From: an uncultured Acholeplasmataceae bacterium
GTDB lineage: Bacteria; Bacillota_I; Bacilli_A; Acholeplasmatales; Acholeplasmataceae
Direction of reading: 5' to 3'
DNA length: 64,000 nt
Assembly: GCA_927441705.1 (NCBI GenBank)
Contig: CAKMKH010000017.1
Location: forward strand, 24,529-88,528
The translations under genes and the position numbers were made by a program. Of the stretch, positions 1-64,000 are shown piece after piece; position 1 is the stretch's first letter; each line of letters begins with the position of its first letter. The notes under the pieces are model-generated. The model was not told the DNA's origin, did no database searches, and saw only the letters and a program-made list of their open reading frames with translations.

Positions 1-983
1 TGGATGCTGCTTATGAAAATACTGATGGTATAAAACGCTATATCAATCTAAGAAAGAAACACTTAAAATTAGAAAAATATCATACATATGATCGTTTTTT
101 AACACTTGTTGATGATGACACTAAATATGGTTTTGAAGAATCAAGAAATATCTTCTTTGATTCTATATCTCATTTAGATAAAGATTTTGTTGAACATCAA
201 AAAGAAGCTGTCAAAGATGGATTTGTTGATGCTTTTCCTGGTGATGGAAAACGCACAGGTGCATATTCATCAGGTTTTTATGGTTTCCACCCATATATCT
301 TATTAAATCATGACGATACATTAGATGCTCTATTTACATTAGCTCATGAATCAGGACATTCAGCTCATACATTATTTTCTAATGAAAATCAACCTATGGC
401 ATCTGCTGATTATACGATATTTGTTGCAGAAATCGCTTCAACTTTTAATGAGCATAACTTACTTGATTATCTAGTATCTAAAGCTCAAACTAAAGAACAA
501 AAAATTGCATTACTAGAAAAAGCTATTGATGGTATTATGGCAACATTCTTTAGACAAACATTATTTGCAACTTATGAATATAAAGCAAATGAATTAGTTG
601 AAAAAGGTATGCCAATTACTGATCAATCATTGTCAAAAATTATGATTGATTTATATAAACACTTCTATGATTTAGATATCACTGAAGAAAATGGTAAAGA
701 ATATGTGTGGGCATATATTCCTCATCTATTTCACACACCATTTTATGTTTATCAATATGCTACAAGTTATAGTGCTTCATTAAAGATTTATGCAGATGTT
801 AAAAATAATGAACCACAAGCAATGGAAAAATTCTTAGGTCTTTTAAAATCAGGTGGCAGTGATTACCCTGTGAACCAAGCTAAAAAAGCTGGTGCTGATT
901 TAACCAAGAAAGAAACATTCATGGCAGTTATTACTCGTTTTAATGAACTTGTTGATGAGTTAGAAAAAACACTTGAACAATAA
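1..983 (+). CDS. pepF: Oligoendopeptidase F (M3 family), 5'-truncated by window start
   Basis: Frame 3 is open from the window edge (DAAYENTDGIKRY...); contains HESGHSAH zinc-protease motif and SADYTIFVAEIASTFNEHNL; the ORF track starts only at an internal Met (396). Confidence 0.9.
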   Translation, partial: DAAYENTDGIKRYINLRKKHLKLEKYHTYDRFLTLVDDDTKYGFEESRNIFFDSISHLDKDFVEHQKEAVKDGFVDAFPGDGKRTGAYSSGFYGFHPYILLNHDDTLDALFTLAHESGHSAHTLFSNENQPMASADYTIFVAEIASTFNEHNLLDYLVSKAQTKEQKIALLEKAIDGIMATFFRQTLFATYEYKANELVEKGMPITDQSLSKIMIDLYKHFYDLDITEENGKEYVWAYIPHLFHTPFYVYQYATSYSASLKIYADVKNNEPQAMEKFLGLLKSGGSDYPVNQAKKAGADLTKKETFMAVITRFNELVDELEKTLEQ

Positions 984-1044
984 TTTTGTTTCGTGATATA
1001 ATAAATATGCAATGATAAGGAATAAGTAATTTAAAAATCTTTGT

Positions 1045-1218
1045 TTATAGAGAGTTAGAGCTGGTGGAAATCTAACAACAAAATTTTAAACCAATGGGTC
1101 CTTTGAGCGAAAGTATCATCGGCTTTAACGATGTTTGAGGGCTAGAATTTATTTCTAGAACTAAGGTGGCACCGCGTCTAAAGACGTCCTTAGATTTAAG
1201 GACGTCTATTTTTTTATT
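1045..1218 (+). promoter_or_regulatory. T-box leader (Trp) upstream of trpS
   Basis: Stem I start agagag...ggtggaaat, specifier-region TGG (1095-1097) in ccaaTGGgtcctttgag, T-box core aaggtggcaccgcg (1163-1176), terminator agacgtcctta/taaggacgtct + T run. Confidence 0.92.
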
Positions 1219-1237
1219 TAAAAAGGAGAACTCTATT

Positions 1238-2236
1238 ATGAAAAGACTTGTATCAGGTATTAAACCAACTGGATCATTAACACTGGGAAATTATATTGGG
1301 GCATTAAGACAATTTGTAAAGCTACAAGAAGAGCTTATTGACACTGAATTTTTCATTTTTATTGCTGACTTGCATGCAATTACAACACCTCAAGAAAGAC
1401 AAGCACTAAAGAAAAACATAAAAAGTATAGCTGCTTTATATATTGCTTGTGGATTAGATCCAAAAAAAGTTAATTTATTTGTTCAATCAGAAGTCCAAGA
1501 ACATGCAACACTAGGATACATCATGGAATCTACTGCATACGTTGGTGAAATGGAAAGAATGACACAATATAAAGATAAAAAGGGTAAACAAACTGAAGGT
1601 ATAAGAACTTCTCTTCTAACATATCCAGCATTAATGGCTGCAGATATTCTTTTATATGATGCAGATATCGTTCCTATTGGAGATGACCAAAAACAACATT
1701 TAGAACTTACTAGAAATCTTGCGCAAAGATTTAATAATCTTTATGGTGATACTTTTGTCGTTCCTGAAGGTTTTTTCCCAAAAACAGGGGCTAGAATTAA
1801 ATCTTTAACTGAACCAACAAAAAAGATGGATAAATCAGCTGAAAATCCAAAAGCTTATATTCTTCTTCTAGATGACCTAAATCAAGTAAAAAATAAAATA
1901 CGAAGTGCTGTTACAGACTCTGATACTGAGATTAGATATGATTTAAAAAATAAAGCTGGTATTTCAAATCTTTTAACAATTTATGCATCATTAACTGACA
2001 TATCTATCAAAGAGATTGAAGAAAAATATAAGAATTCTAGCTACAAGGAATTTAAAGAAGATTTAGCAAATATAGTTGCTGATACACTAGCACCTATCCA
2101 AGAAAAATATAATGAGATTATTAGTAGTCCTTATTTAGATGAAGTTCTTGATATGGGTAGAGAAAAAGCTTCTTTAATTGCGAGAAAAAAAATATTTAAG
2201 GTTTATAAACGTATGGGATTAGGCAGAATTAAATAA
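1238..2236 (+). CDS. trpS: Tryptophanyl-tRNA synthetase
   Basis: MKRLVSGIKPTGSLTLGNYIGALRQF class I HIGH-like region, KMDKS motif; SD aaaggag before ATG 1238. The ORF-track start at 1166 lies in the T-box. Confidence 0.97.
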   Translation: MKRLVSGIKPTGSLTLGNYIGALRQFVKLQEELIDTEFFIFIADLHAITTPQERQALKKNIKSIAALYIACGLDPKKVNLFVQSEVQEHATLGYIMESTAYVGEMERMTQYKDKKGKQTEGIRTSLLTYPALMAADILLYDADIVPIGDDQKQHLELTRNLAQRFNNLYGDTFVVPEGFFPKTGARIKSLTEPTKKMDKSAENPKAYILLLDDLNQVKNKIRSAVTDSDTEIRYDLKNKAGISNLLTIYASLTDISIKEIEEKYKNSSYKEFKEDLANIVADTLAPIQEKYNEIISSPYLDEVLDMGREKASLIARKKIFKVYKRMGLGRIK

Positions 2237-2241
2237 AAAAT

Positions 2242-2268
2242 AAAACGCTGAAAATTTCAGCGTTTTTT
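2242..2268. terminator. Bidirectional intrinsic terminator between trpS and dagK-like gene
   Basis: aaaacgctga-aaatt-tcagcgtttt with T run, between convergent genes. Confidence 0.85.
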
Positions 2269-2270
2269 AT

Positions 2271-3107
2271 TTAAATATGAGCCTCAAATGTATCAATCGG
2301 ATAAACTACATCACCATCTATTTGTAGATAAGTACCTTTTTCAAAAGTAATTTTTACATGGTCAGTACGATAAATTGATACATATCTTCTAAATATAACA
2401 TGCCATCCTAAATAAATGGTTGGGAAAATGAAAATAAGTAACCATTTAGGTATTTTTTTTACCATCACAACAGATAAGCTTCTTTCATGTCTACTTGCTT
2501 TAGGTGCGATTTTCATACCGCCACCAAAATATGGTGCATGCATCACACTTGCAAACCAAACTTTGTTTTCTTCTATCACTTGATCGTTAAGTTCTATTTT
2601 TGCTTTTAAGGGTTTGAATTTTATAAAACCTTCAAATGCATGTCTGAAATAATTAATTTTATTTTTCTTGAATTTAGAATGATTGACTAAGTGTCCGATA
2701 TATCCATCAAGTCCAGCACCACTACCATTAAGGAAATACTGACTTTGATCTTCATATTTTACTTGAGGTAAGTCTTTTAAATATGGTTTTACTAAAACAA
2801 TTTTTTCTTTTGTTTTTAAACTTCTTATAAAATCATTACCTGTTCCTGCTTGATACATATATAGAGGATTTGGATACTCAAGATGATAGATTTTATTTGC
2901 TAGTCGATTTAAAGTACCATCACCACCAACTAAAATCAAACGATCATGAGATTCTATCGTATCTAAAAATGTTGGGATATCATTTATATCCAACAAATTT
3001 ATTTTTTTTACTTGATTGCCAGTTTCTTCTAATTCTTCTACAATATTTTGGATAAAACTTTCTTTTTTCCCATTTCTTGATAAGGGATTATACAATAATA
3101 TGTCCAT
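2271..3107 (-). CDS. Diacylglycerol/lipid kinase family protein (DagK/YegS-like)
   Basis: NPLSRNGKK..., LVGGDGTLNRLANKIY (GGDGT motif), GAGLDGYIG. Confidence 0.88.
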   Translation of the reverse strand: MDILLYNPLSRNGKKESFIQNIVEELEETGNQVKKINLLDINDIPTFLDTIESHDRLILVGGDGTLNRLANKIYHLEYPNPLYMYQAGTGNDFIRSLKTKEKIVLVKPYLKDLPQVKYEDQSQYFLNGSGAGLDGYIGHLVNHSKFKKNKINYFRHAFEGFIKFKPLKAKIELNDQVIEENKVWFASVMHAPYFGGGMKIAPKASRHERSLSVVMVKKIPKWLLIFIFPTIYLGWHVIFRRYVSIYRTDHVKITFEKGTYLQIDGDVVYPIDTFEAHI

Positions 3108-3115
3108 ATGTTCAC

Positions 3116-4360
3116 CTATTTAATCATGACTAAAGCGTATTTTTTCTTTCCTCTTCTCATCATAACATATCTTTTATGATAAGTTTTATCTTTTGTTAAG
3201 ACGTACTCTAAATCAATGATTTTTTCACCATTAACACTTACTGCAGAACTTGAAATAAACTGTCTAGCTTCTCTTTTAGATGAAGCTAGTTTTGTTTCTA
3301 CTAAAACATCAACTAAAGCTAGTCCTTCATTAATTTCAGCACTTTCTAAAGTTTTTTCAATCATCTTAAACTCGTTTAATGTTAAATCGCTAAATTCACC
3401 ACTAAATAATGCATCAGTGACTCTTAATGCTTCATCTAATGCTTTTTGTCCATGAATTAATTTTGTTACTTCTTCTGCTAACTTCTTTTGAGCTTCTCTC
3501 AACTCTGGCTGTGTTTTTAAACTATTTTCTAAAACAAGTATGTCTTCTTTTGATAATAACGTTAATGTTTTTAAGTAATTAATAACATCTTGATCAGATG
3601 CATTAACAAAATATTGATAAATTTCATAAGGAGAAGTTAAATCTTGATCTAACCATAATGCACCAGATTCACTTTTTCCAAATTTTGATCCATCAGCCTT
3701 TAACAAGAGGGGTGAGCTCAATCCAACAGCTTTTGCATTATCACCTTCTAATTTTCTTATAAGTTCTAAACCTGTTGTGATATTTCCCCATTGATCAGAT
3801 CCACCAAATTGAATTCTACATTCATGTGTTCTATATAAATGCAGAAAATCAATTGCTTGAATAAGCATATAAGAAAATTCTGTATATGAAATACCTACAT
3901 CCAATCTTTTTTGAACAGTATCTTTTGCAAGCATATAATTAATTGAAAAATGTTTACCATAATCTCTTAAAAATGAAATCATATCAATATCTTTTATCCA
4001 TTCATAGTTATTAACGAAAATAGCTGTTTCCGGATTTAAAAATAGACTTAATTGATTTCTAATTTTATCAGCATTCTTAAGCGATTCTTCTAATGTTAAT
4101 AGCTTTCTTTCACTTGTTTGTCTTGGATCTCCAATTAGTCCTGTAGCTCCACCGATTAAAACAATCGGTGTATGTCCATATTTTTCTAGCAATAACATTC
4201 TTACAATCTGAACTAAATGTCCTACAGTTAATGATTCACCTGTCGGATCAAAGCCACAGTAAAATTTTACACTTTCTTCGTTTAAAAGACGGATTGCTTC
4301 TTCTTCATTGCTAACATCTTTGATTAAGCCACGCCATAATAAATCTTCATATAAATTCAT
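3116..4360 (-). CDS. tyrS: Tyrosyl-tRNA synthetase
   Basis: [33 protein letters not shown] (KMSKS-like), C-terminal S4-like domain; start taken at [11 protein letters not shown]. Confidence 0.96.
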
Positions 4361-4379
4361 AGTAAACACTCCTTTAGAT

Positions 4380-4560
4380 TAATAAATAAAAATCGTCCTA
4401 TAGATTCACTCTAAGGACGAATTATTTCGCGGTACCACCTTAGTTCTAGAATAAACCATTCTAGCCCTCAAAAATTAATTGGTCTCCATAAGTGTATTTC
4501 AAGTTTTATTTTCTCTTTGCGTTCCACCATTCACAAAGTCTCTATATAAGTTTTTTAAAA
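4380..4560 (-). promoter_or_regulatory. T-box leader (Tyr) upstream of tyrS
   Basis: Reverse complement carries agagactttgtgaatggtgg..., specifier-region TAC (plus 4494-4496), ctaaggtggtaccgcg core, terminator tcgtccttag/ctataggacga + T run. Confidence 0.92.
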
Positions 4561-4589
4561 CTCTACTTAAGTTTATTTCATCGACCGAT

Positions 4590-5591
4590 TTAGTTATGTT
4601 TTGTAGAATCACGTGTTACGATATAATGCGGTAAAATGATTCTAATATTGTCTACATCTTTAGAGTTCATTAATTTGGTTAATAATCTCATTGATACAGC
4701 ACCTATATCATACACTGGAACATCAATTGATGTCAAGTTAGGTCTAGATAAAAGTGCGTATTTAGTATTTTGGAATCCTGCAACAGCTAAATCTTCAGGT
4801 ACTCTTCTGCCATTGTCTCTTGCGATATTCATAAAGCTTACAGCAATTGAATCTCTAACACCGATAGCTGCATCAATTTTTTTATCACTAAAGAACGTAG
4901 TAAAATGTTGACGATTTATATGTGTATCACCACTTGTTCTAAAGATTCTTGGCTCTAAGCCAGCTTCTAGCATCGCTTTTGTATATCCAGCTTCTTTTTT
5001 ATCATTAACTGAATAACGACGTGCAGTACTTAATAAATAAATATCTTTACGATGATCTTCAATCATCAATCTTGTGATTTCATATCCAGCTTTTTCATAA
5101 TCAATAGAAACCATAGGCACAGTTATATCATCAGTGACTACATTTGCTAAAACAAATGGAATTTGATTATCTACAAATACCCTTCTGACTTCATCAATAC
5201 TTTTTTCGCTTAATTCATCATTTAAATATAAGACTCCATCAAGTTGTTCTGCAACTATATCTTGTAATATATCATTAACATCCATTTCTTCTCTAATTGA
5301 AAAGAGTTTTACTGAATATTTGTAGTTTTGAGCAATATCACCAATACCACCTAACATTTCTGAAACAGATGCTCTAGTGACATCAGAAATAACGATACCA
5401 ACCGTCGTAGTTTTTCTACTTGCTAACCCTCTAGCAATAACATTTGGTCTGTATCCTAATTCTTTAATTACTTTCAAGACTCTTTGTCTTGTTTCTTCTT
5501 TAACTTTTTCAGGGTTATTTAAAACTCTCGATACTGTAGCCAGTGAGACTCCAGCCGCTCCAGCAACGTCATAAATGGTCGCGTTACCCAT
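4590..5591 (-). CDS. ccpA: LacI-family transcriptional regulator, CcpA-like
   Basis: NATIYDVAGAAGVSLATVSRVLNNPEKVKEETRQRVLKVIKELGYRPN HTH plus PBP-like effector domain. Confidence 0.85.
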   Translation of the reverse strand: MGNATIYDVAGAAGVSLATVSRVLNNPEKVKEETRQRVLKVIKELGYRPNVIARGLASRKTTTVGIVISDVTRASVSEMLGGIGDIAQNYKYSVKLFSIREEMDVNDILQDIVAEQLDGVLYLNDELSEKSIDEVRRVFVDNQIPFVLANVVTDDITVPMVSIDYEKAGYEITRLMIEDHRKDIYLLSTARRYSVNDKKEAGYTKAMLEAGLEPRIFRTSGDTHINRQHFTTFFSDKKIDAAIGVRDSIAVSFMNIARDNGRRVPEDLAVAGFQNTKYALLSRPNLTSIDVPVYDIGAVSMRLLTKLMNSKDVDNIRIILPHYIVTRDSTKHN

Positions 5592-5662
5592 GAAAATCAC
5601 CTCTTTTAATTTTAATATACATCCTTATTATATCATGTGATGTAAAGGCTTTCAAGCATTTT

Positions 5663-5687
5663 ATGAAAATATTTTCATTCGTTTTCA
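5663..5687. promoter_or_regulatory. Candidate operator upstream of ccpA-like gene
   Basis: Perfect 16-nt palindrome atgaaaatattttcat (5663-5678) overlapping ttttcattcgttttca (5672-5687). Confidence 0.45.
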
Positions 5688-5689
5688 AA

Positions 5690-5715
5690 AAAAATAAAGA
5701 GGCCAAGGCCTCTTT
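5690..5715 (-). terminator. Terminator after rplS
   Basis: aaagaggcc-aa-ggcctcttt followed (minus sense) by T-rich tract. Confidence 0.85.
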
Positions 5716-5722
5716 ATAAAAC

Positions 5723-6079
5723 TTATCGTTTTTCTCTGATTCTTGATGCCTTTGCAGACAACGTGCGAATATAAAATAATCTAGCACGTCTTACCTTACC
5801 TCTACGTGGTACCTCGATATGATCAATCGATGGTGAATGTATTGGAAAAGTACGTTCTACACCAATGCCGTAAGAAACCTTACGCACTGTAAATGTTTCA
5901 GAAATTCCTCCACCTTGTCTTTTAATAACAAGACCTTCAAATAACTGAATACGTTCACGGTTTCCTTCTTTGATCTTAACGAATACTTTAACAGTATCCC
6001 CAGCACCAAATTCAGGAACTTCTTTGATGTAAGAACTTGTGATTGAAGCAATCAATTCTTGCCCTTTTAATCTAGCCAT
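5723..6079 (-). CDS. rplS: 50S ribosomal protein L19
   Basis: [50 protein letters not shown]-terminal extension in the ORF track is leader sequence. Confidence 0.97.
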
Positions 6080-6084
6080 GTTCG

Positions 6085-6140
6085 TCTCACTCTCTTTCCT
6101 TCCAATGTTCTTGTTACTAAAACAGCGGACCATTGTGTAT
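6085..6140 (-). promoter_or_regulatory. Possible ribosomal protein L19 leader
   Basis: Minus strand ggtccgctgttttagtaacaagaacattggaaggaaagagag just upstream of rplS; resembles the Firmicute L19 leader from memory, not verified. Confidence 0.4.
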
Positions 6141-6219
6141 AATTATACGGCTCATATATTATAACAAGTTTATGGTAAACTTGCAACAATTTTTAATCAT
6201 TTTTTCCTAATCTAGTTGT

Positions 6220-6945
6220 TTATTTATCCGTTTTTGATTTTATCTCATCAAGGATTTGTTTTTCTTCATCTGTCATTTTGATGGTTTTAATTAAATCCGG
6301 ACGCTTTTGATATGTTTTTAAAATGCTTTGTCTTTTTCGCCAATTTTCGATGTTTTTATGATGTCCTGATTTTAATATCTCTGGCACATCAAAACCCTGA
6401 TAACTATCTGGTTTCGTAAACTGAGGATATTTTAACCATCCATTTTGAAGACTATCTTCTTCAGATGAAGCTTGTTGGATAACACCCGGAATCAACCTAA
6501 TGATTGAATCACTTAGTATCATCGCTGGTATTTCTCCACCAGTTAAGACGTAATCTCCAATAGAAATTTCTTCATCTATAAAATTATCAACCCTTGCATC
6601 TATACCTTCATAATGGCCACATATCAATATAATGTGCTTTTTTTGTGAAAGTTTAATTGCTTTTTTTTGTTTATAAACCTTACCTTGTGGTGTTAACATG
6701 ATCACATGTGTATTTTTAGTTCTTAATTTTTCTAAAGCATCATAAAATGGTGGAAATTGCATAAGCATTCCTACACCACCACCATAAATTGTGTCATCAA
6801 TTTTATTGTGTTTTTGATGTGCATAATCTCGTAATTGATGAAGATCAATAGTGACTAAATTTTGCTCAATTGCTCTTTTAATAATTGAAGTCTCTAAAAA
6901 TGGTTGGAAAAACTCTGGAAAAATAGTGATGATGTCAATTTTCAT
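6220..6945 (-). CDS. trmD: tRNA (guanine37-N1)-methyltransferase
   Basis: MKIDIITIFPEFFQPF, IDDTIYGGGVGM, ICGHYEGIDARV, SIGDYVLTGGEIPAM. Confidence 0.97.
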   Translation of the reverse strand: MKIDIITIFPEFFQPFLETSIIKRAIEQNLVTIDLHQLRDYAHQKHNKIDDTIYGGGVGMLMQFPPFYDALEKLRTKNTHVIMLTPQGKVYKQKKAIKLSQKKHIILICGHYEGIDARVDNFIDEEISIGDYVLTGGEIPAMILSDSIIRLIPGVIQQASSEEDSLQNGWLKYPQFTKPDSYQGFDVPEILKSGHHKNIENWRKRQSILKTYQKRPDLIKTIKMTDEEKQILDEIKSKTDK

Positions 6946-7430
6946 ATCATACCCTCTATAGGTTTAATGATAATCGTTTTCTCATCAATCTCTCCAATAA
7001 ACTCTTTTCTAAAAGGAATCAAAGCCTTTTTACCATCATTTTTCTCAACTTCTAATAAATGTCCCTGTGGAACTTCTATTAAGCTAATTGCTATGCCTAT
7101 TTTGCTATGATCTTCTAGAATTACATCTTTTCCAATCACATCTTCATAGTGATAGTCATCATCTTCTAATTGATTCTCAATATCTTCATCAGAATAGACA
7201 TAAAGACCTTTATATATCAAAATGTCATTAATATTATCAAATCCAACAAATTTAACAATAAGTATATTTTTATGTGCTCTTACCTGTTCGATTTCAAAAT
7301 AAACTTTTTGATCTTTTATTAAAACATAGATTTTATGTCCAACGAAAAAGCGGTCAAAATCACTTAAATTGTAGATTTTAACCTCTCCTTTAATGCCATG
7401 TGTACTTGTAATTTTACCAATTTGATACAT
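6942..7430 (-). CDS. rimM: Ribosome maturation factor RimM
   Basis: IGKITSTHGIKGEVKI N-terminus; position between trmD and the KH protein. Confidence 0.93.
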   Translation of the reverse strand: MYQIGKITSTHGIKGEVKIYNLSDFDRFFVGHKIYVLIKDQKVYFEIEQVRAHKNILIVKFVGFDNINDILIYKGLYVYSDEDIENQLEDDDYHYEDVIGKDVILEDHSKIGIAISLIEVPQGHLLEVEKNDGKKALIPFRKEFIGEIDEKTIIIKPIEGMI

Positions 7431-7441
7431 AGCTACCTTCC

Positions 7442-7690
7442 TTAAAAAGCATCAATATCTATATGTACTCGTTTATTTTCTTTTGACGCTCCAGCATATA
7501 CAATGGTACGCATTGCGTTAGCAATCTTACCACCTTTACCAATTACGCGACCTAAGTCAGCTTCATTGACTAAAAGTTGAATTGTAATTGTATTATCATC
7601 AGTTGATAATATTTTAACTAAAACATCATCAGGGTTAACGACTAATGGCACTATCATATTTTTGATTAGTTTTTCAAAATCTACCGCCAT
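7442..7690 (-). CDS. khpA: KH-domain RNA-binding protein (KhpA/YlqC-like)
   Basis: VNEADLGRVIGKGGKIANAMRTIVYA KH GxxG motif; next to rpsP. Confidence 0.9.
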   Translation of the reverse strand: MAVDFEKLIKNMIVPLVVNPDDVLVKILSTDDNTITIQLLVNEADLGRVIGKGGKIANAMRTIVYAGASKENKRVHIDIDAF

Positions 7691-7708
7691 GATTCATACC
7701 CCCTTTTA

Positions 7709-7951
7709 TTATTTGTCTAAAACTTTGTACTTTTTAAATAAACTTCTAACAGTATCAGTAGGTAATGCACCATTATTCATCCATTTTTGTACTTTTTCTG
7801 AATCAACTGAAACTTTTCCAATTAATGGATCATAAGTTCCAACTATTTCTAGGAATTTTCCATCTCTTGCTCTTGTTGATTCACTTGCTACAACACGGTA
7901 AAATGGTCTTTTATTAGAACCAAATCGTTGTAATCTTAATTTAACAGCCAT
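7709..7951 (-). CDS. rpsP: 30S ribosomal protein S16
   Basis: MAVKLRLQRFGSNKRPFYRVVASESTRARDGKFLEIVGTYDPL. Confidence 0.97.
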   Translation of the reverse strand: MAVKLRLQRFGSNKRPFYRVVASESTRARDGKFLEIVGTYDPLIGKVSVDSEKVQKWMNNGALPTDTVRSLFKKYKVLDK

Positions 7952-8031
7952 ATTATTCACTCTCTTTCTTTGTATATTACATGTCTATTATAATGATTTT
8001 TTTCAATCTGTCAAGTATTTTTCCTTAACAG

Positions 8032-8259
8032 TTAAAAATTTAACGAATCATCATAAGTTTGTGAAGGGCCAAAATGTTTTAATCCCTTAACATTTTTCAT
8101 TTGTTTGACAAAATTTTCTTCATTTGATTTATCAAAATAGACAATTGCATAATTTTGCTTATTCGATATATATGTAATATCTACTGGTAAATTTTTTAAT
8201 TTATTTAATGCATGTTTGCCGTGATAAATCGCAACATATGCAACTCTGCTAGTGTACAT
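8032..8259 (-). CDS. YlbG-like (DUF2129) protein
   Basis: Small protein adjacent to YlbF-like gene; ends with KHFGPS-type motif. Confidence 0.65.
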   Translation of the reverse strand: MYTSRVAYVAIYHGKHALNKLKNLPVDITYISNKQNYAIVYFDKSNEENFVKQMKNVKGLKHFGPSQTYDDSLNF

Positions 8260-8641
8260 GACAACTGCCTCCTTTTTTAATCATCCCAAATTTATTTGGT
8301 GCTGGAACATGATCTGATACAACTTTAGACAATTCATTTAAAAACTCATTAAGTTCTGTTTCTAGTTCAAGTTCAAGTTCTAAATATCTTTTCACTTCCG
8401 GTTGTTCGTATAAGTGTTTTTTGGTCTCACTTAATTTTTTGACTGCATCTTTATAATCAGGATGATAAGTCCCGCCTTCATCCATAACTTTTTGATATGC
8501 TGTTTTTGCTAGTTCAAAATTTTCAATTTCATTTTTATATAAATCATCAATTTTTTGATGGATTTGTTTTATTTCAGGAAATTTATCATCTTTAATAAAT
8601 TCATCTAATACATCATATGCTTTTAAAATGATATCAGTCAT
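8249..8641 (-). CDS. YlbF/YmcA (RicA/RicF)-family protein
   Basis: Helical protein with C-terminal ELSKVVSDHVPAPNKFGMIKKGGSCHVH; overlaps the YlbG-like gene. Confidence 0.65.
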   Translation of the reverse strand: MTDIILKAYDVLDEFIKDDKFPEIKQIHQKIDDLYKNEIENFELAKTAYQKVMDEGGTYHPDYKDAVKKLSETKKHLYEQPEVKRYLELELELETELNEFLNELSKVVSDHVPAPNKFGMIKKGGSCHVH

Positions 8642-9323
8642 ATAAATCGCTCCTTGTTATTTGTTTTATGTCGCCTGTTTGTAAGTCATTTAATTTTAAA
8701 CTACCAATTTGAATTCTCTTTAAGTATATCACCTTATAACCAACACTTAAAAACATGCGCTTCACTTGATGAAACTTACCCTCATCAATAGTAATTGATA
8801 CTTTATGTCCTTCAACCTTAACATCAAGTGCTTTAGCTTCAAACATGACTTGTTTAGCATCATTGATCATTACACCTTCTAGTAACTCATTCACATGAGA
8901 AAAAGGACGGTCTAGAACAGCTTCATATACTTTAGGTAAGTGGTAGTTCGGATGCGTAATTTCATGAAGAAACTTTCCATCAGTCGTAAGGATTAATAAC
9001 CCTTCTGTATCTACATCTAATCTACCTGCAATCGAGAAGTCAAATCGATTATATGGGGGTGCAATTAAATCAATAACACAAGGATATAAATTATCCTTTT
9101 TAGCAGATACATAACCTTTTGGTTTATTTAGCATCAAATGTATAGGAAATTCATAATACACCCTTTCTTGATCAATAAAAAGTTTTTCTTTATCAGAGTT
9201 AAATGAATAATTTTGTGTAAGAATTCGTGTGTTATCTATCATAACCTCATGATTTTTTAAAAATGATTTCACTTCATTTCTAGTACAATATTTCATTTGA
9301 CTTAAAAATTTATCAATACGCAT
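8634..9323 (-). CDS. rsuA: 16S rRNA pseudouridine synthase, RsuA family
   Basis: MRIDKFLSQMKYCTRNEVKSFLKNH S4 domain; AGRLDVDTEGLLILTTDG catalytic motif. Confidence 0.93.
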   Translation of the reverse strand: MRIDKFLSQMKYCTRNEVKSFLKNHEVMIDNTRILTQNYSFNSDKEKLFIDQERVYYEFPIHLMLNKPKGYVSAKKDNLYPCVIDLIAPPYNRFDFSIAGRLDVDTEGLLILTTDGKFLHEITHPNYHLPKVYEAVLDRPFSHVNELLEGVMINDAKQVMFEAKALDVKVEGHKVSITIDEGKFHQVKRMFLSVGYKVIYLKRIQIGSLKLNDLQTGDIKQITRSDLYD

Positions 9324-9360
9324 AATTACTCCTGCTTGTGATATAATATAGTCGAGGTGT

Positions 9361-9948
9361 ATGACTATGATTTTAATGAAAAATATCATCCGTGAAGGAC
9401 ATAAAACTTTAGAAACAGTTGCGAAAGACGTTAAACTACCCTTATCAAGTGTAGATAAAAAACTACTAAAAGACCTTTTGCAATATGTTAAAAACTCTCA
9501 AGATGAAGAGTTGGTAGAAAAATATGGGCTTCGTCCTGCAGTAGGTATTGCGGCTCCACAAGTCAACGTGTCGAAAAGAATGTTTGCTTGTCACGTTCAA
9601 GATTTTGATGGCACTCTTTATTCTTATGCATTGGTAAACCCTGTATTGGTAAGTAAAAGTGTTGAGCTCATCTATTTGCCTGGTGGTGAGGGTTGTCTAA
9701 GTGTTGATCGTGAAACTGAAGGTATCACTCCAAGATATAAATCAGTAACTTTCGAAGCTTTGCATTATGATATGCTATCTGATCAATTAATTCCTGTCAG
9801 ACTAGAATTAGAAGGTTATGTAGGTATTGTTTTCCAACATGAGTTTGATCATATCAATGGTATTATGTATACTACAAAACTTTTCGATTCTATTCCAAAC
9901 GCAAAACCCGCATTTGAATTTCTAGATGAAACAGATGATGAGGAATAA
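9361..9948 (+). CDS. def: Peptide deformylase
   Basis: GIAAPQ, EGCLS, HEFDH motifs. Confidence 0.95.
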   Translation: MTMILMKNIIREGHKTLETVAKDVKLPLSSVDKKLLKDLLQYVKNSQDEELVEKYGLRPAVGIAAPQVNVSKRMFACHVQDFDGTLYSYALVNPVLVSKSVELIYLPGGEGCLSVDRETEGITPRYKSVTFEALHYDMLSDQLIPVRLELEGYVGIVFQHEFDHINGIMYTTKLFDSIPNAKPAFEFLDETDDEE

Positions 9949-10857
9949 CTATTTTTTAAAAACAATATTTACAACTTTAATTTGATTATCTAAAATGTCA
10001 TCATAGGTGACATTTTTTGTTTCTTCATTTGGAAATATTCGACGAGAAAGTTCATCAATTTGTTCTTTTTCGCGTTTTTTCTTTTTAGAAAAAACTTTTG
10101 AGAAGAAAGTCTCTTTTTTTACAGTAGGTTCGAACATATGTTGATGAAACTTATTATCAACCAATAAGAACCCAGAAAAATGATCTCTTATTAATTTTTT
10201 AAATAAACTCACGATATCGGTTTTTCCATACCCAATAAGTTTTGGGTTTAAATCATGATCTGCATCATGGCAAGAAAAAATATAAATTTTCTTCTTTAAC
10301 ACTCGATATGCAGTAGTTGTAGACTCATGATTTGACATAAAATATACTGGATCAAACAACATAAATAAATTTGTTGATTTTATTTTTTTAAATATATATG
10401 CATATGTATTTGCTTTATATCTTTGGCTTGGATACAAAATCAGTTTCTTATTATGTTTGCTTGCATATGTAATCCATGGTTGTAATCTAATTTTTATGTT
10501 TTCAAGTTCTTCCATAACATCGGTAAACTTTGGAAGCCTAATTAAAAGATGGTTAATTTTCAGTAAATTTGAGACTTTTACTAAATACTTAAACTCATCA
10601 TAAGCTTCTTTTGCTTTATTGTCTGAATTAAGATCATAATCCCCAATAAGAGTATCTAATAATACACCTTTTATTTTATAGTCTTTTAACAATTGGTGTA
10701 TTGTTTTAATTTCTTTATCAGTTATCTCTAATACAGGCTTACGGTCATAATATCTTATTGATATAGCATCTATTTGATGTTTTTTAGCAAGCTCTAATTG
10801 TTCTTTAAATGTTAATTTACCATCGTGGTCGAAAAAGCCTGTCAACGTCGCTTTCAT
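9949..10857 (-). CDS. Putative sugar-phosphate isomerase/epimerase-like TIM-barrel protein
   Basis: KATLTGFFDHDGKLTFKEQLELAKKHQIDAISIRYYD..., xylose-isomerase-like barrel pattern; start taken at MKATLTG. Confidence 0.55.
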   Translation of the reverse strand: MKATLTGFFDHDGKLTFKEQLELAKKHQIDAISIRYYDRKPVLEITDKEIKTIHQLLKDYKIKGVLLDTLIGDYDLNSDNKAKEAYDEFKYLVKVSNLLKINHLLIRLPKFTDVMEELENIKIRLQPWITYASKHNKKLILYPSQRYKANTYAYIFKKIKSTNLFMLFDPVYFMSNHESTTTAYRVLKKKIYIFSCHDADHDLNPKLIGYGKTDIVSLFKKLIRDHFSGFLLVDNKFHQHMFEPTVKKETFFSKVFSKKKKREKEQIDELSRRIFPNEETKNVTYDDILDNQIKVVNIVFKK

Positions 10858-11558
10858 GATGCACTTCTCCATTCATACATGATAATCCCTCCGGCAACAC
10901 TAACGTTTAGACTTTCTACGTTTTCTGTCTTTAAAGTGATTATATCATCACATAAATCTTTTACTTCAGGTGTTAGTCCATGACCTTCATTACCTAAAAT
11001 TAATGCTACTTTTTGATCAAATATAGGATTGCCTTTTTCATGGGCATCAGCACCAACAATTTGATATCCTTCATTTTTTAAAGATTCAAGTCTAAAAATG
11101 AGATTAGTTCTTTCAAAATAACAATCAAAAATTGCACCTTTAGATGCTCTAATAACTTTTTCATTGTATAAATCAGCTGATTTATAACTTAAAATTATAT
11201 GTTTAAATCCAAATGCTGCAGCACTTCTAATCAAAGCGCCGACATTATCAGGATCTTGAACATCATCAAGTACTAAAATCTTGTTGCTTTTTAGTGGTGT
11301 GTTTTGTTTTTTACATACTCCGATTTCATCCATGTAAGTTTCAGTTGTTTGAAGTTCATCCATCAATTCTTTAGACACCAAAGTGCCTTCAACTTGATTA
11401 TTTGATGTGATCACTTCAATCAATTGATTTTTTTCTTTTGCTTTTTCAATAAGATGTTTTCCATATACTAAAAACATATCGTTAAAATCACGATATTTTT
11501 TCGTTTTTAGTTTTTTCCATAATTTAAATTGTTTGTTTTGTTTTGATATGATCATCAA
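10854..11558 (-). CDS. SpoU-family RNA 2'-O-methyltransferase (TrmH/RlmB-like)
   Basis: LDDVQDPDNVGALIRSAAAFG, LILGNEGHGL, ESLNVSVAGGIIMYEW. Confidence 0.92.
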   Translation of the reverse strand: MMIISKQNKQFKLWKKLKTKKYRDFNDMFLVYGKHLIEKAKEKNQLIEVITSNNQVEGTLVSKELMDELQTTETYMDEIGVCKKQNTPLKSNKILVLDDVQDPDNVGALIRSAAAFGFKHIILSYKSADLYNEKVIRASKGAIFDCYFERTNLIFRLESLKNEGYQIVGADAHEKGNPIFDQKVALILGNEGHGLTPEVKDLCDDIITLKTENVESLNVSVAGGIIMYEWRSAS

Positions 11559-12826
11559 TTTGAATCAGTCCCTTTTTGTTTGTAGTTATCATACGCTTCT
11601 TTTACAGAAAATCCATATGATGTTAAATCTATCACTGTATCTTCTTTAAGTTCAAATGTCATTATGCCTTCAATTGCTTTTTCAATCATTGTTTCAAAAT
11701 CAAAAGTATTTTCATATTTTTTCGCATAAACTTCCATAGGTTTTGTAACAGGGTTTCTTGGAACATAAATACTGCAACAATCATTGAATGGTTTAATTGA
11801 TAGTTCATAAGAATATATTTGTTTTGCAATATTGATTATATCTTGTTTATCATATGTAATTAGTGGTCTTAAAATCGGCATTTTAGTAACTGCTTCTACA
11901 ACTTGCATACCGTTTAAAGTCTGAGATGCAACTTGACCTACAGATTCACCATTCAATAGTGCAAGAAATTTATTTCTTTTTGCATACCTTTCTGCAATTC
12001 GATACATCATTCTTCTCATCACAGTTATAATATAAGGATCAAAAACATTTTTTAAAATACTTTCATGTATAGCAGCAAATGGTATGATATGGAGTCTAAT
12101 CATTCCGTCTTTTGTAAATGTTGATAATCCTTTTGCTAAATCAACAACTTTTTGAGCACTTTCTAATGGCGTCAAAGGCGTTGATTCAAAATGGATTAGT
12201 TCTACTTCAATCCCCTGTTTCATTGCTAAGTAGCTAGCGACAGGTGAATCAATACCACCACTCATCATCATTAACCCTTTACCACCAGTACCATATGGAA
12301 AACCACCCATACCTTTGATACTTGTTAAGTAGATATAAGTATACTCTTTTCTAAGCTCAATATGCAAAACTTCTTCTGGATTTTTCACATCTACAATTAA
12401 TTTTTTATCTACTTGTGATAAAATCATTGGAGCAACTTTTATACTAATCTCTTGCGAGGTCATCGGAAACTCTTTATTTGCCCTTTTTGTTTCAACCTTA
12501 AATGTTTTGTATTCCTTTTTAATCTCTTGATTCAATACTTCTATAGAAACTCTAACAATATCATCAATATCTAGTTCTGCAAGATAAACGATACTAAACG
12601 AAAAAATGCCAGGAATTTGTTGTAATCTTTTACAAATGACTGCCTCATCTTCAATTTCATATGCAATGTATATGCGATCATGTTCAAATTTAAATTTAAC
12701 TTCTAAATCACTTAATTTATTTTGTACATGAAGTCTAACTCTTTTGATGAAGAAATTAATGTTTTTACCTTTTAACATTAAATCTCCAAATCTAATTAAT
12801 ATTTTTCTTTTCAATCTTATCACCAT
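11555..12826 (-). CDS. thiI: tRNA 4-thiouridine synthetase ThiI
   Basis: KILIRFGDLMLKGKN, THUMP domain, MMSGGIDSPVASYLAMKQG PP-loop, LLNGESVGQVASQTL. Confidence 0.95.
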   Translation of the reverse strand: MVIRLKRKILIRFGDLMLKGKNINFFIKRVRLHVQNKLSDLEVKFKFEHDRIYIAYEIEDEAVICKRLQQIPGIFSFSIVYLAELDIDDIVRVSIEVLNQEIKKEYKTFKVETKRANKEFPMTSQEISIKVAPMILSQVDKKLIVDVKNPEEVLHIELRKEYTYIYLTSIKGMGGFPYGTGGKGLMMMSGGIDSPVASYLAMKQGIEVELIHFESTPLTPLESAQKVVDLAKGLSTFTKDGMIRLHIIPFAAIHESILKNVFDPYIITVMRRMMYRIAERYAKRNKFLALLNGESVGQVASQTLNGMQVVEAVTKMPILRPLITYDKQDIINIAKQIYSYELSIKPFNDCCSIYVPRNPVTKPMEVYAKKYENTFDFETMIEKAIEGIMTFELKEDTVIDLTSYGFSVKEAYDNYKQKGTDSN

Positions 12827-12870
12827 ATATTATTTTAACATATATGTTATAATATGTTAGGTGATTAGTT

Positions 12871-13320
12871 ATGAAAAAACAAGAATATATAGAATTAGCA
12901 AAATCTTTATTAGAAACACAACCAAATCAAATCGCTTTACTTTCAAATGCATCTGCATTTATTAACGACACAGTTGATAACCTTAATTGGGCTGGATTCT
13001 ATCTCTATGATGGAAAAAACTTAACTGTAGGCCCTTTTCAAGGAAAAGTAGCTTGTTCTACCATAGAACTTGGAAAAGGCGTTTGCGGCGAAGCTGCAGC
13101 CAATAGAAAGACGATGGTTGTTGATGATGTGTTAGCACATTCAAATCATATTGCGTGTGACGCGAATTCAAGATCTGAAGTTGTCGTTCCAATTATCATT
13201 AACAACAAGCTTTTTGGCGTTTTAGATGTAGATAGTCCCGTCAATCATAGATTCGATCCTGAGATTGTAGAATTCTTTGAAGCTTTTGTAGATTTACTAA
13301 CAAAATTGATTGACTTTTGA
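12871..13320 (+). CDS. GAF-domain protein, free methionine-(R)-sulfoxide reductase-like
   Basis: NWAGFYLYDGKNLTVGPFQGKVACSTIELGKGVCGEAA...HIACDANSRSEVVVPI; fRMsr cysteine pattern. Stops with TGA. Confidence 0.85.
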   Translation: MKKQEYIELAKSLLETQPNQIALLSNASAFINDTVDNLNWAGFYLYDGKNLTVGPFQGKVACSTIELGKGVCGEAAANRKTMVVDDVLAHSNHIACDANSRSEVVVPIIINNKLFGVLDVDSPVNHRFDPEIVEFFEAFVDLLTKLIDF

Positions 13321-13503
13321 TACCCGTTAGGGTAAAATAAATAGCGTCGGTAAAAAGCAGGCAACTTTTTATGATTTGTGCGATCCCTACCTTTAGGAGC
13401 CCTTAGTAACCATTCTGCTTTATGGTGAAAAGAATATCGGGATACCTCATCATTAAAACATTTGCAATTTTTACCACCACAAAAATAATAGGAGGTAAAA
13501 ATT
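13321..13503 (+). promoter_or_regulatory. Structured 5' leader of rpsD (probable S4 autoregulatory leader)
   Basis: ggtaaaaa (13349-13356) and ggtaaaaa (13494-13501) both complementary to tttttacc (13468-13475); second pairing covers part of the SD aggagg. Confidence 0.55.
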
Positions 13504-14103
13504 ATGTCACGTTTCACTGGTTCAACATGGAAAATTTCACGTCGTTTAGGATATTCAATTTCAGAAACTGGAAAAGAATTGAAAAAACGCCCATACGCAC
13601 CTGGTCAACATGGTCAACGTCGTACTAAATTAAGCGGATACGGTCTACAACTTCAAGAAAAACAAAAAGTTAGATTTACTTATGGCGTATCTGAAAAACA
13701 ATTTAGAAGAACATTTGATGATGCAGCTAAGTTAAGAGGTATTCATGGTGAAAATTTCTTGCGTTTATTGGAATCACGTTTAGACAACGTAGTCTATCGT
13801 TTAGGTTTAGCTAGAACAAGAGCTCAAGCTCGTCAAATAGTTAATCATGGACACATCTTAGTTGATGGTAAAAAAGTAGATATTCCATCTTATCGTATGA
13901 CTCCAGGTCAAAAAATCACTTTGAGAGAAACTTCAAAAGATTTAAAGATCGTAAAAGAAGCTTTAGAAGCTCAATACGCATCTGTTGACTTTGTATCATT
14001 TGATAAAGACACAAATGTTGGTACATTCGCACGTTATCCTGAAAGAAATGAAATTCTTCAAGAAGTTAACGAACAATTAATTGTCGAATTCTACAACAGA
14101 TAA
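13504..14103 (+). CDS. rpsD: 30S ribosomal protein S4
   Basis: [26 protein letters not shown]...[42 protein letters not shown]4 domain. Confidence 0.98.
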
Positions 14104-14119
14104 TAAAAAAATCTAAACA

Positions 14120-14150
14120 AAAAGTGACTTGATTTCAAGTCACTTTTTTT
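14120..14150 (+). terminator. rpsD terminator
   Basis: aaaagtgacttga-tt-tcaagtcactttttt. Confidence 0.9.
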
Positions 14151-14151
14151 G

Positions 14152-14628
14152 TTATTCGATTATGTTTAAGTTATTTGTGTTGACAATAAATCTTTGCTTG
14201 TACTGATCTTCAATAACAGCTGTATAATAACTTAAAATTATAACAATCTTATATATCTCATCTTCATCTATTATATTAAGTAATGGAATAAACTCTCTAT
14301 CTTCTTTGTTGCCTTTAAAAAATTCATCTGGTAAAAACTGCTTTTTAGGATCATAATTCTCAAAATCAAAATCAACTACATGATCTAGAGAAATGACTTT
14401 AACCATTTTACCTTTTAAAGCAACTCTCTCATTTTTTATAATTTTTAATAATGCAAAACCAAATCCATTTGATATGAAAAAGAAAACGACGAAAATAATA
14501 ATGTTTGCTTCTATATTATTCATCAAAATAAAACTTAACATGACACCTATAGTAGGTATAGAAGATGCTAATGCGATTAATAATAATTTTTGATTAACCT
14601 TCTTTTTTCTTTGATCTCCTAATAACAT
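14152..14628 (-). CDS. Hypothetical membrane protein with two predicted TM segments
   Basis: LLLIALASSIPTIGVMLSFILM and IIIFVVFFFISNGFGFALL hydrophobic segments. Confidence 0.55.
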   Translation of the reverse strand: MLLGDQRKKKVNQKLLLIALASSIPTIGVMLSFILMNNIEANIIIFVVFFFISNGFGFALLKIIKNERVALKGKMVKVISLDHVVDFDFENYDPKKQFLPDEFFKGNKEDREFIPLLNIIDEDEIYKIVIILSYYTAVIEDQYKQRFIVNTNNLNIIE

Positions 14629-14662
14629 TATTTATGCCTCCTTAATTAGAAGTATTATAGTA

Positions 14663-14694
14663 TAAAAAAATCCATTTAATCAAATGGATTTTTT
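14663..14694 (-). terminator. tpiA operon terminator
   Basis: aaaaaatccattt-aatc-aaatggatttttt. Confidence 0.85.
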
Positions 14695-14698
14695 GATT

Positions 14699-15457
14699 TT
14701 ATTTTACAGCAGCATTTACAAGTGCTAAAAATGACTCTGGGTCTAATGAAGCCCCGCCAACTAAAGCACCATCAATATCTGATTGCGCTAATAGCTCATC
14801 TACGTTATTTGGCTTAACTGAACCACCATAAAGAATTCTGATTTGTTCAGAAATCTCAGCACTATATAACTCAGTTAAAACATTTCTAATAGCCTTAATT
14901 GTATCATTTGCTTGTTCTGGAGTTGCAGTTTTTCCTGTTCCAATTGCCCAAATTGGTTCATATGCTACAACAGTTTTTAATGCTTGTTCAGCATTCATAT
15001 TAAGATATGCTTTAACAACTTGATCTTTTACGATTTGATCAGTCGTCCCTGCTTCTCTAATATCTAATGATTCACCAACACATAATATTGGTGTAATATC
15101 ATTTTTTACAGCTTGTATGACTTTTTTATTTACAGACTCATCAGTTTCATTATAATATGCACGGCGTTCACTATGTCCAATAACAACATATTCAACACCA
15201 TAAGATTTAAGCATACATGCACTGATTTCTCCAGTATATGCGCCTTCATCTAATTCATGCATTGTTTGAGCGCCAATTCTTAGCTCTTCACCCTCGCGTT
15301 TAACTAAATCTCTTAAGAATATAGCAGGTGCACAAATCACTGATTCGACAAGTTCTTTTTCAGGAACTTTCACATTGACTGCATAGATGAATGCTAACGC
15401 ATCATCTTTAGTCTTATACATTTTCCAGTTTCCAGCAATAATAGGTCTTCTTTTCAT
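14699..15457 (-). CDS. tpiA: Triosephosphate isomerase
   Basis: RRPIIAGNWKMYKT, YVVIGHSERR, AYEPIWAIGTGKTAT, LYGGSVKP. Confidence 0.98.
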   Translation of the reverse strand: MKRRPIIAGNWKMYKTKDDALAFIYAVNVKVPEKELVESVICAPAIFLRDLVKREGEELRIGAQTMHELDEGAYTGEISACMLKSYGVEYVVIGHSERRAYYNETDESVNKKVIQAVKNDITPILCVGESLDIREAGTTDQIVKDQVVKAYLNMNAEQALKTVVAYEPIWAIGTGKTATPEQANDTIKAIRNVLTELYSAEISEQIRILYGGSVKPNNVDELLAQSDIDGALVGGASLDPESFLALVNAAVK

Positions 15458-15461
15458 TGAA

Positions 15462-15707
15462 TTAACCTAATATTGAAGAAACATCTTTAATTGCTTCCTC
15501 AGCTCTCGAACCTCTAGCTACTATTTTAACATTTTCGCCATAAGGAACTGCTAAACTCATAAGTGCGAGGATTGACTTTAGGTCAACAACTTTAATACCA
15601 TAGTGTAATTCGATTTCTACTGCATATTTTGATGCAGTTTGTACAACTTTTGCAGCTAGGCTAGCATGCAAACCTGTAGTACTTTTAATTGTAATTTCTT
15701 TTTCCAT
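15462..15707 (-). CDS. HPr-family phosphocarrier-like protein with atypical active-site region
   Basis: EKEITIKSTTGLHASLAAKVVQTASKYAVEIEL...VVDLKSILALMSLAVPYGENVKI; keeps His and regulatory-Ser region, but GLHARPA is replaced by GLHASLA. Confidence 0.88.
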   Translation of the reverse strand: MEKEITIKSTTGLHASLAAKVVQTASKYAVEIELHYGIKVVDLKSILALMSLAVPYGENVKIVARGSRAEEAIKDVSSILG

Positions 15708-15720
15708 AATATTTCTCCTT

Positions 15721-16263
15721 TTAAAACATTGGGGGTGTTGATATCCAGAGCACCTTTGAATGTTGATTACTTAAATTCATTAAATAATGTTCTTTATTTG
15801 CTAAATAATAAAATGTTTCACCTTTTCTTATGATATAACGTTTTTTATTAAGTATCAAAGTAATTTGTCCTTCTAATACATAACCAAACTCTTCACCAGC
15901 ATGAGGATCATCAATTTCTGATTGACCTCCCGGTTCTATATCAATAATGATTGGTTCCATTTCATATTTTAACGCATTTGGCACAATCCAACTAATCATG
16001 TGCTTAAGCGCTTGATTATCTTTTTCATAAAAATCTTCTTTTTTAAAAACAACTGTTTGTTCTTCTTCATTACTAAAAAACTCATGTACATCAGTTCCTA
16101 AAACTTCAAGTATTGCAAATAAAGTTTGCATAGATGGTGATGTTAAATTATTTTCTAGTTGTGAAATATAACCTTTAGTTAATTCTACACGATTTGCGAG
16201 TTCTTCTTGTGTTAGGCTATTGCCTAAGCGAAGTGCTCTTATTTTTTTACCAATATTCATCAT
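15721..16263 (-). CDS. XRE-type HTH regulator with C-terminal cupin domain
   Basis: MNIGKKIRALRLGNSLTQEELANRVELTKGYISQLENNLTSPSMQTLFAIL HTH; HAGEEFGYVLEGQITLILNKKRYIIRKGETFYY cupin. Confidence 0.88.
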   Translation of the reverse strand: MMNIGKKIRALRLGNSLTQEELANRVELTKGYISQLENNLTSPSMQTLFAILEVLGTDVHEFFSNEEEQTVVFKKEDFYEKDNQALKHMISWIVPNALKYEMEPIIIDIEPGGQSEIDDPHAGEEFGYVLEGQITLILNKKRYIIRKGETFYYLANKEHYLMNLSNQHSKVLWISTPPMF

Positions 16264-16264
16264 G

Positions 16265-17461
16265 TTACTTGTTGTCAACGCATTCAATACCTGGTAATAA
16301 TTTGCCTTCTAAATATTCTAAAGATGCTCCACCACCAGTAGATATGTGTGTAAATCCTTCATCAAGTCCAAATTGAATCACTGCAGCTGCAGAATCTCCA
16401 CCACCAATAATCGTAGTTGCTTGATCTTTGATCTCAGTCAATGCTTGAGCAATAGATCTTGTTCCTTCTGCAAATCTTGGAAATTCAAATACACCTAAAG
16501 GTCCGTTCCAAACAACTGTTTTTGCATCTTTTATGATTGATTCAAATTTCTGAATTGTTCTAGGTCCGATATCCATACCCATTTCATCAGCAGGAATTTG
16601 ATTGATTGTACGAACATTCTTTTCACTTTCAGCATTAAATTCTTTTGCAGTAATGACATCATCACCTAAAAGAATTTTACCTTGTGATAATTCAAGTAAT
16701 TCTTTTGCTAAATCAACCTTATCAGTTTCTAATAATGATTGACCAATTTCATATCCCATTGCTTTAAAGAATGTATAAGCCATACCGCCACCAATTAATA
16801 CTTTATCAGCGACTTTAAGTAAGTTTTTAATTACTTCTATTTTATCTGAAACTTTAGCTCCACCAAGTATTGCGACAAAAGGTCTTTCAGGGTTTTCTAA
16901 TGCTCCACCAATAAAATTAATTTCTTTTTCTAATAAGAATCCAGCAACTGTTTGTTTAATATTATTTGCAATTCCTACATTTGAAGCATGTTCGCGATGA
17001 GCAGTCCCAAATGCATCATTTACAAATATATCACCAAGTGATGCCCAGTATTTACCTAATTCAGGATTATTCTTACTTTCTTTTTTGCCGTCTAAGTCTT
17101 CGAAGCGTGTGTTTTCAAACATTAAGATTTCACCATCTTTAAGTTCGTCTACTGCATCTTCTAGAACTTTTCCTCTTGTTACTGGAATAAATTTAACATC
17201 TTTGTTTAAATGTTCGCCTAAACGTTTCGCTACTATATCTAAACTGTTCTTAGCTAAATCTTTTTCTTCTTTAATTCTTCCCAAATGAGAAAATAATATT
17301 GCTCTACCACCTTTTTCTAAAACATACTCGATAGTAGGCAATGCTTGAACGATTCTATTTTCATCACTTATTTCGCCATCTTTTAGAGGGACATTGAAAT
17401 CTACTCTAATTAAGACTTTTTTGCCTTTAAGTTCAACATCTCTAATTGTCATTTTTGCCAT
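16265..17461 (-). CDS. pgk: Phosphoglycerate kinase
   Basis: [53 protein letters not shown]; start with SD ggagg. Confidence 0.98.
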
Positions 17462-17492
17462 ATAAAATTCCTCCTTATAATTGTTTTTTGTC

Positions 17493-17520
17493 GTGTTATA
17501 AGCCGTTCTTATTATAACAC
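17493..17520. promoter_or_regulatory. Inverted repeat overlapping pgk promoter (candidate operator)
   Basis: gtgttataa-N10-ttataacac; minus strand reads TGtTATAAT (extended -10) inside one arm. Confidence 0.5.
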
Positions 17521-17544
17521 TATTTCTATACATTTTCTATATCA

Positions 17545-17952
17545 TTAACTATGAAAATGCTTTACTTTTACATCTCTGATTCGATTTATGCGTATAATTT
17601 GTGTTTTTAGCGATTGATATGAAATATCAGCTAATAATTTTGTTCCATCAAAAAAGTTAATCAAAACTTGTTCCTTTATAGCTTCATAGTGCTTAATGTA
17701 TGCATAATTGATCCAAACGATATCATATCTACGATGACTTTTCGTAGGTATGAGTTGAATGGTTTCACAAACATATAAAGGAATTTTATATTTTAAGTCC
17801 AATTTATTCCTACATGCTTGTAAATATCCTTGATATGTAAACAAATGTTCTTCACACAAATGTTTAATATAACTTATACTACTCATATTTAAAACCTGAT
17901 TTTTATCATTTTTAAAAAGAATACATCCGTATTTATGATTAGCGATATAATT
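17545..17952 (-). CDS. ComK-family (competence transcription factor-like) protein
   Basis: CETIQLIPTKSHRRYDIVWINYAYIKHYEAIKEQVLINFFDGTKLLADISYQSLKTQIIRINRIR resembles B. subtilis ComK ...LFPTLSSTRPQCGWISHVHVKEFKATEFDDTEVTFSNGKTMELPISYNSFENQVYRTAWL; start taken at MNYIANHKYG. Confidence 0.75.
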   Translation of the reverse strand, partial: NYIANHKYGCILFKNDKNQVLNMSSISYIKHLCEEHLFTYQGYLQACRNKLDLKYKIPLYVCETIQLIPTKSHRRYDIVWINYAYIKHYEAIKEQVLINFFDGTKLLADISYQSLKTQIIRINRIRDVKVKHFHS

Positions 17953-17967
17953 CATATGTTTTTCCTC

Positions 17968-17992
17968 AAAAAAAAAGGCCAAGTGGCCTTTT
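17968..17992 (-). terminator. Terminator after msmK/ugpC-like gene
   Basis: aaaaaggcca-agt-ggcctttt. Confidence 0.75.
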
Positions 17993-17995
17993 AAA

Positions 17996-19102
17996 TTATT
18001 TGTCTTTTAAAACAAGTTCAGTTTCAGGATTGAAGAAATGAGCTTTATTCATGTCAAGTGCTAATTTCATTTCATCACCAATTCTAATGTTAGCTCTTGC
18101 GTTAACAACAGCACAAATATTTGATTCATTAACAGATGTATAAATGTTTGTTTCTGAACCTAATAATTCAGCAACATCGACTTTAATACTTAAAACTGCA
18201 CCAGGATAAGTATCCATAACTACTTTTTCATCATGAATATCTTCTGGTCTGATGCCTAAAACGATATCTTTTTCTAATAAACCATTATCTTTTATTAGTT
18301 GTAATTTATCTTCTGGAACTACAATTGTGTGATCGCCAGCTCTAAAAATTGCATCTTTACCAACTCTACCATTGATAAAGTTCATTGGAGGTGTTCCAAT
18401 AAAGCCTGCTACGAACATATTTTCTGGATGATCATAAATTTCTTTAGGTGCTCCAACTTGCATGATATAACCGTCTTTCATAACAACGATTCTTGAAGCC
18501 ATTGTCATCGCTTCAATTTGGTCATGGGTTACATAAATAGTAGTAGTTTCAATCTTATTATGAAGTTTAATTAATTCACCGCGCATCTGTACACGTAATT
18601 TAGCATCTAAGTTTGATAATGGTTCATCCATTAAGAATACTTTAGCATTACGAACGATTGCTCTACCTAATGCAACACGTTGTCTTTGTCCACCTGATAA
18701 AGCTTTAGGTTTACGTTTTAAATAAGGTGTAAGACCTAAAATATCAGCAGCTTCTTGAACTTTCTCATTAATAACATCTTTAGGCATTTTTCTTAATTTT
18801 AGACCAAAAGCCATGTTATCATAAACAGTCATATGAGGATATAAAGCGTAAGATTGGAATACCATTGCGATATTACGATCTTTTGGTGCTTTATCATTAA
18901 CCATTTCATCATCAATATATAATTCACCTGATGTAATTTCTTCTAATCCAGCAATCATTCTAAGTGTAGTAGATTTACCGCAACCTGATGGTCCAACAAA
19001 TACGATAAACTCTTTGTCTCTAATTTGTAAATTGAAATCAAATACTGCTTGTACACCATTTGGGTATACTTTGTTAATGTCTTTTAATTTTAAAGTAGCC
19101 AT
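17996..19102 (-). CDS. Sugar ABC transporter ATPase, UgpC/MsmK/MalK family
   Basis: [54 protein letters not shown]-terminal TOBE-like domain. Confidence 0.95.
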   Translation of the reverse strand: MATLKLKDINKVYPNGVQAVFDFNLQIRDKEFIVFVGPSGCGKSTTLRMIAGLEEITSGELYIDDEMVNDKAPKDRNIAMVFQSYALYPHMTVYDNMAFGLKLRKMPKDVINEKVQEAADILGLTPYLKRKPKALSGGQRQRVALGRAIVRNAKVFLMDEPLSNLDAKLRVQMRGELIKLHNKIETTTIYVTHDQIEAMTMASRIVVMKDGYIMQVGAPKEIYDHPENMFVAGFIGTPPMNFINGRVGKDAIFRAGDHTIVVPEDKLQLIKDNGLLEKDIVLGIRPEDIHDEKVVMDTYPGAVLSIKVDVAELLGSETNIYTSVNESNICAVVNARANIRIGDEMKLALDMNKAHFFNPETELVLKDK

Positions 19103-19160
19103 CTAATTTACTCCCTTTCATTTTGTTACTCGTATCTATATTATAGCAATCATTTCAATA

Positions 19161-19190
19161 AAAAAAAATGTGCACGATGCACACTTTTTT
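19161..19190 (-). terminator. Terminator at the end of the PucR-like gene
   Basis: aaaaaaaatgtgca-cga-tgcacactttttt. Confidence 0.8.
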
Positions 19191-19773
19191 ATGTTGTTAG
19201 TAACAAACTATATAATAGGAATCCATCTATGAATTTTCTAGGATCAAATCCTGTTACTTGATAAAATTTGTCTAATCTTTGAGTTAATGTATTCCTATGA
19301 ATATATAAATCTTTTGCTGCACGACTCATGTTTTGATTCGTTTCAAGATAGGTTTTAAGAGTTTCTATCATCATCTGATCATCTATATATTTCTTTAATA
19401 TATATGCTTTAAATGATGCATCTAAACTTTTAATAAAATGCTTTATGATGATGTGGTCGTCTATAAAAACGTATTTGTTGAAATTAATAAGTTTTAATTT
19501 TTGTTCAACAAACAATAAGTTATCTTCTAAGCTATGTATAGACTCATAATAATGTGATTGATATAATCTAAAATCAAGAAGTGTATCTTGAGATAAGTTA
19601 ATAATCACATCTTTCAAAGAAATATCTATATCATGCGAAAAATAGATCCATAAAATGTGTTGATCTACTTTTACTTTATCAATATGAAGCACTTCAGAAA
19701 AAAGTGATGTAATCATTTGTTCATACTGATCAATATTTTCTTTAGTTTCAATTGCTATATATCTATACATCAA
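19189..19773 (-). CDS. PucR/CdaR-type HTH regulator
   Basis: C-terminal LKTYLETNQNMSRAAKDLYIHRNTLTQRLDKFYQVTGFDPRKFIDGFLLYSLL. Confidence 0.8.
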   Translation of the reverse strand: MMYRYIAIETKENIDQYEQMITSLFSEVLHIDKVKVDQHILWIYFSHDIDISLKDVIINLSQDTLLDFRLYQSHYYESIHSLEDNLLFVEQKLKLINFNKYVFIDDHIIIKHFIKSLDASFKAYILKKYIDDQMMIETLKTYLETNQNMSRAAKDLYIHRNTLTQRLDKFYQVTGFDPRKFIDGFLLYSLLLTT

Positions 19774-19785
19774 ATCACCTAATAT

Positions 19786-20538
19786 CTATTGATATCTCCA
19801 AATAGGAAGAATTGGACTAGCAAATCTATATATCGTATTGTAATCTATGAGCAACACGTGAGTCTCTCCATACAAATATTGTATGCCAACAAGCTCTAAT
19901 TTTAGATTAAAGACAGGACTTCCATTTGCACTTTGTGTACTTGTAACTTCAATATATGACATTTCATCTTGATAGAGATATGAACCTAATTTTTGGATAT
20001 TTTGAATAGGATAGCTATTAGAAATCATAATTAATAGTTCACCTGTTATCGGCATATAACTTGGTAAATCGATAGAAGCATAATCTTCAGTTGTATGTTG
20101 AAATCTCAATATACCTAATTTTAGAGTGGAGTCAGCAGCAAATATCTCTCCTGTGACTCTATTGCCATAAGCATCTGTTACGTAATATTCTACAAATCTA
20201 GATTGTAAATTAATCATTTGAAATGTAGTCAAAATATAATGATAACTATCATCTGTATAAATAAGCGTCCCTGAACCAAATACTTGATCTGTAACTCTTC
20301 TGAAAATATCTAATACTTGTGTTTCAATCATAAAAACCGAAGTTGTAGTAATGTTTGTTACATCATTCATTACATCTCTAAAATCTTCAAAATTTATTAC
20401 ATCATGCATCACATAATCGTTATACTGATCAGATAATTGACGATACTCAAAACTATCTTCTTCAATAATCAGCATATCACACCCTTGTAAGAAAATTAAA
20501 AACATCAACGCTAATAAAATACTATATATCTTTTTCAT
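19786..20538 (-). CDS. Lipoprotein, trypsin-like fold, predicted inactive (pseudoprotease)
   Basis: Lipobox FLQGC; segments HYILTTFQMI, TLKLGILRF and SANGSPVFNLKLELVGIQY align with the neighbouring protease but lack the H/D/S triad. Confidence 0.7.
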   Translation of the reverse strand: MKKIYSILLALMFLIFLQGCDMLIIEEDSFEYRQLSDQYNDYVMHDVINFEDFRDVMNDVTNITTTSVFMIETQVLDIFRRVTDQVFGSGTLIYTDDSYHYILTTFQMINLQSRFVEYYVTDAYGNRVTGEIFAADSTLKLGILRFQHTTEDYASIDLPSYMPITGELLIMISNSYPIQNIQKLGSYLYQDEMSYIEVTSTQSANGSPVFNLKLELVGIQYLYGETHVLLIDYNTIYRFASPILPIWRYQ

Positions 20539-21347
20539 GATGCCACCTCATTCTTGTAAGGTATGCCATATAAATCTAAGAATTCAAATATATATGTTTC
20601 GGGAACAGAAAATGCATATTCCGATGTACTTGACTCATTAATGAAATTACCTGCATAAACAATTCCAACTATTTCAAAATTTTCATTTAAAACAACACTG
20701 CCGCTACTACCAGCCTCAACTGGGGCATCTATAATTAGCACGGGAAATTCTATATGATTTGTATATGAAATAGATGAAACATTAATTTCATCATAATCGA
20801 CAAACTCACCTAATGTAATTCCATTAATTTGGCCATCAGGATATCCCATAACAATGACTTTATCTTTAAAAGTTAACCCTTGATCAGAAAATGGCAAAAC
20901 TTCAAGATTAGCTCCTATTTTCGAAAATGAAACAACAGCTAAATCGTAATTTTCATCAGCAGCAATCACTGTGCCAGTTCTATTTTTCCCAAGATAATCT
21001 GTGACAGTAATTTTTTGGCTTATACCTTCCGCTTGATAAACTACATGGTTATTCGTCAATAAATAAAATAGTGTTTCATCTTCATAAAAAATAAAACCAG
21101 ATCCAATTGAAACAGATGATGGTGCTGAAAGTGTAGTTTTAGTGACTTTAACAATCGATTTAATTGTTATAGTCGATAAAGTCTCATACATATCAATGTA
21201 GTTTTTATAAACATCTTGTCTTGCTGCGACATCATTTTGATATTCTAAAAGAAGATCATCATAAGTTAGCTCTCTAATACATGATGATAAGCTTATTGTT
21301 AATGCTATTAAAATAAAAATAACCCATAATTTCTTCATTTTCATCAC
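20535..21347 (-). CDS. Lipoprotein, trypsin-like serine protease (S1C-like)
   Basis: Lipobox LSSC; GSGFIFYEDETLFYLLTNNHVV, AADENYDLAVVSF, EAGSSGSVVLNENFEIVGIVYAG (His, Asp, Ser triad). Confidence 0.85.
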   Translation of the reverse strand: MMKMKKLWVIFILIALTISLSSCIRELTYDDLLLEYQNDVAARQDVYKNYIDMYETLSTITIKSIVKVTKTTLSAPSSVSIGSGFIFYEDETLFYLLTNNHVVYQAEGISQKITVTDYLGKNRTGTVIAADENYDLAVVSFSKIGANLEVLPFSDQGLTFKDKVIVMGYPDGQINGITLGEFVDYDEINVSSISYTNHIEFPVLIIDAPVEAGSSGSVVLNENFEIVGIVYAGNFINESSTSEYAFSVPETYIFEFLDLYGIPYKNEVAS

Positions 21348-21377
21348 CTTATAACTATTTTACGCTAAATAGGCCAT

Positions 21378-21412
21378 AAAAAAAAGATATTTGTTAAAAA
21401 CAAATATCTTCT
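21378..21412 (-). terminator. suf operon terminator
   Basis: Minus strand aagatatttg-tttttaa-caaatatcttttttttt. Confidence 0.85.
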
Positions 21413-21422
21413 TTATATTTTA

Positions 21423-22835
21423 TTATCCGATTGAGCCTTCCATTTCAAGCTTAATTAATTGATTTAACTCAATTGCATATTCCATTGGAAGTTCTTTTGC
21501 GAATGGTTCAATAAAGCCCATTACAATCATCTCAGTTGCTTCTTCTTCAGATAAGCCTCGGCTCATCAAGTAGAATAACTGCTCTTCACTAATTTTTGAA
21601 ACGGTTGCTTCATGTTCTAGGAAAACATTACTGTTTCTTACAACATTTGTTGGAATTGTATCACTAAATGACTCATCATCTAAAATAATCGTGTCACATT
21701 CAACATGTGCTTTTGCACCAAATGCTTTTTTACCGAAATCAACTTTTCCGCGGTAATTGACTGATCCACCACCACGACTAATTGATTTAGAGATAATTGT
21801 AGATGTTGTATTAGGTGCAACATGTATCATTTTAGCACCAGCATCTTGAATTTGTCCTTTACCAGCAAAAGCAATTGAAATCGTTGTTCCTTTTGCTCTT
21901 TCACCAAGTAAAACACAAGATGGATATTTCATGTTTACGCTTGATCCGATGTTGCCATCAATCCATTCCATATGTCCATTTTCATAAACAAATGAGCGTT
22001 TAGTAACTAAATTGATAACATTGTTACTCCAATTTTGGATAGTAGTATAACGACAAGTCGCATCTTTATGAACTACAATCTCAACGATTGCAGCATGTAA
22101 TGAATCTTTTGTGTAAGTTGGAGCTGTACATCCTTCAACATAATTTACATATGCACCTTCATCGACAATAATTAACGTTCTTTCAAATTGTCCCATTTGT
22201 TCAGAGTTAATTCTAAAATAAGATTGTAGTGGTTTAGGTACTTTAACACCTTTAGGCACATAAATAAATGATCCACCACTCCAAACAGCACTATTTAATG
22301 CTGCATATTTATTATCACTATAAGGGATAATTGTTCCAAAATATTGTTTTACAAGCTCAGGGTATTCACGAAGTGCAGTATCAGTATCAACATATATAAC
22401 ACCTAAATCTTCTAACTCTTTCATTGTGTTATGATATACAACTTCACTTTCAAACTGTGTAGAAACACCTGCTAAATAATTTCTTTCAGCTTCTGGAATT
22501 CCTAATTTCTCAAAAGTATCCTTTATCTCTTTAGGTACCTCATCCCAGCTTGTTTCTGCTCTATCGCTAGCTCGTAAGAAATATGTAATTTCATCAAATT
22601 TTATAAATGATAGGTCAGGTCCCCATTTTGGGTTTTCTAACTCTAAAAATTTCTTATAACTTTTTAGACGAAAATCTAACATCCATTGTGGTTCATTCTT
22701 ATATTTTGAAATTGCACGTACAATCTCTTCATTAAGTCCTTTACCGGTATTAATTACTGGTGTGTTTTCTGTTCTAAATCCGAATTTATAATCACCAACA
22801 ATGGCATCTATCTTCTTTTTGTTGTCGTCCATCAT
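21423..22835 (-). CDS. sufB: Fe-S cluster assembly protein SufB
   Basis: [43 protein letters not shown]-terminal [41 protein letters not shown]. Confidence 0.97.
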
Positions 22836-23275
22836 TTGCTTTTATCCTCCTTTATTTTTTTTAATCCCATCTCCGCAGCTTTCCATGCCAATGTTGCACA
22901 CTTAATTCTTGCTGGAAATTGTGAGACACCTTGATATACAATAGCATCTCCTTTTAGAATATCTGGATTAAACGGATATCCTTTTATAAGTTCATAAAAC
23001 TCATGAATAATTTGATCTGCTTTTTCTACTTCTTGATCTTTTAAAGTTTGGCTCATCACGCTTGCACTTGAACAACATATAGAGCATCCAGTTCCTTGAT
23101 GTTTGATATCAGTAATTTTATTGCCTTCTACTTTGAGTTGTACTGTCATCTCATCACCACAACTTGGATTATTTAAATGAATAGTGACATAGTTCGGATC
23201 AGCAACAAATCCTTTATTTTTAGGGTTTTTATAATGATCCATAATAACTTGTCTATATAATTGTTCGATATTCAT
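22832..23275 (-). CDS. sufU: Fe-S assembly scaffold/sulfurtransferase SufU
   Basis: [56 protein letters not shown]. Confidence 0.95.
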
Positions 23276-23286
23276 GATTGCCTCCT

Positions 23287-24492
23287 TTAAAATGATAAAA
23301 AGAAATCTTTTGCTGCTTTAATACTAGATATCAATACATCACAATCTTGTATATCATTATAAATATGAAATGATACTCTAAGTGTTGAATTAACACCTAG
23401 AAAACGTGATACGAGTTGTGCACAATGATGTCCCGCTCTTACACTAACTTGATATTGATCAAGCATTGTAGCAATATCATGCGGATGAACATCATCGATA
23501 TTAAATGTTATCGTTGATATATCAGCATTTTTGTTATATATGGTTATACCTTCAATTTTTTCTAATTGTTCAATGGTATATTTTCTTAAATTCATCGTAT
23601 GCTCATGGATATTGTCATATCCAATTTTTTTGATGTAATCAATAGCTGCAGAAAGTCCAAGTGCGCCACTGATAACAGGAGTCCCAGCTTCAAACTTTAA
23701 AGGTGCTTCTTTGTATGTCGCATGATCTTTAAATACTTGATCTGCCATTTCTCCACCAAATTCAACAGGTTCTAACATATTTAGTAATTGACTCTTTCCA
23801 AATAAGACTCCGACACCAGATGGACCAAACATTTTATGTCCTGAAAAAGCTAAAAAGTCAACATCAAGCTTTTTAACATCCACTTGCATATGTGGTACAG
23901 CTTGAGCAGCGTCTAAAATGACAATAGCGCCGTTTTTATGGGCAAGCTCTATGATTTCCTCTATTGGTGTTAAATACCCCATAACGTTCGAAACATACGT
24001 GATAGCAACCACTTTAGTATTTTTAGTTAAAACTTTTTTAAAGTTATCAACCGTAATTCTACCTTCATCGGTTAATGGGATATAAACAAGGTTAGCTTTA
24101 GTCTTTTTAGCAGTTGCCATCCATGGAAGGATTGAAGAATGATGTTCAAGTTCTGTTGTAATTATTTCATCGTTCTCTTCTAAAACTTCACGATATGCAT
24201 ATGCAATCATATTAAGTGATGAGGTAGTACCTCTTGTAAATATAATTTCATCATTATTTGCATTAATAAACTTAGCTGCATTTACTCTAGCTGCCTCGTA
24301 GAGTCTGGTTGCTTCATAAGCTAAATCATATGCGCCACGATGCACATTGACACCAAGCGACTGATAATAATGGTCTAAGACATCAATCACTGGTTTTACC
24401 TTGAGTGATGATGCCGCAGAATCTAGATATGTTAATTTTGGTTGATTTTCGTAAATTGGAAAATCCTGTCTTATTTGTTTTACATCAATCAT
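23287..24492 (-). CDS. sufS: Cysteine desulfurase SufS
   Basis: YLDSAASSLKP-like N-terminus, FLAFSGHKMFGPSGVGVLFG PLP-Lys, RAGHHCAQ. Confidence 0.96.
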   Translation of the reverse strand: MIDVKQIRQDFPIYENQPKLTYLDSAASSLKVKPVIDVLDHYYQSLGVNVHRGAYDLAYEATRLYEAARVNAAKFINANNDEIIFTRGTTSSLNMIAYAYREVLEENDEIITTELEHHSSILPWMATAKKTKANLVYIPLTDEGRITVDNFKKVLTKNTKVVAITYVSNVMGYLTPIEEIIELAHKNGAIVILDAAQAVPHMQVDVKKLDVDFLAFSGHKMFGPSGVGVLFGKSQLLNMLEPVEFGGEMADQVFKDHATYKEAPLKFEAGTPVISGALGLSAAIDYIKKIGYDNIHEHTMNLRKYTIEQLEKIEGITIYNKNADISTITFNIDDVHPHDIATMLDQYQVSVRAGHHCAQLVSRFLGVNSTLRVSFHIYNDIQDCDVLISSIKAAKDFFLSF

Positions 24493-25364
24493 ATTCTTGA
24501 GTTTACGAGACTCACAAATCTTTCTCTTAATGGTTCATCATCGATTTCATCAATGATTGGTTTTAAGAAACCATTAATAATCAGTTTTTCAGCTTGTTCT
24601 CTTGTTAATCCTCTACTTTGTATGTAATAGAGTTGTTCTTCTTCGATTTTACCGATGGTTGCACCGTGACCGGCTTTCACATCGTATTCATCAATTAGTA
24701 AAATTGGATTAACTTCAACTACTGCCTTATCTGAAGTGATAATACCTTTTAAGGTTTGGAAAGCATTTGCGTTCTTCATACCTTTCTCAATTTTTTCAAC
24801 ACCATTTAATATAATTTTACCGTTCTCATTTGCGATACCGATATTTGTCATATTGCCATATGTGTTTGGAGCTTTATGCACAATTAATACATCAATATTT
24901 TGAATATGATGATCGGATGATAGTGCAATTGCTCTCATATTAACTTCAGCGCCTTCGCCAATAAGATCAACATGCATTTTTGCATCTAAAACATTACTTA
25001 CAAAACCACCAATTAGGTTTAATGATGCATATCTCTCTGCTGTGAAATAATGTTCTAACAATGCTTTTTTACTGCCTAGTTCACTAACTAGTAAATACTT
25101 TACTTTACTGTTTTCTTTTGCAATCAAGTTAAGTTTATAAGTGTTTTCTAATAAATCTTGACTAGCAATTTCTAAAATTATTTTAATACTTGTATTTTCT
25201 GAAACAACAATAGTCAAAGCTTCGTTGTTATTATCTTCTAATGTTATTTTAATCGTATCTTGATATTGGTTATTTTTAGGGATAGTAAGTACTTGATCTT
25301 TAAATGTGAAATCATTTGGAATACTAGATGTTATCTCATGATTCTTAATAACGATTGATTCCAT
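24489..25364 (-). CDS. sufD: Fe-S cluster assembly protein SufD
   Basis: SufB/D domain; VNPILLIDEYDVKAGHGATIGKIEEEQLYYIQSRGLTREQAEKLIINGFLKPI. Confidence 0.95.
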   Translation of the reverse strand: MESIVIKNHEITSSIPNDFTFKDQVLTIPKNNQYQDTIKITLEDNNNEALTIVVSENTSIKIILEIASQDLLENTYKLNLIAKENSKVKYLLVSELGSKKALLEHYFTAERYASLNLIGGFVSNVLDAKMHVDLIGEGAEVNMRAIALSSDHHIQNIDVLIVHKAPNTYGNMTNIGIANENGKIILNGVEKIEKGMKNANAFQTLKGIITSDKAVVEVNPILLIDEYDVKAGHGATIGKIEEEQLYYIQSRGLTREQAEKLIINGFLKPIIDEIDDEPLRERFVSLVNSRI

Positions 25365-26131
25365 TATGATTCCTCTACTTCAAAATCAATACCCAATTCA
25401 TCTTTAATCCATTCATAACCATTTTTATCAATCTTTTCAATTAATTCTTGTCCACCACTTAACACGATTTTCCCATCAATCATGATATGAACATTTGTTG
25501 GATGAATGTGATCTAAGATTCTTTGGTAATGTGTAATTAGGATACATCCAAATTCATCATTAACCATATCATTTACATTTTCGCCAACTATCTTTAAAGC
25601 ATCCACGTCTAAACCTGAATCAATTTCATCTAGAATTGCAAATTTAGGTTTCAATACTTTTAACTGAAGAATTTCATTTCTTTTTCTTTCGCCACCACTA
25701 AAACCTTCGTTTAAATAACGATGTGCTAGATCAGGACGCATCTTTAATTCTTCGACCATTTTTTCATATTTTATCGCAAAATCAAATAAGCCCACTTCTT
25801 TACCTGAAGTCGCTTTTAATGCTTGACGCATAAAATCACTATTTGTAACACCTGGAACTTCTGCAGGATATTGCATCGCTAAGAATAATCCAGCGCGTGC
25901 TCTTTCATCAACTTCCATGTCTAAGATGTTTTCTCCGTCTAAAAATGCTTCACCATCTGTGATTTCATATTTTGGATGTCCCATAAGTGCACTAGCTAAA
26001 GTAGATTTACCTGTACCATTAGGTCCCATAATTGCATGAACTTCACCTGAATTAACGGTTAGATTTACACCTTTTAATATTTCTTTACCTTCAATTTCAA
26101 CATGAAGATTTTTTATTTCTAATTTTGCCAT
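25364..26131 (-). CDS. sufC: Fe-S assembly ATPase SufC
   Basis: MAKLEIKNLHVEIEGKEILKGVNLTVNSGEVHAIMGPNGTGKSTLASALMGHPKYEI, FSGGERKRNEILQ; start with SD aggagg. Confidence 0.97.
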   Translation of the reverse strand: MAKLEIKNLHVEIEGKEILKGVNLTVNSGEVHAIMGPNGTGKSTLASALMGHPKYEITDGEAFLDGENILDMEVDERARAGLFLAMQYPAEVPGVTNSDFMRQALKATSGKEVGLFDFAIKYEKMVEELKMRPDLAHRYLNEGFSGGERKRNEILQLKVLKPKFAILDEIDSGLDVDALKIVGENVNDMVNDEFGCILITHYQRILDHIHPTNVHIMIDGKIVLSGGQELIEKIDKNGYEWIKDELGIDFEVEES

Positions 26132-26168
26132 AATGACCTCCTTATTTACCATTACCATTATAAACTAT

Positions 26169-26186
26169 TTAGATAAATATATCTAA
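26169..26186. promoter_or_regulatory. Inverted repeat in suf promoter (candidate operator)
   Basis: TTAGAT-aaatat-ATCTAA overlapping the -35/spacer region of a minus-strand TATAAT. Confidence 0.4.
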
Positions 26187-26215
26187 TTATATGCTAATTG
26201 ATACCTATTAAAATA

Positions 26216-26229
26216 GGTAAACGTTTTCA
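26216..26229. promoter_or_regulatory. Candidate CcpA cre-like site
   Basis: ggtaaacgttttca vs TGWAANCGNTNWCA, one mismatch. Confidence 0.45.
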
Positions 26230-26286
26230 ATGAAAATTTTATGTAAATTTACATTTACTTACAATTTTTTATGTTATTATGAGTGT

Positions 26287-26453
26287 GTAGTTGTTGATCC
26301 TTTTAAATATCAGCTTACTGCAATTAATGTATTTTTCTCCCAAAATACAGCGTTAACCTAACGCTTGGTAATATTTGGACTGCCATCCACGGATATTATC
26401 ATAAAAGGTTACTCCCTTAAAAAATGGACTTCCCTTTAGGAGTCCTTTTTTTT
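26287..26453 (+). ncRNA. Candidate structured small RNA of unknown class with intrinsic terminator
   Basis: Closing helix cctttta+aatatc (26299-26311) with gatatt...taaaagg (26392-26408); hairpins tgtatttt/aaaataca and gcgtta/taacgc; terminator ggact...agtcc + T8 (26426-26453). No ORF. Confidence 0.55.
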
Positions 26454-26554
26454 ACTTTATTCAAAGAGCTCATGGACATTTTATCATCTTCATGATATCA
26501 TAAAATATGCATATAACAAAATAATATAATAATCTAAAAGTAGGTGTAAAATTT

Positions 26555-27493
26555 ATGCTAGACAAAAAAAGTAATAAGCTATCGTTATTAACGATATTAG
26601 TTGGAACAATTTTACTATTTGATGTTGGTACAATCATATCAAATATATATATTGCCCCAATTTTAGAAGGTTATGGTTTACCCGATATTTTCATATATTT
26701 GAAAACAATTATCTTCTTATTCATCTTCATTATTTTGCTATTGTGGCAAAATAACCATACGTTTAATTTTACGAAGTCAAGTTTAAGAATTATGGTTTAT
26801 CTGGGATTCTTTACAATTGTTGCATACTTCTTCAGTTTATTCATGTATAAGTATATTTTAATTTATGATACAGCTGAAATTATAAGAAACAACATTCTTT
26901 ATGGAAACCCTAATCTGGTATTTGATTTTTCTGCAATGAACTACAAAACTTTGTCTTATATCTCTACCATTTTTGGAGGATTTAATTCAGAGGCTATCCT
27001 ATTTGTTGAAGCTCTTGCTTTTCAAGCACTTTTATTTAAGACAAAAGATTTAGAAATCCTAGAAGAAAAGAAACATCAATATGATATTTTCCTTTTTGAT
27101 CCTTTAGTTCCAATTCTATTTATTATTGCCAGTCTTGTTGCATTCTTATCTATAAATATATTTACTTTTAGATATGATGACTTAGGCTCAATCGAAATGG
27201 GTATCTCAATTTTTGGATTTATTGTTGCACTATCTGGTATTTCTCCAGCGTTAAACTTATATAAATCTAGAAGTGATGCTGTATCAAAATCATTTTTCAA
27301 AGGTACATACAAACTCTTACTTATTCTAACTGTTGTTTCAGTTCTTACATTTATCTCTTTAGTTGTAATAAATATTTTATTTATTGACCTAGGTAGAGGT
27401 AGCTACAGAATTATCACATCATTTATCGGTTTGATTGTAAGTATTGTTTTAGGTGTTAAAATATACTTAAAAATGAGTTTAGATAATAAATAA
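26555..27493 (+). CDS. Hypothetical multi-pass membrane protein
   Basis: Long ORF with several hydrophobic segments; no recognised motif. Confidence 0.7.
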   Translation: MLDKKSNKLSLLTILVGTILLFDVGTIISNIYIAPILEGYGLPDIFIYLKTIIFLFIFIILLLWQNNHTFNFTKSSLRIMVYLGFFTIVAYFFSLFMYKYILIYDTAEIIRNNILYGNPNLVFDFSAMNYKTLSYISTIFGGFNSEAILFVEALAFQALLFKTKDLEILEEKKHQYDIFLFDPLVPILFIIASLVAFLSINIFTFRYDDLGSIEMGISIFGFIVALSGISPALNLYKSRSDAVSKSFFKGTYKLLLILTVVSVLTFISLVVINILFIDLGRGSYRIITSFIGLIVSIVLGVKIYLKMSLDNK

Positions 27494-27497
27494 CTAG

Positions 27498-27530
27498 TAA
27501 AGAGCTTTATCACTAGATAAGGCTCTTTTT
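27498..27530 (+). terminator. Terminator after the 26555-27493 gene
   Basis: aaagagctttatc-actag-ataaggctcttttt. Confidence 0.75.
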
Positions 27531-27544
27531 ATATCTAGATATTA

Positions 27545-27575
27545 CAAAAAAAGTGCTCTTCGCAGAGCACTTTTA
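27545..27575 (-). terminator. Terminator after opp-associated membrane gene
   Basis: aaaaaagtgctct-tcgc-agagcacttttat. Confidence 0.85.
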
Positions 27576-27579
27576 TCAT

Positions 27580-28314
27580 TTATAAAACTTTTTTAATTTC
27601 TTCAAGATGATATTTATAGTAAAGGCTTGGACTATATGTATCCGAATACAACATGACTGCAATATTAGATGGTCTATAAAGTCCTACATTAATCGTTGAA
27701 ATGATATAGTGTTTTGTTCTTACAAAAAGAATTTCTTTAATTTGATCTCTTGTTTTATCGTCTAATTCACTAATTTCTTTAATTTGTGTAATGATAATGC
27801 GATTAACTTTTTTCTTTTCTCTAAATAGTTCATCTCTAAGTTTATTGATTTCATCATCAACTCGATCTAAATAGAAATCAGCATTTTTATTTTTGATGTA
27901 AACCATAACAGTTAAAATGTTGTTTCTAAAGATCTGTTTGATATGATCTTTACTGATTTTATAGTAAATGATGTATGTTTCTGTATCTTGATAGCGATCA
28001 TAGTTATTTTTTCTAAATATGTCTTGTGCCTGATTAAGATTTGCTAAATGATTAATTGGTATGGGACTGCCTTCATTAGATCGTATTTTAACTAAATATG
28101 ACATATGCGTAATTTGATCAAACTTATTTTTAAATAATCCCGTTATTAAAATCATCAATATAAACATAGCTATCAAAATCGAATAAATGATATTGTAGTT
28201 TACACCTAAATAAACCATAACTAAAACGCTAGCAACTATGATAGCAACAATAACTAAAATATATAAAATTAGTAATCGTAAGAATTGTCTATTAATCTTT
28301 TTGATATCACTCAT
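27580..28314 (-). CDS. Hypothetical membrane protein (opp operon 3' end)
   Basis: Two N-terminal TM segments and a soluble domain; overlaps upstream ORF. Confidence 0.6.
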   Translation of the reverse strand: MSDIKKINRQFLRLLILYILVIVAIIVASVLVMVYLGVNYNIIYSILIAMFILMILITGLFKNKFDQITHMSYLVKIRSNEGSPIPINHLANLNQAQDIFRKNNYDRYQDTETYIIYYKISKDHIKQIFRNNILTVMVYIKNKNADFYLDRVDDEINKLRDELFREKKKVNRIIITQIKEISELDDKTRDQIKEILFVRTKHYIISTINVGLYRPSNIAVMLYSDTYSPSLYYKYHLEEIKKVL

Positions 28315-28676
28315 GACATTGCTACCACCGTTAAAATAATACTTATGACTACGATTACTCCTGAAGCTATGAATGCTTCGAGGAATATTGTTGTTTTTAT
28401 CTGTACACTTCTTTCATCTTTATAGTCACTAAATTTTGGATAATTCTGTCTAAATGACGTGGAAACAAAAGATCTGAAAGCATAGTTGAAACCATGAAAG
28501 AACTTATAAGCCTGTGTCATCGCTATAATCGTAGGCAAAAATGTAATCATACCTATGACAAATAGTGCATTTGCTGCATTTCCAACAACGTATGTAGACC
28601 CATAAATCCAAAGATATAACAGAAATGATACAACAAGCAACATTAAGAAAATTAGTATTAATCTAAAAATTTTCAT
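28311..28676 (-). CDS. Hypothetical small membrane protein (opp operon)
   Basis: Three hydrophobic segments; start overlaps the oppF stop as TAATG. Confidence 0.6.
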   Translation of the reverse strand: MKIFRLILIFLMLLVVSFLLYLWIYGSTYVVGNAANALFVIGMITFLPTIIAMTQAYKFFHGFNYAFRSFVSTSFRQNYPKFSDYKDERSVQIKTTIFLEAFIASGVIVVISIILTVVAMS

Positions 28677-30145
28677 TATGATTTAGCTTGAGCCATGTAT
28701 TTATTGAATTCTTCTGTATTACATAATACAAAATGATCTGGTTCAATTTCTCTTAATATTGGTGTTTCTTTAGAATAGTCATGTGATTGTGCTGGGTTAT
28801 ATCTTTCAGTTTTACCTCTTTGTTGTTCAAAAAGTGGATCTGGTTGTGGAATTGAGGCCATTAATGAAAGTGTATATGGATGCATTGGATTATTGAAAAT
28901 CTTTTCTTTATCTCCAATTTCAACAATTTTACCAAAATACATTACAGCTAAGCGATCACTAAAGTACTTAACAACAGATAAATCATGTGCAATAAACATG
29001 ATTGTAATACCTTTTTGTTCTCTTAAATCATTAAGAAGGTTAATAACTTGTGCTCTAATTGAAACATCTAACGCTGAAATAGGTTCGTCAGCAATAATAA
29101 ATGATGGTTCTACAACAAGTGCACGTGCTATACCAATACGTTGACGTTGTCCACCACTAAATTCATGTGGATAACGACTCGCATGCTCAGGTACTAAACC
29201 AACTGTCTTAAGAGCTTCTTTGACTCTAACGTCAATTTCTTTTTCGTTTTTATATCCGTTAATTCTTAATCCTTCTGCAATAATTTCTTTAACTGTCATT
29301 CTTGGATTAAGCGATGCAATTGGATCTTGGAAGATCATTTGCATCTTACGCATTAACAATTTATTCTTGTGGATAAGACTATATTTTAGATTACCTAAAT
29401 CTTGTTTACGTCTTAAATTGTTAAGTTTTAATTCTTTTTTTGTATTATTAAAGTTTTCTACAAGATCTTTATGTTCTTCTTTAGCCTTTGCAAGAGCATC
29501 TTTATCATCTTTTGACAGTTGGTTTAAGTTTTTTTGAGATTTTTCTACTTGCGCTTCTAAATCCTTAACTTTAGCCTTCAGGTCAATTTCATGTTGATTA
29601 TACGTTTGATTAATTTGCTTGTACTCTGCATAGTTTTGAACATTTTTCTTGATTTCGCCAGCATCATCACTGATGACGCTCTCAAATTTTTTATCTTTTT
29701 TGGCTTGTCTATAAACTGTTAGAGATTCATTTTTAGATTTCTCGTATTCAGCTCTAACTTCAGTTAATTTTTCATCATGTAATTCTTTATTAATCACTTG
29801 ATTATTTAAACTTTGTTGAAGTTTTTCTAAAGCAGCTCTTTTTGTCTCTTTAGCATTACTCATGTTTTCTAAATGAGTTTTTTTAGCAGCTTTAACATCA
29901 CTTACGATACGCGTTCCATGAAAGAACACTTCTCCACCACTAGAATTATAAAGTTTGATGATAGTTCTTCCGGTAGTAGTTTTACCACAACCAGATTCAC
30001 CAACCAATGAAAAAACTTCGCCTTTATAAATCGTAAATGATACGCCATCAACAGCTTTGTTATACATTTTGTTGCGACCAGAACCTAATTTAAAATGTTG
30101 CTTAAGTCCCTCAACTCTTAAAATTTCTTCTCTTTTTTCGCTCAA
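28676..30145 (-). CDS. oppF: Oligopeptide ABC transporter ATPase OppF with internal coiled-coil insertion
   Basis: VGESGCGKTTTGRTI, MIFQDPIASLNPRMTV, FSGGQRQRIGIARALV, HPYTLSLMASIP; about 180-residue Lys/Glu-rich insert. Confidence 0.93.
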   Translation of the reverse strand: MSEKREEILRVEGLKQHFKLGSGRNKMYNKAVDGVSFTIYKGEVFSLVGESGCGKTTTGRTIIKLYNSSGGEVFFHGTRIVSDVKAAKKTHLENMSNAKETKRAALEKLQQSLNNQVINKELHDEKLTEVRAEYEKSKNESLTVYRQAKKDKKFESVISDDAGEIKKNVQNYAEYKQINQTYNQHEIDLKAKVKDLEAQVEKSQKNLNQLSKDDKDALAKAKEEHKDLVENFNNTKKELKLNNLRRKQDLGNLKYSLIHKNKLLMRKMQMIFQDPIASLNPRMTVKEIIAEGLRINGYKNEKEIDVRVKEALKTVGLVPEHASRYPHEFSGGQRQRIGIARALVVEPSFIIADEPISALDVSIRAQVINLLNDLREQKGITIMFIAHDLSVVKYFSDRLAVMYFGKIVEIGDKEKIFNNPMHPYTLSLMASIPQPDPLFEQQRGKTERYNPAQSHDYSKETPILREIEPDHFVLCNTEEFNKYMAQAKS

Positions 30146-31704
30146 TTTTCTTCACCTGCACTCGTAACTTTATTTGTTTTGGACTCATTTGCTCTTGCTT
30201 TTGCATCTGCCTTATATTTTGTTATTCTTTCTTGGATAATTTTAGGCATTTCAATCTTAGGTGCTTGTGGGTGTAAGAGCCATGTTGCAGCATAATGTGT
30301 CTCACTCACCTTAAAGAATGGTGGTTGTTCTTCAAAGTCAATCTTTAATGCAAACTGATTTCGATCAGCAAATGCGTCACCTTTAGGTGGGTATAACATA
30401 TCAGGAGGTGTACCTGGAATAGATAATAATTTTTCTTTAGTATCTAAGTCAGGAACACTTGATAATAGTGCCCATGTATAAGGGTGTTTTGGATCATAGA
30501 AAATATCACTTGCAGATCCATACTCAACTATTTTTCCAGCATACATTACAGCTACTCTATCAGACATATTCGCAACAACACCAAGGTCATGCGTAATAAA
30601 GATAACAGATAAGCCACGTTCTTTCTTAATCTTTTTAATAAGATCAAGAATTTGTTGCTGAATAGTAACATCTAACGCTGTAGTAGGTTCATCACAAATT
30701 AATAATTCAGGACCTGCTGTTAATGCAATCGCAATAACGATACGTTGTCTCATACCACCTGAAAATTGGAAAGGATATTGAGTAAAACGTTTTTCTGGTT
30801 CAGGAATACCTACTTCATTCATAATAGTGATCGCACGTTCATAAGCTTCTTTTTTAGTCACTTTAAAACGGCGTTTATATACTTCACTATGATTTTTTAA
30901 TTCTTCTTTAGCTTCTTGATAAGCTTTTAGTGTTGATTCATAAGTTGGACTTGATGCATCAAGTTTTGCTAAAGTGTCTTTTTTCTTATTAAGATCATCT
31001 TGAAGTGCAGCATATGAAACTTTTTCTTCTGCTTTTACTTCTGCAATTTCTTGTTTAATTTGAATTTTAGCAGCTTTTTTAGCTTCTAAATACTTAGCTT
31101 TTAAACCAGGAAGATCTTTTTTAAGTTCTTCAACTTTTTTATGTGTTTTTACTTTTACTGCTTTAATTTTTTCCTTTTTTTCAACTTTTGAAAGTTCATC
31201 ATTACGACTGATTTCAAAAACACGGACATCTTTATCTTTTTTAAGTAATTTTATTCTAGTTTCTAGATTTAAATAATCATGAAACTCATTGTGATATAAA
31301 TCTCTAAAGCGATTTTTGAAACGATGTCCACCAACAAGCATAGCCTCAGTAATTTGCTTACCAACTCTCATTGTAGGATTTAAACTTGATAGTGGATCTT
31401 GGAAGATCATACCAACTTTACTACCTCTAATTTTATGAAAGTTTTCTTCTGAAAGCTTAGCTAAATCTTGATTTGCATATAAAATTTCACCATCATCGAT
31501 ATTACCATTCTTAGCTAAAATACCCATAATCGCACGATTGGTTACTGATTTACCAGAACCTGATTCACCAACGATTGCAAGTGTTTCACCTTTGTATAGA
31601 TCAAATGAAATATCTCTAACTGCTCTAACTAATCCGTTAGGCGTTTTAAAAGATATGGCTAAATTATTAACCTCTAATATTTTTTCTTTATTCATATTAT
31701 TCAC
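30142..31704 (-). CDS. oppD: Oligopeptide ABC transporter ATPase OppD with internal coiled-coil insertion
   Basis: IVGESGSGKSVTNRAIMG, GMIFQDPLSSLNPTMRVGKQI, QFSGGMRQRIVIAIAL, HPYTWALLSSVPDL; about 160-residue Lys/Glu-rich insert. Confidence 0.93.
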   Translation of the reverse strand: MNNMNKEKILEVNNLAISFKTPNGLVRAVRDISFDLYKGETLAIVGESGSGKSVTNRAIMGILAKNGNIDDGEILYANQDLAKLSEENFHKIRGSKVGMIFQDPLSSLNPTMRVGKQITEAMLVGGHRFKNRFRDLYHNEFHDYLNLETRIKLLKKDKDVRVFEISRNDELSKVEKKEKIKAVKVKTHKKVEELKKDLPGLKAKYLEAKKAAKIQIKQEIAEVKAEEKVSYAALQDDLNKKKDTLAKLDASSPTYESTLKAYQEAKEELKNHSEVYKRRFKVTKKEAYERAITIMNEVGIPEPEKRFTQYPFQFSGGMRQRIVIAIALTAGPELLICDEPTTALDVTIQQQILDLIKKIKKERGLSVIFITHDLGVVANMSDRVAVMYAGKIVEYGSASDIFYDPKHPYTWALLSSVPDLDTKEKLLSIPGTPPDMLYPPKGDAFADRNQFALKIDFEEQPPFFKVSETHYAATWLLHPQAPKIEMPKIIQERITKYKADAKARANESKTNKVTSAGEEN

Positions 31705-33637
31705 TACCTCTCAACTGTGGATTTAATGCATCACGAAGAGCGTTACCAAACATATTGAAAGTAATCATTAGGATTGCAACAATAATTGTTGGAAATACAA
31801 CTAACCAAGTATTACCTGAAAGAATTTGTTCTTGCCCATCTTTTAGGATAACCCCAATTGATGTACCAGTTAATTCGATTGGCCCGATGGTTAATCTTTG
31901 TCCATTACCAATACCAAATCCTAAATATGATAAGTTAACTTCTAAGAAGATAACTGATGGAATACTTAGAATAACACGTGTTACAATAGTTCCTAAAGCA
32001 TTTGGCAAGATATGTTTGAAAATAATTCTACCGTCTGTCGCACCTAATGTTCTAGCTGCTAAAACATATTCTCTACCTTTGTATCGGTAGAACTGGAATC
32101 TTGTGACTTTTGCTGCTCCTATCCAACCGTCATAAATCATGAAGATTAGCAGAGCTAAGAAACCGGGACCAACGAGTACTGTAATGATACCAATCATCGT
32201 AATTTGCGGGAAACTTCCCCAAATATCCAAGAATCTTTCCATGAGCATATCAACTTGACCACCATAATAAGCACTTGTAGCACCCCATATAACACCTAAA
32301 ACGATGTTAATAGCTGCTGCCATGAAACCTAGTAATAATGATGTTCTAAGCCCTAGCCAAATAAGTGTAAATAAATCTTTACCAAATACATCAGTACCAA
32401 ATAAGAAGAATGGAACATTTTCAAAACCTAGTGCATAAGTACCTTCAACCATAACAAAGTAATTTGTATTAGTTTTTCCTGTACCTGGAACTAAGACTGT
32501 TTCTTTTCCTGTTACTTCTGTGATTGGAAATCCTTCACCGAAAGTCCATTGGTTAGGAACATCACTATATTCTATTGATTCTTCCATGCCTGGATTGTCA
32601 GCTAATAATCTTAGATACTCAGATTCACCAATGGTTTGTGCACGATCTCTAAATAATGCTGCATATGAATCATAGACAAATGAAGCTCTTGTCATCACTG
32701 CATCTTCTCTGCTAAAACGTCCATTTTCAAGTTGTGAATCAATTACAAATATTGGCGCAACCGCTAGTGGATAGCCACTAAATTCAGCAGTTACTTCACC
32801 GTTATATAAAATGCTAACAGAATTTAATGTTATAAATTCACTACCATTTTCGCTAGTTTCTGGTAATTTATGTCTTAAAACTATATATCCTGTTGAAGTT
32901 GCTGTTAAAGTATCCATAGGATTGATTGATTTCACACCAGTTGTAGAAATCTCGCCTAATTTTACAAGTTCATCATAAGATTCAAAATCAGCAGGGATAT
33001 TACTTGTTGAAAAATAAACTTCTAAAATACCTGTAGTATCTAAATCAGTGATATCTATTTCAATTGTCGAACCGTTTGTTAACACAAATGGTGTGTATTC
33101 GAATTCTTCAGTTGTTAGGTTATATTCACTATTTGCAATAACAATACCATAAGCTATTTTTTCAAAATTGACATATAAAACGTTTGTTCCACCAACATAT
33201 TTAGCATCGCGTTCTGTTCCAACAATAGTATCATTTGTAAGAGTATCCATATAAATGAACTCTTTTTGGAAACGGTCAGTTGGATAGCCAAGACCCGTAA
33301 CAGGATCAATGGTATCGTAATCAATAGGTTGATTTAAATATTCATTTGTTCCATCTAAAATACCAATTTTTTCTAAAATTGGAACTCTTGGTGGTAATGT
33401 TTTTAATTGTGAGTTCGTTTGCGAATATAAACGCTCAGGTGTAAGGATAGGTACAAAAATTGACATCAGAATAAATATAGCTAAAATTATTGTAGCAATT
33501 ACATTATATTTATTCTTTGTAAATCTAAGCATAGCATCTTGAAAATAGCTTAATTGTTTTGTCTTAAGCGGTTTATCAAGTAATCTTTCGTCTTCTTGGA
33601 CTAATTTAAAATAATCTTTTGAGTATTCTTTTTCCAT
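31697..33637 (-). CDS. oppC: Oligopeptide ABC transporter permease OppC with large extracytoplasmic insertion
   Basis: LFGTDVFGKDLFTLIWLGLRTSLLLG and YVLAARTLGATDGRIIFKHILPNALGTIV permease motifs; insert between TM1 and GTDxxGKD. Confidence 0.92.
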   Translation of the reverse strand: MEKEYSKDYFKLVQEDERLLDKPLKTKQLSYFQDAMLRFTKNKYNVIATIILAIFILMSIFVPILTPERLYSQTNSQLKTLPPRVPILEKIGILDGTNEYLNQPIDYDTIDPVTGLGYPTDRFQKEFIYMDTLTNDTIVGTERDAKYVGGTNVLYVNFEKIAYGIVIANSEYNLTTEEFEYTPFVLTNGSTIEIDITDLDTTGILEVYFSTSNIPADFESYDELVKLGEISTTGVKSINPMDTLTATSTGYIVLRHKLPETSENGSEFITLNSVSILYNGEVTAEFSGYPLAVAPIFVIDSQLENGRFSREDAVMTRASFVYDSYAALFRDRAQTIGESEYLRLLADNPGMEESIEYSDVPNQWTFGEGFPITEVTGKETVLVPGTGKTNTNYFVMVEGTYALGFENVPFFLFGTDVFGKDLFTLIWLGLRTSLLLGFMAAAINIVLGVIWGATSAYYGGQVDMLMERFLDIWGSFPQITMIGIITVLVGPGFLALLIFMIYDGWIGAAKVTRFQFYRYKGREYVLAARTLGATDGRIIFKHILPNALGTIVTRVILSIPSVIFLEVNLSYLGFGIGNGQRLTIGPIELTGTSIGVILKDGQEQILSGNTWLVVFPTIIVAILMITFNMFGNALRDALNPQLRGSE

Positions 33638-34737
33638 TATTTTTTAGCCCCCATTCTGATTTGTGGATCGATAATGCCATATGTTAAGTCAACGATCAGA
33701 ACTGTAATTAGACCAATAGTGCCATAAAATGCACTTGAAGCCATAATAACATTATAATCATAGTTACCTTGTGCTAAAGCTTGTAAGGTAACACGACCAA
33801 CACCTGGAATACCGTAAACTCTTTCCAAAATAAACGAACCACCTAATAAGGCTGCGAAAGAACTTATTATGATTGGAACCATTGGAACTAATGAGTTTCT
33901 AATTGCATGTCTTAAAACAGCTTGAGTATGACTCAAACCTTTAGTTTTCGCTAATAAAACAAATTCCGAAGTTAATACTTCTGAAAGTTCAGCGCGTAAT
34001 AGACGAGTTAAACCAGCGATTGCAGGTAGACCTGCAGCAGCTACTGGAATTACAAAGCCTACAGCAATTTCCCTAAATGATTGTAGGGCAACCAACGGGA
34101 ATCTAGATGGTAAAAATCCACCCATTTGATAACTAAATATTATAATTAATAACAAAATAAATACTAAACTTGGTACAGATAAAAATACCATGATTACAAT
34201 CTGCATAATATTATCTACTATAGTATCTTTCTTTAAAGCTGCAATAATACCAAAAGCAAATCCAAATGGTAAGTAAAACAGCAATGTAGCGATATTTAAA
34301 TAAAATGTTATTGGCATTCTTTCAGCAATTATTTTAAATGCTGGATAATTTACTCTTACTTTTGTGGATGTACCCCAATCCCAATCAGTAAGTACATTGT
34401 CTAGCCATCTTATATATTGTTGAGGAATTGGCACTCTATAAAAGACCTTTAATACGTTACTATCCCTTACAGGTTCAACAATAAATACAGTTTTATTAAT
34501 ACCTGGATCATTTGCACGAATACTGTTAACGATAGCTACTTCTTCAGGGTCATTTTTATCATAGTATTCCGCAATATAATAACCGTCAGAGACTTGTTTT
34601 TCTAGCCATGTGTCTTTGTCTTCATTTTTAGTTGGTGGATATTCAGGGGCAAGTTTCAGCAACATAAAGGTAATTGTTAATGTTGTGAAAAGAATAATGA
34701 ATATCCAAATAACTCTTTGAATAATGTATTTTGTCAT
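33637..34737 (-). CDS. oppB: Oligopeptide ABC transporter permease OppB
   Basis: MTKYIIQRVIWIFIILFTTLTITFMLL; VLLAKTKGLSHTQAVLRHAIRNSLVPMV EAA loop. Confidence 0.93.
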   Translation of the reverse strand: MTKYIIQRVIWIFIILFTTLTITFMLLKLAPEYPPTKNEDKDTWLEKQVSDGYYIAEYYDKNDPEEVAIVNSIRANDPGINKTVFIVEPVRDSNVLKVFYRVPIPQQYIRWLDNVLTDWDWGTSTKVRVNYPAFKIIAERMPITFYLNIATLLFYLPFGFAFGIIAALKKDTIVDNIMQIVIMVFLSVPSLVFILLLIIIFSYQMGGFLPSRFPLVALQSFREIAVGFVIPVAAAGLPAIAGLTRLLRAELSEVLTSEFVLLAKTKGLSHTQAVLRHAIRNSLVPMVPIIISSFAALLGGSFILERVYGIPGVGRVTLQALAQGNYDYNVIMASSAFYGTIGLITVLIVDLTYGIIDPQIRMGAKK

Positions 34738-34847
34738 TTCATCTCTTCCTTACTTTTTTCATTTATTATATCATAATTCATGTGTTATTACACCATATTT
34801 ATGAAATAAATATAATAGCACATGAATTTGATATATAAAGCATAATA

Positions 34848-34887
34848 AGGGGGGCCATATGTACATGTAATCCTATATGGCTCCCCT
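34848..34887 (-). terminator. Long intercistronic hairpin between oppA and oppB
   Basis: aggggggccatat (34848-34860) / atatggctcccct (34875-34887). Confidence 0.7.
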
Positions 34888-34947
34888 ATTACTTTATTTA
34901 ATTATTTTATAAATTGTATCTATTTATTACTGTGTTAGATCAGTTAA

Positions 34948-37809
34948 TTATAACCAATACCAACCAATGTAGTAATCACCAATGTGAAGAACTACAACAG
35001 CATCTGACCAACCTTCAACCCAAGTAGTTGCATATACTTCAGTGTATGCAGCAGGTGCACCAACTAGAGCAGCAACATCTGCGATTGTAAGTAATGTTGG
35101 ATAAGATCCAGCAATGTAAGCATCTGCTACTAATTCAGCTTCACTAAGAGGTCCTATTGCTTCTGATAAGTTATAGTTACCATAATTAGCGTAAATATAA
35201 TTTTGAATTGCAGTTTCAGCATCTGTAGCTAAACCTAATTGTTGATATAATTCATATGCGCCATTTTCTACAGAAGCAACGAATAAGTAATTCTTACCAC
35301 TTTCAGTTACAGCGATATAAGCAACTAATTCATCGAATCCTTCTTCAGCAGCGATATTAGCAAGTGTATCACCTAAGATGTACTCAGCTAATTCAGCTCC
35401 ATCAGATGTAGTGTCAAGAGCTTCACCACTCATATCAAGATATGCAGAAATTAGATCTTCGACAGTAGGGAATGCAGTTTGTTCAATACCATCTTTAACA
35501 TATACTTTACCAACTAGTGCTTCAACTAATGCGTTGTAGCCCCATCTTTCATAAACTAATTCGCCATCTAAGTTGTTATAAGCAACTGGAATTAATGGAG
35601 TTGTAGTATCAATACCCCAGTTAAGAGTAAATCCACCACGGTTATCATCACTAAATACGTCTAAGAAACTTGGAGCATCTAGTAATGAACCACTAATACC
35701 ACCGATACCTAAGTCAGTAGCACCTGGCATCATATAGTCATAATAGTTATTTGGGAAAGCAACGTCATTAACAGTAATGATAATCTTAACAAAGTTTTCA
35801 TCATCTACTAATAAAGCTTCGTATTGTTCTTTAATATTAGCAACCATAGCTTGTGCACTTGTGTTACCACTTGATGCATAAGTAAGTACTAATTCAACTT
35901 CAGTATAATTACTTGCAGTACCTGCAGTATAGTAACCATCTGAGATTGCTTGTTCAACAGCATCCTTGAATAAGTCTAAAGCAACATCTGGGAAGTAACC
36001 GAATGAGCTACCACCAAAATCTTCAAGAATTGCTTGACCTGCTTCACCACCACGAACTGACAATCCTGATTCACCATCTAGGAAGTAAGTTGAAGTGAAT
36101 AGTGTAAACGCTGGTAAGTATGTACCTACAACATTTACAGCAGCTTCATAACGGTCAAAACCATACATCAATGCTTGTCTCATTGGAGTATACATTAAGA
36201 TTGGTTCTGGAACGTAAGTTTCATCAATTGCGTTACCAGGAGTATTTTCAATGTAAGCATCTCTGTTTGCTTCTGTACCAAATGCGTTGATTTGTAATCT
36301 CCAAGTAGTTGGATCTGGTGCAACTTTAATTCTTGGGTCATTTGCATAATTTTGAAGTTCTGCAGAAGGTACTGACGCACTTTCTAAACGACCAGCTAAG
36401 AACTCTTGGAATACTTGGTTAGAGTCATCAATATATGTATATTGTCTACCAGTGTAGTAATACATATTTGCATCTGGATGTAATTCATTTTTCTTAAATA
36501 CTAATAATTGACCTGGAGTCCAAGTTTCAAAATAGTAAACACCACTTGCAGCAACCTTAGTTGGGTCTTCGCCGTATGTTCCACCATCAGTTGGATCACC
36601 ATATTTTTCAAATAATTGTTGATTAATTGGAGTTAATACGCCGCCTGCAAATCCGTATAATACGTCAAATGCAGCTTTTTCAGAAACATATTCTAACTCA
36701 ATTGTATAATCATCAAGCATCTTAATACCTACATCAGCCCAGTCAGCTGCGCCATCTAAGTATTCAGCAGCATTCTTAATACCTTGAGATACAAAGTCGC
36801 CACCACCAGTTCTAGCTCTGAACCAGTCATTGTCTAATGCATATTTCCATGTCCAGATATAATCATTAGCATCTAGTTCTTCATAACCAGCAGCTAAACC
36901 AGATAAATCTGTTTGTGGATGGAATTTCCATTGAAGATCATCTCTTAATGTGATAGTCCATTTTTTAGCATACATTTTACCATTAATTTCTTCACCATTA
37001 ATAGGTTGTGGTAATGATTCTGCTAATTCTGGTAAAATTTCATAACCAGTTTTAGAAGCATCAAAGAAGAAATTGTAAAGTCCACCTTTGAATAAATCAG
37101 TGAAGTCAGCAGTTGCTGAGTCATCTGCATTCCATGGATTAAGTGAAGTTGGGTCTGTACTGTAAGCAGCACGCCAAGTATATTCACCAGCATTACCATA
37201 AGTAGATCCATACATTAATACATTTGAATCATCTTGTGTAAATTGTGAGAATGCAACACCGAATCCCATAACACCGTTATAAGTTTCACTGAATAATTGG
37301 ACTCTATCAGCATACATAACTCTAGAAGCACCAGTATATAGTGGAACACCAGCATATACGTTTTCTAGTAAGTAACGTTCTGCAGCTGCAAATAGAATGT
37401 CTTTATCTTCTGCAGGTAATTTAGAAAGATCAACACCGCTTAAATATTGTGCAAGTGGATAATCTTCTAATGCACGATCATTAACTGTAACACTTCTAGT
37501 AGCAGTAGCAACATTATCTGCGCTATCTTTTACTTCATAAACAACTGTATAGTTGCCTACTTCAGTGTTGTCGATGTTATTAGTCTTAACAACGATATCA
37601 CCAGTTAAATCTCCGTCTTCAGCATCTACAGCGCTAACACCAGCTAGTGGGTCAAACTCATCGAATAATACGATTGCCACAGCGCCTGTACCCGAGAACG
37701 TTGGTTTTGCATCAACAGGTACTTCTTCCTCTCCTGGACCACAAGCTACAATTGTAAAACTTGTAAGTAACAGAATAAATACAACAAGCAATTTTTTTGG
37801 AAATTTCAT
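34948..37809 (-). CDS. oppA: Oligopeptide-binding lipoprotein OppA with N-terminal Ig-like (DUF5011-type) domain
   Basis: Lipobox IVAC; VSAVDAEDGDLTGDIVVKTNNIDNTEVGNYTVVYEVKDSADNVATATRSVTV; SBP_bac_5-like body. Confidence 0.88.
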   Translation of the reverse strand: MKFPKKLLVVFILLLTSFTIVACGPGEEEVPVDAKPTFSGTGAVAIVLFDEFDPLAGVSAVDAEDGDLTGDIVVKTNNIDNTEVGNYTVVYEVKDSADNVATATRSVTVNDRALEDYPLAQYLSGVDLSKLPAEDKDILFAAAERYLLENVYAGVPLYTGASRVMYADRVQLFSETYNGVMGFGVAFSQFTQDDSNVLMYGSTYGNAGEYTWRAAYSTDPTSLNPWNADDSATADFTDLFKGGLYNFFFDASKTGYEILPELAESLPQPINGEEINGKMYAKKWTITLRDDLQWKFHPQTDLSGLAAGYEELDANDYIWTWKYALDNDWFRARTGGGDFVSQGIKNAAEYLDGAADWADVGIKMLDDYTIELEYVSEKAAFDVLYGFAGGVLTPINQQLFEKYGDPTDGGTYGEDPTKVAASGVYYFETWTPGQLLVFKKNELHPDANMYYYTGRQYTYIDDSNQVFQEFLAGRLESASVPSAELQNYANDPRIKVAPDPTTWRLQINAFGTEANRDAYIENTPGNAIDETYVPEPILMYTPMRQALMYGFDRYEAAVNVVGTYLPAFTLFTSTYFLDGESGLSVRGGEAGQAILEDFGGSSFGYFPDVALDLFKDAVEQAISDGYYTAGTASNYTEVELVLTYASSGNTSAQAMVANIKEQYEALLVDDENFVKIIITVNDVAFPNNYYDYMMPGATDLGIGGISGSLLDAPSFLDVFSDDNRGGFTLNWGIDTTTPLIPVAYNNLDGELVYERWGYNALVEALVGKVYVKDGIEQTAFPTVEDLISAYLDMSGEALDTTSDGAELAEYILGDTLANIAAEEGFDELVAYIAVTESGKNYLFVASVENGAYELYQQLGLATDAETAIQNYIYANYGNYNLSEAIGPLSEAELVADAYIAGSYPTLLTIADVAALVGAPAAYTEVYATTWVEGWSDAVVVLHIGDYYIGWYWL

Positions 37810-37896
37810 TTTCTCTCTCCTTTTCTTTTGAAAATTGATTATGTTTAATTATACCAAAAAATATTTAAAAGTACAATATCAAGCGATAAAAGTATC

Positions 37897-37910
37897 TGAA
37901 AACGTTTTCT
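37897..37910. promoter_or_regulatory. Candidate cre-like site upstream of opp operon
   Basis: tgaaaacgttttct vs TGWAANCGNTNWCA, one mismatch. Confidence 0.5.
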
Positions 37911-37985
37911 GGAGGGTGTAATTTAAACACTTTCTAATCTATTTCATTCTTTTTCAATAATTTTCATTCATTTTCAATGTTTTTT

Positions 37986-40625
37986 TTAATTATTTAAAAT
38001 ATCAACAATAACATCTTCATCATATAAATCAGCCATATCCAAAACATAATCTGGAACAATACCAAACTCATTACTATTATATATATATGGATCTTCTTCA
38101 GTACCACTACCTGTACGATATGCGCTTATATTATTTGAACTCATTGTAAATGCAGTACCGTTTGGTAATAAGATTGGTGTGATTGATGATGCGCCTCCGC
38201 CAGATTGAACACCTAAAATTGGGCCTAAATTGTTTTCCATGAAAATTGTAGCTAATGAATTAGCTGCACTAAATGTAACTTTTGAAGTTAATAATGACCA
38301 ATTTAAGTTTGGATAAGTTGGTGTTCCATTAATCACAACATAACTACTTGATGCGCCACCAGTATCTCCGTCTATACCACTTACTCTAAATGGTTGATCA
38401 GTAACAAATCCAACGATACGGTATAATGCACCAACGTTTCCACCAGTATTATATGTTAAATCTAGTGTAACGTTTTGTAGGCTAGGTGATTCAGCTAATA
38501 TTTTTTCCATTACCATTTCTAGGAAAACTGCACTATCAGAATTCACTAAACCTTCAACATCTACTATTAACGGCCAAGGACTTTCGAAATCTATAGGTTT
38601 TTTGTTAACAACGCTGACATAGAACAAATCATAGTCAACATCAAATTCAACTTGAACCATGTAGTCCACTTCACCAACAGTCATCTCATAATAACCATTT
38701 TCTTTAGATTTATTTGTTGATGTCTCATCATTTACATAAGTGTAACCAAATGTGATAAGTGCTGCTTCATAAGCATCTTTATCTGCTAATTGTGCACCTT
38801 TAATTAATATTTCTATCATGTCATCTTTATCATCGCTTGAGTTGTAGTAGAAAAATTTATTTCCTACTGAAATTGTTGGTAATATTAGTGAAATGTCATC
38901 TACACTAAAGACATCAGATGCAATGATTTCATCATATACAGCACTTTCTTCAATATCAGCTGTAACAAAACTATCATATGTTATCATTACTGATGTTTTT
39001 GCATCATCTAAGAACCAATATAGTGGACGATTTGCTACAGAACCCCATTTTGCAACGATTTCATCTTGTACATCAAAGAATCCAGTGCCGTCACCTTGAT
39101 ACCAGTTCATACCTCTAGCTCCCAATTGACCTACAGATGTTAACTCTGGACCGCCCCATGTTGATTTATTGAAATATGATGGATATCCATAACTAGTATG
39201 AAGTTCATCAATTTGTTTATTAATCATTACAAATAATGCGTCATCAAAATCCTCTGGATCATCAGTTAATAGACCATCGATATTTGATATTAACATATCT
39301 TTATAAGTCTCAACTTCCATAATGTCTTTTAATCCATAAAAGTAATCTAGATTAAATGTCAACATATTGAAATTATGGATTACTAAATCAGCTGGCATTT
39401 TTGAGTTATTTAATGAAGATGCTTTCATAGTTCTATATTCTACTGAACTAGAATCTGGTAGTGCATAAATACCAAATAATCCGTCATAGTTATAATACAC
39501 ATTATAATAACTAGAGCCTGCAAATAATTGATTGACCATGTAATAAGGAAGTAAAATTTCCTCATTAAAAGTTGTAATATCTAAATTATATTCACTTAAA
39601 TCATATACAATATCATCTCCTTCATCAAATGAAGCGTCTGGATTGTCATAATCATATTCAATGTGACGCCCATAATTTGTTTCAGTTGAATACACATATG
39701 CCCAATAAAATCCTGGATCATTTGTTGTAATAGTATCATCTGCTGCATTTAAAGTAACGATTAAATCATATGTTTCATCATAATCTTCATCATAATATTG
39801 ATAAAACAATTCTAATGTATCCATAGTTTGAGTAAATGTAAATACTACTTCAGGATCAATAAATCCTTCTAATAAATTTAAAAAATCAATGACATTGACA
39901 TAAGGAACATTTCCGTCTTCTTCAAAATATAAATCAATACTTCCATCTTCCACATTATATTCTGTTGTAAGATTAGTAAATGGTACCGATCTTGAAGTCA
40001 TAATTTCTACTTCATCATAAACTGGAACATTAACTGTAAAGGTATGTTCCACTCTAGCAGCATTTAAAGTAAATGTACCTTTAATTTCAGTTGTTGTAGG
40101 TGTCGATCCTGCTGGTAAAGGTAGAATAATACCTGCATCTGAAACTTGATTTGAATCACTTTTCCAACTAATTCTGCTTCGACTAATTTCACCTCTAATA
40201 GGTAAATTTAATTGATACTCATTAAGATAAAAATCAGCTTCTAAAGCCTCTATATCTTGTTGAATAAGTTCTTCATCTGTTGGACCTTCAGGGACATCTT
40301 CTTCCCATAAAGCATTTAGTGTGATATCAGCAATAATTGCTGTTTGAAAATCAAATTCACTTGCTTCATCAGTTATATACCAATAAAGAAATGTATATCC
40401 TTCTTTCAAAGGATCAGAGGGTTGAGCAACTGTTTTATTTTCTTCAACTTCTATTGAAGTAACTTCACTACCTCCATTTGAATTAAACGTAACTACATAT
40501 GTTACTGGATCTACAGGATCCACTGGATCTTCCGGTTCTTCAACTGTATCACAAGCAATCAGTGCAAACACCGTGATTAGCATTAAGATAGCAAAAGAAA
40601 ACCTTTTAGTAAAAGTTCGACTCAT
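37986..40625 (-). CDS. Lipoprotein with InlB/Listeria-Bacteroides-type repeat and S41 peptidase-like domain
   Basis: Lipobox LIAC; TYVVTFNSNGGSEVTSIEVEENKTVAQPSDPLKEGYTFLYWY repeat; DLTYNTGGNVGALYRIVGFV and LLTSKVTFSAANSLATIF S41-like motifs. Confidence 0.75.
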   Translation of the reverse strand: MSRTFTKRFSFAILMLITVFALIACDTVEEPEDPVDPVDPVTYVVTFNSNGGSEVTSIEVEENKTVAQPSDPLKEGYTFLYWYITDEASEFDFQTAIIADITLNALWEEDVPEGPTDEELIQQDIEALEADFYLNEYQLNLPIRGEISRSRISWKSDSNQVSDAGIILPLPAGSTPTTTEIKGTFTLNAARVEHTFTVNVPVYDEVEIMTSRSVPFTNLTTEYNVEDGSIDLYFEEDGNVPYVNVIDFLNLLEGFIDPEVVFTFTQTMDTLELFYQYYDEDYDETYDLIVTLNAADDTITTNDPGFYWAYVYSTETNYGRHIEYDYDNPDASFDEGDDIVYDLSEYNLDITTFNEEILLPYYMVNQLFAGSSYYNVYYNYDGLFGIYALPDSSSVEYRTMKASSLNNSKMPADLVIHNFNMLTFNLDYFYGLKDIMEVETYKDMLISNIDGLLTDDPEDFDDALFVMINKQIDELHTSYGYPSYFNKSTWGGPELTSVGQLGARGMNWYQGDGTGFFDVQDEIVAKWGSVANRPLYWFLDDAKTSVMITYDSFVTADIEESAVYDEIIASDVFSVDDISLILPTISVGNKFFYYNSSDDKDDMIEILIKGAQLADKDAYEAALITFGYTYVNDETSTNKSKENGYYEMTVGEVDYMVQVEFDVDYDLFYVSVVNKKPIDFESPWPLIVDVEGLVNSDSAVFLEMVMEKILAESPSLQNVTLDLTYNTGGNVGALYRIVGFVTDQPFRVSGIDGDTGGASSSYVVINGTPTYPNLNWSLLTSKVTFSAANSLATIFMENNLGPILGVQSGGGASSITPILLPNGTAFTMSSNNISAYRTGSGTEEDPYIYNSNEFGIVPDYVLDMADLYDEDVIVDILNN

Positions 40626-40700
40626 GTATAATTGTCCTTTCTATATCTTTTATACTATTTTAATCTTTTTTGTCTAAAAGTCAAAGCATTTATTGTAAAA

Positions 40701-40738
40701 AAAACTGCATCACGTATAAAATACGTCATACAGTTTTA
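40701..40738 (-). terminator. PFOR gene terminator
   Basis: Minus strand aaaactgtatgacgtattttatacgtgatgcagtttttttt. Confidence 0.8.
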
Positions 40739-40748
40739 AATTTATGTT

Positions 40749-43700
40749 TTATTCTTGTTCTTCTAGTGAGTAATCCATAGCTAAATATCTTTGATACATC
40801 TTCCAACGTTTCTTAGCATCTTGCATATTTTTATCAAGTAATTCAGATGCATGATCTGGGTTGATTTGAGCTAATTGTGAATATCTAGCTTCGTTTAATA
40901 GATAATCATGATATTTATCCCATACTGGAGGTCTACTATCTACTTGGAAAGGATTCTTTCCTTCAACTTCTCTTCTTGGATCAAATCTAAATGTTGGCCA
41001 GTATCCGCATTCAGTAGCAAGTTTAGCTTGTGCAAATGAATTTGTTAATCCACCTTTAATACCATGTTCAATACATGGTGAATAAGCGATCACAATTGAT
41101 GGACCATCATAGCTTTCAGCTTCTTTTAATGCTTTAACAACTTGAGCTTGTGAAGCACCATGAGAAATTTGAGCAACATAGACATGTCCATAACTCATAG
41201 CGATTGCTGCTAAGTCCTTTTTCTTAGTGTTCTTACCAGCAGCTGTAAATTTAGCAATTGAACCTGTAGGCGCTGATTTAGATGATTGTCCACCTGTATT
41301 AGAGTATACTTCTGTATCTAAAACAAGTATGTTAACATCTTCGTTATTAGCCATAATATGGTCAATACCACCATAGCCAATATCGTATGCCCAGCCGTCA
41401 CCACCTAAAATCCATTGTGAGACTTTAGAGAAGTAATCTTTGATGTCAAGTAAATCTTTAGCAAAAGGTTTATCAATTTTTTCAAGAGCTGCAACCATTT
41501 GTGGTTTAAGCTTTCTTGTGATTTCTGCACTCTTTCTATTTTCAATCCATTCTTTAGCTAATCCTTGTAAATCTTCAGGCATTTCTTCTAAATGGTCAAA
41601 TAATAAACTTTGAACTCTATCTCTTACTGTTTCATATGCAATTCTCATACCGAAACCAAACTCTGCATTATCTTCGAATAATGAGTTTGCCCATGCTGGA
41701 CCAAAACCTTCAGCGTTTGTTGTATAAGGTGTACCAGGGAATGACCCACCATAAATTGATGAACATCCTGTTGCATTTGCAATCACTAAATGATCTCCAT
41801 ATAATTGAGTAAGTGCTTTAATATATGGTGTTTCACCACAACCTGCACATGCTCCAGAGAATTCAAATAATGGTTGTCTAAAGCTTAAGTTCTTAGGATT
41901 GTTATCTCCAAGATCTTTATATGTAACTTCATTGAAGAAATAATCTGCTTTTTCTTGAGATCCACTAGCAAGTTCGTCTCCGATTGGAACCATTGCAAGT
42001 GATTTTTCTTTAGTAGGACATACTTCTACGCAGACACCACATTCTGTACAATCAAGTGTTGAAACTTGGATTGAGAATTTATATCCTTGTACATCTTTAC
42101 CTTTAGCATCAATAAATTTAGATCCTTCAGGCGCATTTGCTACTTCTTGTTCATCAGATAAGAATGAACGGATTACACCATGTGGACATGCGAATACACA
42201 TTGATTACATTGAATACAGTTTTCGCTTCTCCATTCAGGTACGTAATTCGCAATACCGCGTTTTTCATAAGCTGTAGATCCATTTTCCATGTGTGCATCT
42301 TCATAACCTAAGAATGCTGATACAGGAAGTGAATCACCTTCGATTGCATTAACGATATCTGCTATTTTTCTTACAAAATCAGGACGGCTATCAGTATTTA
42401 CATCTGGTGCATCAATTAATGTTGCCCATTCTGATTTAACATCAACTTCAATTAAATTCTTATATCCCGCATCGATAGCATCTGCATTCATCTTAACGAT
42501 TGCATCACCTTTACGGCCATAAGTTTTTTTAGCATAAGATTTCATTAACTCATTTGCTTCTTTTGCATCCATTAAATGTTCATTTAACTTAAAGAATGCT
42601 GACTGCATAATAGTATTAATTCTTCTGCCCAATCCAATTTCATAAGCTAAATCAACAGCATTGATGATATAAAATTTAGCTTTTTTAATTGCCAATTGAC
42701 GTTTAACTTTGTTAGGTAATAAACCTTCAATTTCTTCTTTAGGTGTTTGTGTGTTAAGTAAGAATGTTCCACCTTGTTTTAATCCTTTTAGCATGTCATA
42801 TTTTGTAAGATATGTATCTGTTGAACATGATACGAAATTAGGATAGTTTACTAAATAAGTTGAACGAATAGGTTTATCAGAAAATCTTAAATGCATACGA
42901 GTAACACCACCAGCTTTTTTAGAGTCATATGACGCATAAGCTTGTGAATATAATGTCGTGTTATCACCAATAATTTTCGTGATGTTTTTAGATGCTCCAA
43001 CTGTACCATCTGAACCTAGTCCGAAAAATAATAATTCAGTTACATTTGCATCTGTTAAATCTAATTCTTTATCGAATGTTATTGATGTGTGTGATACATC
43101 ATCATCAATACCAATAGTGAATTTATCTTTTTGTGGGCCAGCCATGTTTTCAAATACTGAAACGATCATTGCTGGTGTAGTATCCTTAGATGATAGACCA
43201 TATACACCACCTAAAATAGTTGGTGCTTTATCAGTGTTATAATAAATTGATTTAACATCTAGGTATAATGGATTCCCTGTAGCTCCTGGTTCCATTGTTC
43301 TATCTAAAACAGTAATTTTCTCAACTGTTTTAGGCATTTTATCTAAGAAATATTTTGCGCTAAATGGACGATATAAATGAACAGTTAATAACCCAACTTT
43401 TTTACCATTTTCTACTAAATAATCAATAGATTGTTTTGCAGATTCACAGACTGAACCCATCGCAATAACAATATCAGTAGCATCTTTATCGCCATAATAT
43501 GTGAATGGTGCATAATCTCTACCAGTCACCTTAGAGATTTCTTGCATATAATCATTTACAATATCTGGTACTGCTTCATAAAATGATGATTGTAATACTT
43601 TCGTTTGAAAATAAACGTCATCAGATTGTGCAGTTCCTCTTGTTACAGGTCTTTCAGGGTTTAATCCTTTAGATCTGAATTTTGCAACCATATCTTTGTC

Positions 43701-44291
43701 TAACAAACGATCAAATACATCATAGTCTAATACTTCAATTGATTGAACTTCATGAGAAGTTCTAAATCCATCAAAGAAATGAACAAATGGAAGACTTGAT
43801 TTAATTGCTGCTAAATGTGCAATACCTGCTAAATCCATTGAAGATTGAACAGATGTTGATGCTAAGAATGCAAATCCTGTTTGTCTTGCTGCCATCACAT
43901 CTTGGTGATCACCAAAAATTGATAACGCTTGAGCTGCAATTGATCTAGCAGCAACATGAATAACACCTGGTAACATTTGACCAGCAATCTTGTACATGTT
44001 AGGAATTTTTAATAATAATCCTTGTGAAGCGGTATATGTTGTTGTCAATACACCCATTTGTAATGACCCATGCACTGTACCTGCAGCGCCTGCTTCACTT
44101 TGCATTTCGATAATTTTTACAGGCATACCGAATAAATTCTTTTTACCTGCTGAAGCCCAAAGGTCAACGTATTGTGCCATTGGTGAAGATGGTGTAATTG
44201 GATAAATCCCAGCTACTTCTGTAAAAGCGTATGAGCAATATGCTGCCGCTTCATTACCATCCATTGATTTAATAACTTTTTTAGCTACCAT
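40749..44291 (-). CDS. Pyruvate:ferredoxin/flavodoxin oxidoreductase, single-chain
   Basis: MDGNEAAAYCSYAFTEVAGIYPITPSSPMAQ; CIQCNQCVFACP and CTECGVCVEVCPTKEKSL ferredoxin clusters; CAGCGETPYIKAL...NATGCSSIYGG TPP domain. Confidence 0.97.
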   Translation of the reverse strand: MVAKKVIKSMDGNEAAAYCSYAFTEVAGIYPITPSSPMAQYVDLWASAGKKNLFGMPVKIIEMQSEAGAAGTVHGSLQMGVLTTTYTASQGLLLKIPNMYKIAGQMLPGVIHVAARSIAAQALSIFGDHQDVMAARQTGFAFLASTSVQSSMDLAGIAHLAAIKSSLPFVHFFDGFRTSHEVQSIEVLDYDVFDRLLDKDMVAKFRSKGLNPERPVTRGTAQSDDVYFQTKVLQSSFYEAVPDIVNDYMQEISKVTGRDYAPFTYYGDKDATDIVIAMGSVCESAKQSIDYLVENGKKVGLLTVHLYRPFSAKYFLDKMPKTVEKITVLDRTMEPGATGNPLYLDVKSIYYNTDKAPTILGGVYGLSSKDTTPAMIVSVFENMAGPQKDKFTIGIDDDVSHTSITFDKELDLTDANVTELLFFGLGSDGTVGASKNITKIIGDNTTLYSQAYASYDSKKAGGVTRMHLRFSDKPIRSTYLVNYPNFVSCSTDTYLTKYDMLKGLKQGGTFLLNTQTPKEEIEGLLPNKVKRQLAIKKAKFYIINAVDLAYEIGLGRRINTIMQSAFFKLNEHLMDAKEANELMKSYAKKTYGRKGDAIVKMNADAIDAGYKNLIEVDVKSEWATLIDAPDVNTDSRPDFVRKIADIVNAIEGDSLPVSAFLGYEDAHMENGSTAYEKRGIANYVPEWRSENCIQCNQCVFACPHGVIRSFLSDEQEVANAPEGSKFIDAKGKDVQGYKFSIQVSTLDCTECGVCVEVCPTKEKSLAMVPIGDELASGSQEKADYFFNEVTYKDLGDNNPKNLSFRQPLFEFSGACAGCGETPYIKALTQLYGDHLVIANATGCSSIYGGSFPGTPYTTNAEGFGPAWANSLFEDNAEFGFGMRIAYETVRDRVQSLLFDHLEEMPEDLQGLAKEWIENRKSAEITRKLKPQMVAALEKIDKPFAKDLLDIKDYFSKVSQWILGGDGWAYDIGYGGIDHIMANNEDVNILVLDTEVYSNTGGQSSKSAPTGSIAKFTAAGKNTKKKDLAAIAMSYGHVYVAQISHGASQAQVVKALKEAESYDGPSIVIAYSPCIEHGIKGGLTNSFAQAKLATECGYWPTFRFDPRREVEGKNPFQVDSRPPVWDKYHDYLLNEARYSQLAQINPDHASELLDKNMQDAKKRWKMYQRYLAMDYSLEEQE

Positions 44292-44318
44292 GAATACTTC
44301 CTCCTGATTCTCGTATTT

Positions 44319-44774
44319 TTATTTAAATACTTTCAAAATCTCAGCTGCATTCTCTTGTGGAGATGCCTTTTCAAAAACATGTGTAATGATGCCTTCTTCA
44401 TTTAAAATAAACGTCGATCGATTGACACCCATATATTTTTTTCCATACATGCTTTTTTCAACATATACTTCAAAGTATGAGCATACTTTGATATCTTCAT
44501 CACTTAATAAGATAAACGGCAAATCATAATCTTCTACAAATTTTTTATGACTTTTTACACTATCTTTAGAAATACCAATGACTACAATATCTTTTTCTTT
44601 AAATGCATCATAGTTGTCTCTAAATGCGCAGGCTTGTGTTGTACATCCTGAAGTATTATCTTTTGGATAAAAATAAATGACAATTTTTCTACCTTTATAG
44701 TCAGATAAATGGTGTAGATTGCCATAAGCATCGGGCAATGTAAAATCTTGAACTTTAGTTCCTATATTTAACAT
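44319..44774 (-). CDS. bcp: Thioredoxin-dependent peroxiredoxin (BCP/PrxQ family)
   Basis: KIVIYFYPKDNTSGCTTQACAFRDNYDAFKEKDIVVIGISKDSVKSHKKF. Confidence 0.95.
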   Translation of the reverse strand: MLNIGTKVQDFTLPDAYGNLHHLSDYKGRKIVIYFYPKDNTSGCTTQACAFRDNYDAFKEKDIVVIGISKDSVKSHKKFVEDYDLPFILLSDEDIKVCSYFEVYVEKSMYGKKYMGVNRSTFILNEEGIITHVFEKASPQENAAEILKVFK

Positions 44775-44910
44775 TTAGTTCCTCCAAATAAGTCGTGAGC
44801 ATTTACTATATAATATTATAACGCATTTAGCGTTTTTTTTTAAGGGTTTTTTAGAATTTCACATATAATTAATGCAGTTTAAAATCTTTATAAACTTTTA
44901 CATTTCAAAT

Positions 44911-44938
44911 AAAAAAACGACAAAGTCGCTTCTTTTAA
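44911..44938 (-). terminator. Terminator downstream of tRNA-Leu
   Basis: Minus strand gcgac-ttt-gtcgttttttt. Confidence 0.65.
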
Positions 44939-44943
44939 ATAGA

Positions 44944-45028
44944 TGGTGCGGGTGACAGGAGTTGAACCTGCACGCCGTAAGGCGCTAGATCCTAAGTCTA
45001 GTGCGTCTGCCAATTTCGCCACACCCGC
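44944..45028 (-). tRNA. tRNA-Leu (anticodon UAG)
   Basis: Reverse complement gcgggtgtggcgaaattggcagacgcactagacTTAGgatctagcgccttacggcgtgcaggttcaactcctgtcacccgcacca; long variable arm, encoded CCA. Confidence 0.96.
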
Positions 45029-45084
45029 GCAAAAAGAATTATACCTTTTTTTTACAAAAGTGTCAATTCTTTTTTTAAAATATC

Positions 45085-46659
45085 TTAGATTTTTTGTTTT
45101 TGCTTTCTATATATTATATAGCCTATAAAGAGAGGCACTGGGATTAAGGTTAATAAATATAGAGGATTTGTATAAAATGGTTTATTTCCAACAACATCCA
45201 TTAAAACTCTAGTTTGATAAGTGTCTTGTTCTATTTGATAAGACATATAAACATAATATTGACCTTTTTGATCAGATTTTAAAGCATATTCATTATAATC
45301 AATTGAAATATTTGAAGGATTAATGCCTTCACTTTCTAGCGTTTGTTCTAACCAAATAATGATATCAGAATCAGATTTGATTTCTGTTGGTGAGACTGTA
45401 ATGATATACGTTGGATTAACGTTAAATTCAGGTCCTCTATTATCAATGACATGAATGTATATATCCTTTGTAGTTTTATTAGATGATAAATCAGCTACTT
45501 CGATAGTGAGTTGATATACTCCAGGATTTTGAGTTTGCATGTAATTATCATAGATGACAGATATACTTGTAGGATTAACTTTGACATCATCAGTAAATTG
45601 GTAATAGCTTAATATATTTTCAGCAGTCATTACAGGGTCGCCGATATATAAATAGAGCTGTGAAGGGCCTTTAATAATTGGATTTGTAGTATCTATCAAC
45701 TGAACATCAAATGTTTCTGTTTTTTTATTAGCACTAGTATCTATCGCTTCAACAGTTATTTGATATGTTCCAGTTGTAGTTGCTTGCGTGTACGCATCAT
45801 GAATCACATTTAGATTTTGATATGTTAAATTATCAACATTATCATTAACGATTATATATGATAACAAAGTGTTTATATCGACTTTATTTGATAATTGAAT
45901 TTGAAGTGGTTGATTGACATAAATGTTTGGTGGCGTTAAATCTTTAACTGATATTGACAATAAATATCGTTTAGAAATGAGATTATATACTGCTTCAAAT
46001 TCCATAGTATACGTTCCAGGTAATTTCTGGCTTGGTGTATAAGTATCATTAATTACATTTACTAATACACTTTGTCCCAGTGGATTAGTTGCTGTGATAT
46101 ATGTTTTTATAGTTTCACTACTTGGTAAATTATCATAGTTAATATTCATGTTGCCATAATATGTGGTTTGATCATCTTGACTTAAATATGGTTCATAACC
46201 AGGAAAATCATTGTATGTACCTTCATATAATATAATTTCATAATTGGGTAAAAGATGTGATGTAGGCATGAATAAATCTTCGATATATAATAAGTTATCA
46301 CCAGGAATTACTGAGGGTGCAATGGTAACATATGCTCTTTGATTCACTTCATCTTTATAATATTCTGGTTCAGAAACTATACCTGATGGTAAGTGTGTCA
46401 AATTGAGTGCTTTAGTATCTATCGTATCATATAAATCTCTCAAAAATGCTTTACTCATAACAATCGTGTATGTGGTGTTTTCTTTAATGATAAACGATTC
46501 TTTCGACTTAAACTGATTAGGTCTATTCGTTTCTATCATTTGATTTAAATCTAAATAGTTTTTTCCAATTGGAAATTGTTCTACAGTCGCATAACTCCTT
46601 TCATTAGATAAAATACAAGTTAAACAAATCATAATTAAAAATATACATAATTTTTTCAT
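45085..46659 (-). CDS. Secreted, membrane-anchored protein with Ig-like (DUF5011-type) repeats
   Basis: Signal peptide; repeats TPPNIYVNQPLQIQL...TGTYQITVEAIDTSANKKTETFDVQLID and TNPIIKGPSQLYLY...PGVYQLTIEVADLSSNKTTKDIYIHVID; C-terminal TM plus basic tail. Confidence 0.75.
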   Translation of the reverse strand: MKKLCIFLIMICLTCILSNERSYATVEQFPIGKNYLDLNQMIETNRPNQFKSKESFIIKENTTYTIVMSKAFLRDLYDTIDTKALNLTHLPSGIVSEPEYYKDEVNQRAYVTIAPSVIPGDNLLYIEDLFMPTSHLLPNYEIILYEGTYNDFPGYEPYLSQDDQTTYYGNMNINYDNLPSSETIKTYITATNPLGQSVLVNVINDTYTPSQKLPGTYTMEFEAVYNLISKRYLLSISVKDLTPPNIYVNQPLQIQLSNKVDINTLLSYIIVNDNVDNLTYQNLNVIHDAYTQATTTGTYQITVEAIDTSANKKTETFDVQLIDTTNPIIKGPSQLYLYIGDPVMTAENILSYYQFTDDVKVNPTSISVIYDNYMQTQNPGVYQLTIEVADLSSNKTTKDIYIHVIDNRGPEFNVNPTYIITVSPTEIKSDSDIIIWLEQTLESEGINPSNISIDYNEYALKSDQKGQYYVYMSYQIEQDTYQTRVLMDVVGNKPFYTNPLYLLTLIPVPLFIGYIIYRKQKQKI

Positions 46660-46711
46660 AGTTTAATTCCTCCTATCTCATAATAAAGAAGAAATATTTT
46701 TTTTACTTTTA

Positions 46712-46743
46712 AAGAAAAAAAAGAAACGATTTATTCGTCTCTG
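46712..46743 (-). terminator. Terminator downstream of tRNA-His/tRNA-Gln
   Basis: Minus strand agagacga-ataaa-tcgtttctttttttt. Confidence 0.65.
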
Positions 46744-46754
46744 TTTTGTATAAA

Positions 46755-46828
46755 TGGCAGGCCCAGCTGGATTTGAACCAACGATGAGGGAGTCAAAGTC
46801 CCTTGCCTTACCCCTTGGCTATGGGCCT
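46755..46828 (-). tRNA. tRNA-Gln (anticodon UUG)
   Basis: Reverse complement aggcccatagccaaggggtaaggcaagggactTTGactccctcatcgttggttcaaatccagctgggcctgcca. Confidence 0.95.
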
Positions 46829-46838
46829 ATCATAAATA

Positions 46839-46915
46839 TGGGGCGGCTGAAGGGAATCGAACCCTCGCGTGTCGGAACCACAATCCGATGCGTTAACCAC
46901 TTCGCCACAACCGCC
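46839..46915 (-). tRNA. tRNA-His (anticodon GUG)
   Basis: Reverse complement ggcggttgtggcgaagtggttaacgcatcggattGTGgttccgacacgcgagggttcgattcccttcagccgcccca; G-1 and C73 present. Confidence 0.95.
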
Positions 46916-47042
46916 ATGTCATAGCGCAATTTCTATTATACAATAAAAATTAGATTTGTAAAGTGAAATTGTGTAATTTTTTTATTTTGGTTGTATATTT
47001 ATTAAATATATTGTATTATACTTTAGGAAAGGTGTGATACAC

Positions 47043-48026
47043 ATGATGAAATGGATTGGACGCTCAATTTATGTCTTAGCCATCGCATTTATATCTGTAA
47101 TTGTTTACCGAATTGCGTATACCGCAAAACTTCAAGAATATTATGAAGCTGAAGTAAAGGATTACATGAATGATGATGAAATTTTATTAAAAGGTCTTAA
47201 TACTTTACTAACAATTGACTACTATAGAGAAACACCTGTATTGTATCAATATATTAGTGATGAAGGAAATTATCAATTCAACTTATCTGCATATGCTATC
47301 GGTATTTCTTATGGTGATGTAGCTTATGACGGATTAATGTTCGTTTTAAATGATGTAAAAATATTAGAAGATAATCAGGAAGTTGAAGATCCTATTATTA
47401 AAATGACTGTTGCTTTAAGTCATAAAACACTGCTTGTTAATGAAACATATCAAAATTTCGGAAGTATATATTATGATCCAGTTTTACCATTTAGTATTTA
47501 TAACGTTCCTGCATTATTTTTATTTGATGCAGAAAATTATCTCTTAATTCCAAATGAAGATGAAAATCAGATCGAAGAGTACGCCTCAATTGAATCAATC
47601 ACTATGGAATATTCAAATGGCTTAACAAACGATAATGGTGACTATGTATTTGATGATATCCCTATGTTTGTAGGGTCAAAAACAGAGTATAGAGATGCAG
47701 TGCATGATGACCATAAAGACAGTAATTTCAATATAGATCCAACCTTATATCAACTCAGAGATGACTTTGGTACAGATGGATTGACCGCTGATGATGTTGA
47801 AGCATTTAATTTGGTAACTGACCAAGATGACTTAACACCTTACAATGGTGCAATTTGGAAAATTATGTTGATTTATGTATTAGTGGTATTAATGATTACT
47901 TACTTCTTATTCTTCCATAAATTTGTAAGAAACAGCGTGCTACGTAAAGAAACTCAAGCCGCAAAAGAAAAACAAGCTGTAGAAAATAAATCATTATTTA
48001 AAGATGTTGATGAAGACGAAAAATAA
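47043..48026 (+). CDS. Hypothetical membrane protein with N- and C-terminal TM segments
   Basis: MMKWIGRSIYVLAIAFISVIVYRIAY ... IWKIMLIYVLVVLMITYFLFF; long ORF with SD aaagg. Confidence 0.7.
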   Translation: MMKWIGRSIYVLAIAFISVIVYRIAYTAKLQEYYEAEVKDYMNDDEILLKGLNTLLTIDYYRETPVLYQYISDEGNYQFNLSAYAIGISYGDVAYDGLMFVLNDVKILEDNQEVEDPIIKMTVALSHKTLLVNETYQNFGSIYYDPVLPFSIYNVPALFLFDAENYLLIPNEDENQIEEYASIESITMEYSNGLTNDNGDYVFDDIPMFVGSKTEYRDAVHDDHKDSNFNIDPTLYQLRDDFGTDGLTADDVEAFNLVTDQDDLTPYNGAIWKIMLIYVLVVLMITYFLFFHKFVRNSVLRKETQAAKEKQAVENKSLFKDVDEDEK

Positions 48027-48041
48027 AATTTTCGTCTTTTT
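48014..48041 (+). terminator. Terminator overlapping the end of the 47043-48026 gene
   Basis: gacgaaaa-ataaaa-ttttcgtc + T7. Confidence 0.8.
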
Positions 48042-48098
48042 TTATACATTTATAATTGCAATTCATTCTTTAGTTATGCTATACTAATACATGCTGTT

Positions 48099-48173
48099 AG
48101 GGATATGGTGTCAATGGTAGCACAGCGGTCTCCAAAACCGTTAGTACGGGTTCAAATCCTGTTATCCCTGCCA
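48099..48173 (+). tRNA. tRNA-Trp (anticodon CCA)
   Basis: agggatatggtgtcaatggtagcacagcggtctCCAaaaccgttagtacgggttcaaatcctgttatccctgcca. Confidence 0.96.
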
Positions 48174-48184
48174 TTTATAAATTC

Positions 48185-48212
48185 AAAGAGTAGAAAAATC
48201 TACTCTTTTTTT
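48185..48212. terminator. Bidirectional terminator between tRNA-Trp and glutaredoxin-like gene
   Basis: aaagagtaga-aaaa-tctactctttttttat. Confidence 0.8.
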
Positions 48213-48471
48213 ATTTATCTATATGTTTTTCTAAAAATTCTTTTACCTTTATTGGATTCATATCGATTAAAATTTCATTATCTTTAATCAATACTGGTAA
48301 AGCTAATACCATATGTGTTTTAACCATTTTTACAAATAAATCATAATGTTCTTCTTTATCTACAATAGTAATATCATTTATGTATTTATCTTTCAGTACA
48401 GTTTTTAAATATAGCTTTAATCTATTACAATTTGGACAATCTTGTTTAGTTAACATATATAATTTTGACAT
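48211..48471 (-). CDS. Glutaredoxin/thioredoxin-like small protein
   Basis: MSKLYMLTKQDCPNCNRLKLYL CxxC motif; ALPVLIKDNEILID. Confidence 0.8.
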   Translation of the reverse strand: MSKLYMLTKQDCPNCNRLKLYLKTVLKDKYINDITIVDKEEHYDLFVKMVKTHMVLALPVLIKDNEILIDMNPIKVKEFLEKHIDK

Positions 48472-48527
48472 ATCAACACCTCAATTTCTAAACGCCATAA
48501 CTAGTTTATCAAATTAGATGTTTATCA

Positions 48528-50219
48528 CTAAATCATATGCTTTAAACTGATGATTATTTCTGTGCCTTTATTAACTATTGAATTAAGCTCTATCTGGCCT
48601 TGATATTTAATCACAATATGCTTAACAATAGCCAATCCTAAACCTGTACCACCATCTAACCTTCCTTTTTCAACCCTATAAAATCTTTCAAACACTCTTG
48701 ATTGATGTTCTTTAGCGATACCTTTACCACTATCTTTTACTTTAAATATGATGCCTTCATCTATATTTTTGAGTTCAATATTGATGTTTTTATTTGATTC
48801 ACTATATTTATAAGCATTCTCAATAACATTCTTAAATAGTTTGGCAAAATCCATTGGATCACCATAATATTTAACCTGTTCAGCTACAATATTAACTTGC
48901 ATATTCTTATCTTTGTATGTCTCTTTTAATATATTTGTGATTTCATTTAGGGTATTTGTTAAGTCAATATCCTGATAAGACTCTTCTTTAATGTTTTCTA
49001 ATCTAGACAACATGAGCATATCTTCAACTAATGCAGCCATGAACTTTGTTTGATTGACAATCTTTAACGATATATCCTTGACTTCTCTGTCGCTTTTAAC
49101 CATATCATAGAGTATGAGTTCACTATATCCTCTAATGGCTGACAACGGTGATTTTAACTCGTGTGAAGCATGTGAAAAAAAGTCTCTTTTCATATGACCA
49201 ATTTGTCTTTCATCAGTCACATTTTTTAAAATCATAAGAATACTTGCTAAATCATTTTGATCAATATGCTTTTGGAGTGGATAAACATGTGAATCAAATA
49301 TTTGATCTTTCATTTTGATGTCTTTATGAAAATTGCTATCGTCATCTAGAGCATTATCAATGGCTTGATTTAAAGTTAAATCTCTTATAAATTTATAACT
49401 ACTTTGATTTAAAAAAGATTCATCGATGTCAAATAGCACTTTGGCATCTTGATTATAAAAGATTAGTTTTTTATCTGTATCAAATAATAGTATGGATTGT
49501 TTAATTTCATTTAAAATAAAATTTAATTGCTTTTGATAATTTTTAATTTGGTTTAAGTATCTAGAAGTTTCATAGTTAATTTCATTCATCTCATGAAGCA
49601 TTTCATTTATTTCTAAATAAGGACTATTTAAAGTCATCATTTGATAACTTCCTTTGTTAAGTAAGATTAGTCCTTGTTTAACCTTATCCCAAGGTTTAAG
49701 TAAATTCTTATTAACCTTTAATAATCCTGCGTAATAAATACCCCCGATGAGAAGACCACTAATTATAAGTGTCCATAATGCTTGTCTATATGTTTGAATT
49801 TGTGATGCTAGTGGTATCGATACTCTTAAGTAATACCCATTATCTAGCTGTTTGGCGATATATAATAGTTCGATATCAATGGTATCTGAATTTCTAATAA
49901 ATACGTTTCCTAAATCGATAATTTCTGGTCTTTCGCTTTTATCAGTACCAACTTCTAAATCATGGGTATCTGCTAAAACAAATCCATTTTCATCTAAAAT
50001 TGTAATTCTTCTTTGACTTTGGTCATATGAATTAACAAATGCCTGATCATTTTCAGCAAATTGCTCATAACTTGTTTCTACTTCATCTAGTAAAAAAGTC
50101 ATCATAGATTCTTGATGTTTTTTTTCAAATTGATATAAAGAAAAAAAGACAATCATAAAAAACAATATGAAAGCACTAAGTAGTAGCAAAATATTATTTC
50201 TTATAATAACCTTTTTCAT
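48528..50219 (-). CDS. phoR: Sensor histidine kinase PhoR-like
   Basis: FFSHASHELKSPLSAIRGYSELI H-box, KNVIENAYKYSE N-box, VKDSGKGIAKEHQSRVFERFYRVEKGRLDGGTGLGLAIVK. Confidence 0.9.
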   Translation of the reverse strand: MKKVIIRNNILLLLSAFILFFMIVFFSLYQFEKKHQESMMTFLLDEVETSYEQFAENDQAFVNSYDQSQRRITILDENGFVLADTHDLEVGTDKSERPEIIDLGNVFIRNSDTIDIELLYIAKQLDNGYYLRVSIPLASQIQTYRQALWTLIISGLLIGGIYYAGLLKVNKNLLKPWDKVKQGLILLNKGSYQMMTLNSPYLEINEMLHEMNEINYETSRYLNQIKNYQKQLNFILNEIKQSILLFDTDKKLIFYNQDAKVLFDIDESFLNQSSYKFIRDLTLNQAIDNALDDDSNFHKDIKMKDQIFDSHVYPLQKHIDQNDLASILMILKNVTDERQIGHMKRDFFSHASHELKSPLSAIRGYSELILYDMVKSDREVKDISLKIVNQTKFMAALVEDMLMLSRLENIKEESYQDIDLTNTLNEITNILKETYKDKNMQVNIVAEQVKYYGDPMDFAKLFKNVIENAYKYSESNKNINIELKNIDEGIIFKVKDSGKGIAKEHQSRVFERFYRVEKGRLDGGTGLGLAIVKHIVIKYQGQIELNSIVNKGTEIIISLKHMI

Positions 50220-50878
50220 TCGATATGATACCCCACACCTCTGATTGTTTTTATACCAACTTCAGCATGACTTGCTTTTAATTTTTGTCTAAGTGACTTA
50301 ATGTGCATGTCTAAAGTTCTTGATTCTCCAATAAAATCTGTGTCCCAAACAAATGTGAAAATCATTTCCTTTGATACAACATCATTTTGATTTTTAATTA
50401 AAAGTTTTAATATATCATATTCTTTATTTGTTAAATAAACTTGTTTTTGATCAATAGTGAATAGATGTTTCTTATCATCAATCAAAATATTTTTTAGTTC
50501 GAAAAGATGCTCGCCTTTAAGATTTCTAAGTCGAGCTTGAATTCTAGATGTTAATTCCAAAACACCAAATGGCTTAGTGACATAATCATCTGCACCTAAA
50601 TCTAGAGCTATAACTTTATCCATTTCCGTTTGTAGAGCTGAAATCATCATCACAGGAATTTTCTTATCAAGTTTTCTTATTAGCTTTAAAATATCTAATC
50701 CAGAAGCATCCGGTAACATGATATCAAGCAAAATCATATCTGGTTTTTGTCTCTTAAACGCGTCGATAAATGCTTCACCAGTTGAAAATCCAAACCCTTT
50801 AAACCCGGCATTTTCTATCGTTTTTTCAATGACATATTGAATAGCTTGATCATCTTCAACAAAATATATGATTGACAT
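50216..50878 (-). CDS. phoB: OmpR/PhoB-family response regulator
   Basis: IYFVEDDQAIQYVIEKT, DMILLDIMLPDASGLDIL, winged-helix SRTLDMHIKSLRQKL...IKTIRGVGYHIE. Confidence 0.92.
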   Translation of the reverse strand: MSIIYFVEDDQAIQYVIEKTIENAGFKGFGFSTGEAFIDAFKRQKPDMILLDIMLPDASGLDILKLIRKLDKKIPVMMISALQTEMDKVIALDLGADDYVTKPFGVLELTSRIQARLRNLKGEHLFELKNILIDDKKHLFTIDQKQVYLTNKEYDILKLLIKNQNDVVSKEMIFTFVWDTDFIGESRTLDMHIKSLRQKLKASHAEVGIKTIRGVGYHIE

Positions 50879-50889
50879 TGATATCCTCC

Positions 50890-51552
50890 TTAGAATAATA
50901 ACGTATTTTTATGTGTTCCTTTTACTATAAATATAATCCATTGAGCTATATTTACTGCATGATCTCCTACACGTTCAAAATATTTCGCAACCATAAGTAC
51001 GTATATTAGTTCATTTGCATCAATTTTATCATTTTTTAATTCAGTTGTCATCTTTAAGATAAGTTGTTGGAATAGATCATCAACTTCATCATCTTTAGCA
51101 ATCACAACTTTTGCGATTTCTTGATCGACTTGAACTAGTCCCTTTATGCTTAATAAGACCATTTCTTCAACAATTTGAGCCATATGTGTTGTGATTGGTA
51201 ATACTCTTTTATTGATTCCACCTTCAAGATGAAGTGTCATTTCTGCAATATCACTTGCATGATCACCAATTCTTTCTAAATCAGTAATCAATTTTAAAAT
51301 ACCTGTTACTAATCTTAAATCACTAGCAACTGGTTGTTCTCTCCAAATGATTTTTAGAGCTTGTTTAGCAATTTCTTCTTCTAATTGATCAACTTCATCA
51401 TCTTTTTTAATAACGATTCTTGCTAAATCGTGATCACTATTCTTAAATGCCTCTAGCCCTTCTCTTAAATTACTTAAAGCAAGATCTGCCATGTGTGCAA
51501 CATCTTTTTTTAAGCCTTCAATCATTTCTTCTAAATGTTGTCTAAGTGTCAT
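50890..51552 (-). CDS. phoU: Phosphate transport regulator PhoU
   Basis: PhoU repeats KKDDEVDQLEEEI and AKDDEVDDLFQQL; LERIGDHASDIAE / FERVGDHAVNIAQW. Confidence 0.95.
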   Translation of the reverse strand: MTLRQHLEEMIEGLKKDVAHMADLALSNLREGLEAFKNSDHDLARIVIKKDDEVDQLEEEIAKQALKIIWREQPVASDLRLVTGILKLITDLERIGDHASDIAEMTLHLEGGINKRVLPITTHMAQIVEEMVLLSIKGLVQVDQEIAKVVIAKDDEVDDLFQQLILKMTTELKNDKIDANELIYVLMVAKYFERVGDHAVNIAQWIIFIVKGTHKNTLLF

Positions 51553-51563
51553 ATATTTTTCTC

Positions 51564-52334
51564 CTATCCGAATCTACCTGTAATGTAGTTTTCAGTTTGT
51601 TTATGCTTAGGGGTAGAAAAGATGAAATTTGTATCTCCAAATTCAATGATTTCTCCCATTAAAAAGAATGCAGTTTTATCTGATATACGAGCAGCTTGTT
51701 GCATGTTATGTGTCACAATAACAATCGTGAAGTCTTTTTTTAATTCAACGATTAAGTCTTCAATCTTAGCGGTTGCTACTGGATCTAGTGCACTTGTAGG
51801 CTCATCCATTAAAATCACTTCAGGTTTCATTGCAATCGTTCTAGCAATACATAATCTTTGTTGTTGTCCGCCTGATAAAGATAGCGCGCTTTCTTTTAAT
51901 CTATCTTTAACTTCATCCCATAATGCTGCTTGTTTCAAGCTTTGTTCGACTATTTCATTAAGTTCATTTTTGTTTTTCATGCCCTGACATTTTGGTCCAT
52001 AAGCAATATTTTCAAAAATGCTCATCGGGAATGGATTCGGTTTTTGAAACACCATACCCACTTGTGTTCTAAGTGAAATGATATCCATTTGTGGAGCGTA
52101 AATATCTTTATCGTGATAATGAACATCACCTGTTATTTTACAAGTTTCAACTAAATCATTCATTCTATTTAAAGTTCTTAAAAATGTAGATTTTCCACAT
52201 CCAGAAGGGCCAATTAAAGCTGTAACTTCTTTTTCATAAATAGGAATTTCAACATTTTTTAGAGCTTGAGTATCTCCATAGAATAAATCTAGATTTTTTA
52301 TCTCAAATGTTTTTTTATTTTCAATTGTTGTCAT
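51564..52334 (-). CDS. pstB: Phosphate ABC transporter ATPase PstB
   Basis: [58 protein letters not shown]. Confidence 0.97.
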
Positions 52335-53542
52335 CTAATAACACCATACCTTCTCATAAATCTTTTTGATATAAATTTGATTGAAATATTTAAAATTAAT
52401 ACAATCAATAGTATAATTAACGCTATCGTTGAAGATAGTTCAAAGTTTGCTGGTTCATCAGTCATCATTGACCATATGTGAACAGCCAAAGATGTTGATC
52501 TATCTGTAAGATGAACTTCATCTTTAATTGATGTTCCTATCGCGAACACCAAAGCAGCACTCTCACCAATAATTCTTCCGATTGCAAGTAGGGTTGCTGT
52601 TAGTATACCGCTAAATGCATTAGGTAAAATCACTTTAAAAACAGTTTGTGTTTTACTAGCTCCTAAAGCTAGAGAAGCATATCTATAATCATCAGGAACA
52701 ACCTTTAGACTCTCTTCTGTTGTTCTAATGATAATTGGTAGTAATATAACAGCTAAAGTCATTGATCCAGAAATAAGATTTCCTGTCGTAGCTGTTGTTA
52801 AACCTATAGTTATTGGAACAAATATTGCAAGTCCCATCAAACCATAAATGATTGAGGGTACGCCTGTCAGTGTTTCTATAAATGATCTTAACAATCGATT
52901 AAATTTATTGTTTTTGGCATATTCATTCAAATAAATAGCTGCACCTACTCCAATTGGAAGTGCGAAAACTAATGTTAAAACAATTAAATAAAGTGTTGTT
53001 ATGATTGATCCTCTTATGCCTCCACCAGTAGTCGCAAACTCTAACTCTCTAATAGCTCCTTGGGCATCTAGCGTGTCTATCATAATTGAAGCCCCTCTAC
53101 TAGATAAAGCACTAGATGCGCCTTCAAATGCAATTCTAATAATCTCATAATCTACTTTTAACTCTATCACAGACTGTCCAACACCTTTATTGTTAAGTTC
53201 ATTAAATGGTGAGTCAGGATGCACATAGGTGACAACTACTACATTTTTACCTTGTAGATCTTTTTCATCTGTTAAAGCCACTCCCCATATGCTTGAATAA
53301 AAAGTATTCTCTTCAAATGATCTATCGGTCTGATATTCGTCCATTAATAGACCTTCATCTACATTAGCTATATACGTTACTGCAGTATAATTATGTGTGA
53401 TTAAGTCAAAATTTAATAGTTTATATCCATTAACAAAGACATATCCAATAATCATAAGTAATACAGCTAATGATACAAAAGCTGCACCATATGTAATACT
53501 TAGATACCCTTTTTCTTTGATTTTTTTATTTAACATGAACAT
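52331..53542 (-). CDS. pstA: Phosphate ABC transporter permease PstA
   Basis: [58 protein letters not shown]. Confidence 0.95.
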
Positions 53543-54503
53543 GACCTACCTTTTTCTTAATTGTGTTTAAAATAAGATTGGTCAATAATATAACAACCAT
53601 CAAAATAATACCTACTGAAAAACGTATATCATAATCAAGCCCTACTGTTTCTTTCATACCTTCGAGCATGGTTGTTGTCAAGGTTGATGTCGTATCTAAA
53701 AGATTAAATGATAACCCAGATCTTCTTCCACCTGCAACTAAGCTTACGGCAGTAGCTTCACCTAGTACACGTCCAATCCCTAAAATTGCTGAAGTAAATA
53801 TACCTGATTTAGCAGCTGCCAATACAACTTTGAAATTGGTTTGCATTGGGCTTGCACCTAAAGCTAGGGATCCATGTATAATCTCTTTGTCAACACTTCT
53901 AATAGCAACTTCACTAATTGAAGTGATTGTTGGAATTGTCATAATCGCTAGAACAATCACACTTGCTAATATGGAATTCCCACCTTTAGATTGATATCCA
54001 ATAAGAGCACTTAAGTTATAAACAAATTTCAAAACTAATCCAGCCCCAAATAATCCATAAATGATTGAAGGAATTGAAGCTAGAAGTTCAGTTACAGTTC
54101 TTAAACTTTCTGCCAGCTTTTTTGGTGCTATTTTCGCGATAAAAAGCGCTGTTAAAACACCTACTGGAAAGCTTATAAGTAAAGATAAGAACGCAATAAA
54201 TAATGTACTTATGATAATAAAGCCTATACTATATAAATTTGAATTAAAAGCCTCACCTGTTAACCAAGTGTTTCCAGTTATAAATCTTAAAAAATTTACA
54301 GTTCCTAATCCATTATTGTCGGATATAAATGGCGTAATACCCTTTAGTAAGATAACACCTGCGACAATAAATATGAACGATGATGATAAAATAGCGAGAA
54401 AAAATAATACATTTTTTACAAAAATATCTATAATTTTATTTTTCCCATTTTTTGAATTTCTAATGTTTGATAATTGTTGCATATGATCACCCTTTACACG
54501 CAA
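53526..54503 (-). CDS. pstC: Phosphate ABC transporter permease PstC
   Basis: ELLASIPSIIYGLFGAGLVLKF, LALGASPMQTNFKVVLAAAKSGI. Confidence 0.95.
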   Translation of the reverse strand: MRVKGDHMQQLSNIRNSKNGKNKIIDIFVKNVLFFLAILSSSFIFIVAGVILLKGITPFISDNNGLGTVNFLRFITGNTWLTGEAFNSNLYSIGFIIISTLFIAFLSLLISFPVGVLTALFIAKIAPKKLAESLRTVTELLASIPSIIYGLFGAGLVLKFVYNLSALIGYQSKGGNSILASVIVLAIMTIPTITSISEVAIRSVDKEIIHGSLALGASPMQTNFKVVLAAAKSGIFTSAILGIGRVLGEATAVSLVAGGRRSGLSFNLLDTTSTLTTTMLEGMKETVGLDYDIRFSVGIILMVVILLTNLILNTIKKKVGHVHVK

Positions 54504-54531
54504 GAAAAGACCTTCATAAGGTCTTTTCTCC
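54503..54531 (-). terminator. Intercistronic hairpin between pstS and pstC
   Basis: agaaaagacctt-cat-aaggtcttttct. Confidence 0.7.
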
Positions 54532-54546
54532 TATTTTTGTTAAGCA

Positions 54547-55500
54547 TTACTCGCTAATCAAATCTGACCACTTAGTAAATGTACCTTCATAAATTTTTCT
54601 TAAATCATCAGCAGTAACATTATTAATTGGGTTACTTAAATGAACGATTGCTACTATGGCATCCCATGCTAGTTGTCCATATTGTTCTTCAGGAATTGCT
54701 ACTCCATTTACTTCTTTTTCTGAATCTTTGAACGGTCTTGAAGCAAATCCAATATCTTTAGCAACTGATTCGTCTTTTTGATCACCAACAACACGTTTGT
54801 AAGCATCGCCTGATCCTGTATGGTCATGGTCAGCTACAAAGTTACCAGCTTTAGCACTAAATGCTTGAGTTAGAGCTTCTGCAACTTTTTGAATTGAATC
54901 CGAGCCTCCAAATCTAATTGTTACTGCACTGTTATCTTGGCTAGTAATTGGGTAATCTGCTTTAATATCATCCCAAGTTTGTGTTGCAGGAAGTGCAACT
55001 GCACCAGCATTATTGATAATATCTGCAGCATCTGTAGTTTCTAAGAATGCGATAAATGCATCAACTAAATCTTCGACATCTTGACTAGGGAAATCTCCAT
55101 CTTCACGAACCATCCAATTAAATGGTCTTTTTAAACCGTATGTATCATTAATTACATTTGCTTCACTAGGTTCAACACCATTAAATGATAAACCTTTAAT
55201 TTCATTTGTTAGACTTGATAGTGATACATAACCTATGCCAAATTCATCTGTTTGCATTGAAGTCATGATACCTGTATTATCTTTAATAACAAAACCTTCT
55301 ACTAAAACACTGTCACTTGCTTCAGCTTCGGGAAAACCAATCCCACCCATAAAACCTGCTCTTGTGCCTGATGTAGTATCTCTTGTATATACTGTAATAT
55401 TACTATCTGTATTAAAACCTTCTTCATTACCTTCACATGCTGCAAGTCCAAATGTTAATAAGACTGCCATAATTAAAACTAAATATTTCACTTTTTTCAT
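54547..55500 (-). CDS. pstS: Phosphate-binding lipoprotein PstS, circularly permuted domain order
   Basis: Lipobox LAAC; N-half VYTRDTTSGTRAGF...FGIGYVSLSSL...TYGLKRPFNWM, C-half VTIRFGGSDSIQKVAEALTQAF...TGSGDAYKRV...IGFASRPFKDSE...FTKWSDLISE. Confidence 0.88.
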   Translation of the reverse strand: MKKVKYLVLIMAVLLTFGLAACEGNEEGFNTDSNITVYTRDTTSGTRAGFMGGIGFPEAEASDSVLVEGFVIKDNTGIMTSMQTDEFGIGYVSLSSLTNEIKGLSFNGVEPSEANVINDTYGLKRPFNWMVREDGDFPSQDVEDLVDAFIAFLETTDAADIINNAGAVALPATQTWDDIKADYPITSQDNSAVTIRFGGSDSIQKVAEALTQAFSAKAGNFVADHDHTGSGDAYKRVVGDQKDESVAKDIGFASRPFKDSEKEVNGVAIPEEQYGQLAWDAIVAIVHLSNPINNVTADDLRKIYEGTFTKWSDLISE

Positions 55501-55531
55501 TTTTTGATCTCCTTTTTTATTTTCCATTCAT

Positions 55532-55597
55532 ATTATATCTAAGTGTGCTTTTATTAGAAATCATAATTTAGTAAGTGTTATGTAAAGAAAGTGTAAA
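55532..55597 (-). promoter_or_regulatory. pst promoter with candidate Pho box
   Basis: Minus strand TTTACActttcTTTACAtaacaCTTACT (11-bp periodicity, 55570-55597) upstream of TATAAT (55532-55537). Confidence 0.6.
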
Positions 55598-55626
55598 AAA
55601 AAACGCTCCTTATCTAGAGCGTTTGT
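55598..55626 (-). terminator. Terminator after ABC-2 permease gene
   Basis: aaaacgctc-cttatct-agagcgttt. Confidence 0.75.
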
Positions 55627-55639
55627 TAATGATAAAATA

Positions 55640-56536
55640 TTAACTCTTAATTTTTTTACTCATATTTCTATAACCTAGGTAAAGTAGAAGTCCTGCAATT
55701 ACAACTGAACCTAACATAAGCCATATCATATGAACATCCATACCAATGACTCCAATCTCATTCATACCGAAGTAAAGACTCATCTCAGAAATAGCTTCTT
55801 CACTTTGGATGGCATCATATAATATTGACATAGGCTCTCTAAGCATAACATTTTTTAGTAAAATGGTCATATGTGTGAAAGGAATTGTTGATGATATGTA
55901 TTGAATAGAATTAGAGAATACTGCTAGAGGCATATATATACCACAAATAAATCCTACTAGTGTTCCTAATATACCTGATAATGTTCCAAAAGCATTTACT
56001 GATTTCAATAGTGTAACTAGATAGATCATTAAAGATGCTGATACAAATGTAAATAATAATAATAAACCTAGTGTTTGTATAATAACTAATAAAGGAAACC
56101 AATAGCCACTAACAATACCTACATAAACAATTGTAAATGCCCACATTAAAACAGTAAAGAATATAGTTACTATAATAGCTGATAAATAATAACTAAATAT
56201 TATTTTATATCGTTTAACCGGTGTTACTAGGTAAGCATCTAGTGAGCGTTGCTCTAAATCTGTGATAATGTTACCCATGATCCCTAATGATAATGATATT
56301 GTATTAATAACTAAAATACCACCCATCATATTACTTATTTTCAAGTAATCGATTAAATTTGCATCTATGATTCCCGCATACTCTGGTCTTCTAAGATGTG
56401 ATACGAAATTTTCACCTATAAACAAAAAATATAGAGTCAATAAGATAATAACACTTAAGAAAGAAAAGAATACAGCTGTTCTATCCCTTAAAAACTTCAG
56501 CATATGTCTTTTAACTAGTGAACTAAACTCATACAT
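55640..56536 (-). CDS. ABC-2 type transporter permease
   Basis: Six hydrophobic segments; ITDLEQRSLDAYLVTPVKRYKIIFSYYLSAIIVTIFFTVLMW; start taken at MYEFSSLVKRHMLKFLRDR. Confidence 0.88.
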   Translation of the reverse strand: MYEFSSLVKRHMLKFLRDRTAVFFSFLSVIILLTLYFLFIGENFVSHLRRPEYAGIIDANLIDYLKISNMMGGILVINTISLSLGIMGNIITDLEQRSLDAYLVTPVKRYKIIFSYYLSAIIVTIFFTVLMWAFTIVYVGIVSGYWFPLLVIIQTLGLLLLFTFVSASLMIYLVTLLKSVNAFGTLSGILGTLVGFICGIYMPLAVFSNSIQYISSTIPFTHMTILLKNVMLREPMSILYDAIQSEEAISEMSLYFGMNEIGVIGMDVHMIWLMLGSVVIAGLLLYLGYRNMSKKIKS

Positions 56537-57437
56537 CGTATTCATCCTTTCCAACAACATTTATAAAAACATCATCCATCGAACCTTTAACGACTTCAAA
56601 TTGTTTGATGTTGCCCTTTAGTTTTTCAATTAACTCCAAAGTATCTATTGTATTCTCAACAGTTAAAATAAACTGGTCCGCTATTTTTTCGTATGCACGA
56701 TTCATTGTTTTTAGTGTTTCTTTTAATAGCTCTTTATCATTAGGAACTACTTTGAATCTATCGAAACTAAATCTTTCTTTTAAATATGCAGGTGTTCCTT
56801 GAACCATAATTTTTCCCTTATTGATGATCACCACATGATCAGCATTCGCAGCTTCTTCCATATAATGGGTCGTTAGAAAAATCGTAATTCCTTTTTCATT
56901 TTTAAGTTTTTCAATAACTTCCCAAACAATCTTTCTTGTTTCAGGGTCTAATCCTGTTGTTGGTTCATCTAATAAAAGAATTTCTGGGTTCGCAAATAAC
57001 GCTCTTGCGATTTCAGTTCTTCTCTTTTGTCCACCAGATAGGGTTTTAAATCTTTGATTTTCAAATTCTTTTAAATTTAAAAATTCAGATAGTTCACTAT
57101 ATCGCTCTACTACTTTTTCTTTAGTTTTTAAATAAAGTGCTCCTCTGTATAATAAATTTTCTTTAACAGTCAAGACATCATCTAATACATTGTTTTGAAA
57201 CACAACTCCTAATTTTTCTCTAAAGTATTTTTCATCAGTCTCACCGTTTAGTTTTACTGTTCCACTATTTTTATCTAGTAATGTTGTAATCACATTAATG
57301 GTTGTGGATTTCCCTGCCCCGTTTGGGCCTAAAAATGCAAATAAACTTCCTCTTTTTACAGAAAAAGATATGTCGTTAACAGCAACAACATCCTTATAAG
57401 TCTTAACTAAGTTTTCAACTGTTAAGATCGCGTCCAT
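56529..57437 (-). CDS. ABC transporter ATPase (DrrA/CcmA-like)
   Basis: AFLGPNGAGKSTTINVITTLL, LSGGQKRRTEIARALF, LLLDEPTTGLDPETRKIVW. Confidence 0.95.
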   Translation of the reverse strand: MDAILTVENLVKTYKDVVAVNDISFSVKRGSLFAFLGPNGAGKSTTINVITTLLDKNSGTVKLNGETDEKYFREKLGVVFQNNVLDDVLTVKENLLYRGALYLKTKEKVVERYSELSEFLNLKEFENQRFKTLSGGQKRRTEIARALFANPEILLLDEPTTGLDPETRKIVWEVIEKLKNEKGITIFLTTHYMEEAANADHVVIINKGKIMVQGTPAYLKERFSFDRFKVVPNDKELLKETLKTMNRAYEKIADQFILTVENTIDTLELIEKLKGNIKQFEVVKGSMDDVFINVVGKDEYDV

Positions 57438-57569
57438 AAGTTCACCTCTATTGATTTTAATCGCTTCTTTTATTAGAAATTATAACATAAGTATTCTATA
57501 AAAAATAAAAAAAGATGATACTTTTACAAAAATATATATAAGTATCACGTTTTTATTAATAAATCAGAT

Positions 57570-58316
57570 TTATTTCGTTACATCTTTATTTTTAGGATCA
57601 TAAATTAGTGTCGTTAAGACTTTATGTTCATAAATATCGTCAGTCTCAATCATTTTAATAGCCGCCATTAAAGGTATCACTTGAAATATTGTATCTCCAT
57701 TGATTTCCATCATATCTGTAACCTTATAAAGATACATCTTAGCTATCTCATATGAGTTTAGTCTTAACAAAATATAGGTTTGTGCAATATCTAAGATTGG
57801 ATTGCCAAGTTTCGCATGTATCCAATCCATAATATAATGCTTTTTCCTATAATAAAGTATATGTGATGGTTGATAATCAAAATGGCATAAATGATTCTTA
57901 TATTCTATATTTTGAAGAATCATGCTTGCGATATTTTTAATTTCTTTGCTTAACTGACTCATTTCAATCCATCTTTTAAACACAATATGTGCATTTTCTA
58001 ATTCTAATGCTTTATATGTGTGGATTTCTGATTGAATATGTACAAAGTCAGTAAGTACTGAATCTTCAAAATGATTATGTATACTTAAATCTAGACTTTC
58101 TTTACCTAGATAAGGCATTTTTATTTCATGAGCGCTTATTTTTTTCATTTCGCTAACTAATAAACTTGTTTGTTCTCTTAAAATATCGTGTATATATATT
58201 TCTTTATCAACCCATTCTTCAGGGTAAAAATCATCGTATATTTTATACGCTGATTTATCTTCAATATAAACTTTTGCCATGTGGCCTTGTTTAAGCATTG
58301 TTCTAATCTTAATCAC
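57570..58316 (-). CDS. Aminoglycoside phosphotransferase/choline kinase-like protein
   Basis: CHFDYQPSHILYYRKKHYIMDWIHAKLGNPILDIAQTYILLRL resembles HxDxxxxN...D/DW kinase motifs. Confidence 0.65.
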   Translation of the reverse strand: MIKIRTMLKQGHMAKVYIEDKSAYKIYDDFYPEEWVDKEIYIHDILREQTSLLVSEMKKISAHEIKMPYLGKESLDLSIHNHFEDSVLTDFVHIQSEIHTYKALELENAHIVFKRWIEMSQLSKEIKNIASMILQNIEYKNHLCHFDYQPSHILYYRKKHYIMDWIHAKLGNPILDIAQTYILLRLNSYEIAKMYLYKVTDMMEINGDTIFQVIPLMAAIKMIETDDIYEHKVLTTLIYDPKNKDVTK

Positions 58317-58340
58317 TACCTTTTAATGTAGAAGTCTATA

Positions 58341-58370
58341 TAAAAAAACAAGAGTAAAAACCCTTGTTTA
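58341..58370 (-). terminator. Terminator after the 58374-58727 gene
   Basis: aaaacaaggg/cccttgttt-type hairpin: aaaaaacaagagtaaaaacccttgttt. Confidence 0.55.
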
Positions 58371-58373
58371 ATC

Positions 58374-58727
58374 CTAAATAAGATTTGTTATAACGTGAAT
58401 AGTAATTAGCACTAATGTAATTGGTCCCATAATACGATGAGCAATATAAAATGGTTTTTTCTTCAATCTATAAAATAATATGCCAAATATGCCTGTAAGT
58501 AATAAAGCAACTAGAGATAACAATCCTGTAAGGACTAATCTATTATTAATAATTGCGATCATCATATGCGTGATTGCAGTAAGGCTAGCGAGCATACCAA
58601 AAATTTTATGTCTTGAAGCAAGCCAAATAACATTTTTATTTTTTGTATATTGTTTTAAAGCATTCGTTGAAGCAAGCAAAAAGAATAATAAAGTCACTAT
58701 GCCTAATAAAATTAATAGCAGATCCAT
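58374..58727 (-). CDS. Small membrane protein, about 4 TM segments
   Basis: Hydrophobic pattern MDLLLILLGIVTLLFFLLAS...; start uncertain. Confidence 0.55.
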   Translation of the reverse strand: MDLLLILLGIVTLLFFLLASTNALKQYTKNKNVIWLASRHKIFGMLASLTAITHMMIAIINNRLVLTGLLSLVALLLTGIFGILFYRLKKKPFYIAHRIMGPITLVLITIHVITNLI

Positions 58728-58884
58728 ATATGTATCCTCCATTTGAATTTGACTATATCTTATCATATTTTTTTTAAATGCAATAATATTTCTTTATTTT
58801 TTCAAAGAATTGAACCATCTTGATATCATTTTGTATGCTATAATGAATATGCTTGTGTCAACATTTGGCACCTAGGAGGAAAAA

Positions 58885-59541
58885 ATGGATAATAAATTTA
58901 TGAAAAACATACCTTTAAGAGTGCTGCTCTATATTTCAGGTATTATGGTAACTGCTTTGGGTATTAATGTACTATTGCGTTCTACTTTGGGCGCTGGTGC
59001 TTGGGATACTGTAACAAACAATTTTAGTGAATTAACTAATATCACTTTAGGAACTGCAAGTGCAATTATCAACATTACTGTGTTATTGCTTGTATTAGCT
59101 TACAATAAGAAAGTTAAATATATCGCAATATTAATTCCTATTTTTGGAATTGCTGTTGCTATTGACTTTTGGGATATCATTGTCTTTGGAGAATTAATAA
59201 TTATTGATATGTGGTTGAAATTTGTATTCTTTATACTTGGTGCTTTTATTTTAACTTTAGGATTATCACTCATGATAGTTTCGAAATTCCCAGCGATGGT
59301 TTATGATGAATTAACTATTTCTTTGATGAGAATGTTCAAAGTTAAAAAATTCTTTAACATGCGTATAGCTATTGAGTTATTTGCGATAGCATTAGCTACA
59401 CTTTTTGGATTCTTAGCAGGCATCGGATTTGGTGCTGTCAATTTAGGTAGTTTTATATTAGCCATCGCAATCGGACCTATCATAACTATACATTTAAGTT
59501 GGTTACAATTGCTATTAAAAACTGAAGTTATTCCAACATAG
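58885..59541 (+). CDS. YczE/YitT-like integral membrane protein
   Basis: LLYISGIMVTALGINVLLRSTLGAGAWDTVTNNFSELTNITLGTASAIINITVLLL. Confidence 0.8.
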   Translation: MDNKFMKNIPLRVLLYISGIMVTALGINVLLRSTLGAGAWDTVTNNFSELTNITLGTASAIINITVLLLVLAYNKKVKYIAILIPIFGIAVAIDFWDIIVFGELIIIDMWLKFVFFILGAFILTLGLSLMIVSKFPAMVYDELTISLMRMFKVKKFFNMRIAIELFAIALATLFGFLAGIGFGAVNLGSFILAIAIGPIITIHLSWLQLLLKTEVIPT

Positions 59542-59598
59542 ATTTTTAAATCAAATCTATTCATGATAGAATAGAAATAGAATAATAGGAGGTATATC

Positions 59599-60090
59599 AT
59601 GGATCAATTGAATTATGAAATTGTTTCTAAAAAAGCCTATCGCACCATTGGTATGAAATGGGAAGGTAGTTGGAAAGATATTACAAACCTAAAAGGTATG
59701 ATTGTAACAATGAGTAAACGTGTCGGAGAACTTAGCGGTGCTGTAGACCCTTATCATCAGTTAGGATTATCATATCATGTGAAAAATGGTGGATTTATTC
59801 ACTATTCAGTATATGAGGTTGATGATAATCAGAAAATACCAGAAGGTATGATTGAATTTCTTGTGCCAGAGTCTACATACTTACATGTATCGCAGCCAAA
59901 AGGAAAGTCAATCGGACAAACTTATCATGATATCTTTGAATGGGTTTTAAAGAGTAAATACCAATTAAAATTGGATTCAAAAATTAAATATTATGACCCT
60001 CTTCCAATTAAACATGAAATTTATATGAGTGGTAGAGATTTAAATAATCCTTATTTTGAAATTTATATACCAATTGAAGAAAAAAACTAA
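59599..60090 (+). CDS. GyrI-like/AraC effector-binding domain protein
   Basis: YEIVSKKAYRTIGMKWEGSWKDI...LGLSYHVKNGGFIHYSVYEVDDN...YFEIYIPIEEKN. Confidence 0.8.
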   Translation: MDQLNYEIVSKKAYRTIGMKWEGSWKDITNLKGMIVTMSKRVGELSGAVDPYHQLGLSYHVKNGGFIHYSVYEVDDNQKIPEGMIEFLVPESTYLHVSQPKGKSIGQTYHDIFEWVLKSKYQLKLDSKIKYYDPLPIKHEIYMSGRDLNNPYFEIYIPIEEKN

Positions 60091-60094
60091 GAAT

Positions 60095-60138
60095 AAACTA
60101 TATGCTAAAAGAAAAAATTTTGCGTATAGTTTTTTTTA
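60095..60138 (+). terminator. Terminator after GyrI-like gene
   Basis: aaactatatgc...gcgtatagtttttttt. Confidence 0.75.
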
Positions 60139-60294
60139 TAGTCTAATTAAAAAAACTATTAGATTTACAAGAATAGCTTTACTCAGTCTATGTTACAAAA
60201 TTTTATGGTTAAGTCACTTTAATCATCCGTATAATTATCATAATTTTAATGTTATAATATTTCTAATGAAAAGTTTATCAGTTAGGAGATCGCA

Positions 60295-61458
60295 ATGCAT
60301 CTTAAAAAGGAGTTTTATAAAATATTTAATGAGCACCCGAAAAATCTTTATTTCTCACCTGGAAGAGTCAATTTGATAGGTGAGCATATAGACTATAATG
60401 GTGGTTTAGTTTTTCCTGCCGCAATTAGCTTAGGGACATATGCAGCTTTTAAAACAAGAAGTGATTCAAGGGTTCGTATATACTCAAAGAACTTTACGGA
60501 ACAAGGCATCATCGAATTTTCAATAAATGATTTAACATATCAAGATGCTCATCATTTCGCAAATTATATCAAAGGCGTCATGGAATTTATTAATCAAAAA
60601 TATCATGTCATTAATGATGGTTTTGATCTTTATATAGAAGGAACACTTCCACCACAATCTGGATTATCTTCTTCTGCATCTTTACTAGTTCTAATAATGT
60701 TTATTTTTAATGATGTTTATCAATTAAATATATCAAAAACTGATATGGCACTATATGCACAACATGTTGAAAACAACTATATGGGTATGCACTGTGGTAT
60801 CATGGATCAATTAATAATAGCTAAAGGTGTTAAAGATAAGGCTCTACTCATGAACACTAAAACATATGAGACAACTCCAGTAAATGCTTTTTTTGAGGGA
60901 TTTACATGGATTATCATAAATACTAATTATCAAAGAAAAACTACAGATTCAAAATATAATGAGCGTGTTAAAGAATGTCAAGATGCTTTAAAAATAATTA
61001 ACACTTATAAGGAAGTTTCTTATCTATGTGATATTTCAATTGATGAATATAAATCTATCGATATACTAATTAAAGATCCAATACTGAGAAAACGTGCTAA
61101 GCATGTTATTACAGAGCAACAGCGTGTATTAGATTCAAAAAATGCATTACTTAATAAAGATGCGACGCTTTTTGGAAAATTATTAATCGAGTCACATCAA
61201 TCGTTAAAAAATGATTATGAAGTAACAGGTCTAAATCTAGATGCACTCGTAGATGGTGCTTTACTAAACGGCGCTATTGGTGCTAGAGTAACTGGAGCTG
61301 GATTTGGAGGATGTGCGATTGCTCTTGTTCCTAATCATCTAATATCTTCTTTTGAAAAACAAACAAATCTGTATTATAAGCAGCACACCGGAATTGATGC
61401 ATCGTTTTATCAAGTCAATTTTGTTGATGGTGTAAGAAAACTGGAGGATTCAAAATGA
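60295..61458 (+). CDS. galK: Galactokinase
   Basis: FSPGRVNLIGEHIDYNGGLVFPAAI, LPPQSGLSSSASL, GARVTGAGFGGCAIAL; stop TGA overlaps galT ATG. Confidence 0.97.
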   Translation: MHLKKEFYKIFNEHPKNLYFSPGRVNLIGEHIDYNGGLVFPAAISLGTYAAFKTRSDSRVRIYSKNFTEQGIIEFSINDLTYQDAHHFANYIKGVMEFINQKYHVINDGFDLYIEGTLPPQSGLSSSASLLVLIMFIFNDVYQLNISKTDMALYAQHVENNYMGMHCGIMDQLIIAKGVKDKALLMNTKTYETTPVNAFFEGFTWIIINTNYQRKTTDSKYNERVKECQDALKIINTYKEVSYLCDISIDEYKSIDILIKDPILRKRAKHVITEQQRVLDSKNALLNKDATLFGKLLIESHQSLKNDYEVTGLNLDALVDGALLNGAIGARVTGAGFGGCAIALVPNHLISSFEKQTNLYYKQHTGIDASFYQVNFVDGVRKLEDSK

Positions 61459-62918
61459 ACGATCTTATAAATGGTTTATTAACATATGGTTTAAATAAAA
61501 ATATAATAACTGACTTAAATCAAGCTAAACAAAACCTAATTACATTATTCGAAATATCTGATTTCGAGTATCAACATATTGATAATGATATTTTTCGTGT
61601 ACTTGATAGTCTTCTAGATATAGCTTATAACAAAAAACTATTTAATCCGAATACCTCTATGGAAAGAGATCAATTCGAAGCCTTAATTTTTGATAAAATA
61701 ATGCCTTCGCCAAACGAAACAAAGGCTACTTTTAAACACTTATTTAATAGCGATGAAAATCAAGCGATAAAATATTTATACAATTTATCTATAGATGTTA
61801 ACTACATTAAATCAAAACGTACTTCTCAAAATTTAAAATGGGTTTATCAAAGTTCTTATGGAAAACTTGAATTAACAATAAATTTATCAAAACCTGAAAA
61901 AGATCCTAAAGATATCGCAAAAGCTCTAGAGATTAAAAATCAAGTGAACGGTGACTCTCCTCAATGTGTTTTATGTAAAGAAAATGAACATCGTTATGAA
62001 AATGCAAGAATGAATTTAAGAATTGTTCCTATGACTTTATTCAATCAAAAATGGCACTTTCAATATTCACCTTATGCATATTTTAATGAACATGCAATCA
62101 TCTTGAGTGACGAACATAGAGATATGAAGTTATCCTGTGATACTTTTGAGTATTTACTTGATTTTGTTGATTTAGTCCCAAATTATTTTATAGGTTCAAA
62201 TGCTGACTTATCAATTGTTGGTGGTTCTATTTTAAATCATGATCATTTTCAGGCTGGGAATTATAAATTTCCTGTTGAAGATTCTAAAACTCTAAAAACT
62301 TATGAAAATATTAAAAATATTTCAATAGAGCACTTAAATTGGCCATTATCTACGATTAAGTTAATTTCAATGGATAGGTTAATCTTATCTGATTTTGCAT
62401 GTCATCTTTTAAAATCGTGGAAAATTTATTCTAATCCTAAACTAGAGATTATTGCAAAAACTGATAAAATTCATCAAACAATTACGCCAATATTAAGAAA
62501 AGAAAACGGTATATATGCCTTGTACCTAATCCTTCGCAACAATCGCACCAATAAAGCATATCCTGATGGTATATTTCATCCTCACCCTGAAGTTCATCAT
62601 ATTAAAAAAGAAAATATTGGATTAATTGAAGCAATGGGATTGGCTATACTTCCTGGTAGATTAAAAACTGAGTTGATACAAGGCTATGCTTATATAAAAG
62701 ATAATATTTATCATAAAGATTTAGACAAACATAAAGATTGGCTAGATGCTCTTAAAAGATCTAACCAAGTACATTCTATAGAAGATTTATATCAAGAAGT
62801 TGGTAAAAAATTTGAAGAAGTTTTAAATCATTCTGGTGTCTTTAAATTAGATAATCAAGGCAAACAAGCCATGGATCAATTTATACTTAATACCATAAAT
62901 ACATATAAAAAAATGTAG
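61455..62918 (+). CDS. galT: UDP-glucose-hexose-1-phosphate uridylyltransferase, GalT class II
   Basis: CVLCKENEHRYENARMNLRIVPM, FQYSPYAYFNEHAIILSDEHRDMKL, GGSILNHDHFQAG, HPHPEVHHIKKENIGLIEAMGLAILPGRLK. Confidence 0.96.
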   Translation: MNDLINGLLTYGLNKNIITDLNQAKQNLITLFEISDFEYQHIDNDIFRVLDSLLDIAYNKKLFNPNTSMERDQFEALIFDKIMPSPNETKATFKHLFNSDENQAIKYLYNLSIDVNYIKSKRTSQNLKWVYQSSYGKLELTINLSKPEKDPKDIAKALEIKNQVNGDSPQCVLCKENEHRYENARMNLRIVPMTLFNQKWHFQYSPYAYFNEHAIILSDEHRDMKLSCDTFEYLLDFVDLVPNYFIGSNADLSIVGGSILNHDHFQAGNYKFPVEDSKTLKTYENIKNISIEHLNWPLSTIKLISMDRLILSDFACHLLKSWKIYSNPKLEIIAKTDKIHQTITPILRKENGIYALYLILRNNRTNKAYPDGIFHPHPEVHHIKKENIGLIEAMGLAILPGRLKTELIQGYAYIKDNIYHKDLDKHKDWLDALKRSNQVHSIEDLYQEVGKKFEEVLNHSGVFKLDNQGKQAMDQFILNTINTYKKM

Positions 62919-62943
62919 CTTATGAAGTGAACCCCAAAAAGTA

Positions 62944-62974
62944 GACACTATAAAAAAGAGGTCTACTTTTTTGT
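62944..62974. terminator. Bidirectional terminator between galT and MBL-fold gene
   Basis: aaaaagtagac...gtctactttttt. Confidence 0.75.
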
Positions 62975-62976
62975 TT

Positions 62977-63810
62977 TTATTCGTTTAGATCTACAATTAA
63001 TCCTGGATGAAAATGTTGTAATCGCTCCTTTAAAACGTTTTTCATAATATCAAAAGCTCTATCTCCTGTACAATGACCTGAATAATAAACTAAGATGTTC
63101 TTGTCTAACATAATTTTAGCCATGTCTTGAATATGACTTATAGATTCTTCATATTTTTCAAACCTACTTTGTAGATGAAACCCACCAAAAACTTCTGTAA
63201 TACATTTTGGTTTAACAAGTTTTTCGGCTTGATCAATAATATTTAAGATACCTTTATGTGCACAACCTGCGAATAGTACTTGATGATTATTTTCTGTAAC
63301 TATCAAACTATGCTCATGTTCGAAATTATCTTGTATCATTTCTTCTTTTACTTGTTTAAACATAGTTTGATTACTTTTAGGAAAATCAAAATCATGCTCT
63401 ATTTTATTGATAATTCTTAACTCTTCATCAATTAATAAATCACCTTTTATAAATGTAAATCTGTTTTTATCAATATATTGAGACAATCCAATATACGTGT
63501 ATTCGTTTTCTTTTCTCATCGAATAAAATGTTTCAAACGCACTTTCTTGAAGATAAATTGTTGCGTGCTTATTTACTCTTATAAAATCTTCTAGTCCTCC
63601 ACCATGATCATAATGTCCATGGGAAATGATTAATACATCTACTAGGCTTAAATCGATATTAAATCTTCTTGCGTTAGACAAAAACAAAGAACTTTGTCCA
63701 ACATCAAACAACACTTTGTGCTTATTTGTTTCAATATAAAAACTGACACCATGCTCAGCACCAAAATTAGGATCTAGCTGATGATCTTCAATCAAAGTAT
63801 ATATTTTCAT
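62977..63810 (-). CDS. MBL-fold metallohydrolase
   Basis: VDVLIISHGHYDHGGGLEDF (HxHxDH), VLFAGCAHKGILNI, GGFHLQ; start at MKIYTLIEDHQLDP. Confidence 0.9.
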   Translation of the reverse strand: MKIYTLIEDHQLDPNFGAEHGVSFYIETNKHKVLFDVGQSSLFLSNARRFNIDLSLVDVLIISHGHYDHGGGLEDFIRVNKHATIYLQESAFETFYSMRKENEYTYIGLSQYIDKNRFTFIKGDLLIDEELRIINKIEHDFDFPKSNQTMFKQVKEEMIQDNFEHEHSLIVTENNHQVLFAGCAHKGILNIIDQAEKLVKPKCITEVFGGFHLQSRFEKYEESISHIQDMAKIMLDKNILVYYSGHCTGDRAFDIMKNVLKERLQHFHPGLIVDLNE

Positions 63811-64000
63811 GACACGCCTCTTTTCTAACATAATCATATCACTTAAGTTAATAAAGTCAACATATAACACATTAAAAAAACTCATTTCATAATCGAAATG
63901 AGTTTATTTATTTAGTTCTTTAAAAATGTTTGTGGTATAAGATAGGCTTTCAAATAGGTTGTGGTCTTAATGGTTTAAAAAAAGAAGCCCTCATTACATG

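Follow-up and report, generated by a model that had tools for sequence, protein, structure and literature searches.

The phosphate-binding lipoprotein PstS encoded in a 64,000-nt stretch of DNA from an uncultured Acholeplasmataceae bacterium (hereafter the window) has its two halves in reversed order, and is very probably a natural circular permutant that serves the adjacent PstCAB importer. Classical PstS, a textbook substrate-binding protein (SBP) of type II, runs from half A to half B. In the window protein half B comes before half A, as a reading of the sequence alone (the sequence-only reading) had proposed, and classical models align with it as two swapped pieces but as one piece once the halves are re-ordered. 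Permuted PstS proteins are real and widespread, and a structure is already in the PDB, since entry 4H1X is itself permuted; they have probably gone unreported as permutants.

Swapped halves and the position of the cut

The full pstS ORF extends from 54547 to 55527 on the minus strand (326 aa), but Met10, at 55500, is the likely start, with AAGGAG just 5' of it; the sequence-only reading had ended the gene at this same position. Cys31 of the lipobox is invariant in our alignment (A1). Half B contains the phosphate loop (R49, S53, G54 and T55) and the landmarks ITVYTRDTTSGTR, IGYVSLSSL and YGLKRPFNW, in that order, together with ITVYTRD, SGTR and LKRPF. Half A contains VTIRFGGSDS (with GGSDS), GSGDAYKR, IGFASRPF (with FASR) and IYEGTFTKWSDL, in that order, as well as S239 and KWSDL. 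The linker joining B to A is about 23 aa long, within the range of 15–28 aa seen in permuted relatives.

Table 1. Features of the window's pst region and of the permuted PstS protein
Feature	Position	Strand	Remarks
pstS, circularly permuted phosphate-binding lipoprotein (very probable)	54547..55500	-	317 aa counted from Met10
Signal peptide with lipobox LAAC (Cys31 in ORF numbering)	55435..55500	-	From sequence
PstS half B, residues 40–190	54958..55410	-	Corresponds to classical C-terminal half
B-to-A linker, PATQTWDDIKADYPITSQDNS, about residues 180–201	54925..54990	-	Joins old C- and N-termini
PstS half A, residues 199–326	54547..54933	-	Corresponds to classical N-terminal half
pstC, permease	53526..54503	-	TIGR02138 above cut-off
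pstA, permease, 403 aa	52331..53542	-	TIGR00974 above cut-off
pstB, ATPase	51564..52334	-	TIGR00972 above cut-off
phoU	50890..51552	-	TIGR02135 above cut-off
phoB-like response regulator	50216..50878	-	
phoR-like sensor kinase	48528..50219	-	
pstS-pstC intergenic hairpin	54503..54529		
Pho-box-like direct repeat, TTTACACTTTCTTTACA	55581..55597	-	About 80 bp upstream of pstS start
Terminator-like hairpin closing unrelated upstream ABC transporter operon	55601..55624	-	

In phmmer searches of the PDB, PstS aligned to 4GD5, 4Q8R, 1TWY and 4N13 in two segments with their order exchanged and to 4H1X as a single colinear match (residues 42–322); a profile built from 21 relatives behaved in the same way as the single sequence. 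TIGR02136 matched the native protein in two stretches (113.8 bits) and the sequence re-ordered to A+B in one (127.4 bits). Likewise, PF12849, with a cut-off of 27 bits, gave two stretches (83.5 bits) before re-ordering and one (96.5 bits) after it. Homology to the PF12849/TIGR02136 family is therefore present over both halves, whereas the linear A-then-B order of the family is absent from the native protein, which becomes colinear only after re-ordering. The two halves are complementary, with no segment missing and none duplicated.

An AlphaFold2 model built from 11 sequences (pLDDT 84.8, pTM 0.83) has the bilobed SBP fold with permuted connectivity; a model from the single sequence was discarded (pLDDT 33). 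When the retained model was compared with the PDB by Foldseek, a sequential aligner, 4H1X was the sole strong match (E 6.7e-23, TM 0.75/0.86), the runners-up reaching only E 2e-4 and TM of 0.41 or less, and among the 50 matches listed there was no recognisably named classical PstS except the weak 9L8J. The sequence-only reading had named an equally good alignment in sequential order as evidence against permutation. As the one strong sequential structural match is itself permuted, the comparison leaves the permutation standing.

The break does not fall at a natural inter-lobe boundary, as had been supposed, but inside domain II. In the structure of the related PhoX protein from X. citri, domain I comprises residues 26–100, 252–265 and 277–340, domain II is the unbroken stretch 101–251, and phosphate is bound by S34, S62, D80, R159, G164, T165 and N201 (PMC5439949). 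The window PstS is cut a few residues before R49, the equivalent of PhoX R159 and E. coli R135. Since the cut lies within domain II, lobe I should be continuous via the linker and both termini should lie in lobe II. The short linker would bridge the old N- and C-termini, both of lobe I; lobe II would be assembled from both chain ends and would carry the lipid anchor in place of lobe I; and halves B and A would close into a normal Venus-flytrap with phosphate between the lobes. Such a transfer of the tether from lobe I to lobe II would bear on how SBPs dock to ABC importers.

Operon, control and phosphate ligands

Profile matches bear out the canonical pstSCAB-phoU-phoB-phoR order previously read downstream of pstS (Table 1), and in all 27 of the permuted or double (B-A-B-A, hereafter BABA) loci examined the pstS gene is the first before pstCAB(-phoU). 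The pattern TTTACA-N5-TTTACA has a single match in the window, TTTACACTTTCTTTACA, with 0.07 expected; it is close to the PnpR box of S. pneumoniae, TTTACACAATCTTTACA (PMC4913102). Of 59 permuted loci, 30 have the same motif no more than about 200 bp ahead of pstS, as do 3 of 6 BABA loci; the rearranged control pattern gives 1. A longer three-repeat Pho-box pattern had zero matches in the genome. The window PstS is thus linked genetically to pstCAB-phoU, with a Pho-box-like site.

We compared the E. coli PstS ligand set T10, F11, S38, D56, R135, S139, G140 and T141 with the permuted proteins. All 104 permuted rows share R49, S53 and G54 (E. coli R135, S139 and G140) and S239 (S38) without exception, and 102 have Thr at T55 (T141). 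The position of F11 is occupied by S211, as in the classical rows compared, and that of D56 by S263, Ser being found here in permuted and classical Firmicute-type rows alike. At the position of T10, the window's subclade has Asp210 (GGSDS), and Asp occurs in 44 of the 104 permuted rows. Because Ser263 and Asp210 replace Asp56 and Thr10, affinity and specificity may differ from those of E. coli PstS. Asp210 might assume a proton-acceptor role, the Asp56 position being Ser here. No other PF12849 gene was found in the genome assembly. The core ligands, the operon and the Pho-box-like site agree with the earlier view of a functional SBP heading a canonical pst cluster, and on these sequence features the protein is almost certainly the genome's working phosphate receptor, as predicted.

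The window PstA has an extracytoplasmic insert of about 120 aa between TM1 and the permease core. The insert-bearing PstA proteins (387–457 aa) are those of the window and its close relatives and of another 20 operons in the large permuted clade, whereas those of Monoglobus-type permuted operons and of classical operons lack it (277–319 aa). Genome G239 holds both kinds, a permuted pstS with a 422-aa PstA (L184) and a classical pstS with a 311-aa PstA (L193). The insert may touch the PstS receptor. It has a PDZ-like look, but no significant PDZ match backs this: one insert matched PDZ_2 at E=0.04, and an insert profile finds no PDZ structure. Among the classical pst operons, three (L188, L190 and L197) have an unusually long PstC (407–444 aa), and L198 has a 593-aa PstA-matching ORF (4728–6506) and no separate PstC match, possibly a PstC-PstA fusion.

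Distribution and origin of the permuted order

The sequence-only reading had suspected a lineage trait of Clostridial type. Orthologues do share the order, so a lineage trait it is, but not a merely Clostridial one, as permuted forms occur in much of the window's phylum, in S. pneumoniae (SP_2084), in Monoglobus and in Treponema; with 4H1X and many relatives in B-A order, uniqueness is rejected. In the window's bacterial order, 36 of the 61 genomes gave matches, and every locus examined was B-A or B-A-B-A. Within the phylum, permuted forms (one colinear match) and classical forms (two swapped matches) coexist. Half-specific HMMs applied to the retrieved loci identified 119 BA, 41 AB and 10 BABA ORFs; copies retrieved more than once contribute repeatedly to these figures. 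Outside the phylum, where the distribution is based on plasmid records and the PDB, plasmids of Monoglobus pectinilyticus and Treponema saccharophilum have a pstCAB-phoU operon that begins with a permuted pstS. Two scans of viral contigs found no relatives, and a search of predicted viral structures gave nothing relevant. Two IMG/VR 'viral' contigs (L084 and L085) contain a permuted pstS with about 60% identity to the window gene, probably as host DNA beside a prophage. On the Tenericutes MO-XQ chromosome (CP017948.1) the pstS locus is present twice with equal match scores (L032 at about 1.63 Mb and L034 at about 1.73 Mb), the copies lying about 99 kb apart, owing to a recent large duplication or an assembly artefact.

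The annotation of the Monoglobus and Treponema proteins goes no further than 'substrate-binding domain-containing protein'. Against the curated TIGR02136 cut-off of 206.6 bits, the four permuted proteins that we scored all fall short (window 113.8, Monoglobus 189.1, Treponema 180.7 and 4H1X 180.3), whereas both classical controls pass it (216.8 and 259.5 bits), suggesting that pipelines under-name permuted PstS. With such scores and generic annotations, these proteins will be overlooked when genomes are surveyed for phosphate uptake.

Three other explanations of the B-A order were weighed. We consider it unlikely that the protein only mimics a permutation by joining pieces of two different SBPs, each truncated, so that its halves differ in ancestry. 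Permutants born by duplication consist of fused truncated copies by definition, so the option raised in the sequence-only reading, two truncated SBPs fused together, is indistinguishable from permutation by duplication; a fusion of unrelated halves is the part that the trees argue against. Measured against classical rows, the identities of the window's two halves are uncorrelated (Spearman 0.15), but those of other permuted proteins do correlate (0.44–0.56), the separate A and B trees each group the window's permuted clade (SH-aLRT 91 and 72) and give an equal minimum of 4 order changes, and the complementarity of the halves also speaks against such a fusion. The half-specific trees agree on the main groups, which tells against unrelated ancestries for A and B.

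A change of substrate (to another oxyanion or a phosphate ester) in a permuted PstS-family lipoprotein, with PstCAB following suit, appears very unlikely. Asp210 in the window's subclade and the extra ectodomain in PstA would fit such a change, but the core ligands are invariant, the control is Pho-box-like, pstCAB-phoU-phoBR is canonical, and the window protein is the genome's sole PstS. That the order reflects gene rearrangement, an assembly artefact or a decaying pseudogene is hardly credible. Broken copies do occur in a few relatives (L022 and L127), but the B-A order is found in many genomes, and orthologues up to 86% identical share it, one of them on a complete chromosome, so it is not a misassembly; the ORF is intact, and the strong conservation of its residues already refutes this explanation.

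Circular permutants usually arise via duplication. For permuted PstS, too, we infer that tandem duplication was probably the route: once the duplicated copies had fused, losing the outer halves would convert A1B1-A2B2 into B1A2. Five operons (L017, L018, L021, L031 and L125) are headed by a fused double PstS, B1A1B2A2, of 593–678 aa; in one of these proteins the PF12849 match is continuous across A1-B2, so that its central part amounts to a classical PstS. Tandem pairs of classical pstS genes were found at L148, L153 and L154. Together with these pairs, the BABA genes supply what permutation by duplication would need, whether from A-B to B-A or back, and the BABA proteins are plausible relics of that process. 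The two copies within each BABA protein are mutual closest relatives, which suggests repeated duplication or homogenisation. Broken or truncated BABA genes are present at L022 and L127 (ORFs of 123 and 497 aa; a 315-aa B-A-B remnant).

In the re-ordered PstS tree, half order needs at least 4 changes, but a topology with all permuted forms in one clade is not rejected by the AU test (p=0.188; subsets 0.42 and 0.40). In an independent tree of PstC, PstA core and PstB, the permuted operons form two clades separated by classical ones (at least 2 changes), and a single permuted clade is rejected (AU p=0.0195). Recurrence or reversal of the order change is therefore favoured, although PstS itself does not settle the matter. 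In the transporter tree, the PstA insert and the order change of the large permuted clade fall on one branch, and therefore represent one coincidence and no replicated correlation. It is possible, though we would put it somewhat below an even chance, that permutation or re-permutation of PstS has occurred repeatedly at one lobe II site via BABA-type intermediates that survive in present-day genomes, once together with a new PstA domain and modified docking. Classical, permuted and BABA forms in related genomes provide a natural series for testing the origin and cost of permutation.

Comparison with known binding proteins

The closest known structure, 4H1X, is SP_2084 of S. pneumoniae TIGR4, named 'phosphate-binding protein pstS 2' in the PDB. 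It shares with the window PstS the B-A order and an identical cut site and is colinear with it over residues 42–322 (TM 0.86 on the target), but the two are only about 24% identical and its linker has 17 aa against 23 aa in the window. SP_2084 is the pstS of the SP_2084-2087 pstSCAB operon (PMC8540371), and both Pst1 and Pst2 of S. pneumoniae contribute to Pi uptake (PMC4913102). In the open-access literature we found no paper calling PstS, or 4H1X/SP_2084, circularly permuted. Classical PstS proteins (E. coli 1IXH; C. perfringens 4GD5/4Q8R) resemble that of the window in having homologous halves and in core ligands, operon and regulation; they are in A-B order with their termini in lobe I, whereas the window protein is in B-A order with its termini predicted in lobe II.

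A circularly permuted SBP has been described in Treponema pallidum, the glucose-binding MglB-2 (Tp0684), for which a 'Type Ic' was proposed and whose permutation its authors suggest to be linked to membrane anchoring (PMC4990184). MglB-2 and the window PstS are alike in showing circular permutation, natural in both cases, in a lipid-anchored SBP. However, MglB-2 belongs to a Type I family and is cut elsewhere, strands of its N-lobe having moved to the C-terminus, whereas the window protein, a member of the PF12849/PstS family with another fold type and cut, falls outside the 'Type Ic' group.
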